Assembly (NCBI GenBank): GCA_018396915.1
Contig: JAGTRD010000015.1
Span: 1-40,203, forward strand
Length of the DNA: 40,203 bases
Direction: 5' to 3'
DNA from: Candidatus Bathyarchaeota archaeon
GTDB lineage: Archaea > Thermoproteota > Bathyarchaeia > 40CM-2-53-6 > RBG-13-38-9
How positions within the stretch are numbered: position 1 is the first letter of the stretch; each line of letters begins with the position of its first letter. Position numbers and translations under genes: made by a program. This document shows, in pieces, positions 1 through 40,203 of this stretch. A model generated the notes under the pieces. It saw only the letters and a program-made list of their open reading frames with translations. It did no database searches and had not been told where the DNA came from.

Positions 1-140
1 GAGGATTGAAAGAGTTTGACGGTCTCTCGTTGCGAAACATCCTAGAGCTAAGTGAACCTCTAAGAGAGGATTGAAAGGTTGTCTATAACTGAAACATCAG
101 GTCTAACCTTGTTTGTGAACCTCTAAGAGAGGATTGAAAG
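1..140 (+). CRISPR. Leader-distal end of a CRISPR array (3 repeats, 2 spacers visible)
   Basis: Two complete identical 26-nt repeats lie at 52-77 and 115-140, and the last 12 nt of a third at 1-12. They begin GTGAACCTC and end GAGGATTGAAAG. The spacers are 13-51 (39 nt) and 78-114 (37 nt). The ATTGAAAG 3' end is the usual 8-nt crRNA 5' handle of archaeal type I arrays, so transcription is inferred to run left to right and the leader and most of the array lie outside the window. The last repeat is not degenerate. No cas genes are in the window, so the subtype is unknown. Confidence 0.93.
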
Positions 141-161
141 AATTATATATTTGAAGCCGAG

Positions 162-596
162 TCACTCGTAGTCTTTAAGGAGCATGGATATTGCTCTGTT
201 TTTCTTGCTGAGCTGATCATATAGTTCTTTGTCGGCTGTGAGGAATTTCGCTTTTCTGCTCTTCGCCAATGATAGGTAAACCGCATCATAGAATGTCAAC
301 TTCTCTTCGAAAGCAATCTTTGCTGCGATTTTCATACAGGAATCGTCAAGTTCACGAATTATTATTCCAATATTCCTTAACTGTGTCACAGCGTTTGCAC
401 ATTCGTCTTCTGTTGCGCCAGGGTGGTGTCTGATCGCGTTTCCGACTTCATAAAGTATGAGACTCGGTGCTTCCAGGTCGACTGCTCCAGAAAGGAGATC
501 ATCTCTCAGTCTAAGTGCTTTATCCCTGAGATCTTCTTCTACATACCATTTTACAGCTACGGAGGCGTCGACGACGAATACCTGAACTTGCGCCAA
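162..596 (-). CDS. vapC: VapC-type PIN-domain toxin
   Basis: This is a PIN ribonuclease, the toxin of a type II TA pair. The four acidic positions are visible: D in VVDASVAVKW (residue 10), E in LYEVGNAI, D in FYDAVYLSLA and D in TADKEL. An in-frame ATG exists at 623, but I place the start at TTG 596. GGAGGT lies 9 nt before that TTG, and the resulting protein (144 aa, MAQVQVFVVDAS) has the usual VapC length. It overlaps the 3' end of the upstream vapB, so the pair is probably translationally coupled. It ends 21 nt from the last CRISPR repeat, but nothing in the sequence links the two. The call is secure; the start is likely. Confidence 0.9.
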   Translation of the reverse strand: MAQVQVFVVDASVAVKWYVEEDLRDKALRLRDDLLSGAVDLEAPSLILYEVGNAIRHHPGATEDECANAVTQLRNIGIIIRELDDSCMKIAAKIAFEEKLTFYDAVYLSLAKSRKAKFLTADKELYDQLSKKNRAISMLLKDYE

Positions 597-847
597 TAAC
601 GTATTACCTCCACTCCGCTCCATGGTCCACTGTACCTTGAGGTGAGTGTCTTTGCAATTTCATCTTGTCTTCTAGCAGCCTCAATCATCAAGCTTCTGTC
701 TCTACGTATTCTATCGAGCTCAAGAAGTATCCTAGCCTCGATGGCCTTACGCATAACTTCAGACCAGTTTATCTCCTTGAAACGCCTCATCTGTTTTTTG
801 AGATGGTCTGGCAGGCGAATAGTCAGCTGAGCCATATGTATGTGCAT
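557..847 (-). CDS. vapB: VapB-type ribbon-helix-helix antitoxin
   Basis: The N-terminus (AQLTIRLPDHLKKQMRRF, then WSEVMRKAIEARI) is a ribbon-helix-helix DNA-binding fold. The rest is charged helix ending in the archaeal VapB tail WSGVEVIRYWRKF, which wraps the toxin. A TTTAAA element at 869-874 sits about 25 nt before the ATG at 847, fitting a leaderless transcript. No Shine-Dalgarno sequence precedes either 847 or the alternative ATG at 835. The codons for V-E-V contain the GGAGGT that serves the downstream vapC. It pairs with the PIN protein at 162-596. Confidence 0.87.
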   Translation of the reverse strand: MHIHMAQLTIRLPDHLKKQMRRFKEINWSEVMRKAIEARILLELDRIRRDRSLMIEAARRQDEIAKTLTSRYSGPWSGVEVIRYWRKFRYSSSTPP

Positions 848-950
848 GTAGATACAAACTATTAAACCTTTAAACCAATTATTAACCCGTTACATTTATG
901 CTCAGCCTGCCATAAACAAGGTTGGAGGAGATGTTTCTAGGAACTTTTGA

Positions 951-1124
951 ATGAGATTCATAGGCATCTTGAGCTTGACTGCGAAGGGTAGATGTGTGAC
1001 CACTCATGAAGTCTCCTTTTCAAAAGGTGTGAATAGACTCAAGAGGATGGGAGTTCAAAAGGATACTCCTATCTTTGATTTGGATGGCGATGGCGTAGAA
1101 TTGATCTTTAAAACTGATCTTTAG
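951..1124 (+). CDS. Small hypothetical protein (57 aa)
   Basis: I do not recognise this ORF. It encodes a 57-residue peptide starting MRFIGILSLTAKGR and containing PIFDLDGDGVELIF, an acidic turn resembling but not matching a calcium-binding DxDxDG loop. The upstream GGAGGAG (924-930) is about 20 nt away, so the start is uncertain. A seven-codon ORF opens at ATG 931 and its TGA ends just before 951. The ORF fills part of the gap between vapBC and the convergent cupin gene. It could be a real small gene or the 3' remnant of a larger one. Confidence 0.35.
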   Translation: MRFIGILSLTAKGRCVTTHEVSFSKGVNRLKRMGVQKDTPIFDLDGDGVELIFKTDL

Positions 1125-1165
1125 CCAGTAGGCTCCATCTATTCTGAAGGATCTGTGCAGGCTTT

Positions 1166-1525
1166 CTATTCTTGTTTCTGTGGTGCGAATTCTTTCCTTA
1201 ACAGGTCTGGTCTTGTTGGGGAGAATGCGTCTACTGTTACAAACTCCTGTTTGCCTGTAACTTTGAATGAATGCGTCACGTTTGAAGGTATGGTGTAACT
1301 GTAACCTTTTTTGACCAGGAATTTTTCTCCGCCTATCTTGAATGTAGCCTCACCCTCAAGGCAATATCCGATCTGCTCATTTGGATGTTTATGGTCAGGT
1401 ATCTCAACCCCAGGCTCAACCCTCTCATAGGTGAGAGTTATCTTATCCCCACTTGCCAGAACCTTCAGTTGACACCCAGGATGAACCTCCCAAGAAGCGA
1501 TCTCCGACGCATCTGTTATTGACAT
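1166..1525 (-). CDS. Single-domain cupin protein
   Basis: This is a 119-aa one-domain cupin (cupin_2 type beta barrel). Motif 1 is PDHKHPNEQIGYCLEGEA, with H45, H47 and Q51 as probable metal ligands. Motif 2 is GYSYTIPSNVTHSF, with H85. Such small cupins bind a divalent metal and may be isomerases, dioxygenase-like enzymes or sugar-binding proteins; the substrate cannot be read from the sequence. The usual E of motif 1 appears to be replaced by Q51. No adjacent gene in the same direction suggests a pathway, so it is probably monocistronic. Confidence 0.82.
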   Translation of the reverse strand: MSITDASEIASWEVHPGCQLKVLASGDKITLTYERVEPGVEIPDHKHPNEQIGYCLEGEATFKIGGEKFLVKKGYSYTIPSNVTHSFKVTGKQEFVTVDAFSPTRPDLLRKEFAPQKQE

Positions 1526-1741
1526 ATCTCCTAATGTTATTTATGAAACTCTTAAGATTTATGTAAACACTGTTTCATAAGAGTCCTGCATATAAACCAC
1601 CACGCGACTGCTGAAACTAACTGTTACGACTTGTAGAAACGTCTGGCAAACCCCTCTCCAGCTCTTTTACTTCCTTATCCACAGCCGAAAGGGTGTTTGT
1701 AAAAGCCGATGTCTATGTGGTGAAAGTTTATAACTATACTT

Positions 1742-1758
1742 TAAAGTCTGAGACTTTA
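1742..1758. repeat. 17-bp perfect palindrome, possible operator
   Basis: TAAAGTCT-G-AGACTTTA reads the same on both strands around a central G. The arm AGTCT recurs 4 nt further right (AGACTttagAGTCT), giving three linked half-sites in about 20 bp. It lies in a gap between the cupin and rhomboid genes, and no intact gene sits downstream to be regulated. Confidence 0.4.
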
Positions 1759-1792
1759 GAGTCTATAAATCGTGTGAAGGAGCAACACCATC

Positions 1793-1966
1793 CTGAATCA
1801 AGCCGCCACAAGCACCAAACCAGAATTTGTGATACTCTATGGGAGGCGACGAATAGGCGAGACCACCACATGAACTCATATACTGGCTCCAAACACGCCT
1901 CCAGAAGCCTGCATGACTGGAACATTCAAAGATCCTCAAAACATGTAGTAAACCCAGTCAATGGAT
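1793..1966 (+). pseudogene. Remnant of an archaeal AAA-type ATPase (pfam01637-like)
   Basis: One forward frame reads KPEFVILYGRRRIGET, closely matching the Walker A region of the archaeal ATPase family, usually (K)PEFVVIYGRRRVGKT. The lysine of GKT is E here. A stop codon follows within a few residues, and then THILAPNTPPEA, which resembles the next family segment, before more stops. It reads as a decayed fragment with no usable ORF. The family assignment rests on one motif. The region 1526-1792 on the left holds nothing else I recognise. Confidence 0.42.
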
Positions 1967-2001
1967 GATCCCCGCAGTGGAGAGTTTCTATTATAAACTT
2001 T

Positions 2002-2634
2002 TTAGTGATGATACTCGCTAAACATTAATCTTTTAGACTTCAAGGTGAGTCCTATCAATAAGCCGAAGGTGAATCCGCCTATATGGGCCCAGTAAGCGAT
2101 GCCGCTTCCTACTCCGCCGATGAGGCTCAATGTTCCGAAGACTAGTTGCATCAGGAACCATAGTCCTATCATTGTGAAGGCTGAGACTGCTGTCAGGTAG
2201 AATCTGATCAGCACCAGAACCTTGGCTCTTGGATAAAATACTGCGTATGCTCCTATGACGCCAGATATGGCTCCTGAAGCGCCTACAGCTGTGACGTTTG
2301 AGATTGGATCTGACATGTAGTGAATGAAAGTTGCTGCTAGGCCTGAGGACAAGTAGAAGATCAGATATCCGAAGTGTCCAAGTCTATCCTCAACATTGTC
2401 CCCAAATATCCATAGGTACCACATGTTACCTATGAGATGGTCGAATCCACCATGCAGAAACATCGAAGTGAATATTGTGAGTAGACTCCAGTTTAAAGGT
2501 GTAAACCCGTATCTGGACACTATGTGATCAAAATCTGTGAGGCTCCACAGAAAAACCAACGTATTTACAGCTATTAAGGTAAGATTTACTGCTGGGAAAG
2601 TTCTTCTCTCAACAATATCTTTGACTGGAAGCAT
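2002..2634 (-). CDS. Rhomboid-family intramembrane serine protease
   Basis: This 210-aa membrane protein has about six hydrophobic segments and the rhomboid signature. LHGGFDHLIGNMWYLWIFG (about 60-78) supplies the conserved H/N pair of TM2. GASGAISGVIGAY has the nucleophile S120 in GxSG, and AHIGGFTFGLLIG has the catalytic H184. Rhomboids cleave transmembrane helices of substrate proteins within the lipid bilayer. All catalytic positions are present, so it should be active. It is transcribed alone, with 60-odd bases to the next gene on each side. Confidence 0.93.
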   Translation of the reverse strand: MLPVKDIVERRTFPAVNLTLIAVNTLVFLWSLTDFDHIVSRYGFTPLNWSLLTIFTSMFLHGGFDHLIGNMWYLWIFGDNVEDRLGHFGYLIFYLSSGLAATFIHYMSDPISNVTAVGASGAISGVIGAYAVFYPRAKVLVLIRFYLTAVSAFTMIGLWFLMQLVFGTLSLIGGVGSGIAYWAHIGGFTFGLLIGLTLKSKRLMFSEYHH

Positions 2635-2697
2635 AAGTTAGAATTTTGAATTAAGTAAATAAGCATATGTATGTTGTCGATTCATATTCCTCCCATT

Positions 2698-3132
2698 TTA
2701 TGGTTTGATGTTTTCAATAAAGTCTCGGATAGATAGCCGTTTGAGTCTGGGTATTCTGTCGTAGGTTTCGTCGTTTGAGATGATTGTTGCTGAACGGTTT
2801 AGGCTCGAGGAAGCGTGGAGGGCGTCGTAGAAGGTTATATTGTAAAGTTCTCGGAGTGAGAGGCAGCCTAGGATATCCTTCAAGTCTATGGGTTCAACGA
2901 TTTTGATGCCATGCATTCTCATCTTGCCCAACATGGCCGCTACTCCAGCCCTTATCTCAGACTCTCTCTTATTCTGAGATTTGGCTACAAAGACAACCTC
3001 AAGGACGCCGCCGGCAAGACAGCGGATATCCACCCCACTTTCCTTAATCAGGTCAAGGGCTTCTTCAACAAATCTATTCCATGGATCGCCAGGGATAAGT
3101 CCGAAGAGAAACTCTGTTTCAACTAGGAACAT
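2698..3132 (-). CDS. PIN-domain toxin of an AbrB-PIN pair
   Basis: This 144-aa protein begins MFLVETEFLFGLIPGDP, where E replaces the usual first Asp, as in one archaeal PIN subgroup. It ends with ITFYDALHASS and IISNDETYDRIPRLKRLS, carrying the later acidic positions. It is predicted to be a ribonuclease toxin. The gene 33 nt upstream on the same strand encodes an AbrB-fold antitoxin, giving the typical order of antitoxin then toxin. A decayed stretch at 16285-16375 closely resembles its 3' end in the same orientation, so the window once held a second copy of this toxin type. Confidence 0.82.
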   Translation of the reverse strand: MFLVETEFLFGLIPGDPWNRFVEEALDLIKESGVDIRCLAGGVLEVVFVAKSQNKRESEIRAGVAAMLGKMRMHGIKIVEPIDLKDILGCLSLRELYNITFYDALHASSSLNRSATIISNDETYDRIPRLKRLSIRDFIENIKP

Positions 3133-3165
3133 GGCTCCTCAATCATATCTGGTGGATGAACATTA

Positions 3166-3423
3166 TTATGGAAGTTTTCCAGCCTGGTCAACCATCAGTT
3201 TCTCTGCGTTCTCCCTAGCTCTACGACTGAACCTCACGTCGCCCAAATACTTTCTCAGAACTTTATCAGGGTCCTTTGGTAGAGGGATGATCAGGATGGC
3301 GTCGCCTAGGGGAATCTCCAAGACTTCTTGCCCAACCTCTATTGGAACTGACTTACGGACACCTTCAGATATGACGATACGATACTTATCTGACACTTGG
3401 ACGGTCTCCAAAATAGACACCAT
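3166..3423 (-). CDS. AbrB/MazE-fold antitoxin
   Basis: The core SDKYRIVISEGVRKSVPIEVGQEVLEIPLGDAILIIPLP is a swapped-hairpin AbrB domain. The C-terminal tail (FSRRARENAEKLMVDQAGKLP) probably binds the PIN toxin at 2698-3132. A GTG at 3444 is possible, but I choose ATG 3423. A TATA-like TTTATAT centred near 3450 is about 26 nt upstream, which fits a leaderless mRNA, and the resulting protein of 85 aa has the usual family size. The pair is probably autoregulated, as is usual for AbrB antitoxins. Confidence 0.78.
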   Translation of the reverse strand: MVSILETVQVSDKYRIVISEGVRKSVPIEVGQEVLEIPLGDAILIIPLPKDPDKVLRKYLGDVRFSRRARENAEKLMVDQAGKLP

Positions 3424-3540
3424 GAAAGGACTGGTGGCACTCACATATAAAGCTGTGTCACAACAACGATATATCTACAGTACATGAATATTGAAGATTC
3501 TGTTAGCTCTGAAGTGGACGAACCGTTACCTCGTCACAAG

Positions 3541-3732
3541 CTACATCTTTCGTGAGGATAACCTGGGCTTCTCCACAGCGATGTCGATGTAGGCTTCAGC
3601 GTCATAGAGAATGCCTTCCAACCCTCTATGGCGGCCGCTCTTTCGAACAAGCCTCGGACCTGAGACTTTTCTTGCAATGTAGACGATTCGCCGTCCGATT
3701 ATACCATCCCCCTCATCTTTGAGGATAGTCAT
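3541..3732 (-). CDS. Small unknown protein coupled to an RHH/winged-helix regulator
   Basis: This 63-aa protein is basic in the middle (IARKVSGPRLVRKSGRHRG) and probably beta-rich. I do not recognise the family. Its ATG follows the stop codon of the regulator at 3736-4080 by 3 nt, so the two are almost certainly co-translated. The order, DNA-binding protein first and a small partner second, is that of a TA or autoregulated two-gene unit. No PIN, HEPN or RelE motif is visible, so calling it a toxin would be speculation. Confidence 0.55.
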   Translation of the reverse strand: MTILKDEGDGIIGRRIVYIARKVSGPRLVRKSGRHRGLEGILYDAEAYIDIAVEKPRLSSRKM

Positions 3733-3735
3733 CTT

Positions 3736-4080
3736 CTACAACCTTGATCTTCGAATCTTACCCTTCTCCAGCATACGTCTAACGGTCTCGAATGTCATTC
3801 TATATTCCAGCCCTAAGGCTTCAGCTATCTCGCTTGCGAAATGAGGCCCTGGATTTTGTATGAGAAACTCGTCAATCATTTTTTCAGCCTCTTCTTCAGA
3901 TAAGTCTCTGACGCTTGTCGGCTCGACTTCCCTCAACATGCTTCTCAAGGCTTCCCTTGCGAAATCTGCAGCGCTCCTGTAGAGACCCGCCTTAACAAGA
4001 TCCTGAATACGCTCATATTCGCTTCTGGTGATCCTGACTGCGATCTGGTAGGCTTGCTCGGGTTCATTCAATTTGTCCAC
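3736..4080 (-). CDS. Ribbon-helix-helix plus winged-helix-like regulator
   Basis: Residues about 8-55 (YQIAVRITRSEYERIQDLVKAG, then YRSAADFAREALRSML) form a CopG-like ribbon-helix-helix domain. Residues about 75-114 (HFASEIAEALGLEYRMTFETVRRMLEKGKIRRSRL) look like a helix-turn-helix or winged helix. It begins at GTG 4080. Upstream, TTGGTAT occurs twice (near 4094 and 4104), just before a TATA-like TATAAAGA near 4110-4117, which suggests an autoregulatory site. Having two different DNA-binding modules in 114 aa is unusual for a plain VapB. It is the first gene of a two-gene unit with 3541-3732. Confidence 0.72.
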   Translation of the reverse strand: MDKLNEPEQAYQIAVRITRSEYERIQDLVKAGLYRSAADFAREALRSMLREVEPTSVRDLSEEEAEKMIDEFLIQNPGPHFASEIAEALGLEYRMTFETVRRMLEKGKIRRSRL

Positions 4081-4170
4081 TGAGAATGTATTGTTTGGTA
4101 TCTATTGGTATAAAGATTTTCATCATAACCCCTGCAACTCAGCGATCAAGCATAAATGTATATCAAAATT

Positions 4171-5805
4171 TTACCTCAGTCCGAATAGTCTCTTGATCGG
4201 CCTCACCAAATAATCGTCTACAGGCTTCTCTATGAGTCTATTCCACCATTCTGGGAGGGGCCACTCCCTCACACCGGAATAAATGTTAACCGTCATCGTC
4301 TTATAAGATTGTTCACTATCGTTCCTCCATACGCCTCCCCTCTGATACTCAACCTTTACCTTGATGCCTAAATCACCTAAGACTCCGGAGGAGGACATGT
4401 TCACCGTATAGTTCTTGTGTCCTGTACCTGTCAGGGTGTCGTTTAAGATTCTATTGTTAAACATTACTCTGACTCTTGTTGCGTTTGTGAATTCATACTT
4501 TATTATCGCTGAGACGCTGAATGTGCTGCCTTGAGGGGCTGAACCTGGGCCGCCGACACCTATGACCTTGGCGGAGAATCTATGTTCTATTACGGATATG
4601 TTGAAGTTTCTCGACCAGTCTGTGCTGTCGTGACGCCACAGGTCTGAACCAGAAGCCTTGGTCCAAACCTCAGCTCTTAGACGCCAGACCATCGGTTTGG
4701 ATGGCGCTGTGACCGTGAATGGGAATACGTCTCCTGAGGAGGCTCCTACTATCGGTTTCATCCTGGTCTGTGTCCTATTCTGTGTGAAGTCTATCAGGTT
4801 AACTCGCAGGTCAGCTCCCAAGGCTGCAGACCATTCGACGATTATGCTTATGTTGAATGTTCTGCCCGTTGCCGTTGAGTTTGGAGCGTCGACATCGATG
4901 ATCTTGGCGCTTGGGAGACCTGCCACGATGAACTGTGACCTATTCTCATTGTTTCCAAGGTTAGGGTCTGTGAAGTAGGAGGAGACCCTGAATCCGAACG
5001 TGTGGATTCTACCTCCGTCTGTTCCAACTATCCTTCTGGTCGAGACCTCCTGACCCTGGGTTCCAACCCTATAATCTAGTGTCACAGGCGGGAAGAGGTC
5101 GCCCCTCTCATTATCGTCGAGTATGAGGGTCACCTGTGCCTTGACGTATGGAAGGACCGCATCCCTATATTCTATAGGTGTAACTTCGACGCTTCTAAGA
5201 TATACGATTCCATGGAAGGTCACGCTCTCATTTGCGCTTATGTATGGGATCGGTGAGTATGGGCTTCTATGTTCAGGATCCATCCAAACTCTGCCCACAG
5301 CCCAGTCTGTCCGAACCTCAACCCTAGGTGTAGGCGTCGGCGTAGGTGTTGGGGTGGGCGTTGGCGTAGGCCACGGTGTAGGCGTTGGGGTTGGAGCGCC
5401 TAAGACTTTAATACAGAACCCCCTCTGATCAGCAACTGTGAATCTTGCCCCGGCCTTCGGTGCAAAATCAAGTATCGCCTTTATACACCAGTCTCCAATC
5501 CTGTTCGGCGCAGTAACCGAGAGGACGAAACCTAACGTTCCATCCCTTGTACCTCCATATGTGCCGCTCGTAGCCAAGGTTGCCTGTGTGGACGGGTCGA
5601 AGATCCTGACCCTAGCCTGACTTCCCAAATATACGCCGCTGACCTTCACAGATACTCGGAAGGCTTGTCCCCCATTGACTGTTGGAGGTGCACTCAAATT
5701 CGTTATGGTTGGGCCGGCAGCGGTCTCATCTATTTGCCAGCACCACAGGTTAAGAGAGAGGAGTGTCACCAAGAACATTACTAAGAGCATTCTGGCTTGT
5801 CTCAT
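4171..5805 (-). CDS. Exported Ig-like protein with Pro-Thr linker
   Basis: This 544-aa secreted protein has an N-terminal signal segment (RMLLVMFLVTLLSLNLW). One Ig-like domain follows (about 35-140), then a linker of repeated PT units (coded by 5327-5392), then three more beta-sandwich, CARDB-like segments. There is no C-terminal membrane anchor; the end is KPVDDYLVRPIKRLFGLR. I place the start at ATG 5805 instead of the longer ORF start at 5865. That ATG overlaps the upstream stop codon as ATGA, and GGTGA precedes it. The protein is therefore translationally coupled to the 847-aa surface protein and probably acts with it on the cell surface. No enzymatic motif was seen. Confidence 0.8.
   Translation of the reverse strand: MRQARMLLVMFLVTLLSLNLWCWQIDETAAGPTITNLSAPPTVNGGQAFRVSVKVSGVYLGSQARVRIFDPSTQATLATSGTYGGTRDGTLGFVLSVTAPNRIGDWCIKAILDFAPKAGARFTVADQRGFCIKVLGAPTPTPTPWPTPTPTPTPTPTPTPRVEVRTDWAVGRVWMDPEHRSPYSPIPYISANESVTFHGIVYLRSVEVTPIEYRDAVLPYVKAQVTLILDDNERGDLFPPVTLDYRVGTQGQEVSTRRIVGTDGGRIHTFGFRVSSYFTDPNLGNNENRSQFIVAGLPSAKIIDVDAPNSTATGRTFNISIIVEWSAALGADLRVNLIDFTQNRTQTRMKPIVGASSGDVFPFTVTAPSKPMVWRLRAEVWTKASGSDLWRHDSTDWSRNFNISVIEHRFSAKVIGVGGPGSAPQGSTFSVSAIIKYEFTNATRVRVMFNNRILNDTLTGTGHKNYTVNMSSSGVLGDLGIKVKVEYQRGGVWRNDSEQSYKTMTVNIYSGVREWPLPEWWNRLIEKPVDDYLVRPIKRLFGLR
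5327..5392 (-). repeat. Tandem hexamer-type repeat encoding a Pro-Thr linker
   Basis: On the plus strand this is a run of GGTGTAGGCGT/GGCGTTGGGGT units, coding on the minus strand for alternating Pro and Thr with one Trp. It is a low-complexity interdomain linker, prone to length change by slippage. An apparent Gly-Val ORF on the other strand is only its shadow. Confidence 0.85.
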
Positions 5806-8345
5806 GGCTGTTTCACCCCACATTTCGGACAGTATACCGTATCCAGCGGAATCTCCGCACCGCATTGTATGCAGTACTTGGTCGGTTCGACACGTTTCGG
5901 TCTGGCCCTCCTACGTCTAACGGTCAGGAGCGCTACTGCAAATAACAGTAGCAGTATTATCAGCAGCCCATATGGGAAACCAGATTCTCTCCTCGTAGAC
6001 TCCTCTCTGGACATATCCACATTCAAAACTATCTTAGCTTCCTTCTCAGATGATCCTGCTGCCCTTATCGTCACCGGATATGTTCCAGGAAGCATCTTGG
6101 AGTCTACTTTGATTTCGACCTTGGATACTAGGCTTGGGACTCCTGAGGTTGGGTTGAAGTTGAGAGTCACACCTGCAGGAGCATTCTTCACGCTCAGACT
6201 CACAGGATTATTGAAGCCGTGTAGGGGCTGAATCGACACGTCGAGGGATATTGACTGGCCTCTTATCACCCTCACCTCAGGCTTTGAGACTGATAATGTG
6301 AAGTCTGGGAGCTCCTTTACTCTCAGCGTAACCGTCTTCGAATGGCTCTTACCTCCACCTGTACCGTTTACCGTCAACATGTATGTTCCAGGTTGAACAT
6401 GGTTTCCAAGGGTTATCGTCAACTTTGACTTATATGGTGGTACACCTGCGATAGGCTGTAGATTCGCCGATGAACCCAAAGGGTTGCCTGAGAGTCCAAG
6501 CATGACTGGTTGGGAGGCGTTCACATTCGATGTTACTGTCACATTATAGTTTACGGTCTTTCCTGCGGAAGCCTCTTGATCTGATGGTGTAACTTCCAAT
6601 GTGAAGTCGAAACCGGCTGGAGGTGGCGGAAACATATCTGTTGGCAGTGGAGGAGACTGCAACCCTGGGCCTACTGGAAGTTCACCTGGGGATAATGTAG
6701 ATCCATGGACCATCACTGAGAATTCACGTATCCCATCCGGTTCAAGTATCTGCCAGCCACCATCTGTCTTATACTCTGCGATGGCGACGAGCCTGAGCAG
6801 CCCATCCTGCGGTTGGAGAGGAGCGAAGATGTTTTGGAAGTTGAATGTTTCAAAGTCATGTGAGGCCGCTGTTTTCTCTGCGCTGGTCTGAATAGTCATT
6901 CCAGATGTGGCGTCGAGGATGCTGACCCTATACTTTGAACCCGACGGAAGATCATACTCAACATTCACATCAGCCTCAATCCCGCCTCCACTATCAACCT
7001 CAGAGGGTGAGTCTACACTCAATATCTTGACCCCTACACCACCTGGAACCCCTGAGGAGACGATTACTGTGAAGGGCCACTCATCACACTCCTTATGTAT
7101 GCTGTCAACTCCCTCAACATGGCCGTAATACAGTGAAACCTTCAGTCTCCATGGACCCTCAACGTTCGGGGTCTTAACCTTGAAGGTGTAGTCGCTGTAA
7201 CCTATGCCTGTGACGGTCTCCTCATACTTGACTGTCGAGACCAGAACCCCATTCTCATCATATACTCCTATGTTCATCCAAGCCTCATAGTCAACAGCAT
7301 ACTTCACCTTCACCGGAATATCTATCTCCGTGGATGGTGGAGCCGACTCTGGGGGAGGCGGACCATCCCAGATACATATTCCCTCAGCATCAGGAGTGAT
7401 CTCCAGATCATCAACCTTCTCAATCGAAAAATAACCTGAAGATACCCTAATACTGACGGATTCGCACCGTGATGAGAAAGTGTATCCGACATTGACGTCT
7501 ATCGAACCTGGTGGGGGGATTGCCTTGAACACAATCTCTACCGTAATGCTCCCCCTACCTGAGATGGGTGGAACCCCACCCTCCTGTACTTCCCCACTAG
7601 AAGTCCAAGTAAAAACAGGCGGTCTTTCAAGATCTAACGGACCCGTTGTACTCATGTGCCACCCTACAAGCCCGTACTCACAATCGCCAAGGTCATATTC
7701 TATATCCAACATTACATGGAATGATTGACCTACCTCGACCTTGTCTGGATGCCTTACATTTCGAACAGTCATCGGCGACTTCAATTCAATAGTCCCACTA
7801 TCAGCACCGAAAGAGAACAATTCAGTCATAAGCAACAAATAATATGGAAACCGAGATGGTACCTCCGGAATATTGAGGTCATCTGGATCTCCAGAGTTCA
7901 GAGGCTTAGAAAACTCATAATAGGTTTTCCCCCCTTCACTAGTCGAAGCACCCTGCCCATCTATATGCCCATCAAACCTACAAACAGTGGGTGAGATAGC
8001 TACGCCGTCTATGTAAGTCCCCGTACGCGGGTCGAATCCAAAGACATCATCTCCAAAAAATATTAGTATCTTTGGTCCAGCGTTAAGCTCTATGGCTACA
8101 TAGAGGTTCACAAGGTCATTCATCACGTATAATGTACCTATATAAACTTCCGCCAAGACTATATTTTTTCTTTCGGCATTCGCCCACTCGTCCTGCTGGA
8201 TCACCCCGTCTATCGTCGGCTTTACCTTTGTGAACCCGCCTACCGCAGATACTGGTTGAATAAGTGGCACATGACTATTTTGCACGATTTGACTGTTAAA
8301 CAAAAGCAGAATCAGAATAGGAAGGATCAATACATGCCTTCTCAT
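5802..8345 (-). CDS. Exported multidomain surface protein with membrane anchor and zinc ribbon
   Basis: This 847-aa protein starts with a signal peptide (RRHVLILPILILLLF). A CBM9/DOMON-like beta-sandwich follows (about 37-190: PTIDGVIQQDEWANAERK through YVAIELNAGPKILIFFGDD). Next come several Ig/NEW3-like repeats; two near the end, starting FTLEVTPSDQEASAGK and FTLSVSKPEVRVIRGQ, resemble archaeal COG1470-type domains. A transmembrane helix (about 791-809) and an RRRRARPKR stop-transfer follow, then a zinc ribbon with C825, C828, C839 and C842. The topology puts the ribbon in the cytoplasm and the Ig-like part outside. It is the first gene of the two-gene operon with 4171-5805. The CBM9-like part suggests carbohydrate or ligand binding (inference). 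Confidence 0.85.
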   Translation of the reverse strand: MRRHVLILPILILLLFNSQIVQNSHVPLIQPVSAVGGFTKVKPTIDGVIQQDEWANAERKNIVLAEVYIGTLYVMNDLVNLYVAIELNAGPKILIFFGDDVFGFDPRTGTYIDGVAISPTVCRFDGHIDGQGASTSEGGKTYYEFSKPLNSGDPDDLNIPEVPSRFPYYLLLMTELFSFGADSGTIELKSPMTVRNVRHPDKVEVGQSFHVMLDIEYDLGDCEYGLVGWHMSTTGPLDLERPPVFTWTSSGEVQEGGVPPISGRGSITVEIVFKAIPPPGSIDVNVGYTFSSRCESVSIRVSSGYFSIEKVDDLEITPDAEGICIWDGPPPPESAPPSTEIDIPVKVKYAVDYEAWMNIGVYDENGVLVSTVKYEETVTGIGYSDYTFKVKTPNVEGPWRLKVSLYYGHVEGVDSIHKECDEWPFTVIVSSGVPGGVGVKILSVDSPSEVDSGGGIEADVNVEYDLPSGSKYRVSILDATSGMTIQTSAEKTAASHDFETFNFQNIFAPLQPQDGLLRLVAIAEYKTDGGWQILEPDGIREFSVMVHGSTLSPGELPVGPGLQSPPLPTDMFPPPPAGFDFTLEVTPSDQEASAGKTVNYNVTVTSNVNASQPVMLGLSGNPLGSSANLQPIAGVPPYKSKLTITLGNHVQPGTYMLTVNGTGGGKSHSKTVTLRVKELPDFTLSVSKPEVRVIRGQSISLDVSIQPLHGFNNPVSLSVKNAPAGVTLNFNPTSGVPSLVSKVEIKVDSKMLPGTYPVTIRAAGSSEKEAKIVLNVDMSREESTRRESGFPYGLLIILLLLFAVALLTVRRRRARPKRVEPTKYCIQCGAEIPLDTVYCPKCGVKQP

Positions 8346-8494
8346 ACTATTAGGCTCCTGCGTATTAGTGGTGTTATAGACTTTTATAAAAGTAATTGAT
8401 CAGGAGATGAATTGTGTTATAAGCTCTATTGCAGTATGTGTTGAAAACATGCTGGGGTGGTCTTCATCTCCCCTTCATGCAGTCACTTAATTTT

Positions 8495-9274
8495 TTAGAT
8501 CAACTCTTTAGGGATCTCGTTTGGACTGTATGATGTGAATGGTTTAACACCAGCTTTATTCAGTCTCTCTACGACATGTGGATATAGAAAGACATGCTCC
8601 TCCTCAACCTCTCTTGCTAAGCCGGAATCTATCTCCCTCAATAGTTTTTTCAGGTCTTCAAATTTTTCCTTTCGACTGAAGGACAGCATGACTGCTGGGT
8701 GGCATGGTACACCCGCATCAAGAAGGTTTCTTAGAGAGTCTAGTTGTAGATCGAATCCTGCAGGTTCAGCTCCTGTAAGTAACGTGAACTCTTCTCTGCT
8801 CGTTCCTTTTATTGATATTCTCACATGTAGACATTTGAATTTTGACAATCTTCTAGCATATTCTCTGTCTATCAATATTCCATTCGACTCCAAGATGAAC
8901 CTGTAGCTCGACTCTTCAACTAGTTCAAGTAGTTTCAAAAGGTGTTCCACACCTATCGTCGGCTCATTTCCACTCACCCTCAACTGTCTATAACCGAATC
9001 TTCTAGCACATGAGTCGAGGCTCTCAAATATTTGCCTCGGCGAGTAGAATCTTCCGATATTTTCAGGGTTGTCTCTCGGTTTCCCACTCCAGCAGAAGAC
9101 ACACCTCAAGAAGCAGCCGCAGCAGTCAGCTGTCGCTATCCCTCCATACCATCGTCCAGGCCTTGCGACCCTATAATATTTTCTAAGATCTCCATCGACA
9201 ACTATTCTCTCAATATTATCAGCTAACTTCAAAGGATCGTATGGCATAGCCTTCAAACAGTCAAAATGCGTCAC
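8495..9274 (-). CDS. Radical SAM protein of unknown substrate
   Basis: This 259-aa protein has the radical SAM cluster motif CxxxCxxC as C54, C58 and C61 in CCGCFLRCVFCWSG. Later elements fit the partial TIM barrel: LRVSGNEPTIGVEHLLKLLE (the GGEP-like segment), FILESNGILID, and HVRISIKGTSREEF. There is no C-terminal SPASM-type cysteine cluster. The sequence resembles archaeal proteins related to pyruvate-formate-lyase-activating enzymes, but no glycyl-radical partner is nearby, so the substrate is unknown. The gene seems to be transcribed alone. Confidence 0.88.
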   Translation of the reverse strand: MTHFDCLKAMPYDPLKLADNIERIVVDGDLRKYYRVARPGRWYGGIATADCCGCFLRCVFCWSGKPRDNPENIGRFYSPRQIFESLDSCARRFGYRQLRVSGNEPTIGVEHLLKLLELVEESSYRFILESNGILIDREYARRLSKFKCLHVRISIKGTSREEFTLLTGAEPAGFDLQLDSLRNLLDAGVPCHPAVMLSFSRKEKFEDLKKLLREIDSGLAREVEEEHVFLYPHVVERLNKAGVKPFTSYSPNEIPKELI

Positions 9275-9736
9275 GCCCTATAAAAATAGCAAACATAGTA
9301 GGAGTAGAGGATGAGATGCTCCTCGATTGGGCCTCCATACCCAAAACTGTAGATCTGTACTAGAGTCAGCAGACTGCTTGAACCTTAAGATACTTCTATT
9401 TCCAACGTTATTCACATTATCACGGCTAATGTTTTACCCCTGAAACCAGTAACATTTACATCCATCCCATACTAAATGATTATGTTGATTGCTGATATGA
9501 ATCTGAAAGACCTCAGAAGATTCATGGAGGAGAATCCTTTACCCAAAATATTTCCGTTCCATCCGTTACATCGAGTCTTCAGGAAGACTGAGGGTGATGA
9601 GAGACCTTCCGAATCTAGCTGATCCCCGCTTCACTGAAGTAAGGGTTCGTAGCTGTTGATTTGCCCCAGGTTCTTCAGGAATCTAGATCAGCTTGAAAAT
9701 ATTGGGTTGTGATCATCAGGTAAAATTCTATCAACT
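9275..9736. other. Gene-poor stretch with one short ORF
   Basis: No recognised gene is here. A 48-codon forward ORF runs from ATG 9476 to TGA 9622 (start MIMLIADMNLKDLRRF, with NPLPKIFPFHPLH inside). It has no clear Shine-Dalgarno sequence. It may be a small gene or a fragment. The remainder shows no repeat or RNA structure that I can support. Confidence 0.4.
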
Positions 9737-10681
9737 TCATGGTTGATATTCTATCTTACGAAGTTCCATCTCCAGTTCCGAGATGTTCTTGAACGTCTTC
9801 TCACCAATCCATCCTAAGATCTCAGATAACCGGAGCTGCTCATTCTCCCCCCACTCACAGATTTTCCAGCCTTGATGCTTGATCAACTCTGAAGTGTTTG
9901 TGGGGAACTTTGAGTCTTCCTTTAAGACTTCGAGGGCTGAGTCGACCCCGAGACTCCTTGTTACTTTCGGAAATTTTCCGGAAGATTCGTAGACGCTGAG
10001 TCTAGCCGCGTCACTATACATTCTCACACCGTGAAAGTTGAGGTAGGCCCTCTCAGCCCTACTCGCTCTAACCTTACCATATATCTCCTTTAACTCAGTA
10101 TTGGAGAACTGGTAGATGTTATGGTGGCCTTTACCGAAGAGGCGGGAATATAATATGTTACTTTCATAGGCTGGGTTCTCCCTTGAAAGGTCGACACAAT
10201 GGATGATCCCATGATCCTGTAGGATTTGGAGGAATCTATCGTAACCAACGTTTGTTTCACCCCTTAGCTCCCACGCCAACCTCAGACCATCAAGATTCAC
10301 TGTAGAGAGAAAGTTACTAACTCTCATACATGCGTCTCTATCCAATTTGAAGTCTTGTGGGGTCTGTATGTGAATTATCTGCGCCCTCAATACGGAGCAG
10401 ATTCTCCTCATACTATTAAAAATCTCGAAGGATTCTTCAGACGGCTCGAATCGAAGCTTATGACTCAATATTCTGTTGCATCTGACCGTGAACTCAAATT
10501 CTTCAGGAACCCTCATCCTCCAACTCTCAACCAGATTCAGTGGTGGGATCCTGTAGAAGGTTGAGTTCACCTCAACAGCCTTGAAGGCCCTGGCGTAGTT
10601 TCGAAGCTTATCCCCTGGAACATTGAAGTAATCCCATCCGCCGGCGCCTATCAGGATCTCAACCAAACAGTCTTCCCGCAA
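9737..10681 (-). CDS. DUF72 (YecE-like) TIM-barrel protein
   Basis: This 314-aa DUF72 protein begins its domain at EILIGAGGWDYFNVPGDKL and has the family signature VEVNSTFYRIPP, then EEFEFTVRCNRILSHKL, LAWELRG and YLNFHG. DUF72 proteins are TIM barrels with a conserved acidic pocket; their reaction is not established. The start is TTG 10681 or, less likely, TTG 10666. It is divergent from a second DUF72 gene with only about 40 bp between them, so the promoters must overlap. The last 70 residues are charged helix beyond the core domain. Confidence 0.83.
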   Translation of the reverse strand: MREDCLVEILIGAGGWDYFNVPGDKLRNYARAFKAVEVNSTFYRIPPLNLVESWRMRVPEEFEFTVRCNRILSHKLRFEPSEESFEIFNSMRRICSVLRAQIIHIQTPQDFKLDRDACMRVSNFLSTVNLDGLRLAWELRGETNVGYDRFLQILQDHGIIHCVDLSRENPAYESNILYSRLFGKGHHNIYQFSNTELKEIYGKVRASRAERAYLNFHGVRMYSDAARLSVYESSGKFPKVTRSLGVDSALEVLKEDSKFPTNTSELIKHQGWKICEWGENEQLRLSEILGWIGEKTFKNISELEMELRKIEYQP

Positions 10682-10722
10682 CCAATATTTCCATCCACCG
10701 ACATTAATTAAGGGTGACTGTT

Positions 10723-11907
10723 ATGGCTGATCTGAGGCTAGGCACATCAGGCTGGAGCTACAGGGAGTGGATAGGCCCATTCTACCCCGATGGGGAGACC
10801 AAGATGCTCCAACACTACACCCGAATATTCGATACAGCCGAGATAGACTCAACCTTCTACTCTTACCCCACCACAGGCATTGTACACGGCTGGCTTAGAT
10901 ATACCCCAAGAGACTTCGTCTTCTCAGCGAAACTTCCAAGAGTGATAACACATGAGAAGAAGCTGGATCTGGAGCAGGGTGTGGATGAAGACTTGAGCAG
11001 GTTCACCGCACTGATGGAGCCCCTCCAAGATAGGGGTAAACTCTTCGCTATCCTCATTCAACTCCCTCCAGGACTGAAGCAAAACCTTGGGTTGCTCGAG
11101 GAATTCTTCAGAATCCTCCCTGAAAGTTACCGTTATGCGATAGAGTTCAGAGACAAGACGTGGTGGAACGAGGAGACGTGGAAACTCTTGAGAGAGTATC
11201 GAGTCGCCAACACGATCGTCGATGAGCCCCTCCTCCCACCGGAACCTGTTGTCACAGCTGACTTCGCTTATATCCGCTGGCACGGAAGAGGTAGAAGACC
11301 ATGGTACAATTACCGATACTCAATAGATGAACTCAAGCCCTGGATCCCCAGGATAATGGAGGTATCTGAGAAGACGAGAAATATCTGCGGATACTTCAAC
11401 AACCATTACCACGGATACGCCGTTGAGAATTGTCTACAAATCCTTGAGATGCTAGGTATCTCAAAGCCTGAACAGACTCAAATGAAGGAAAGAGTTGAAC
11501 AATATATCGACCGTCATGTTGTTGAAGGAAAACTCAAAGTATCTGCCACAGAACCACAGTTTCATCTTGAAGCTACAGAGAACATCCCCTTGGAATGGTT
11601 GCTCTCAAGCTTCATGGATAGAAGCAGGCTTGAAAGAGCTTCGGAGATCAGAGATACCGAATTAACAATAGATGTGAAGAAACCGAACTTGATCAAGGCT
11701 AGCATCAGAGACTACGTAATAATAGTTGACCTCGATAGTAAAACCATTACACATGACTGCGCCGACTGGACCAAACGTATCCAAGAAAAATCCTTCTGTA
11801 AACATGTAGGCAAATTATTCCTGACCCTGCCGGAGGATGAGGCTAAAAGAATCTTAAGAGAAATATACTCAACTAAAGATTTATGGCGTTTTCATACAGT
11901 CTCCTGA
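10723..11907 (+). CDS. DUF72 protein with C-terminal SWIM-like zinc finger
   Basis: The first about 245 residues are DUF72: ADLRLGTSGWSYREWIGPFYP, AEIDSTFYSYPT, FAILIQLPPG, YAIEFRDKTWW, YIRWHGRG and GYFNNHYHGYAVENC. About 150 extra residues follow, ending in HDCADWTKRIQEKSFCKHVGKLFLTL. The CKH and the upstream cysteine fit a SWIM-type zinc finger, although the usual CxC is only HDC. I choose ATG 10723 over GTG 10714, because AGGGTGA lies 6 nt before the ATG. SWIM domains bind nucleic acid or protein partners, so the fusion hints at a DNA- or RNA-linked role for this DUF72 member (inference). Confidence 0.82.
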   Translation: MADLRLGTSGWSYREWIGPFYPDGETKMLQHYTRIFDTAEIDSTFYSYPTTGIVHGWLRYTPRDFVFSAKLPRVITHEKKLDLEQGVDEDLSRFTALMEPLQDRGKLFAILIQLPPGLKQNLGLLEEFFRILPESYRYAIEFRDKTWWNEETWKLLREYRVANTIVDEPLLPPEPVVTADFAYIRWHGRGRRPWYNYRYSIDELKPWIPRIMEVSEKTRNICGYFNNHYHGYAVENCLQILEMLGISKPEQTQMKERVEQYIDRHVVEGKLKVSATEPQFHLEATENIPLEWLLSSFMDRSRLERASEIRDTELTIDVKKPNLIKASIRDYVIIVDLDSKTITHDCADWTKRIQEKSFCKHVGKLFLTLPEDEAKRILREIYSTKDLWRFHTVS

Positions 11908-12125
11908 CAATGGGCCAGTTCAGAGGAGGCTCGATAAACCGTGCAGTCGAGGCCTGAATGTTCGTGATTTGAAGGAAATTCAGCGTCTGTGATAAATAGC
12001 ATCCACAATTAACGGATAGCTCAACGCCAATCTCGGGTCTATTTTACTTATCTCCCGTACATACGAGTCTGTGAATAAGCGCCGCTTCTTATGCATCTTA
12101 GCTACTGTGTTGCCTACTCTATCCT
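11908..12125. other. Short intergenic stretch 3' of the DUF72-SWIM gene
   Basis: No intact gene is here. On the minus strand an open frame continues from the decayed PIN gene (KDRVGNTVAKMHKKRRLFTDSYVREI, then DPRLALSYPLIVDAIYHRR). It may be the shifted 3' part of that gene or of another one. Confidence 0.3.
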
Positions 12126-12263
12126 TCAACTCGAAATCATGTGCATGAATCTTTTGATTTCGCCTCTTTCATGTTTTAGAACAGCTTCCCTAGCAATGTT
12201 CGAACCCTTCTCTTTTGTGAAGAGTAGGATGAAGGGGCCCGCATCGAAGACAAGCCTTCTCAA
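12126..12263 (-). pseudogene. Truncated PIN toxin
   Basis: The first 45 residues of a PIN protein survive: a TTG start and then RRLVFDAGPFILLFTKEKG, with the first catalytic Asp, ending at a stop after HMISS. The central E and the later DAxxxA segments are absent, so it cannot be an active nuclease. Its TTG overlaps the stop of the AbrB-type antitoxin remnant upstream, preserving the antitoxin-toxin order of an intact pair. Confidence 0.6.
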
Positions 12264-12575
12264 TCTCCACTCCTCTCCGCCAGCTTCTCCAGTTCAACCA
12301 GCCTTTTCGTCTCAGCTTCTACTTCAGACTCCCGATTTCTCAGCAGTATTTTCGTAGACTCAACTTCATCTAGGAAGCCAAATAGTTCTGAGAGTGGAGG
12401 TATCCTCTCAAGTAGAATTCTATTCTCATCTAGGGGGTCAATGTCAACTCAACTCCTTTGCCGAGCCTAAGACTTCTCTTATATCTTTTGGTATGACTAC
12501 CTGGCCTTTAGCCGGCACCCTCGTCTTAGCCTCCAAAGGGATCATCTGTCTTACCGTAAAACTTGACCTACTCAA
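12260..12575 (-). pseudogene. Frameshifted AbrB-type antitoxin
   Basis: The first frame gives TRVPAKGQVVIPKDIREVLG, a clear AbrB core, then runs into a stop. A second frame gives LGKGVELTLTP and a third gives LDENRILLERIPPLSELFGF followed by an acidic coiled tail ending LAERSGD. Two shifts are needed, near 12460-12470 and at the CCCCC run near 12432-12437 (minus sense). Read together the three pieces make one normal antitoxin with its C-terminal tail. It pairs with the truncated PIN gene at 12126-12263. Confidence 0.65.
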
Positions 12576-12713
12576 ATCTTACATGCTTACTAATATAACC
12601 GCCGCCAATCGCTTAAGGAGAAAGTTAGAAACGACTCTGGAAGAAATAAGAATTATCGGCAACAATCCAAAAATAAAATAGCGCTGTACTAAACGGAATT
12701 AATAGGTGTTCGT

Positions 12714-13163
12714 ATGAAGTCCATGAGTCTCGTCAGCGCTTGTCTTTTAGGAATAGATTGTAGATATGACGGCCGGAACAGTATCAGCGGGAAGGTACTG
12801 CGTCTGATTGGGAAGGAGATTTTGATACCTGTCTGCCCCGAGCAGCTTGGAGGTCTTGCAACACCGAGGGAACCTATGCGGATAATTGGCGGTGGGGGTT
12901 CAGAAGTGTTGGATGGAAAGGCCAAGGTCATAAACAAGATTGGAGAAGATGTCTCTAAGAACTTGATTAAAGGTGCTGAGGAGACCCTCAAGATAGTGAG
13001 GTCTCTGGGCGTGAGGAGGGCCATCTTCAAGTCTAGGAGCCCCTCCTGTGGATGTGGTCAAATCTACGACGAGGCATCCTTGAGAATTGTTAGAGGAGAC
13101 GGAGTCGCAACAGCATTGTTGAAAAGAAACGGTGTCGAAGTCATAACAGAGGAAGACCTTTAG
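12714..13163 (+). CDS. DUF523 family protein
   Basis: This 149-aa protein has both DUF523 hallmarks: VSACLLGIDCRYDGRN near the N-terminus (two Cys) and KSRSPSCGCGQIYD near residue 108 (three Cys). IPVCPEQLGGLATPREP lies between them. The cysteines suggest a metal or iron-sulphur site; the biochemical role of the family is not settled. AGGTG lies 6 nt before the ATG. An unidentified 51-codon ORF starts one base after its stop. Confidence 0.9.
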   Translation: MKSMSLVSACLLGIDCRYDGRNSISGKVLRLIGKEILIPVCPEQLGGLATPREPMRIIGGGGSEVLDGKAKVINKIGEDVSKNLIKGAEETLKIVRSLGVRRAIFKSRSPSCGCGQIYDEASLRIVRGDGVATALLKRNGVEVITEEDL

Positions 13164-13319
13164 ATGTCTGAATTGTGTATAATCTATATTCACCCATTAG
13201 CAGCAATTGTTTTTCAACATGCACTGAGGAAGGATCTCTGCTGGTTTGACGAGTTTCCTGAACCAAACAGATTCGCGCTCGAGCATAATAGTGGACCGGC
13301 GGTATCTATACATAATTAG
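13164..13319 (+). CDS. Possible small ORF after DUF523
   Basis: A 51-codon ORF starts directly after the DUF523 stop codon (TAG-ATG). It encodes SELCIIYIHPLAAIVFQ and later WFDEFPEPNRFALEHNSG. I do not recognise it and see no Shine-Dalgarno sequence of its own. The tight junction would fit translational coupling, but chance cannot be excluded. Confidence 0.22.
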   Translation: MSELCIIYIHPLAAIVFQHALRKDLCWFDEFPEPNRFALEHNSGPAVSIHN

Positions 13320-13435
13320 ATGCGAATTCCATTACCCCTCAGCGTCCACTTGGAGATGACAGAACGCAAAATCAATATGAAAATTATTAAGTGAAATTCC
13401 TATCAAAATTTTGAAATAAGATCTCTGGAAATTCA

Positions 13436-13822
13436 CTAATAGCCTCTAACCTGAACCTCCCGAACCCTTTTCAGATCTTCATCGTTGCTCATTACACTTT
13501 TAATGCCATGTGCTAGCGCTATACCTAACATCAAGGCATCCCTATGATCTAAAGTCTCTCCTCTTGAAGCTAGGGAATCCTGTAGGTTGGCAGCTTCGCT
13601 AGCCGCCTCCTTTGTCAAAGCGAGACTGCTAGGTCGGCGAGCAGCGCCTCGGTTTCTGCGACTTTCCTCAGCCGTCTAGCTCCAAGAAGCAGCTCGTAAC
13701 AGTTTATGGCTGTGGTATAGACTTCCGACCAGACCCCTCCAGCTCCTGAGCCGCAATCAATGCGGGTTTTTTCCTCTCAACACGTCTATGAGGAAAGTGG
13801 TGTCTAGGACTAGCTTGGCCAT
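13436..13822 (-). pseudogene. Frameshifted vapC (PIN toxin)
   Basis: The ATG at 13822 starts AKLVLDTTFLIDVLRGKK, a PIN N-terminus. Further pieces in other frames read VYTTAINCYELLLGARRL, with the central E, and TLDHRDALMLGIALAHGI then SVMSNDEDLKRV, with the last acidic residues. Joining them needs shifts at the six-base homopolymer 13767-13772, near 13725-13735 and near 13618-13630. Together they give a complete PIN protein, so the decay is recent or the shifts are sequence errors. It overlaps the antitoxin 13810-14031 by 13 nt. Confidence 0.75.
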
Positions 13823-14031
13823 CCTTTACGCCATGCCTCCTCAATTTCTCCGAAGACCCGCTTAATTTCAGAGTCGTCGACATCCTTCCAAGCCCCTGAA
13901 TGCTTAGATAGATGAATCCTCCTTTCGGTTAGACGGATGATGACATCGGTGAAACTTTCGTTATTCTGTTTAATCTCCGCTAACCTTCTGTAAGCTTCCT
14001 CGCTGATTGTGAGAGTTTTATGTCCACCCAT
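13810..14031 (-). CDS. vapB: DUF217-type VapB antitoxin
   Basis: The 73-aa protein GGHKTLTISEEAYRRLAEIK, then NESFTDVIIRLTERR, is the archaeal DUF217 class of VapB. Its tail (IKRVFGEIEEAWRKGWPS) should hold the toxin. I use ATG 14031 instead of the longer ORF start at 14082; TATA-like TATTTATC lies about 25 nt upstream, consistent with a leaderless start. The antitoxin is intact while its toxin, 13436-13822, is frameshifted. That is the expected order of loss, since an intact toxin without antitoxin would be lethal. Confidence 0.75.
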   Translation of the reverse strand: MGGHKTLTISEEAYRRLAEIKQNNESFTDVIIRLTERRIHLSKHSGAWKDVDDSEIKRVFGEIEEAWRKGWPS

Positions 14032-14163
14032 ATTAATCATTAAAATACATGATAAATACATTATAATATTTTCTGGGGGCACTCCCCATAACTTATTATG
14101 AATTGAGAAATTCTATACGTACAAGAACCAGAGGCTGCTCGTTGCTTCAAGCTTGAATCTATG

Positions 14164-14526
14164 TTAAATTATCTCTACGTTGGGTAAGTCTTTAAAGTGT
14201 TGATCTCCAGTGACTAATGTGAGTTTTCTATGTTGCGATGTAGCATACACTATTGCATCTATCGTGTGAAGCTTATATCTCAGTTTGATATCTGCGGCTA
14301 GGAGGGCTATCTCCACACTAAGAGGAATGACAAAGCTTCTTTCAGTTATGAGGTTTATTCTGTCTGTTGGGTCCTTTCTATCTCTCAAGTATCTTGTTTT
14401 AATCTCAGTGAGACAAATTGAAGGTATGTATAGGGGCTCGGTGCCTTCTATGTAATCCTTTACTTTCAAGCCTCTTGTTGAGCCCATGAAATACTCTATC
14501 CATGCGAAGGAATCAAGAATTTTCAT
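14164..14526 (-). CDS. vapC: VapC-type PIN toxin
   Basis: This 120-aa PIN ribonuclease has KILDSFAWIEYFMGS (D5), CLTEIKTRYL, LHTIDAIVYATSQ and LVTGDQHFKDLPNV, covering all four acidic positions. The start is ATG 14526, which overlaps the antitoxin stop by 14 nt, with GAGGAAG as Shine-Dalgarno sequence inside the antitoxin tail codons. The longer ORF start at 14580 would add a non-PIN leader. Its sequence type (DSFAWIEYF) matches the VapC at 32214-32621 (DAYAWIEIF). Confidence 0.9.
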   Translation of the reverse strand: MKILDSFAWIEYFMGSTRGLKVKDYIEGTEPLYIPSICLTEIKTRYLRDRKDPTDRINLITERSFVIPLSVEIALLAADIKLRYKLHTIDAIVYATSQHRKLTLVTGDQHFKDLPNVEII

Positions 14527-14716
14527 GGGGTTCTTCCTCATCTCTAAGATTTTGCGTTGTAAGCCAACGGTCAACTCCAAACATGTTTTTGACTGGTTTG
14601 AAGAGCTGTTTCATCAGCGCTTCATTTATGGCCTCTGAAATTCTTCGCCTTCCAAACTTTTTGATCAAATACTCATAGATCTCATCTCTCAATGTTATTG
14701 TAGTCTTCACCGGCAT
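14513..14716 (-). CDS. vapB: VapB-type RHH antitoxin
   Basis: This 67-aa protein is PVKTTITLRDEIYEYLIKKFG, then RRISEAINEALMKQLF, a ribbon-helix-helix domain, with a tail ending DEEEPHENS. GGTGA lies 5 nt before ATG 14716, so I reject the GTG at 14725. A TATTTAAAT element sits about 35-40 nt upstream, with repeated operator-like words between (see 14731-14774). It is translationally coupled to the toxin at 14164-14526. Confidence 0.85.
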   Translation of the reverse strand: MPVKTTITLRDEIYEYLIKKFGRRRISEAINEALMKQLFKPVKNMFGVDRWLTTQNLRDEEEPHENS

Positions 14717-14730
14717 TACGCTCACCGTAA

Positions 14731-14774
14731 ACGTCTAACATAGATGTTATATTTAAATAGTTTTACATCTAACA
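14731..14774. promoter_or_regulatory. Repeated operator-like words at the vapBC promoter
   Basis: ACGTCTAACA (14731-14740) and ACATCTAACA (14765-14774) are direct repeats in one strand. AACATAGATGTT (14737-14748) adds an inverted copy. They flank the TATA-like TATTTAAAT of the vapB at 14513-14716. RHH antitoxins bind such short repeats, so autorepression is likely (inference). Confidence 0.5.
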
Positions 14775-15098
14775 AAATAGAAATGATGAAAGACGGAATG
14801 CGGAAGAGGGTTTTGAGAGAGGCCAAGATTGTGAGGTCAGATGCCAAGCATAGCGGAATAATTGGTCATGCTGCCTTTTCATTTAATCGGTGCGTGCCTT
14901 CTTGATTGATAAAACGGCGTAGCACATGATCTCAAGGAATGATAGATATTTTATTGGAGAAGTTTCGAAATGTCGGCTTTCTATGCATTTTTGTACAGAT
15001 TTTTCTATCGTAGATTTGGGTGAGTAGTGTTTTCGAACTTTCTACGTTACGGCAATGTTTATATTGTTTGTTTGCAAATCTGTTTTCGGGCCCCGTAT
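14775..15098. other. Intergenic region between divergent vapBC operons
   Basis: It holds the promoter of the rightward vapBC (TTTATAT near 15059). There is also an unsupported 40-codon ORF (14783-14905, MKDGMRKRVLREAKIVRSDA) of unknown nature. I see nothing else. Confidence 0.4.
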
Positions 15099-15323
15099 AT
15101 GAGTGTTACAATAAGTATCAGAATACCTGAGAAGCTAAAGAAGATGCTTGAAGAGTTAGACATCGATTGGTATAAGGAGACACAGACCTATCTTGAGAAA
15201 TTGGTCAGAAATGGGCTGCGCAGAAAAGTACTCAATAAATCCGACGAGGTTAGGAAGTCCATAGGTAGGGTGACAACACCAGCAGCGAGGTTGACACGTG
15301 AGGATAGGGAGAATGAGCACTGA
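15099..15323 (+). CDS. vapB: VapB-type RHH antitoxin
   Basis: From ATG 15099 the 74-aa protein starts SVTISIRIPEKLKKMLEELD, a ribbon-helix-helix strand and helix, and ends LTREDRENEH. The upstream ORF start at 15027 would add a non-RHH leader. The codons for the REDREN tail carry the Shine-Dalgarno-like AGGATAGGGAG and the ATG of the toxin, which overlaps by 11 nt. It is closely related to the VapB at 38228-38449, which starts SVISIRVDRKIKELLEKAG and has the same REDRE tail. Confidence 0.83.
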   Translation: MSVTISIRIPEKLKKMLEELDIDWYKETQTYLEKLVRNGLRRKVLNKSDEVRKSIGRVTTPAARLTREDRENEH

Positions 15324-15765
15324 AGCAGTCATCGACGCATCGGCAATAGTTGCATTGTATGTGCCTGAAGAAACAAGTAACTGGATCAGGATGAAAGTTG
15401 AAGAATACACTCAATTCCACATCCTCGACCTAACCATGTATGAGGTTGACAACGCAATATGGAGGAAAGGCGTACTACTCAAAGAACTCAACCATTCAGA
15501 GATGGAGCTAGTATTCGCAAATATTCAAGCATTCATAGACTCCCTGTGCATCAGCCACCCCTACAGTGAGATACGTAGCGAAACGATAAGAATCGCAACC
15601 AAACATGGACTTACCATCTACGACTCGGCGTACATATCATTAGCGCAAGCGATTAAGAGCAAGTTCATAACAACCGATGCAACGCTCATCCAAAAGCTGA
15701 GGAATACTGAGCTGGAAGAAATGTTGGAAACCCCCTACCACGGTGACACCTCAGGCGTGAAATAA
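15313..15765 (+). CDS. vapC: VapC-type PIN toxin
   Basis: This 150-aa PIN ribonuclease has TEAVIDASAIVALYVPEET (D8), TMYEVDNAIWRKG, TIYDSAYISLAQA and FITTDATLIQKL. All catalytic acids are present. The start ATG 15313 lies within the antitoxin tail codons. The operon is short and followed by a gene-poor stretch. It belongs to the same toxin type as those at 162-596 and 26953-27402 (xIDASxxxxxYxPEE). Confidence 0.9.
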   Translation: MSTEAVIDASAIVALYVPEETSNWIRMKVEEYTQFHILDLTMYEVDNAIWRKGVLLKELNHSEMELVFANIQAFIDSLCISHPYSEIRSETIRIATKHGLTIYDSAYISLAQAIKSKFITTDATLIQKLRNTELEEMLETPYHGDTSGVK

Positions 15766-16284
15766 CCTCAAGGGAAGATTCTAAACTATTATTCACCAAG
15801 GGTTATAATAGTGCGAGTTTAGCATGGTTGAGGTAAACTCGCTAAGTTCCATCTCAAGATTGTGAAGCTGTTAAATCTCCTCTAGGAAAAAGGGCCTCAG
15901 AGTGATCAGCCTACCCAATTTAGCTGGACTTTTGATTCTAATGACGGTAGGCTCCGCCGCTCTCAAGTTTGAGCTGCCCCAGCTTCGAGAACCTACGGGG
16001 TGTGGCTAGGATATATTGTGCTTTGGCAATCAGGTAAACCTTGTCAAGTTCACAAGCCAGACGCCCAAGCAACCTCAATCTACATTGAGGAATGCATGAT
16101 CGCCGTATATCTGAAAAATAGGAGCGTGAGGTATGCTGCGAAGACTGGAAGAAGATGTCTGAAAAGAGTTCTGTAAAGACATCGTAAGGTTCAGGATGAA
16201 TATTCTTAGTTAAATGTACTATCAACTTGCGTTCACCTTCTGTTATGTACCATGGTTTTAACGAAGTTTTGAATAGCTTTTGAG
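15766..16284. other. Gene-poor stretch with possible decayed coding sequence
   Basis: No intact gene is supported. The longest minus frame (15938-16225) contains GRLACELDKVYLIAKAQYIL, which may be a fragment, but the rest is not protein-like. A decayed PIN fragment follows at 16285. Confidence 0.35.
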
Positions 16285-16375
16285 CCTAGGTATTTTGTTG
16301 TAGGTTTCGTCGTTTTAGATTATTATGGCTGAACAGTTTAAGCTTAAGGATACATGGAAGGGGCGGCGCAGAAAA
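16285..16375 (-). pseudogene. Decayed 3' fragment of a PIN toxin related to 2698-3132
   Basis: About 90 bases align base for base, with few gaps, to 2745-2835, the 3' coding part of the AbrB-linked PIN gene. Shared words include GTAGGTTTCGTCGTTT and GCTGAAC(A/G)GTTTA. Reading frames are broken. This is direct evidence that a second copy of that toxin existed here and was lost. Confidence 0.65.
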
Positions 16376-16399
16376 TTATTAGAATATATTCATACCATC

Positions 16400-16416
16400 G
16401 TATACATGATGCATAC
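16400..16416. promoter_or_regulatory. Inverted repeat just upstream of the RHH-MNT-HEPN gene
   Basis: GTATACAT-G-ATGCATAC is a near-perfect palindrome (7 of 8 pairs) ending 2 nt before the ATG at 16419. The encoded protein begins with a ribbon-helix-helix domain, so this is a good candidate for an autoregulatory operator. Confidence 0.5.
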
Positions 16417-16418
16417 AT

Positions 16419-17283
16419 ATGGCTTTGCCTATACCGACCAAGCTAGAAGAACCCCTTATAAAAGCATTAGACAGACTCGTAGAAGACGGTCTTTACCAGA
16501 GTAGAAGCGAAGCTATTCGGGACTCCGTTAGGAGACTTGTCGAAAGAAGCTGCATCAGCAGGACCCGCTTCCTCAGAATCATTGCGGAAATCGCCGCACA
16601 GACCATCCTCATCAAATACAAGGACATAGCCACTGACATAATCGTTTACGGGTCTGTCGCAAGTGGCCAAACCTCAGAAGATAGCGATGTCGACATCCTA
16701 GTTCTGGTCTCCACCGAGGTACATAGAAGCATAAGTCAAGTGGAGATCGGTGTACACGAAGTCACATACCCTATAGCACTCGCAAGTGGCACAGTCATTA
16801 CACCGATCGTTCTAGAGAGAGGAAGATTCCTAGAATTGTATAGAAAGGGTGAACACTTCACAAGCGAAGTCGCTGAGAAAGGTACTTCACTTCACGAGGA
16901 AATTTTGAATGAACTCAGAGATAGAGAATACTTGAGAAAAGCTGAAGCTAGATTGGAAGCAGCCAGGGAGCTTCTAAGGTCTGACAGATACGAGGACACC
17001 ACATCAAGAGCTTACTACTGCATATTATGTTGTGCACGAGCCGCATTAGCAACTAAGGACTGCATACCCAGAGACACATGAAAGTACCCTTAGAATGTTC
17101 GGAGGCCTGTTTATCAAAAGAGAATGTTGGCCTAAGATAATGGGTGTTAACTTCTTAAGGCTTAAAGCTCTGAGAGAGAAAGCAGACTACTCATCTTCAA
17201 TTGAAATCAAAAAAGAAGATGCTGAGTGAAGTTTGCAGGCAGCAGAAAATTTCATGAAGGAAACCATTTCAAGACTCCTCTAA
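16419..17283 (+). pseudogene. RHH-MNT-HEPN fusion, frameshifted in the HEPN part
   Basis: Residues 1-45 (PIPTKLEEPLIKALDRLVEDG, then SEAIRDSVRRLVER) form a ribbon-helix-helix domain. Residues about 70-150 form a minimal nucleotidyltransferase with GSVASGQTSEDSDVDILVL (GSxxxG and DxD). From about 165 a HEPN domain begins (YLRKAEARLEAARELL, then SRAYYCILCCARAALA). The frame ends at TGA 17079. One base out, the HEPN continues (THESTLRMFGGLFIKR, then FLRLKALREKADYSSS) to TGA 17227, and its last helix (AAENFMKETISRLL) ends at 17281-17283. MNT and HEPN normally form a two-gene TA pair; here both plus a DNA-binding domain were one chain. Only RHH and MNT are now translated as one frame. Confidence 0.75.
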
Positions 17284-17542
17284 CGTTGCCAAAAGAAGAT
17301 CAGCCTCAAGAATCGAACGGCACACTAAATAACAGATAGAGTATGTTTTGAAAATGGCTGACCTCACAAAATATTTAATTTTGATATGAATCTGCTCAGA
17401 TTTATATGATAGTTCATTTTTTATGGATAATGTTTCATTATAGGCTTATACATGAATCTTTGATCTCTTCTTCTAATCACTTTTCAACGTCTATGATTTT
17501 CCTTCTCGATTTAAACCTGCTACAGTTCTAACTTTGGGGGAA

Positions 17543-17780
17543 TCAGAAATGTTTCGCAACGTTCTTTATGAGTTCTATGTTTGCCTTTCCATCTTTCGGC
17601 AAGTCAAGCCAACGATTATCCTATCCCTCTCAACTTCAGCATCATATCTCATCCTCTCATAAAGTCTTATCGAAGAATCAACTATCTTATTGAAACATTG
17701 TAAGATGGCTTCTCAACTATGTCGAACAATTCTTCCTTAAAGATTTTGAATCTCCCCCTCAATCTTCCAAAACTTTAAAA
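17543..17780 (-). pseudogene. Decayed unidentified gene fragment
   Basis: On the minus strand, pieces in different frames read IVDSSIRLYERMRYDAEVER with DRIIVGL, then LPKDGKANIELIKNVAKHF and a stop at 17543. They look like coding sequence with at least two frameshifts. I do not recognise the family. The rest of 17284-17883 holds nothing I can name except the hairpin at its right end. Confidence 0.35.
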
Positions 17781-17867
17781 CGTGTGATTTCACCTCTTAG
17801 ATGCGGAGTTAGTATGCTTTCTTGCTAACTTCTGATTAGATGAGGTCTTGAATCTACCATAAGACTG

Positions 17868-17885
17868 ATAGGGTTTCTACCCTAT
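17868..17885. promoter_or_regulatory. 7-bp hairpin over the upstream nurA start
   Basis: ATAGGGT-TTCT-ACCCTAT is a perfect inverted repeat with a four-base loop. Its right arm covers the first bases of ATG 17884. In mRNA it would hide that start, which favours ATG 17908 or a regulated start. It could equally be a protein-binding site. Confidence 0.4.
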
Positions 17886-19269
17886 GATATGCTTGGTAGA
17901 TGCTTGTATGCCTGAGTTTCTTGACTCCTTCGCCGAGGAGATTGAGCTTAAGAAGTCATATCTTAGAGATCTTATCACCAAAGGTGTTTCAAACCCTTTA
18001 GACCCCGATATTGAATTTTTGATGCTTAGAAACTGGCATAACCTACCAACATTCAATATCGATCTTGATGGTTATTCTCCGAAGGCTATTGCTGTAGACG
18101 GCAGTTTAGCTAAACGTCTACTATCTGGAGGGTGCGTCCTCTATATTGTCCGTTCCATGGCCTTTTTTGGTGGCAAGAGGTTTAGACGTTTAGAATTTGA
18201 CATTTTAACCTCTAGGGCTGGTGCTATAGATGTCTCCCGTTACGTAAGCCGCAGGTCAGAGTATTTTGAGCATATGGTTGCTATTGATGCCTTGGAGTCT
18301 GGGGTTGACGCTGATTTTCTACTCCTTGATGGAAGTTTTCATAGCCGCCTGATGGCTGTACCCCAAGACATTCCCTTCGAGGGCAGAAGGAGATTCATGA
18401 TAGATTACTTCAACATGTTCTGTAAACTTCTCAACACCTGTAGACTTAAGGGAGTGATCCCTGTAGGGGTTAGTAAGGATAGTAGGGTAACCATACTAAG
18501 AGACTATTTCCTTTCAAACCTTCTATCTGAGGAGCTCGGTAACCTCCAGCCTTCACCTGAAGACTATGCTGAGATAAATAGGACATTCCAGAGTATTCTT
18601 CATAGGAGGAGGGGGCAGAGGGTTAAAAGGTTCATACGCTTAGAATCAAATTATGGGGTTGGAAGGTTAGCTAGAGTCATGCAGATACTTCTTGAGGCGA
18701 AGACTCTACGTAGTGACCACCAGATGATCCTCCGCTACACTAAAGGTGTCGGATACTCAACACCATTGGAGCTAGGCGCTTACGGTAGGGGTCCTGAACT
18801 TCTTGATAGGTATGAGCGTGAACCACGTGAGTATGTCGCCAAATATTTTCCTGAAGCGATAGATGAGGCTGAAGACCCTAAAGAATTCATGGAGGAAGCA
18901 ACAGAAGTATTGTCTAGGATCCCATCCCTATCGACAATCGTCTCCTTCCATATAAGGCTCGACGAGAGGGATACCCCCTTGAGGATAGATGTTCCATCAT
19001 GGGCCTTCGGAGTCAACCGGACCCTGAAGGACCTTCATGGATTCGCCCCGCTTAAGGACCTCGACCCAAGCAAGATCATAAACATGCTCAGAAACTTGTT
19101 TGGGGGAGTCAGACATTACAACATCCTATTGACGACAGTCGACAACGATGTGAGGTTGAGACGCAACATCGTCGACGAGACGTATCTGCCCATATTGGAG
19201 AAGTCTCTAGGGCTCCAACTTCCAATAAGACCCGTTAGGGGGTATAGGAGGGGTTGGTATGTCAGTTGA
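17884..19269 (+). CDS. nurA: NurA 5'-3' nuclease
   Basis: NurA is the nuclease that works with the HerA translocase to resect DNA ends for homologous recombination. It has AIAVDGSLAKRLL (D72) and FLLLDGSFHSRLM (D149), the two Mn-binding aspartates of the RNase H-like core, and a C-terminal TTVDNDVRLRRNI segment. At 461 aa it is in the upper range of the family. The start may be ATG 17884 or ATG 17908 (PEFLDSFAEEIELKK); the latter looks more typical. Its last 11 nt overlap herA. The order nurA-herA-mre11-rad50 on one strand indicates one operon. Confidence 0.93.
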   Translation: MICLVDACMPEFLDSFAEEIELKKSYLRDLITKGVSNPLDPDIEFLMLRNWHNLPTFNIDLDGYSPKAIAVDGSLAKRLLSGGCVLYIVRSMAFFGGKRFRRLEFDILTSRAGAIDVSRYVSRRSEYFEHMVAIDALESGVDADFLLLDGSFHSRLMAVPQDIPFEGRRRFMIDYFNMFCKLLNTCRLKGVIPVGVSKDSRVTILRDYFLSNLLSEELGNLQPSPEDYAEINRTFQSILHRRRGQRVKRFIRLESNYGVGRLARVMQILLEAKTLRSDHQMILRYTKGVGYSTPLELGAYGRGPELLDRYEREPREYVAKYFPEAIDEAEDPKEFMEEATEVLSRIPSLSTIVSFHIRLDERDTPLRIDVPSWAFGVNRTLKDLHGFAPLKDLDPSKIINMLRNLFGGVRHYNILLTTVDNDVRLRRNIVDETYLPILEKSLGLQLPIRPVRGYRRGWYVS

Positions 19270-20917
19270 CGGCAGGGTAGGCGTCATCGTAGGCGAGGCT
19301 ACAACAGATACCTTCTACTTTGCAAGTGAAGTGGAGAATTACCCTCCGAAATGGGAGTACTTGGCTGTCCACGCGAAGGAGGTTATTGATGGTGTCGAGA
19401 AACCTGTCCAAGTTCTGGCCCAGGTTGAGCGCATAGTCTCAGCAAGTCAAGTTCTCAGCAAAGAAATTGACTTCGACGCTATTAAACGCATATTGCATGC
19501 TCAGGTTGAGGACCTGCGGGTTTGGGGTCAAGCAAGAATCCTCGGATACATACACTCCGACGAGCAGACCGGTAAGAGTCGGATCCTACTTCCAAGAAGG
19601 GCTGTCATCCCAGGCAGACCTATCTATATAGCCCCTGAACCTTTGCTGAGAGATTTCTACTCTTCAGGTGAGGGTGACAGGCTGTATGTCGGCAGGCTGA
19701 TAAATCGCCCCGACGTTCCAGTCTACATATCAGCCTCAGGCTTCAAGAGGCACCTGGCCATAATCGCCCAGACAGGCGCAGGGAAATCCTACTGCGCAGG
19801 AGTCTTGATCGAGGAGCTGCTTGAGAATGGTGCAACATTAATCGTCATCGACCCCCACGCAGACTATGTCTTCCTCTCCAGAATTCAGACCCCTGAAGGA
19901 AGTTTGAGGCACCCCCTAGCTGACTATATGACCGTCTTCAGAAACCCATCCAGCACAGGAAGATATAGTGAAAGCGAGATACAGAACATCCAACCTTTCG
20001 AGGTTGCCTTCCAAGACCTGGACTACTATGAGATCTGCGACATAGCAGGAATATCTGAAAAATTTGTTAGGCTGCAGGAGGCTATCCGCATAGCCGTCGA
20101 GAAACTGAATTCTATGAAGAGGCGTTACACCCCACAAGACCTGATCAATGAACTTAATAACCTCTCTAGGTCTGAGGATGAGAATATCGATTCTGGGGTT
20201 AAGAGGGCTGCAATAGCAGCTTCCAGACGTATCAGGCTTCTATTATGGCTGAAGATATTTGGGGCGGCTACAACTCCCTTATCACTACTCTTGAAACCTA
20301 TGCATCTCTCAATCATAGATCTCTCAGGCTTGAATGATAAAACCATGGACTACGTAGCCTACCGGATCCTAAACGATCTCTATGACCTAAAGACTGGAAG
20401 ATCCGAGTATGTTGACCTGAAAGATTTCAGATATCCCATCTACATCTTTCTTGAGGAGGCTCACAAGTTCATCCCTGAGGATGGTTCAACCCTCACATCC
20501 GAGATCATAAATAGAATAGCGGCTGAAGGCCGAAAGTTCGGATTATTCCTTACATTGATAACTCAGAGGCCTTCAAAAGTGCACCCTGACACACTCAGCC
20601 AATGCAACTCGCAGATAGTTATGAAACTCACAAACCCTGAAGACCAGGACGCCATAAGGAGAAGCTCAGAACGTTTAAGCCATCAGCTTGTAAGAGATCT
20701 GCCAGGCCTGAATGTAGGTGAGGCTGTAATAGTCGGCGAAGTAACCTCTACACCTGTCATGGTAAAGGTTAGGCAACGTAAAACCCTCGAGGGAGGCTCC
20801 GATATACCAGTAGCCGAACTTCTCAGGGAAGCCAAGGAGAGACACCGGTTAAAGACACAACTGCTCCCTGAGGGTGAGTTGAGCGAAGAAGAAGCTAGAA
20901 GACTTCTCGGAGAATAG
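19259..20917 (+). CDS. herA: HerA hexameric DNA translocase
   Basis: This 552-aa FtsK-HerA family ATPase pumps DNA through a hexameric ring and activates NurA. The N-terminal HAS barrel (about 1-150) is followed by Walker A QTGAGKS (171-177), IDPHADY, Walker B YIFLEEAHKF and a sensor/Arg-finger region with LFLTLITQRPSKV. The ATG lies within the end of nurA (11-nt overlap), and mre11 follows after 3 nt, so translation is coupled. Length and motifs are standard. Confidence 0.96.
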   Translation: MSVDGRVGVIVGEATTDTFYFASEVENYPPKWEYLAVHAKEVIDGVEKPVQVLAQVERIVSASQVLSKEIDFDAIKRILHAQVEDLRVWGQARILGYIHSDEQTGKSRILLPRRAVIPGRPIYIAPEPLLRDFYSSGEGDRLYVGRLINRPDVPVYISASGFKRHLAIIAQTGAGKSYCAGVLIEELLENGATLIVIDPHADYVFLSRIQTPEGSLRHPLADYMTVFRNPSSTGRYSESEIQNIQPFEVAFQDLDYYEICDIAGISEKFVRLQEAIRIAVEKLNSMKRRYTPQDLINELNNLSRSEDENIDSGVKRAAIAASRRIRLLLWLKIFGAATTPLSLLLKPMHLSIIDLSGLNDKTMDYVAYRILNDLYDLKTGRSEYVDLKDFRYPIYIFLEEAHKFIPEDGSTLTSEIINRIAAEGRKFGLFLTLITQRPSKVHPDTLSQCNSQIVMKLTNPEDQDAIRRSSERLSHQLVRDLPGLNVGEAVIVGEVTSTPVMVKVRQRKTLEGGSDIPVAELLREAKERHRLKTQLLPEGELSEEEARRLLGE

Positions 20918-20920
20918 TCC

Positions 20921-22156
20921 ATGAGGATCATACATACATCAGACCTTCACTTAGGAGTTGCAACATATGGGTCGGAGGACCCCTCAAGCGGAGTAAACAG
21001 GCGTATCCTAGACTTCTTCCAAGTATTCGACCAAGTTATAGACTACACTCTAAGCAATGATGCTGACGTCTTGTTAATGTGTGGTGACACCTTCAAAGAC
21101 GTCAATCCAACATCTACGATCCTGAAAATGTTCGCCGCCAGACTCCGCAGACTCACCTCCGGAGGGGTTGACGTTGTGATTCTTCTTGGAAACCATGATA
21201 CTCCAAAGACTGTCGGTAGAACAGCGCCACCAGAAATATTCGATGAACTGAAGATTGAAAAGGTCTATGTCTCCGCTAGACCAGACATCCTAAACCTCAA
21301 ATCCAAGAATGGTGAAAAACTGAGAATATTCACCCTCCCATACAGGCATCCGATACATGTAGCAGCCAAGATTGAGAAAACCCAGGCTGCAAAGATCGAT
21401 TTCGACAGGGAAGCCATCCAAGCCGCATATCAAACAGAGATAAAGAGGAACATCGAGATATTTACAAAGTCAGGTAGAAGGGACGCCGAGGTAACTATTC
21501 TTGCAGGCCACCTCTACGTTGAGGGTGCCCGAAGGGGATCTGAAAAGATCTATATTGTAGGCGAGGAATATGCGATCCCGCCGAGCATCCTACAGAGGGA
21601 GACTTTCGACTACATCGCCTTAGGACACGTCCACACACACCAAAGATTGCCTGGGGAGCCTCCTGCAGTCTACTCAGGCTCCCTGGAGAGGATAGACTTC
21701 AGCGAGGTAGACGAGACCAAAGGCTTCATAGACATGAAATACAAAGACGGGATAATATCCTGGAGTTTCATACCTGTCAAGACACGTCCAATGCTCAAAC
21801 TCGAGATAGACTGCACAAAATCAAAGAAACCCATCGAAACCGTAAAGAGTGAAATTGGAAAGTTCAACATTGAAGACGCCATAGTCAAAATCATCCTCAA
21901 AATCAAAAACGGAGCCTACATCGACCTCAACCAGACCCAAAACACCCTCTCCAAAACATTCTGGCATCAAATAGTCCAAGAGAGAATATTTGAGGAGCAG
22001 CCGATTCACACACCTACCCTAGAGAGCCTGAACCCCCATGAGACATTGAGCCGATACCTGAAGAGCCTCAGACTCCCAGAGGATGAGGTTGAATTGCTGA
22101 GGAGGCTCGGAGACGAAATAGTTGAGGAGATCATGGTGGAGGCTGAGAAGACCTGA
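20921..22156 (+). CDS. mre11: Mre11 DNA repair nuclease
   Basis: This 411-aa calcineurin-type phosphoesterase has all five motifs: HTSDLHLG, MCGDTFKD, LLGNHDTP, AGHLYVEG and ALGHVHTHQ. Mre11 has Mn-dependent 3'-5' exonuclease and endonuclease activity and binds Rad50 to process double-strand breaks. The C-terminal helices (ETLSRYLKSLRLPEDEVELLR) fit the Rad50-binding region. Its TGA overlaps the proposed rad50 start codon. Confidence 0.96.
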   Translation: MRIIHTSDLHLGVATYGSEDPSSGVNRRILDFFQVFDQVIDYTLSNDADVLLMCGDTFKDVNPTSTILKMFAARLRRLTSGGVDVVILLGNHDTPKTVGRTAPPEIFDELKIEKVYVSARPDILNLKSKNGEKLRIFTLPYRHPIHVAAKIEKTQAAKIDFDREAIQAAYQTEIKRNIEIFTKSGRRDAEVTILAGHLYVEGARRGSEKIYIVGEEYAIPPSILQRETFDYIALGHVHTHQRLPGEPPAVYSGSLERIDFSEVDETKGFIDMKYKDGIISWSFIPVKTRPMLKLEIDCTKSKKPIETVKSEIGKFNIEDAIVKIILKIKNGAYIDLNQTQNTLSKTFWHQIVQERIFEEQPIHTPTLESLNPHETLSRYLKSLRLPEDEVELLRRLGDEIVEEIMVEAEKT

Positions 22157-24258
22157 ACCTCCAATCCATAACCCTCAAAAACTTCAAGAGTTACGGCCCC
22201 AAACCCCAGACAGTAAACCTCACAAACATAGACGCCCTAGGAATATGCGGCAGAAACGGAGCTGGAAAGACATCGCTCGTCGAAGCCCTAACATTCGCTT
22301 TATACGGCAAGGCCTCAGCTACAGAGTTGAGGGAGCTCGGCGAAGAATCTCTGATAAACGACAGAGCCAACGAAGCCTACGTCTCAGTAACCTTCGAGAA
22401 AGACAGTAACATATACACAGTTGAGCGGACAATAAAGAAGAAGGGCCCGAGCAAGGCACGTCTAACATCGCCAATCCTGCCGAAACCTATAGTCGACGTG
22501 AAAGCCGTCAACTCCAAGATCGAATCTCTGCTCGGAATGGATTACGAGACATTCATCAGCTCAACAATCATCAGGCAAGACGAGATGGACCGGCTTACAG
22601 CCAGGAGGCCGGCTGAACGTAAAGAGATCCTTGCAAACATCTTCGGCTTACAGACATACGAAGCTATGAGGGAGAGAGCCCACGATAAAGCATGGGAGAT
22701 AAAAAACAGAATCGCAGCCCTCGAAGAGAGAAAGAAGATGCTTGAAGAAAAGATGATTCAAGAGGAACCTTTGAAAGAGAAGTTGGCTAGACACGAAGAA
22801 GAGATCAGGAACCTAGAAGAAAAATGTTCAGAGAAAGAAGATGAGAAGAAGAAAATAGAGAAAAGGTTAGATGAACTCCAAAAGATGAAGACAGAACATG
22901 ACAAGATAGATTCAGAGGTTAAGAGCCTCACCGAACAGTTGAGGAGAGATGAATCGCGTCTAGAAGATTTAAAGAGAGATATTGAAGAAGTCAACATTGC
23001 AACCAAGAAACTTGAAGCTCTCAAACCACTTCAGGAAGAAAAAGCTAGACTGAGACAGGAGCTGGATAACCTAACCCAGCGGAAGGAGCAACTGAACCTC
23101 AACATAACTAAACTGAATGGGAAGATGCTGGAGATCAGGAACAGAATCCAGGAGGAGACTGAAAATTACAGGAGAATAAAGGAGTATAAGATACCTGAAT
23201 GCCCCATATGTAAGAGGCCACTAGATGAGCCCCACCGAAGCCAACTCCTGAAAGACTATGAAAATAAGATCGCCCAACTGAATAATGACCATGAAAATTT
23301 AGCCAGCGAAATTCAGAATATCCAGAAAACGCTTGATGAAAAGTTGCATCCGTCGATCCAAGAGAAGCAGGCTACTCTAAAAGAGATGGAGAAGCTAGAT
23401 GAGGAGATAGGTAGACTCGCAGCAATAGCTGGCAGGATGCCTCAACTCGTTGAAGATGAGCGTAGACTCATTGAACCGATCAATGAGAACAGAATGAAGA
23501 TCAAAGAACTCGAAGGGAGACTGCGAAGCCTCAAACCGATCATAGAATCCTATAGGAATCTTGAGGATGACCGTAGGAGGGTCGAGGAGGATCTGAGAAG
23601 AATCGAGAGGGAGCTAGGGGTTGAGAAGGCAAACAGAGACAGGGCTAAAAAAGACCTAGCTGAAATCCAGCAAGCAAAGACTGAGCATGAGAGAATCGTT
23701 GAGCAGATCGGTCAGGAGGATAGGCTCAGAGCAGCCTACGAATATCTTGAGAAGAAAGTGTTCCATAAGGACGGTATACCCACAGCCATCTTGAGAGAGA
23801 TTATTCCAGAGATCGAACAAGAAACCTCAAAGATACTGAGGGAACTCTCAGGCGGAAGGATGGACATTCGATTCACCCTAGGCAGAAAGACTAAGGCAGG
23901 TAAGACGACTGAGGAGCTCATCGTTGAGGCTGTGGATCAGACTGGAAGCCACCCTGTCAGCAGGTACTCTGGAGGCGAGAGGATGAGGATAAACCTAGCC
24001 CTCAGACTAGGAGTCTCAGAAGTCATCACAAAGAGAAGCGGATACAAAGGCAGGGTGGAGACGTTGATAGTAGATGAAGGGTTCGGACCCCTAGACGATG
24101 AGGGTAGAAGAGCTACAGTCGAGATCCTGCAGGCCCTCCGCCAAAGATTCAAGAAGATAGTTGTAATATCGCATATAGACGATGTCAGGGAGGCCTTCGA
24201 GTCCAGACTTATAGTCGAAAAACCTGTAGGAGGCTACAGCTCAATCAGCATCCTCTAA
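22153..24258 (+). CDS. rad50: Rad50 SMC-like ATPase, apparent CTG start
   Basis: Rad50 is the ABC/SMC ATPase partner of Mre11. In 701 aa there are Walker A GRNGAGKT (33-40), a Q-loop SSTIIRQDEMDRL, long coiled coils, a zinc hook CPIC (350-353), signature SRYSGGERMRINLAL, and Walker B TLIVDEGFGPLDDEGR. The first ATG/GTG/TTG in frame is at 22327 and would delete Walker A. Stops in frame at 22144-22146 and 22123-22125 leave only GAA, GAC and then CTG at 22153. I therefore place the start at CTG, overlapping the mre11 TGA as CTGA, with GGTGGAGG 10 nt upstream. A base error turning ATG into CTG is the alternative. Confidence 0.93.
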   Translation: MNLQSITLKNFKSYGPKPQTVNLTNIDALGICGRNGAGKTSLVEALTFALYGKASATELRELGEESLINDRANEAYVSVTFEKDSNIYTVERTIKKKGPSKARLTSPILPKPIVDVKAVNSKIESLLGMDYETFISSTIIRQDEMDRLTARRPAERKEILANIFGLQTYEAMRERAHDKAWEIKNRIAALEERKKMLEEKMIQEEPLKEKLARHEEEIRNLEEKCSEKEDEKKKIEKRLDELQKMKTEHDKIDSEVKSLTEQLRRDESRLEDLKRDIEEVNIATKKLEALKPLQEEKARLRQELDNLTQRKEQLNLNITKLNGKMLEIRNRIQEETENYRRIKEYKIPECPICKRPLDEPHRSQLLKDYENKIAQLNNDHENLASEIQNIQKTLDEKLHPSIQEKQATLKEMEKLDEEIGRLAAIAGRMPQLVEDERRLIEPINENRMKIKELEGRLRSLKPIIESYRNLEDDRRRVEEDLRRIERELGVEKANRDRAKKDLAEIQQAKTEHERIVEQIGQEDRLRAAYEYLEKKVFHKDGIPTAILREIIPEIEQETSKILRELSGGRMDIRFTLGRKTKAGKTTEELIVEAVDQTGSHPVSRYSGGERMRINLALRLGVSEVITKRSGYKGRVETLIVDEGFGPLDDEGRRATVEILQALRQRFKKIVVISHIDDVREAFESRLIVEKPVGGYSSISIL

Positions 24259-24333
24259 CGTCTAGATCTTGAATTGAGAGAAATAGTTCCACCTCATTGA
24301 TCGACAAGATTTACTCTTGTATCTTTTATCTGT

Positions 24334-24651
24334 TTAGGCTTTTGGTATGGTGAAGTGGCTGTCTTTACCGGCGGGGATGTATTCCCCGTTTTTTCTACGT
24401 ATCACCGTCATGGCCATGTTGAACCTGTCCTTCCCAAGCCACCTCGTAGGTTTGATTATGAACCTGTCACCTGCATCCTCAACCCTCAACATCGACCTCA
24501 ACTCCTCAGGGAAGAGGTTCAGAACCTCAGTAGATCCTATCTGCCTCTCAGCCTTAGCAACTCTTGGAATGGTGATGTGAATGTCAAAATCGGTGTTGCA
24601 GTGAGGACAAGTCACAGATAAGGTTGCGATCCTCTTCTCACTCTGAGACAT
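24334..24651 (-). CDS. Hypothetical protein with one CxxC
   Basis: This 105-aa protein starts SQSEKRIATLSVTCPHCNTDFDIHITIP, with a single CPHC pair. It continues LNLFPEELRSMLRVEDAGDRFIIKPTRWLGKDRF. I do not recognise it. One CxxC alone could bind zinc only as a dimer or with H/D ligands from the chain. It is convergent with rad50 and has no same-strand neighbour. The composition is like that of its neighbours and the frame is well kept, so it is likely a real gene. Confidence 0.6.
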   Translation of the reverse strand: MSQSEKRIATLSVTCPHCNTDFDIHITIPRVAKAERQIGSTEVLNLFPEELRSMLRVEDAGDRFIIKPTRWLGKDRFNMAMTVIRRKNGEYIPAGKDSHFTIPKA

Positions 24652-24682
24652 CTCTAGTCATATCATCAATACTTTGGGTTAA

Positions 24683-24997
24683 ACTATTAAAACATTCACA
24701 TTCCTCTCTACTGGTATAGTCAAGGGGTTTGAGGACGTAGTATCAAGAAAGTTTAAATTGTCTAAAACTCAGCAGGAAGCTTTAACTAAATTTCTTATCA
24801 GGATAAGTAATGTCGTGAAAGTTAAGAGCCAGTTGAAAGTAGTAGAGGACGATCCCAGCGATGATATGATATTAAGAACAGCTTACGATGGAGAAGCTGA
24901 TTACATTTTTTCTGGAGATAACCATTTGTTAACCATAAAAGAGTTTAAAGGGATAAAGATCGTAACAGTGAGTGAAATGCTGAAGTTGCTCAAGTAA
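24683..24997 (+). pseudogene. N-terminally truncated PIN toxin (COG1569-like)
   Basis: An open frame from 24683 (after TAA 24680) reads TGIVKGFEDVVSRKFKLSK, then VEDDPSDDMILRTAYDGEAD, YIFSGDNHLLTIKEFKGIK and IVTVSEMLKLL. This is the C-terminal two thirds of the COG1569 family ('PIN family toxin component'). The N-terminal DTNVL strand with the first catalytic Asp is missing. The first usable start is TTG 24758. No antitoxin is adjacent. It is probably a non-functional remnant. Confidence 0.68.
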
Positions 24998-25090
24998 GAA
25001 CGTTGATCATTTCTTTTTTGAATGTAAAAGGCAGCTATAGCTTTAGGATTAAGCGTTATTCAAGCAGTACCTTGACTTGAAGTGTGGGGT

Positions 25091-25420
25091 TTACTTTTTC
25101 ATTGCAGCTACTGCTTTCCCAATTGATTCTATGGTTTGGTTGACTGTAAGTATTGGCACAACTTCAAATTGGATGTAGGGTATGTATTTCAGCAAGCTGG
25201 TGAAGACTTCAGTTTCGTTTGCCGCTTCTATGATTGCGTATCCGAAATCTCCGCCAGCAGCTATTCCCCAATCCTTTGTTGCTCCTGCATTAATGTCTGC
25301 CTTAACCATCTCAAGCATTGAGAGCCATCCCTTAATTCTTTCCTCGGTGTCAAGAGGCACTCTTGCCGGTTCCAACAGCCACTTCACATAGAATCTTGCC
25401 AATTCATATATCACCTCCAT
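25091..25420 (-). CDS. DUF3303-like small protein
   Basis: This 109-aa protein ends ETEVFTSLLKYIPYIQFEVVPILTVNQTIESI, which resembles the ferredoxin-like DUF3303 fold. Its function is unknown. The ATG comes 1 nt after the stop of the DUF362 gene, and GGAGG lies within its own start codons, so it is the second gene of that operon and coupled to it. Confidence 0.6.
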   Translation of the reverse strand: MEVIYELARFYVKWLLEPARVPLDTEERIKGWLSMLEMVKADINAGATKDWGIAAGGDFGYAIIEAANETEVFTSLLKYIPYIQFEVVPILTVNQTIESIGKAVAAMKK

Positions 25421-25421
25421 T

Positions 25422-26396
25422 TTATTTGTTTGGCCGCCTAGTTTTGTTCTTCCAAGACTTCACGGCGTTTTCATAGTAATAGTGAACGATCAAATGGCCG
25501 ATCCCTGGAATTTTCGCTAAATGTCTTGAATAAGGTTCTCTCCGAGCCTTCTTAAACTCTCTCCGTACGCTATTGGGATCCTCCCCTCGAACATCTATCT
25601 CATTCAAGTTTATGGGGCCCAAGCCTTTTTCAAATGCTAGTCTGAGGTGCATTATCTTCTTGGGATCATATCCCATTAGATTGGCCATCACTGCATCCGT
25701 TGCCACAGCATTATCGCCAGCAACTATCAAGTTTAACTTTAAGGGGTCGCCTTTGAAGGGTCCTTCACCTTCAAGACATGTAGTTGCATCTATGATGCAA
25801 AGTGCTGGTGGCAGAGCCTTAGATATATCCACAATGATAGGATCTATCTTCGAGTGATACTTACCCTTCTTCATCTCAGGTATTGTTCCATACATATTCT
25901 TAAGGTTGAGTGTCACATCGGTTGTAATATGTGTCTTTGCTACAGGAGCCGATATGATCTTAGCTTCCGACAATACTCGATTTACTCTTATCGAATCTAG
26001 AATGTAACAATCCCTAACCTTAACATCTACCATTTCTCCTCGACTCAAGTTTATAACTTCTACATCCAAATCCTTCGCAACATCTAAGATACCAGTCTCT
26101 CCCATCATCCTATCAGCGAGATACATAGAGGAATCAGCTTCACCAACAGCTATCCTTCTAACTTTCCCCTTCAACATGGACATTATTGAAGAGACTACTT
26201 CGACACTCGTGAAAGTACCAGTCTTACCAGAGATCCCGCCACAGACATTAGGTTTTATGAGAGCGAAATCATTTTGATCAAAGAATCTGTCAACCCCACC
26301 TAGGAGGTCCACTGCCTCCTTAACCATCTTAGACACATCTTCCCCATGGACAATAGAAGCAATTGGAATAGGCTCACACTTACCCATCCCGTTCAT
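25422..26396 (-). CDS. DUF362 domain protein
   Basis: This 324-aa DUF362 protein has FALIKPNVCGGISGKTGTFT, GEADSSMYLADRM, APVAKTHITTDVTLNLKNMYG and AGDNAVATDAVMANLMGYDP, the family's conserved blocks. DUF362 proteins are often fused to or neighbours of ferredoxins, but no iron-sulphur motif is present here. The role is unknown, with a redox or cofactor link likely (inference). The start ATG 26396 has GTGAAAGG just upstream. It forms an operon with the DUF3303-like gene. Confidence 0.85.
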   Translation of the reverse strand: MNGMGKCEPIPIASIVHGEDVSKMVKEAVDLLGGVDRFFDQNDFALIKPNVCGGISGKTGTFTSVEVVSSIMSMLKGKVRRIAVGEADSSMYLADRMMGETGILDVAKDLDVEVINLSRGEMVDVKVRDCYILDSIRVNRVLSEAKIISAPVAKTHITTDVTLNLKNMYGTIPEMKKGKYHSKIDPIIVDISKALPPALCIIDATTCLEGEGPFKGDPLKLNLIVAGDNAVATDAVMANLMGYDPKKIMHLRLAFEKGLGPINLNEIDVRGEDPNSVRREFKKARREPYSRHLAKIPGIGHLIVHYYYENAVKSWKNKTRRPNK

Positions 26397-26651
26397 CCTT
26401 TCACTAGTGTTTACGCCATTAAGTCTCGGAGTTGAACTTCACTGACAAGTAAGGAAAGCAGTCCTTATGCCAGCCTCGCAGTCAATAAAGTTCACTTCAT
26501 ATAAGTCAATATCTTCCTAAAAAACTTGGGGGCGTTCATCCATGTGCTCTCATATAACATGTTATTATGACAGTCTGTAAATATTCTCGGCTTGCTAGTA
26601 GATCGACGATCTCCCCATACTGTTTATGTTTCTTGTTTTTGATTCAGCTTT
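26397..26651. other. Divergent intergenic region
   Basis: Promoter region of the leftward DUF362 operon. I see no gene and no strong repeat here. The operator of the rightward vapBC follows at 26652. Confidence 0.4.
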
Positions 26652-26689
26652 AGGTATAACTAAGATAACTTTTTATAAAAGTTATACCT
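26652..26689. promoter_or_regulatory. vapBC operator: perfect 10-bp inverted repeat around the TATA box
   Basis: AGGTATAACT (26652-26661) and AGTTATACCT (26680-26689) are exact reverse complements. Their centres are 28 bp apart and they enclose the TATA-like TTTATAAA (26672-26679). Bound repressor on both arms would block the TATA box. The same 28-bp geometry is found at 31971-32009 upstream of another vapBC. Confidence 0.65.
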
Positions 26690-26707
26690 TACCAATAAGA
26701 ATAAGCT

Positions 26708-26977
26708 ATGGTCACCGTCGTAATCAAGGATGTGGATGAAAATGCCTTCAGAAGGCTGAAGTCTGAGGCTATAAAGAGAGGAATCAAAATAGGCCAAGCG
26801 GCATCCCAAGCCTTCAGGCTATGGACCCAAGAATCAGAACTGAAACCCCTGAAAGATATCGACCGTCTGAGGGAAGCCGTCGAAGCCATAGAGAACGTCA
26901 GGCTGAATCTTCAGACGATAGAAGGCTGGTCCAGCGTGGAGGTTATCAGAAACTGGAGAGAACGCCCAAAAACATAG
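26708..26977 (+). CDS. vapB: VapB-type antitoxin
   Basis: This 89-aa protein starts VTVVIKDVDENAFRRLKSEA, a strand and helix of an RHH-like domain. It has a charged middle and the tail GWSSVEVIRNWRERPKT. That tail matches the VapB at 557-847 (WSGVEVIRYWRKF), and its V-E-V codons again include GGAGGT. It starts at ATG 26708 behind the operator at 26652-26689. It is coupled to the toxin by a 25-nt overlap. Confidence 0.85.
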   Translation: MVTVVIKDVDENAFRRLKSEAIKRGIKIGQAASQAFRLWTQESELKPLKDIDRLREAVEAIENVRLNLQTIEGWSSVEVIRNWRERPKT

Positions 26978-27402
26978 TCATAGACGCTTCGGTCGTAGCC
27001 AAGTGGTTTATTCCAGAAGAGGACAGCTATAACGCATCAGAGGTAATGCGAAAATACAGTGATGGGAGAATAGACCTTTACGCTCCAGACCTACTAATCT
27101 ACGAAGTCGCTAATGTTCTGCGTTATAGACCCGACGTATCAGCCGAGATCCTTGTCGACTGTATAGAGAGTCTTATCAAACTCCAGATAAACCTCATTCC
27201 TCCTTCAACGGAAATTGTGTCAGAAGCTGCTGCAAAGGCTAGAGAACTCGACCTATCCATCTATGACGCCTGCTACATAGTCATCGCGGAGACTCTTGCA
27301 ACAAACCTAATAACGGCAGACATGAAACTCTATGAAAAATGTAGGGACACAAAAATAGTATTCTTCTTAAAAAGCCTGGGCAAAGAATGGAGTATTCCCT
27401 AA
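26953..27402 (+). CDS. vapC: VapC-type PIN toxin, apparent CTG start
   Basis: This PIN ribonuclease has NIVIDASVVAKWFIPEED, LIYEVANVLRY, SIYDACYIVIAE and LITADMKLYEK. The open frame extends back to 26821, but that part is only the shifted antitoxin. There is no ATG, GTG or TTG near the PIN domain. CTG 26953 stands 9 nt after GGAGGT, exactly where the related vapC at 162-596 has its TTG, so I take CTG as the start (149 aa). The operon pairs it with the antitoxin at 26708-26977. Confidence 0.85.
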   Translation: MERTPKNIVIDASVVAKWFIPEEDSYNASEVMRKYSDGRIDLYAPDLLIYEVANVLRYRPDVSAEILVDCIESLIKLQINLIPPSTEIVSEAAAKARELDLSIYDACYIVIAETLATNLITADMKLYEKCRDTKIVFFLKSLGKEWSIP

Positions 27403-27482
27403 AGGTGAAGTTGAACATCTTGCAATCACGAAGCTTACTGATGGCGTCAAGCATAAATATTAATAGAGGAGCGTGAGGTGGG

Positions 27483-28409
27483 TTGACCCACTCCCCGATC
27501 GCAGGCATGAGCGAAATAACACATGAAGACTATGTTAAATTCATGGAGAAATGTAGAGAAGTTACGATAGGAAACGTGAAGGTGAAGCTTCATGGCGATT
27601 GGCGTATCTTGAGTTTCTCTCCTCCAAATGAATATATGCTTGAGCGTGAGACTGTTTGGAGTTTTCCAGATAGGGGGAGTTGGGCAACCCATATCGGCGA
27701 TTACAGGGGGAACTGGTCACCCTACATTCCTCGAAATCTGATATTGAAATATACTGTTAGGGGAGAATGGGTTCTAGACCAGATGGTTGGTAGTGGAACG
27801 ACCCTCGTCGAGTGTAAGCTGCTTGGAAGGAACGCTATTGGGGTCGATTTAAATCATGGCGCGATCATGGTTGCAAGAGACAGACTCAACTTCCGCTACG
27901 ACAAAGAAGATGAAGGCTATTTTGAGCCTACTATTAAGACATATGTCGGTGACGCCAGAAACTTGGACAAGATAAGTGATGAGAGCGTAGACCTGATAGC
28001 CACCCATCCACCTTACGCCAAGATAATCCCATACACAAAGAGCAAGGTTGAAGGAGACCTCTCAAACCTCCCCCTCCCCCGATACCTTGAGGAGATTCGT
28101 AGAGTAGCAGACGAATCCATGAGGGTTCTCAAAAGGGGTAGGTACTGCGCTATATTAATAGGCGATACTAGGGAGCGTAGACACTATGTTCCTATGTCTT
28201 TTATGGTAATGCAGCAGTTCCTTGACGCAGGTTTCATTCTTAAGGAAGATATTGTTAAAAGGCAATGGAAAACGAAGACCACGAGGGAGAGATGGAGGGG
28301 TAAAGATTATGACTTTTATCTTATCGCTCATGAACATCTATTCGTCTTTAGGAAACCTGGTGAAGATGAGGAATTCAAAAAATTTAAGTATAGCGTAAAG
28401 TGGTGGTGA
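27483..28409 (+). CDS. Solitary DNA N4/N6 methyltransferase
   Basis: This 300-odd-residue class I methyltransferase has the order motif I then motif IV. VLDQMVGSGTTLVECKLLG binds SAM, IGVDLNHGAI follows, and THPPYAKIIPY is the catalytic (D/N/S)PPY variant. It matches archaeal 'DNA methylase' proteins that modify N4 of cytosine or N6 of adenine. No restriction endonuclease or specificity subunit is nearby, so a regulatory or orphan role is more likely than restriction. The start is TTG 27483 or ATG 27507; a TATA-like AAATATTA near 27457-27464 would put the mRNA start close to 27483. Confidence 0.82.
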   Translation: MTHSPIAGMSEITHEDYVKFMEKCREVTIGNVKVKLHGDWRILSFSPPNEYMLERETVWSFPDRGSWATHIGDYRGNWSPYIPRNLILKYTVRGEWVLDQMVGSGTTLVECKLLGRNAIGVDLNHGAIMVARDRLNFRYDKEDEGYFEPTIKTYVGDARNLDKISDESVDLIATHPPYAKIIPYTKSKVEGDLSNLPLPRYLEEIRRVADESMRVLKRGRYCAILIGDTRERRHYVPMSFMVMQQFLDAGFILKEDIVKRQWKTKTTRERWRGKDYDFYLIAHEHLFVFRKPGEDEEFKKFKYSVKWW

Positions 28410-28453
28410 AAGCCTGTGCATATTTTACAAGTCAAACATTATCCATAAATATC

Positions 28454-28472
28454 ATCTACATGTTAAGTAGAT
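28454..28472. promoter_or_regulatory. Inverted repeat before the HEPN-MNT operon
   Basis: ATCTAC-atgttaa-GTAGAT is a perfect 6-bp inverted repeat just downstream of a TATA-like ATAAATAT (28446-28453). It is a candidate operator for the TA operon starting at 28502. Confidence 0.45.
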
Positions 28473-28501
28473 TACTGTAGGCCGGCATTCGGAGATTTTC
28501 T

Positions 28502-28915
28502 ATGCTAGATGAAGATGAGTACGAGAGGTGGATGAGGGCCTCGAAGGAGGCTTTGATCTCAGCAAAGGGTGACTTGGAGAGGGGAGACTACAACTGGACC
28601 TGCTTCAAGGCACAGCAGGCTGCAGAGTTTGCAGCAAAGGCTCTTCTCCATGGTTTGGGCTTACCAGCCTACGGACATAGCTTATCGAAGCTTCTGGAAG
28701 CGGCTCCTAAAGAGTTTGGTTTTCAACAGGTCGAAAGGCAGGCCAAGACCCTCGACAAGTATTATGTTCCTACAAGGTATCCTAACGCCTGGGTTGAAGG
28801 TACCCCAAAGGACTACTATACAAGAGAGGACGGCGAAGAAGCCTTAAGGTGTGCGGAGGATATTGCCTGTTGGGTTGAGGCCTCATGGAGGTCATTGAGA
28901 AGAGGAGGGAATTGA
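28502..28915 (+). CDS. HEPN-domain protein (toxin of a HEPN-MNT pair)
   Basis: This 137-aa all-helical HEPN protein has ASKEALISAKGDLERGDYNW, FKAQQAAEFAAKALLHGLG, YGHSLSKLLEAA and YYVPTRYPNAWVEG, the COG2250 pattern. HEPN proteins are RNases or substrates of AMPylation when paired with a minimal nucleotidyltransferase. The MNT gene follows with a 31-nt overlap, so both are made together. All HEPN helices are present and it seems intact. Confidence 0.9.
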   Translation: MLDEDEYERWMRASKEALISAKGDLERGDYNWTCFKAQQAAEFAAKALLHGLGLPAYGHSLSKLLEAAPKEFGFQQVERQAKTLDKYYVPTRYPNAWVEGTPKDYYTREDGEEALRCAEDIACWVEASWRSLRRGGN

Positions 28916-29250
28916 GAAGAAGAGTTATTGATACTGCGTCGAGATGGGTTACAGGTCTTCATTACAAAGTTACAGCGGTTCTCATAGGATCCTATGCTAG
29001 GGGAGACTTCAACCTTTGGAGTGACGTGGACCTTCTGGTGGTGTCCTCAGAATTTGAGGGTGGGCCCGTTGAAAGGCTCAAGAAACTGCAGATACCGGTT
29101 GGATTCCAAGTTATACCCTTAACCACTGAAGAGTTCAATAGACTCCTAGCTAGAGGCGACAGGTTAGCCCTTGAAGCCCTCAACTCAGGAGTAGTATTGA
29201 GGGACGACCTAAAAATATTAAGAAGAGGAGGTGAGGCCCTTCAAGGGTGA
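28885..29250 (+). CDS. Minimal nucleotidyltransferase (MNT antitoxin)
   Basis: This 121-aa protein has the polymerase-beta-type motif GSYARGDFNLWSDVDLLVV, with GS and DxD metal ligands, and ends in a helix (GDRLALEALNSGVVLRDD). MNT antitoxins can inactivate the HEPN partner by AMPylation, as shown for the HepT-MntA pair. Its ATG lies inside the HEPN gene. The frame is complete, unlike the two other MNT loci in the window. Confidence 0.9.
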   Translation: MEVIEKRRELRRRVIDTASRWVTGLHYKVTAVLIGSYARGDFNLWSDVDLLVVSSEFEGGPVERLKKLQIPVGFQVIPLTTEEFNRLLARGDRLALEALNSGVVLRDDLKILRRGGEALQG

Positions 29251-29311
29251 AATAAAGCCTAGGAGTAATTCTAGGAACTCAGGCGAGTATCTCGCCAACA
29301 TTATTCAAAAA

Positions 29312-30007
29312 TCAAATTTTTGAAAGAACATTTGAATACTTATTCATCCTCAACATTCTTCCCTCAGGCTGAACAAGCCAAGTCATCCAGCAGAGCTCTA
29401 TCGGCCTGTATCCGCAGGCTAAAGCAACCTCCTCAGCCTTCTTTATGAACTCCATATCGTCTTCTACCGGTTTGTATCCCGCCTTGACCAAAATTTCATT
29501 TACTACCCTCTTAACTATCTTATCAGGCATAACTGTATCGACGCCCCCCATCATCCTCAAATACTGGAAAGTAACCAGTCCGACACCTTTAATCCTACCA
29601 ACAGGGTTCTCCCTCCACCTCTCCAAGCTGGCTCCTTTAGCCCAAACCCTAAGAGATGTCTTGTCGTCTCCACTCAGGGTCGATAAGTAGGATGCAACAG
29701 CCTTCGCCATACTCCATGATCTTTTATTCCTCCATACATTCATTAAAGGGTCGATATCTGACCCGGCAAGGTCTCTAAGACACCTTATTTCCCCAGTTTG
29801 AACAAACATCCTGCTAAACTCTTCAACCTTCGGAACGACTGCTGTGAAATAGTTCAAACCTATCGACGTAAAAGCCGCATCCACAACCATCAGAACTACA
29901 TGTCCTCCCCACCTCTCTGTTCTCAAGCACCTATCGCAATGCTGCTCCAACCCAGAAACCTTAGACATATACTCGTCAACTACTCTCTTCAACATACGCA
30001 TATCCAC
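29312..30007 (-). CDS. HhH-GPD-like protein, possible DNA glycosylase relative
   Basis: This 231-aa, mostly helical protein has a helix-hairpin-helix segment near residues 135-170: NPVGRIKGVGLVTFQYLRMM, then GVDTVMPDKIVKRVVNEIL. That recalls the HhH-GPD pattern (G-x-G, then a conserved Asp) of base-excision glycosylases. I see no iron-sulphur cysteine cluster at the C-terminus; the cysteines near residues 24-27 (CDRC) are at the other end. Substrate and activity are unknown. It is convergent with the HEPN-MNT operon. Confidence 0.55.
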   Translation of the reverse strand: MDMRMLKRVVDEYMSKVSGLEQHCDRCLRTERWGGHVVLMVVDAAFTSIGLNYFTAVVPKVEEFSRMFVQTGEIRCLRDLAGSDIDPLMNVWRNKRSWSMAKAVASYLSTLSGDDKTSLRVWAKGASLERWRENPVGRIKGVGLVTFQYLRMMGGVDTVMPDKIVKRVVNEILVKAGYKPVEDDMEFIKKAEEVALACGYRPIELCWMTWLVQPEGRMLRMNKYSNVLSKI

Positions 30008-30144
30008 TCTTATGGCGGCACATATCTAGAAACGTCGCCAAACTTAGTCTTCATAAGAGAAGGATAAATAGTTGTACATAAAAGAGTAATAACGAAGATA
30101 GCCTCCAGCCTTCGTATCTTAATTGCTGAATGTATGAATCATTC

Positions 30145-30470
30145 TTAGTAAGCATTTCTATTTTGTAACATTTTTAAATTTTGCTCTTTGAGCTCAGGAA
30201 GTTTCCTTTTAATAGTCTCCTAGACTATTCCAAATTTACACCAAAATATTTTTGGATCAGCTTATTTCTCATATCGGCAATATCTTTCCATGGGATTTTA
30301 CGGTTCTTCAACCTTAACTCTTTACTTAAATTTTTTGTCTCGCCGGTTATTTCAAGCGTCCTCAATACAGCATATTGTTTCTCCACATTCTCAAAGAACA
30401 CTATCTTAGTCAACCCCTCAGTAAATTTTTCTATCTTAATTATCTCGTCTAAGATATGCTTCAAATACAC
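30145..30470 (-). pseudogene. Decayed HepT-type HEPN toxin
   Basis: GTG 30470 starts YLKHILDEIIKIEKFTEG, a HepT (DUF86) N-terminus, and continues to DMRNKLIQKYFGVNLE and a stop at 30225. In HepT the RNase motif is RNxxxH; here the His is Gln. The next part survives one base out of frame as V-stop-ETIKRKLPELKEQN, where the stop replaces the usual Trp of the family. So there is one catalytic change, one frameshift and one nonsense mutation. The partner MNT at 30461-30767 is broken as well. Confidence 0.72.
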
Positions 30471-30767
30471 TCTATCTTTTTTTCATAAATAACAAGCATC
30501 TCTTTTTATACTCTTTATTATATATGGATTGATAGAGCTGAAGATCCCCAGATCAACCTTTCTCCTAAATAATTATCTTAACTCATTTCCCGTTCTGACT
30601 AGGTCCAGAAGATTCTTTCCACTATTTTTATTAAATTCGACTGCTATGTCGATATCGCTTTTTCTATTCTGCTCTCCTCTGACAAAAGATCCGAAGAGAG
30701 CCATAAAAGCTATGTCATTCTTATTACAAAATTTGAAAAGTCTCTTCCTTAGATCTTTCTTTCTCAA
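30461..30767 (-). pseudogene. Decayed MNT nucleotidyltransferase
   Basis: TTG 30767 starts RKKDLRKRLFKFCNKND, and the active-site motif GSFVRGEQNRKSDIDIAV is intact. A TAA at 30573 stops it after GNELR. The same frame then continues LFRRKVDLGIFSSINPYIIK, and the last part (EMLVIYEKKIECI) is in another frame and overlaps the HepT start. With the stop and shift repaired it would be a normal MntA-like antitoxin. The whole HepT-MNT module is dead. The flanking 30771-31029 holds nothing I recognise. Confidence 0.7.
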
Positions 30768-31029
30768 TCCTCTAGGTAAATTTTCTATTTTTATATTTAT
30801 TCTGTGTTAAGTGGAGCATCCGTGAATTTAAGCTTTTTCTAACCTAAGAATTACACATTTAATCTCGTGGACTTATGAACTATTAAGTGAACAATTGATA
30901 TTTAATGTTCTACGTGGTAATGCAGATACATATGCCGGCCTATTGTATGATGTATCTTAATCTGGATAAGGAAGAATCGTGTATAGTAAAGGTGGGGTAA
31001 TGCGTGTTTAGAAACCCGCTAAAAAATGT

Positions 31030-31882
31030 TTAAGGTAAGAGGGCCATTATGGAGAGGGCGGTAGTCTCTATGTTTGCAACGCCGTCAGGTTCAAGGTCTT
31101 TTCTTCTGTCAGTAACCCAGCCACCGGATTCATCCTGCCATCTCAAGAGGTTCCTCTGAACATTTTCTAAGGTCGTTTTGTCATCCATTCGTTTTGCAAG
31201 TATGCCAAAGAGAGCTACCTTGTAGACTGGATAGAGTTTTCTCTTATAGTCAGCCTTATCCATTTTGAGAACGCCTCTTGAGAAGTCGTACCGAGAATAT
31301 ATTTTCCTCCATAGTTTATCAGAATAGTCTTTACGTCCTTTTTCCAACCAGTACAATGATAATAGTGCAATCTCATCATTGTAATTTGAGTCTGTCTGAT
31401 TTGCCAGATAGAAGTTCTTCACATCGCCTTCCAGTATGCAGAACCTATCATTGGCTTTATGCCTCCTCCGCCTCGGATCATTATCTGGTTCCCCTAATGG
31501 ATGTTTACTCCTAATAGCCTCCGCACGATCATGTCTTCCAAGTTTCTTGAACATTACTGATAAGAGGTATTGACTCTGATTATAGACTCTATGTTCGGAA
31601 TGATTCTGTTCTGCAACCTCGAAATACTCAGAACCTGCATTATCAACCCGAAGCGAGTCGATAAAAAGTAATGCCCTTTCAATAGCAGGAGTAAAATCTA
31701 TACTGTACAATAGACCTCACAACAGTTGCATACATAGGCATTCGATTGCCAATAAACTTTCTGGAAGAGTGTTCAAGAAACAATATGGTGTTTAATATGC
31801 TAATCTGAGTAGGCCTTGCTCGAATAGATCTCACGTAAGATGTGATCGCAGGATCTAGCTGAAACTGATATTGATCTAGCAA
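31030..31882 (-). pseudogene. Alpha-toroid (prenyltransferase/squalene-oxidase-repeat-like) protein, frameshifted
   Basis: The long part (31030-31710) is helical and ends LLRWQDESGGWVTDRRKDLE with ETTALSIMALL, the QxxxGGW-type repeat of terpenoid-cyclase-like toroids. Just upstream, a 67-codon frame (31679-31882: LLDQYQFQLDPAITSYVRSI, then YATVVRSI) overlaps it, and the joined protein reads naturally as one N-terminus. I infer a single gene of about 285 codons with a shift near 31700-31710. It could also be two overlapping genes. Function is unknown; the family covers cyclases and surface glycan enzymes. Confidence 0.45.
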
Positions 31883-31970
31883 TGACTTTATATTTGTAAG
31901 TGGATGCGCCGTGAGTATGCGGGAATGAATCTAGGTGTACCTTGATGAGGTTTTGATATATCGGATTATA

Positions 31971-32009
31971 TATTGATATATTTATATACTATGCGATGAT
32001 ATATCAATA
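31971..32009. promoter_or_regulatory. vapBC operator: perfect 11-bp inverted repeat around the TATA box
   Basis: TATTGATATAT (31971-31981) and ATATATCAATA (31999-32009) are exact reverse complements with centres 28 bp apart, enclosing TTTATATA. A further half-site, TTGATATATC, lies at 31953-31962. AGGTGAT, the Shine-Dalgarno sequence of vapB, follows directly. The layout matches the unrelated operator sequence at 26652-26689. Confidence 0.65.
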
Positions 32010-32020
32010 TAGGTGATGGT

Positions 32021-32230
32021 TTGAGCAAAGTTACGACTGTGAGAGTTTCAAAAGACACGTTAGAATTGCTAGAACGTTTAAAGAGAAAATTCAAAGTCGA
32101 AAGCCTTGACGAAACTATACAGACTCTTATCAGGCAGCAGCGTAAGACATTGATCGATAAGTCTTTTGGCTTGGATAAGGGGCGAATGAAGTCTTTCACC
32201 GAGGAGGATCGTGGTGAAGATCGTAGTTGA
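32021..32230 (+). CDS. vapB: VapB-type RHH antitoxin
   Basis: TTG 32021, with GGTGAT just upstream, starts the 69-aa SKVTTVRVSKDTLELLERLK, then ESLDETIQTLIRQ, a ribbon-helix-helix domain. The tail SFTEEDRGEDRS is acidic. Its EEDRGE codons contain GGAGG and the GTG start of the toxin, which overlaps by 17 nt. The operator at 31971-32009 predicts autoregulation. Confidence 0.86.
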   Translation: MSKVTTVRVSKDTLELLERLKRKFKVESLDETIQTLIRQQRKTLIDKSFGLDKGRMKSFTEEDRGEDRS

Positions 32231-32621
32231 TGCGTATGCTTGGATTGAGATTTTTATTGGAAGTGAGAAGGGAGAGAAAGCGAGAGAACACATTGAAAAA
32301 GCAAGTGAAGTTTATACACCAGACACAGTGCTTGCAGAGATAGCGCGAAAGTATCTGAGGGAGGGAGCTGACCAGAGGGATGCCGAAGAAAGGCTTAGAA
32401 TGATCGTAGAGGTCTCAAATATTGCTCCAATAGATGTTGAAGTCGCTTTGGAAGCGGCGAAATCTTATATGAAACTCTCAGATGAAGCAAGAAAGGCTGG
32501 GATGAAAGCTCCAAGCCTTTTTGATGCCATAGTGCTTGGAACAGCCAAATCTCTCAATGCAAAAATTCTGACAGGTGACGAACACTTCAAGAACCTGCAA
32601 GAAACACTCTGGATAAGATGA
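32214..32621 (+). CDS. vapC: VapC-type PIN toxin
   Basis: This 135-aa PIN ribonuclease has KIVVDAYAWIEIFIGSEKG (D6), VLAEIARKYLREG, APSLFDAIVLGTA and ILTGDEHFKNL. Of the adjacent GTG codons at 32211 and 32214, I prefer 32214, which is 6 nt after GGAGG and matches the normal VapC N-terminus. All catalytic residues are present. It resembles the toxin at 14164-14526. Confidence 0.9.
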   Translation: MKIVVDAYAWIEIFIGSEKGEKAREHIEKASEVYTPDTVLAEIARKYLREGADQRDAEERLRMIVEVSNIAPIDVEVALEAAKSYMKLSDEARKAGMKAPSLFDAIVLGTAKSLNAKILTGDEHFKNLQETLWIR

Positions 32622-32690
32622 CTTTGAGATTATAAGTATGCCAAATCGCTCCTCGCCATTTTGAAGAGATAACTAACCTCATATAAAGTC

Positions 32691-32697
32691 TTTTTTT
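32691..32697 (+). terminator. Possible T-run terminator after vapBC
   Basis: TTTTTTT follows the vapC stop by about 70 nt, with no other gene between. Archaeal RNA polymerase stops at such T-runs. There is no hairpin. Confidence 0.3.
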
Positions 32698-32872
32698 AAC
32701 TTAAATAAAATGCATGAAAAGAATTACATATTGGGAGAAGACCATAAAAATTGGTGGCGGCGTCAGTATTAAGTCTCTTTGGGTTAAAACATAAGTCTCT
32801 CTAACACATTGCAATCTATAAGAGTGAAAGCTGTTACTGTTTAGGTGCATTTTAAGGTTGGGAAAGGGCATA

Positions 32873-33035
32873 TTGACGGAAGAAAAGGTAAATCTTGCGA
32901 TAGGTATGACCGACACATGTGTGAATGTCTGTGTTGAATCACTGAAGATGAGGTCCAAGAATAGATGAGGAGGAGCTACTGGAGAAGATCAGAGAAAGAA
33001 TAATGTATAATAGACGCAGAAGATGTGAGATTTAG
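32873..33035 (+). pseudogene. Frameshifted partner gene of an AbiEii-like protein
   Basis: TTG 32873 starts TEEKVNLAIGMTDTCVNVCV, ending at a stop near 32967. One base out, RIDEEELLEKIRERIMYNRR follows and ends at TAG 33033-33035. This pattern (start EEKVxxAIxMTDxCV, end EEELLEKIRERI) is what precedes AbiEii-like nucleotidyltransferases in archaea, to my recollection. The family name is not known to me. The next gene's GTG at 33025 overlaps its end. Confidence 0.45.
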
Positions 33036-33219
33036 GGACGGCACTTTCGAGGGACTTATCATAAGAGTGGTCGACGCTTTCAACTTTTCAATATTAGGTT
33101 ACATGATTACTGGAGCCCTAGCCGCAAGCTATTACGATGTTTCACGCACAACAATGTTGTGTAGAGATCATACTGGGCATGCAGGCAAAAATCCGCTATC
33201 AAGCCAAGAATACTATTGA
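33025..33219 (+). pseudogene. Truncated AbiEii/DUF6036-like nucleotidyltransferase
   Basis: GTG 33025 starts RFRDGTFEGLIIRVVDAFNF, then LGYMITGALAASYYDVSRTT, the N-terminus of an AbiEii-type nucleotidyltransferase (the G-G/A-LAAxxxGxxRxT region). The DxD that should follow is lost at a frameshift, and the gene stops where the convergent tspO ends. Only a fragment is left. With 32873-33035 it forms a dead two-gene TA-like locus. Confidence 0.55.
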
Positions 33220-33654
33220 GAGGTTTATGGCTCCTGCAATGGACACCCATACCAAATATGGAATTAGAAGATAAGCCGCTATCTTCGACCTCTTCCATGA
33301 CAAAAATATTAAAGCCAATATTGTTAACCATAATATAGTGATCTCTATAAAAGCCCATGCTGGACTCTTGAATCCGAAGAATATGAGGCTCCATAGAAAG
33401 TTCAAGGCCAGATTCAACCCGTAAACAGTGAAGAAACTTCTACGTTCAGGTTGAAAGTACATGAGCCCCCCTGAGAGTCCTATGAGTAAAAAGAGGATGT
33501 TCCATATGATGGCAATGACCCAGCCAGGAGGTGTGAAGAAAGGTTTACGTAGACCTTGATACCAGGGTCCTGTGTCTGTGAATATGCCGCCGGATAAGCC
33601 TATCAAGTAGACGAGGGCTATGAAAACTGCGAAGACTAAGATTTTCCTAGACAT
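33199..33654 (-). CDS. tspO: TspO/MBR family membrane protein
   Basis: This 151-aa protein has five hydrophobic segments. The TspO signature is WYQGLRKPFFTPPGWVIAII, then LALNFLWSLIFFGFKSPAWA and LLIPYLVWVSIAGAINLSI. TspO proteins bind porphyrins and other hydrophobic ligands and are linked to stress and tetrapyrrole handling; archaeal roles are not established. It is slightly short for the family but has all blocks. It seems to be transcribed alone, divergent from the KaiC-like operon. Confidence 0.93.
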   Translation of the reverse strand: MSRKILVFAVFIALVYLIGLSGGIFTDTGPWYQGLRKPFFTPPGWVIAIIWNILFLLIGLSGGLMYFQPERRSFFTVYGLNLALNFLWSLIFFGFKSPAWAFIEITILWLTILALIFLSWKRSKIAAYLLIPYLVWVSIAGAINLSIVFLA

Positions 33655-33836
33655 AGGCCACCCAACGCATAGTTATAGAATCAAGCATAGCATATATATA
33701 GTTATGGAGGTACTGCGAGAAAATTTTTAGTTACGTTTCTTGGGCGATAGCCGCTCTCAGAGATGTAGGGGCTCAATTTTCGATTCAAAAAGGATGTTTA
33801 TATAGAGTTTTGGTCATTACTTAAGTGGGCGCTTGC

Positions 33837-35268
33837 ATGTCTGAGTGCATCTCCTCTGGAGACGAAGGTTTAGATGAGGTTACTGGAGGTGGCTTTCCCA
33901 GAGGTAGCTTAATCCTGCTTGCAGGAAATCCAGGTACCGGAAAGACGGTCTTCTCGACACAGTTTCTTGTTAAGGGTGCTGAATCTGATGAACCTGGTGT
34001 CTACGTATCTTTCGCTGAAGATAAGAGTCTCCTAGTAAAGAATATTTTCTAAACATTTAAGGTGTGACCTTAAACTTCTTGAGGATGAAGGCAAGATCAA
34101 GATACTGGATTTTGTTGCTGTGAAGGACACAGGCGTCTCAGCGGCTCTAGACTTGATTTTGCGTGAAGTTAAAAATATCAAAGCCAAACGTCTGGTCGTA
34201 GACTCTTTCACAGCTATGGCTCAGGCGTTTAAGGAACCTATAGATGTTAGAGTGGTCGTTCACACAGTATTGAATAGGATAGTTCGCCAGATGGGCTGCA
34301 CCTCAATCATTATTGAGGAGGTTCCGTTCGGTGAGTCTAAGATAGGTTTAGGTGTAGAGGAGTTCGTGGCTGATAGTGTGTTATTGTTGAGCACGTGTGA
34401 AGTAGACGTTCTTCCGCTGAGAGAGTTGAAGCTTGTAAAGATTAGGGGAACCAGGTTGCCTCAGCGGAAACTTATCTATACGCTCGAAGGTGGCTTCAGA
34501 GCCTTCCCCCCATTCAAGCCTAAAACGGTTATGGAGCCTAAGAGATTCCATCCGATCCCCGACCCTCCTGAAAAATACTCTACTGGCTCCAGTGATTTAG
34601 ATGAAATCCTTGGCGGCGGAGTGTCTAAAGGTTCCCTCATGCTCTTAACTTTAGATGAGAAGGTTACTACGCTTCAATATCATTTGCTTATTGACCCTAT
34701 GGCAACCAACTTTGTTCTTCAAGGAAGAGGGTTGATAGATATCCCATCTTGTGGAGTAGACCCATTTATGTTCCGCAAATATTTCTACACATATGGTGGG
34801 ACAGAGAAAGACTTCAATCGTTACGTTAGAATAATTGAAGCCAGGAGCATGTCAGAGCCTAAACCTCTGCCGAACTTAATCACTTTGGACGGTAAGGATT
34901 GGAGGGAGGATTTAGAAAAAGTCTTCAAGACTGGCAACCAGCTTAGAATGGAGACTGGTCATTCGATTCTATCCATTGTGGGCGTAGACAACATCATAAC
35001 TACATATGGCGAGGAGCATTGTGAAGAGATCCTGAATCTAACCGCTACAGGGGCGAGGAGGGTTGATGCAGCCGTCGTAGCAATCTTCAGAGGTGGCCGC
35101 AAGGAATTGTCCAAGATAATCAGCTCGATTGCTGATGTACACTTCCACCTAACAAAGGAAAACGGCTGCTTACTTCTCAATCATATTAAGCCTGGACATG
35201 CCTTATACATAGTTGAGATGGATGTCTTGAAAGGCTACCCAACACCCAAACTTACGCCAATGGTCTGA
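33837..35268 (+). pseudogene. Two-domain KaiC-like RecA-superfamily ATPase with one frameshift
   Basis: ATG 33837 (or GTG 33825, behind TATA-like TTTATATA) starts SECISSGDEGLDEVTGGGFP, then Walker A GNPGTGKT. The frame ends at TAA 34050-34052, after LVKNIF. Shifting one base at the TTTT run (about 34044-34048) restores SKHLRCDLKLLEDEGKIKIL and the rest of the first KaiC domain (LVVDSFTAMAQ as Walker B). A second KaiC-like domain (STGSSDLDEILGGGVSKGSL) has no P-loop, reading LTLDEKVTT instead. Such proteins are signalling ATPases in archaea. Downstream NitrOD5 and MEDS genes suggest one sensory operon. Whether the shift is real or an error is open. Confidence 0.78.
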
Positions 35269-35284
35269 TGGAGGAATAGCTAAT

Positions 35285-35631
35285 TTGATTAAAGAGATCC
35301 ATGCAGCAGGGAGGGGAGAAGATTAAAGGATAAGTTCAGAAGGGCTCTCTCTGAAGCTATTGATGATGGTCTCCTAGTTCTAGGCGAGACTGTTAGGGAG
35401 GCATTGTACTCCCATGTTGAGAGGAATCACCATATTAAACGTGAAGATCTTCCTGAGAATCTTGAAATTCTTCACAATATTCTGAAGGGTATATTAGGCG
35501 CTGGGGTAATGGTTCTTGAGAGGGTCATCGCCAAAAATCTATATGAGAGATTAAACCTGAACTTTGTAGACCATGAAGACTGGGCACTGATCGATTACGT
35601 TAAGGATGCTGAACAACTCACTGGTGGCTAA
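35285..35631 (+). pseudogene. NitrOD5-domain protein, apparent frameshift near the N-terminus
   Basis: The frame 35404-35631 carries the NitrOD5 helical domain: LYSHVERNHHIKREDLPENL, ILHNILKGILGAGVMVLERV and LYERLNLNF. Its coding sequence clearly continues upstream (LKDKFRRALSEAIDDG, then LLVLGETVREA) without any start codon. TTG 35285, with GGAGGAA before it, starts IKEIHAAGRGE in another frame. A single shift near 35320-35328 (GATTAAAGG) joins both. NitrOD5 is an output or accessory domain named from Nitrososphaera. It lies between the KaiC-like ATPase and MEDS genes in one operon. Confidence 0.65.
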
Positions 35632-35638
35632 TTGAGGA

Positions 35639-36211
35639 ATGGATGTGAATGATATTTTAGAGTTTGTTAAGAATATGAGGGTCAAGGAACATGCTATCGT
35701 CTTCTATTCAAGACATGAAGATAAACATAAGATTCTACTAAATTTCGTCAAGGCTGGTTTGGATCGTGGTGAGTCTGTAGGATATGCTGCCGGCGGTGAG
35801 CCTCCCGAAAGCTTAAGGGAGGCTATGAGAAAGTTCGGTATAGCTGTCGAACGTTACGAGAGTAGCGGCTGCCTAAAAATTATGAGTGAAATACATATTA
35901 AAGATGGGGTGGCTGAGCCTTCGGAGATCATAAGCCGCTGGAGGATGCTCTACAATGAGGCTGCGGAGATGGGTCTCAAAGGCTTGAGGGCGACTGGCGA
36001 GACAGATCACTTCTTCTACAAAAACCTCGTCAAGGAACTTATCGAGGAAGCCCTGCATAGGGGACTCGACTTCCCAATGACCTCCCTATGTGGATACAAT
36101 GCAGAGATTGTGGCCAAGCATGATAGAGGCCAACTTTACCTTGACCTCATCAGAGCCCATAGAACAGTTATCTTCATAGGTCCGGAGGGTGGTTTGATAA
36201 AGAGAATCTAA
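35639..36211 (+). CDS. MEDS-domain sensory protein
   Basis: This 190-aa protein matches the MEDS (DcmR-type sensory) domain: EHAIVFYSRHEDKHKILLNF, GLDRGESVGYAAGG, SRWRMLYNEAAEMGLKGLRA and TSLCGYNAEIV. These KaiC-related domains sense hydrocarbon derivatives in methanogens and methylotrophs; the ligand here is unknown. There is no output domain on the chain, so signalling would pass through the NitrOD5 or KaiC-like partners. Its ATG is 7 nt after the NitrOD5 stop. The 275-base gap on the right (36212-36486) shows no feature. Confidence 0.82.
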   Translation: MDVNDILEFVKNMRVKEHAIVFYSRHEDKHKILLNFVKAGLDRGESVGYAAGGEPPESLREAMRKFGIAVERYESSGCLKIMSEIHIKDGVAEPSEIISRWRMLYNEAAEMGLKGLRATGETDHFFYKNLVKELIEEALHRGLDFPMTSLCGYNAEIVAKHDRGQLYLDLIRAHRTVIFIGPEGGLIKRI

Positions 36212-36486
36212 AAAAAGTCTTGCCTCAAAAATTTGTTGCCTATTACCTATAGGTATAATATCATTTCTTTCAATTTACTTTCAAAAACTGAAGTCTGTTT
36301 TAGGATATATACTGTAAGACCATAAAATCTCCGTTTTGTCCTATACTTCTTGTCATGGCAAAATAGCACATCCTCATTATGGTTTCAAGTAGCTGGGAAT
36401 AAATGTTGATGGTAGGTGTTATCTATTGGCAGGATCCAGTTTGATCCCATTATGTAGACTAGCTGGATTATTCAATGAAGGCGATG

Positions 36487-37266
36487 TTATGATACTAACT
36501 CCTGCATTCTCCTCTTCGCCATCTGGTATCCGAAGTCGAAGTATTTGATGAAGTCTGCTACGAACTCGTTTGCTGGATGGTTGTATATGTTCTCTGGTGT
36601 ATCAACCTGCTCTATACCTCCCCTATTCATGACCGCCATCCTGTCTGCTAGGGCCATCGCCTCAACTAGATTGTGGGTGACATAGACCGTCGTCGTCTCA
36701 AGCTCTCTATGCAGCTTCCTGATCTCGTCTGAAACTTTGATTCTGCTCTGAGGGTCTAGGTTACTCAGAGGCTCGTCCATCAACAGTATCTTGGGTGGTA
36801 TGAGTATGGATCTTCCTACTGCGACCTTCTGCTGCTGGCCTGCTGAAAGTTCTCCAGGCTTCCTAGGGTATAGACTCCTCTCTATTCCAACCTGTTCACT
36901 GACATTCTCAACTATCTTCTTGATCTTTGGTGTTACGTATTTTCTGAGTTTGAGGGCGAAGCTGAGGTTTGAATACTTCTTCTCATCGAAGACCTTCATA
37001 TGTGGGAATAGGGCGTAGCTCTGGAAGACCATGTTCACACCCCTCCTCACAGGCGGAAGGTCGTTGACGAGGGTGCCGTCAATATATATGCTTCCACTGT
37101 CAGGCTTCAACAGGCCTGCGATAAGTTTTAGGAGGGTTGTCTTGCCGCATCCGCTTGGACCTACGACGACGAAGAATTCGCCATGCGGAATGAAGAGGTT
37201 GAGGCTGTCAACTGCAATAACATCGCCAAACCTCTTTGTGATGTCCACCAAGATCAGACTAGCCAT
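36487..37266 (-). CDS. ABC transporter ATPase (MalK/PotA type) without TOBE domain
   Basis: This 259-aa ABC ATPase has Walker A GPSGCGKTT, Q-loop VFQSYALFP, signature LSAGQQQKVAVGRS (A for the usual G), Walker B ILLMDEPLSNLD and switch VYVTHN. The sequence is closest to sugar or polyamine importers, but it stops about 100 residues before the usual TOBE domain. There is an unusual insertion at VFDEKKYSNLSFALKL. No permease or binding protein is in the window, so it must work with distant genes, or be the surviving part of an operon. Confidence 0.88.
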   Translation of the reverse strand: MASLILVDITKRFGDVIAVDSLNLFIPHGEFFVVVGPSGCGKTTLLKLIAGLLKPDSGSIYIDGTLVNDLPPVRRGVNMVFQSYALFPHMKVFDEKKYSNLSFALKLRKYVTPKIKKIVENVSEQVGIERSLYPRKPGELSAGQQQKVAVGRSILIPPKILLMDEPLSNLDPQSRIKVSDEIRKLHRELETTTVYVTHNLVEAMALADRMAVMNRGGIEQVDTPENIYNHPANEFVADFIKYFDFGYQMAKRRMQELVS

Positions 37267-37348
37267 AACTAACTACAATAATTCTTATCAATCAAATATT
37301 TAGGTTTATGAGAAGAGATAACGTAATGGAATTTTGGACATTCCGCAT

Positions 37349-37747
37349 TCAGATGTTTCTTCTTTGAATCTCTTTCACTCTATCGAAGTGTTCGTCGGTT
37401 GAGACTATTACCTCAGCTTTCTCCAACAACGAGGATGCGGCGTGGATGGAGTCTATGGGGTCCAATCGATACTGCGTCATAAGTTCTAACGCCAACGATA
37501 ATATGTCTCCATTTACATCCACAAGCTCTAGGCGGGGCATCTTCAGGAAAGCCTGTCCAGCAGAGACCGCATCTTCAAAATTCCTATACTTCCTAACCGC
37601 CCAGACGAGCTCATCGAAAGTTAGCGCCGATGTTGAAGCACGTAGCTTGCCCTCCTGCGTCTCTTTAAGGAGAAGTCGAGCTCGATCTCCAACCTCCTCC
37701 TGATTCAGGGCTGCGTATATGAAGACATTTGCGTCGAGGTAAAGCAT
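37349..37747 (-). CDS. vapC: PIN toxin of an AbrB-PIN pair
   Basis: This 132-aa PIN ribonuclease has LYLDANVFIYAALNQEEVG (D5), ALTFDELVWAVRKY, LDPIDSIHAASSL and IVSTDEHFDRVKEI, with all four acids present. The start ATG 37747 is 1 nt after the antitoxin stop; the ORF start at 37768 would add the antitoxin's shifted tail. GAAAGGG lies upstream. The toxin pairs with an AbrB-fold antitoxin. Confidence 0.9.
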   Translation of the reverse strand: MLYLDANVFIYAALNQEEVGDRARLLLKETQEGKLRASTSALTFDELVWAVRKYRNFEDAVSAGQAFLKMPRLELVDVNGDILSLALELMTQYRLDPIDSIHAASSLLEKAEVIVSTDEHFDRVKEIQRRNI

Positions 37748-37748
37748 T

Positions 37749-37994
37749 TTAACCGACCCTTTCCACAAGCTCCTCTTCGTATAGGTGTGTTGGAATCTGC
37801 TTGACAGAGGGGCCTCCCTTCGCTATTCTCTCGAATATGGACACGACGTCGATATCCAGTTTCTGCAGAACTACTCTGTCACCCTCGAGTCTGAAGATAA
37901 CCTTCGACCCTGGATGAATCTTGAGGGCTTTACGAAAAGCTTTAGGAATTACTACTTGGCCTTTTGGTCCGACTCTCATTTCCTCTTCGATCAT
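37749..37994 (-). CDS. vapB: AbrB/MazE-fold antitoxin
   Basis: This 81-aa protein starts IEEEMRVGPKGQVVIPKAFR, then KIHPGSKVIFRLEGDRVVLQ, the AbrB swapped hairpin. Its tail (GPSVKQIPTHLYEEELVERV) should bind the toxin. A TATA-like GTTATAC centred near 38021 sits about 27 nt before ATG 37994, so the mRNA is probably leaderless, as for the AbrB gene at 3166-3423. Confidence 0.88.
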   Translation of the reverse strand: MIEEEMRVGPKGQVVIPKAFRKALKIHPGSKVIFRLEGDRVVLQKLDIDVVSIFERIAKGGPSVKQIPTHLYEEELVERVG

Positions 37995-38208
37995 GTATTA
38001 CCACAAGTTAGAAAAATGTATAACCTAAATTTATACTTTAACCTCACTAAAACCTCATGTACCAGCAGGCGTTATGTGAACTTTTTTATTTTCTATGGTT
38101 TAACTGTTAGGACGCTTTAACCTTGATATGGTAAGCATAACTTCCCTCAAGACGGCATATGTTCGATAATATTTGTTTACATTTTGAAAACGTTATGTTT
38201 ATCATTAT

Positions 38209-38225
38209 GTTTACATTATGTAAAC
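38209..38225. promoter_or_regulatory. 17-bp palindrome directly before vapB
   Basis: GTTTACAT-T-ATGTAAAC is a perfect palindrome ending 2 nt before ATG 38228. A weaker copy (GTTTACATTTTGAAAAC) is at 38175-38191, about 34 bp upstream, and ATGTTTATC lies between. They form a tandem operator candidate for the downstream vapBC. Confidence 0.6.
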
Positions 38226-38227
38226 TT

Positions 38228-38449
38228 ATGTCAGTAATAAGCATAAGAGTTGACAGAAAGATTAAGGAGCTTTTAGAGAAGGCAGGGGTCGATGTATCGA
38301 GGGAGGTTAAACAATTTCTTCAGGAATTAGCTTGGAGGGTGGAGTTGAAGGAGAGGTTGAAGGAGTTGGATGAGCGATTAAGCAAGATCCCCGAAGCCCC
38401 TCTAGGATTCTCATCAGAGAGTGTGAGGGAAGACCGTGAAAGTCATTGA
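38228..38449 (+). CDS. vapB: VapB-type RHH antitoxin
   Basis: This 73-aa protein starts SVISIRVDRKIKELLEKAGV, then SREVKQFLQELAWRVELKER, and ends SVREDRESH. It is a sister of the VapB at 15099-15323. The REDRE tail codons contain GAGGGAAG and the toxin GTG start; the overlap is 14 nt. The ORF can start earlier (38159), but ATG 38228 gives the normal VapB N-terminus, and the upstream part is palindromic promoter DNA. Confidence 0.85.
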   Translation: MSVISIRVDRKIKELLEKAGVDVSREVKQFLQELAWRVELKERLKELDERLSKIPEAPLGFSSESVREDRESH

Positions 38450-38837
38450 CTCTTCGGCCCTATCAAAGTATGTGAATAGAGAGGCCAACTGGAAAGAAGT
38501 TAGAAAACATCTTGAGGAAGGATGCATGACACTGGATCTTGCCATTAAAGAAGTTGGAAACAGTATATGGAAACGTGTTTCAAGGGGCGAGTTGGATCCA
38601 GACACAGCAATGTCACTCTTCAAAGACCTCGTCATACTCAAACCTTTCAAAACAGCAAGCCAAGAAGATCTTCTAGATGTTAAAGCTCTGGAAACAGCTA
38701 TTCGTCAAGGCATAACCATCTACGATGCCCTATTTATACAGTTTTCAAAAGAACTCAACCTTCCACTTTTAACGTCGGATAAGAGACAGGCTGAGGCTTC
38801 GCAAAAAACAGGTGTGGAAACAACATATGTAGAATAG
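38436..38837 (+). CDS. vapC: VapC-type PIN toxin
   Basis: GTG 38436 starts a 133-aa PIN ribonuclease: KVIDSSALSKYVNREANW (D5), AIKEVGNSIWKRV, TIYDALFIQFSKE and LLTSDKRQAEA. All acids are present. Its GTG falls within the antitoxin's Arg-Glu codons. A 150-base gap follows, then the tRNA-Leu on the other strand. Confidence 0.9.
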   Translation: MKVIDSSALSKYVNREANWKEVRKHLEEGCMTLDLAIKEVGNSIWKRVSRGELDPDTAMSLFKDLVILKPFKTASQEDLLDVKALETAIRQGITIYDALFIQFSKELNLPLLTSDKRQAEASQKTGVETTYVE

Positions 38838-38988
38838 TCTATCTAAAATTCTCTACGGCATCTTATAGAGGCGCATCTTATAATTCAAACCTTGGAGTGG
38901 GATGGATTTAATAGCAGAAGTCAAGCGAAGATTTCAGCGGCTTTCAGTTGAAAGAGAGTTGATGGTGGATAATTTTGATTTTTGAAGA

Positions 38989-39076
38989 TGGTGCAGGGGG
39001 TGGGATTCGAACCCACGAAGGCCTACGCCATGAGGTCCTGAACCTCACCCCTTTGACCTGACTTGGGAACCCCTGC
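38989..39076 (-). tRNA. tRNA-Leu (anticodon CAG)
   Basis: Read on the minus strand, the acceptor stem GCAGGGG pairs with CCCCTGC, followed by A and an encoded CCA (38989-38991). The anticodon stem TGAGG/CCTCA encloses the loop TTCAGGA with anticodon CAG. A long variable arm, as in tRNA-Leu, comes next, and the T arm is GTGGG-TTCGAAT-CCCAC. No intron is visible. Confidence 0.95.
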
Positions 39077-39159
39077 CAACCCTACACTTTAACAAGTCGT
39101 TATTGTCTTTAACCACCTTAAACTGTGGCTTTCACCCATATGGACTATCGATATACAGT

Positions 39160-40011
39160 TTATTTTTTGTCAGGGAATCTTATTATGCTTTCTGGCTGGG
39201 CAGCATCTTTGATAGATCTCTTCAAATTCTGCGTTGCATTCCTCAACCTCTCTACCGCTGCGTCTGGGGCTTGCATATTCTCTTCGATAATCTTGACAAG
39301 TGCGCTTCCTACTATGATTCCGTCTGCCCCAGCCTCAGCGAGTGTTCTTGCATGTTGCGGCTTCGAGACGCCGAAGCCTACCGCTAGAGGGATCCTGCCC
39401 TTAGTGTATGGTAGAAACCTCTTAACCATGTTGATGGTTGAGTCTTGCAGTCTCTCCCTCTCCCCTGTCACGCCGAATAGGGCTACGGCGTATAGGAATC
39501 CTGTTGTGTATTCAAGAATTTTCAGTAGCCTCCCATTTGATGTTGATGGTGCTGCAAGGAATATTGTGTCTATCCCCTCATCTTCAGCGGATCTCTTATA
39601 TTCTTCAGCCTCCTCAGGTGGAAGGTCTGGAACCACGAGGCCGTCAACCCTATTCGCACTCGCCATCTCCATGAATTCTCTTAATCCCATCCTGTATATG
39701 ATGTTGAAGTAGGTTAGCAGGACTATGGGTTTTCGGTGTCTATTCTTTATCTCTCCCACCATCCTGATTACTGACTTTGGGGTTGTACCTGCCTTCAATG
39801 CCCTTACAGTTGCGGCTTGGATTGTTGGTCCGTCAGCTATTGGGTCTGAGAATGGTATGCCCAACTCTATTATGTCGACGCCTCCGTTTATGAGGGCCTC
39901 AACTAGCCTCGGTGTGTATTTCGGTTCTGGGTCTCCGGCTGTGAGGTAGGCTATCAGAGCTGCTTCACCTCTGGATTCGAGTCTCTCGAAAGTCTCACTT
40001 ATACCCGTCAA
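39160..40011 (-). CDS. trpA: Tryptophan synthase alpha subunit
   Basis: TrpA cleaves indole-3-glycerol phosphate to indole and glyceraldehyde 3-phosphate. It is a 283-aa TIM barrel with [10 protein letters not shown], the catalytic E49 and D60 in [35 protein letters not shown] and [10 protein letters not shown]. It starts at TTG 40011, overlapping the trpB TGA as TTGA, so the two subunits are made together in equal amounts. Length is normal. It is the last gene of the trp operon here. Confidence 0.97.
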
Positions 40012-40203
40012 ATCTTGACCCCCATCTTCTCAGCGACAACCTCAACATCCTTGTCCCCCCTCCCTGAGAGTGTGACCACGACTATCTCTTCCTCGCCCAT
40101 TTTTGAGGCGAGTCTCCTCATATATGCAAGGGCGTGGCATGGCTCCAAGGCGGGGATGATCCCTTCCACTCTGGAGAGTTCTAGAAAAGCTTCTAAAGCT
40201 TCA
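40008..40203 (-). CDS. trpB: Tryptophan synthase beta subunit, C-terminal part only
   Basis: The last 64 codons are in the window; the rest lies beyond the right edge. They read [20 protein letters not shown], then [20 protein letters not shown] and [10 protein letters not shown], the PLP-phosphate side and C-terminus of TrpB. The segment [10 protein letters not shown] has PC where many TrpB have S(S/A). TrpB joins indole and serine to make tryptophan. Stop TGA 40008-40010 overlaps the trpA start. Confidence 0.95.

Follow-up and report, generated by a model that had tools for sequence, protein, structure and literature searches.

A probably decayed copy of an archaeal KaiC–NitrOD5-like module, followed by a MEDS gene, in a Bathyarchaeota genome

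Three genes lie in tight series on the forward strand of a Candidatus Bathyarchaeota contig, at positions 33837-36211: a KaiC-like gene, a small gene for a helical NitrOD5-like protein and a MEDS gene, as a preliminary description of this DNA had set them out. The stretch analysed here (the window) is the whole of contig C15, 40,203 nucleotides long, from an assembly of 1.63 Mb in 42 contigs. We read the three genes as a copy of the KaiC–death-domain-like module predicted between 2016 and 2018, with MEDS as an added putative sensor, and the operon in the window as a copy that has probably decayed recently, its KaiC gene being divided by a change of frame and its NitrOD5-like gene carrying TTA at the conserved start position. 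Of this module, a two-domain ATPase with a NitrOD5-like adaptor, the organism would possess several copies, the one in the window having a MEDS sensor gene as a third member.

Upstream of the KaiC-like gene we read in the sequence a TATA-box-like element, TTTATATA (33797-33804, forward strand), 33-40 bases 5' of the ATG. Judging by its position, it is likely to be an archaeal promoter, giving a transcript with a short leader or none. The gene itself is read in two frames, which bears out the frame change that had been proposed near 34046. The first piece (33837-34049) contains the start of domain 1 with the Walker A motif GNPGTGKT and an FAE motif, and the second (34045-35268, with its own HMM match from 34045 to 35265) contains the remaining part of domain 1, including Walker B, and the entire domain 2. 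The change amounts to one base at a run of T (34045-34050), with an in-frame stop at 34050-34052, and it separates the P-loop from the rest of the gene; beyond this single lesion the frame is open to 35265. The two pieces match PF06745 with 79.9 and 80.2 bits (Pfam cut-off 26.6), which, together with the Walker A motif of domain 1, places the protein in the KaiC superfamily, and the first piece is 83% identical to an intact paralogue on contig C19 of the same genome (G000:C19).

An alignment of 24 rows (the window gene and 23 relatives) was used to follow the motifs across the family; two of the 25 loci, L038 and L046, were dropped from it, and the genome search finds both of these as uninterrupted frames, 479 and 473 residues long. 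At the site of the lesion the frame is open in the aligned relatives, paralogues from the same genome included. The first P-loop (GxPGTGKT or near it) is kept and the second is absent in all 24 sequences, none of which has GK[ST] at the position of the degenerate P-loop of domain 2 (GGGVSKGSLMLLTLDEKVTTLQY, 34609-34680 in the window, forward strand). The earlier statement that the second domain has lost its P-loop is therefore right about the absence and wrong in making it an event of this gene, since the absence is family-wide. The glutamate pair of domain 1 has a catalytic role in KaiC. Throughout the 24 sequences its second member is kept, and in place of the first stands A, V, T, G, N, S or L, never E. 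As the pair reads xE, the alignment suggests that the ATPase of this family is slow or absent, a condition that we liken to that of ArlH, which, according to PMC8978795, binds ATP without hydrolysis.

Two known proteins offer themselves for comparison. The window family shares with cyanobacterial KaiC the double KaiC domain and, in domain 1, a P-loop and Walker B, but it differs in the missing first glutamate of domain 1 and in having no P-loop in domain 2 (24 of 24 in both respects), so that the two ATP-binding domains of the clock protein are not found here; nor did we notice a KaiA or KaiB gene next to it. The other is GvpD, a haloarchaeal gas vesicle regulator: the model GvpD_bR2 matches the start of the second KaiC domain above its cut-off of 27.9, both in the second piece of the window gene (29.9 bits) and in the intact paralogue L057 (48.3). 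Gas-vesicle genes were not noticed in the vicinity. The P-loop model, however, scores 21.2 in the broken window piece, under its cut-off of 24, whereas L057 is above the cut-off in both models.

The NitrOD5-like gene (35323-35631, forward strand) is separated from the KaiC-like gene by 61 bases, counted from match to match. A single-base shift had been postulated near 35325, and we reject it: the frame is open without interruption from 35293, and homology to the relatives (GRRLKDKF vs GGRRLDEF) continues through 35325. The gene lacks a start codon instead: the conserved start position is occupied by TTA (35323-35325) in the window and by TTG in L061, L062, L065, L069, L071 and L073. A Shine-Dalgarno-like run, GGGAGGGGAG, can be read in the sequence at 35309-35318 (forward strand), and similar purine-rich runs precede the start in the relatives. 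The next in-frame ATG, GTG or TTG is at 35404, within the domain. Because L072 also has no usual start codon at the conserved position, the family may admit unusual starts.

Whether this protein should be called NitrOD5 depends on the level at which one looks. Pfam returns no match to PF11537, or to any other family, for the window protein at E≤10; no PF11537 match is found in the same genome at E≤0.1, and none of 61 genomes has one above the cut-off of 27 bits, the relatives remaining below it. The AlphaFold2 model (pLDDT 94.4) has one clear match in the PDB, PH0832 of Pyrococcus horikoshii (2p9x; Foldseek E 0.0065, TM 0.76/0.78), on which it superimposes with Z 12.4 and an rmsd of 2.3 over 97 residues, the next row standing at Z 5.3. 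PH0832 belongs to PF11537 NitrOD5 by its own sequence (112 bits), and the profile A1 of the helical family matches it weakly (E 0.0019). Since the model matches a member of PF11537, the name used in the preliminary description holds at the level of the fold and by this weak profile match, but not by the Pfam cut-off; the window protein shares the fold of PH0832 and differs from it in having no Pfam match. A second comparison with the PDB singled out no death-domain protein proper; pyrin domains appeared in it just twice, with Z scores of 4.0 and 3.4, which is within noise.

The MEDS gene (35639-36211, forward strand) follows after 7 bases and is intact, as had been stated, with 78 bits to PF14417 (cut-off 29.8), which makes it a member of that family. 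MEDS is the sensory domain of DcmR, and the family is predicted to sense small organic ligands. The window protein resembles MEDS of DcmR in its match to PF14417 and in its KaiC-like fold, and differs from it in that the chain has no output domain, a NitrOD5-like gene lying beside it here and being fused to MEDS elsewhere. In its AlphaFold2 model (pLDDT 84.7) some 170 of the 190 residues align with KaiC, FlaH and other ATPases of that kind, with a best Z of 16.8, so that by its predicted structure MEDS is a pseudo-KaiC, with the complete KaiC fold and no P-loop. At five other loci (L099, L102, L121, L123 and L124) MEDS is fused C-terminally to other N-terminal domains, which we take to resemble DNA-binding domains; MEDS may accordingly serve several outputs besides NitrOD5.

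That the KaiC copy has really decayed seems likely to us. Two adjacent genes carry lesions of different kinds, a one-base frame change in the first and a TTA start in the second, and the sister species G001, the one species with which synteny was compared, has the flanks without the operon: around it the window is syntenic with G001 from 27476 to 38036 at approximately 80-96% identity, but the block from 33592 to 36131 is gone (L093, G001:C70), save 44 bases of MEDS (35687-35730) that are joined to its 3' end. The gene beside the block, presumably TspO-like, is truncated in G001.

It is rather unlikely, in our judgement, that the KaiC lesion is instead a sequencing or assembly error at the T run of a metagenome-assembled genome, with the operon in working order and the NitrOD5-like gene starting unusually. 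Such an error would account for a sole KaiC lesion of one base at a homopolymer, for a frame that is otherwise open and for KaiC motifs that are intact, and the trees lean the same way, three of the four placing the window branch near the median. The terminal branches measure 0.278 for domain 1 (median 0.278), 0.431 for domain 2 (0.388), 0.402 for the NitrOD5-like protein (0.445) and 0.482 for the full KaiC (0.344), so that in all but the tree of the full KaiC a broken gene has no clearly longer branch than its intact counterparts. Since the branches are close to intact ones and the KaiC frame is otherwise open, either the decay is recent or the lesion is a sequence error. Besides the second lesion and the loss of the block from G001, the quality of the assembly argues against error. 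Over 65 kb of contig C1, which is 94% identical to G001, 58 ORFs were matched, and 53 of them have their full length in the genome studied here (G000). Among the remaining five, one is broken on the side of G001, two face a well-conserved stretch from which substitutions set them apart, and two short ORFs (106 and 80 residues) show a one-base difference that may lie on either side; no clear frameshift on the side of G000 is seen in a long ORF among these five. Single-base errors are thus uncommon in this assembly, and real, recent decay remains our preferred reading.

We also considered how the broken copy came about. We rejected the idea that assembly had wrongly joined two paralogues at this point, as DNA identity to the C19 paralogue declines gradually across the gene, without a break at the lesion. 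Exchange between KaiC paralogues is possible on sequence grounds and was considered because the nearest relative of domain 1 is L057, of the same genome, and those of domain 2 are L061 and L062; for the NitrOD5-like gene the nearest relative is again L057. Broken copies of the family occur at other places too, with the damage at other sites: a two-domain paralogue in G011:C25 (L081/L148) is broken into three frames, from which we conclude that copies have been lost elsewhere in the order as well, and G135:C3, G434:C19 and G215:C19 contain stops. Away from the operon, several small gene pairs lie in the window at 28502-29250, 30225-30767, 32021-32621, 37349-37994 and 38159-38837, and we assume from their appearance that they resemble toxin-antitoxin pairs; two of these ORFs, 30225-30470 and 30573-30767, have longer counterparts in G001.

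The pairing of KaiC with a NitrOD5-like gene is widespread. Among 61 genomes searched, 21 hold the 36 two-domain KaiC genes, counted as near-full-length matches to both domains with partial matches and a distant subfamily at 25-30% identity left out, and 24 of these 36 are followed on the same strand by a NitrOD5-like gene, which begins 21-106 bases past the match, so that the pair is present in 18 of the 21 genomes. The organism itself has three further two-domain KaiC copies. Two of them, on C19 and C2, are intact and have a NitrOD5-like gene downstream; the third is on C1. In a phylum-wide sample the KaiC family is found in 43 of 398 genomes at E≤1e-90, and the pair is adjacent in 14 of the 29 best loci, some of which repeat places from the count of 36 genes; there are further cases with the helical gene upstream. 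At the loci L215, L216 and L218 (G190, G195 and G191) two-domain KaiC genes stand in tandem.

The complete trio is much rarer. It had been proposed to check its conservation, with rare co-occurrence named as a result that would refute the interpretation, and the three genes prove to be seldom contiguous: among the 61 genomes they are so in this genome and, in fused form, in G059 only, with a cluster in another order (MEDS–NitrOD5–NitrOD5–KaiC) in G022. This last locus (L125, G022:C39:11000-20500) carries MEDS, two NitrOD5-like genes and a KaiC of 528 residues on one strand. In G014 MEDS and the pair are about 10 kb apart, and in G004 MEDS has other genes as neighbours. Such scarcity and such placements are what one would expect if MEDS were an unrelated neighbour that happens to follow the KaiC–NitrOD5 pair, which we nevertheless hold to be improbable given the 7-base gap on the same strand, the cluster of G022 and the fusions. 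MEDS occurs in 59 of 256 genomes of the class at E≤1e-12, and in at least nine of these 59 it shares one open frame with a NitrOD5-like domain, in both domain orders: NitrOD5–MEDS in G059 and MEDS–NitrOD5 in G076, G077, G081, G086, G162, G163, G200 and G215, the match in G215 being weak (domain E 2e-4). Nine is a lower bound because not every MEDS place was read; a scan of 91 stretches of genome contigs for MEDS gave no relative. Eight of the nine fusion genomes also have a KaiC match at E≤1e-20, the exception at this threshold being G163, and in at least five (G059, G076, G162, G200 and G215) a KaiC gene has an adjacent NitrOD5-like gene. Because the pair recurs and the fusions are found in nine genomes, a modular pathway of MEDS, NitrOD5 and KaiC, as first suggested from the window alone, is a sound reading.

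Of the alternatives considered, we give least credence to programmed translational frameshifting that would join the KaiC pieces and control the output of the operon; it is highly improbable and we reject it. The T run with a stop just behind the frame change would suit it, but the aligned relatives, own-genome paralogues included, have no frame change at the site and the supposed second shift at 35325 is no shift.

Part of this system has been anticipated. A KaiC-like ATPase (arCOG01174) whose gene is paired with that of an alpha-helical protein (arCOG03758) was predicted as a system by Makarova, Koonin and Albers (2016, PMC4858521), who describe the helical partner as showing a distant similarity to DEATH domains of eukaryotes and as a possible replacement of KaiB. 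Our pair is likened to theirs by adjacency, a KaiC-like gene with a small all-helical gene as proposed second component, which is what 24 of the 36 KaiC genes display. It differs in its surroundings, which in that paper are type IV pilus loci and here are varied neighbourhoods (ORF maps read by eye), and in the MEDS gene that follows in the window. In the available part of PMC5847659, NitrOD2, NitrOD4 and NitrOD5 are placed in a 'Death domain-like' family, MEDS is listed as an inactivated KaiC, and MEDS-REC and REC-NitrOD5 architectures are given, with no MEDS–NitrOD5 architecture in that part; a 2017 mBio paper may already list the fusion. To call the pathway not yet described was therefore too strong. 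Our search of the literature on NitrOD5, MEDS and the KaiC proteins of Archaea and Bathyarchaea showed no description of the trio among the papers listed.

Taken as a whole, a module in which an ATP-loaded KaiC ring with a P-loop-free second tier is served by a NitrOD5-like adaptor and a MEDS input seems to us on balance probable; each single step carries less confidence than the whole. KaiC of an intact copy would form rings that bind ATP in domain 1, and domain 2, having no P-loop, would offer a docking surface. The NitrOD5-like protein would dock on the ring, read it out or plug it, and pass the signal on. MEDS, with its KaiC fold and no binding of ATP, would sense a small molecule and contact the ring through the NitrOD5-like domain, covalently where the two are fused. 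The MEDS protein of the window may perhaps still work with the intact KaiC–NitrOD5 pairs on C19 and C2.

A broader idea, which we put forward as doubtful, is that MEDS–NitrOD5 is a general plug, by which a ligand-sensing pseudo-KaiC joins archaeal KaiC rings via a death-fold-like adaptor. If that were true, chemical sensing in Archaea would be wired into KaiC without histidine kinases, and the split trio and the fused forms would be two states of one device. It has been proposed that archaeal signalling has its main hubs in KaiC-like ATPases, whose partners are mostly guessed; the recurrent pairs and the MEDS–NitrOD5-like fusions give this a concrete and testable wiring of sensor, adaptor and ATPase. 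The copy in the window is mainly an example of the decay of such a module, and it is the fused relatives which show that the helical partner goes with the MEDS sensor.
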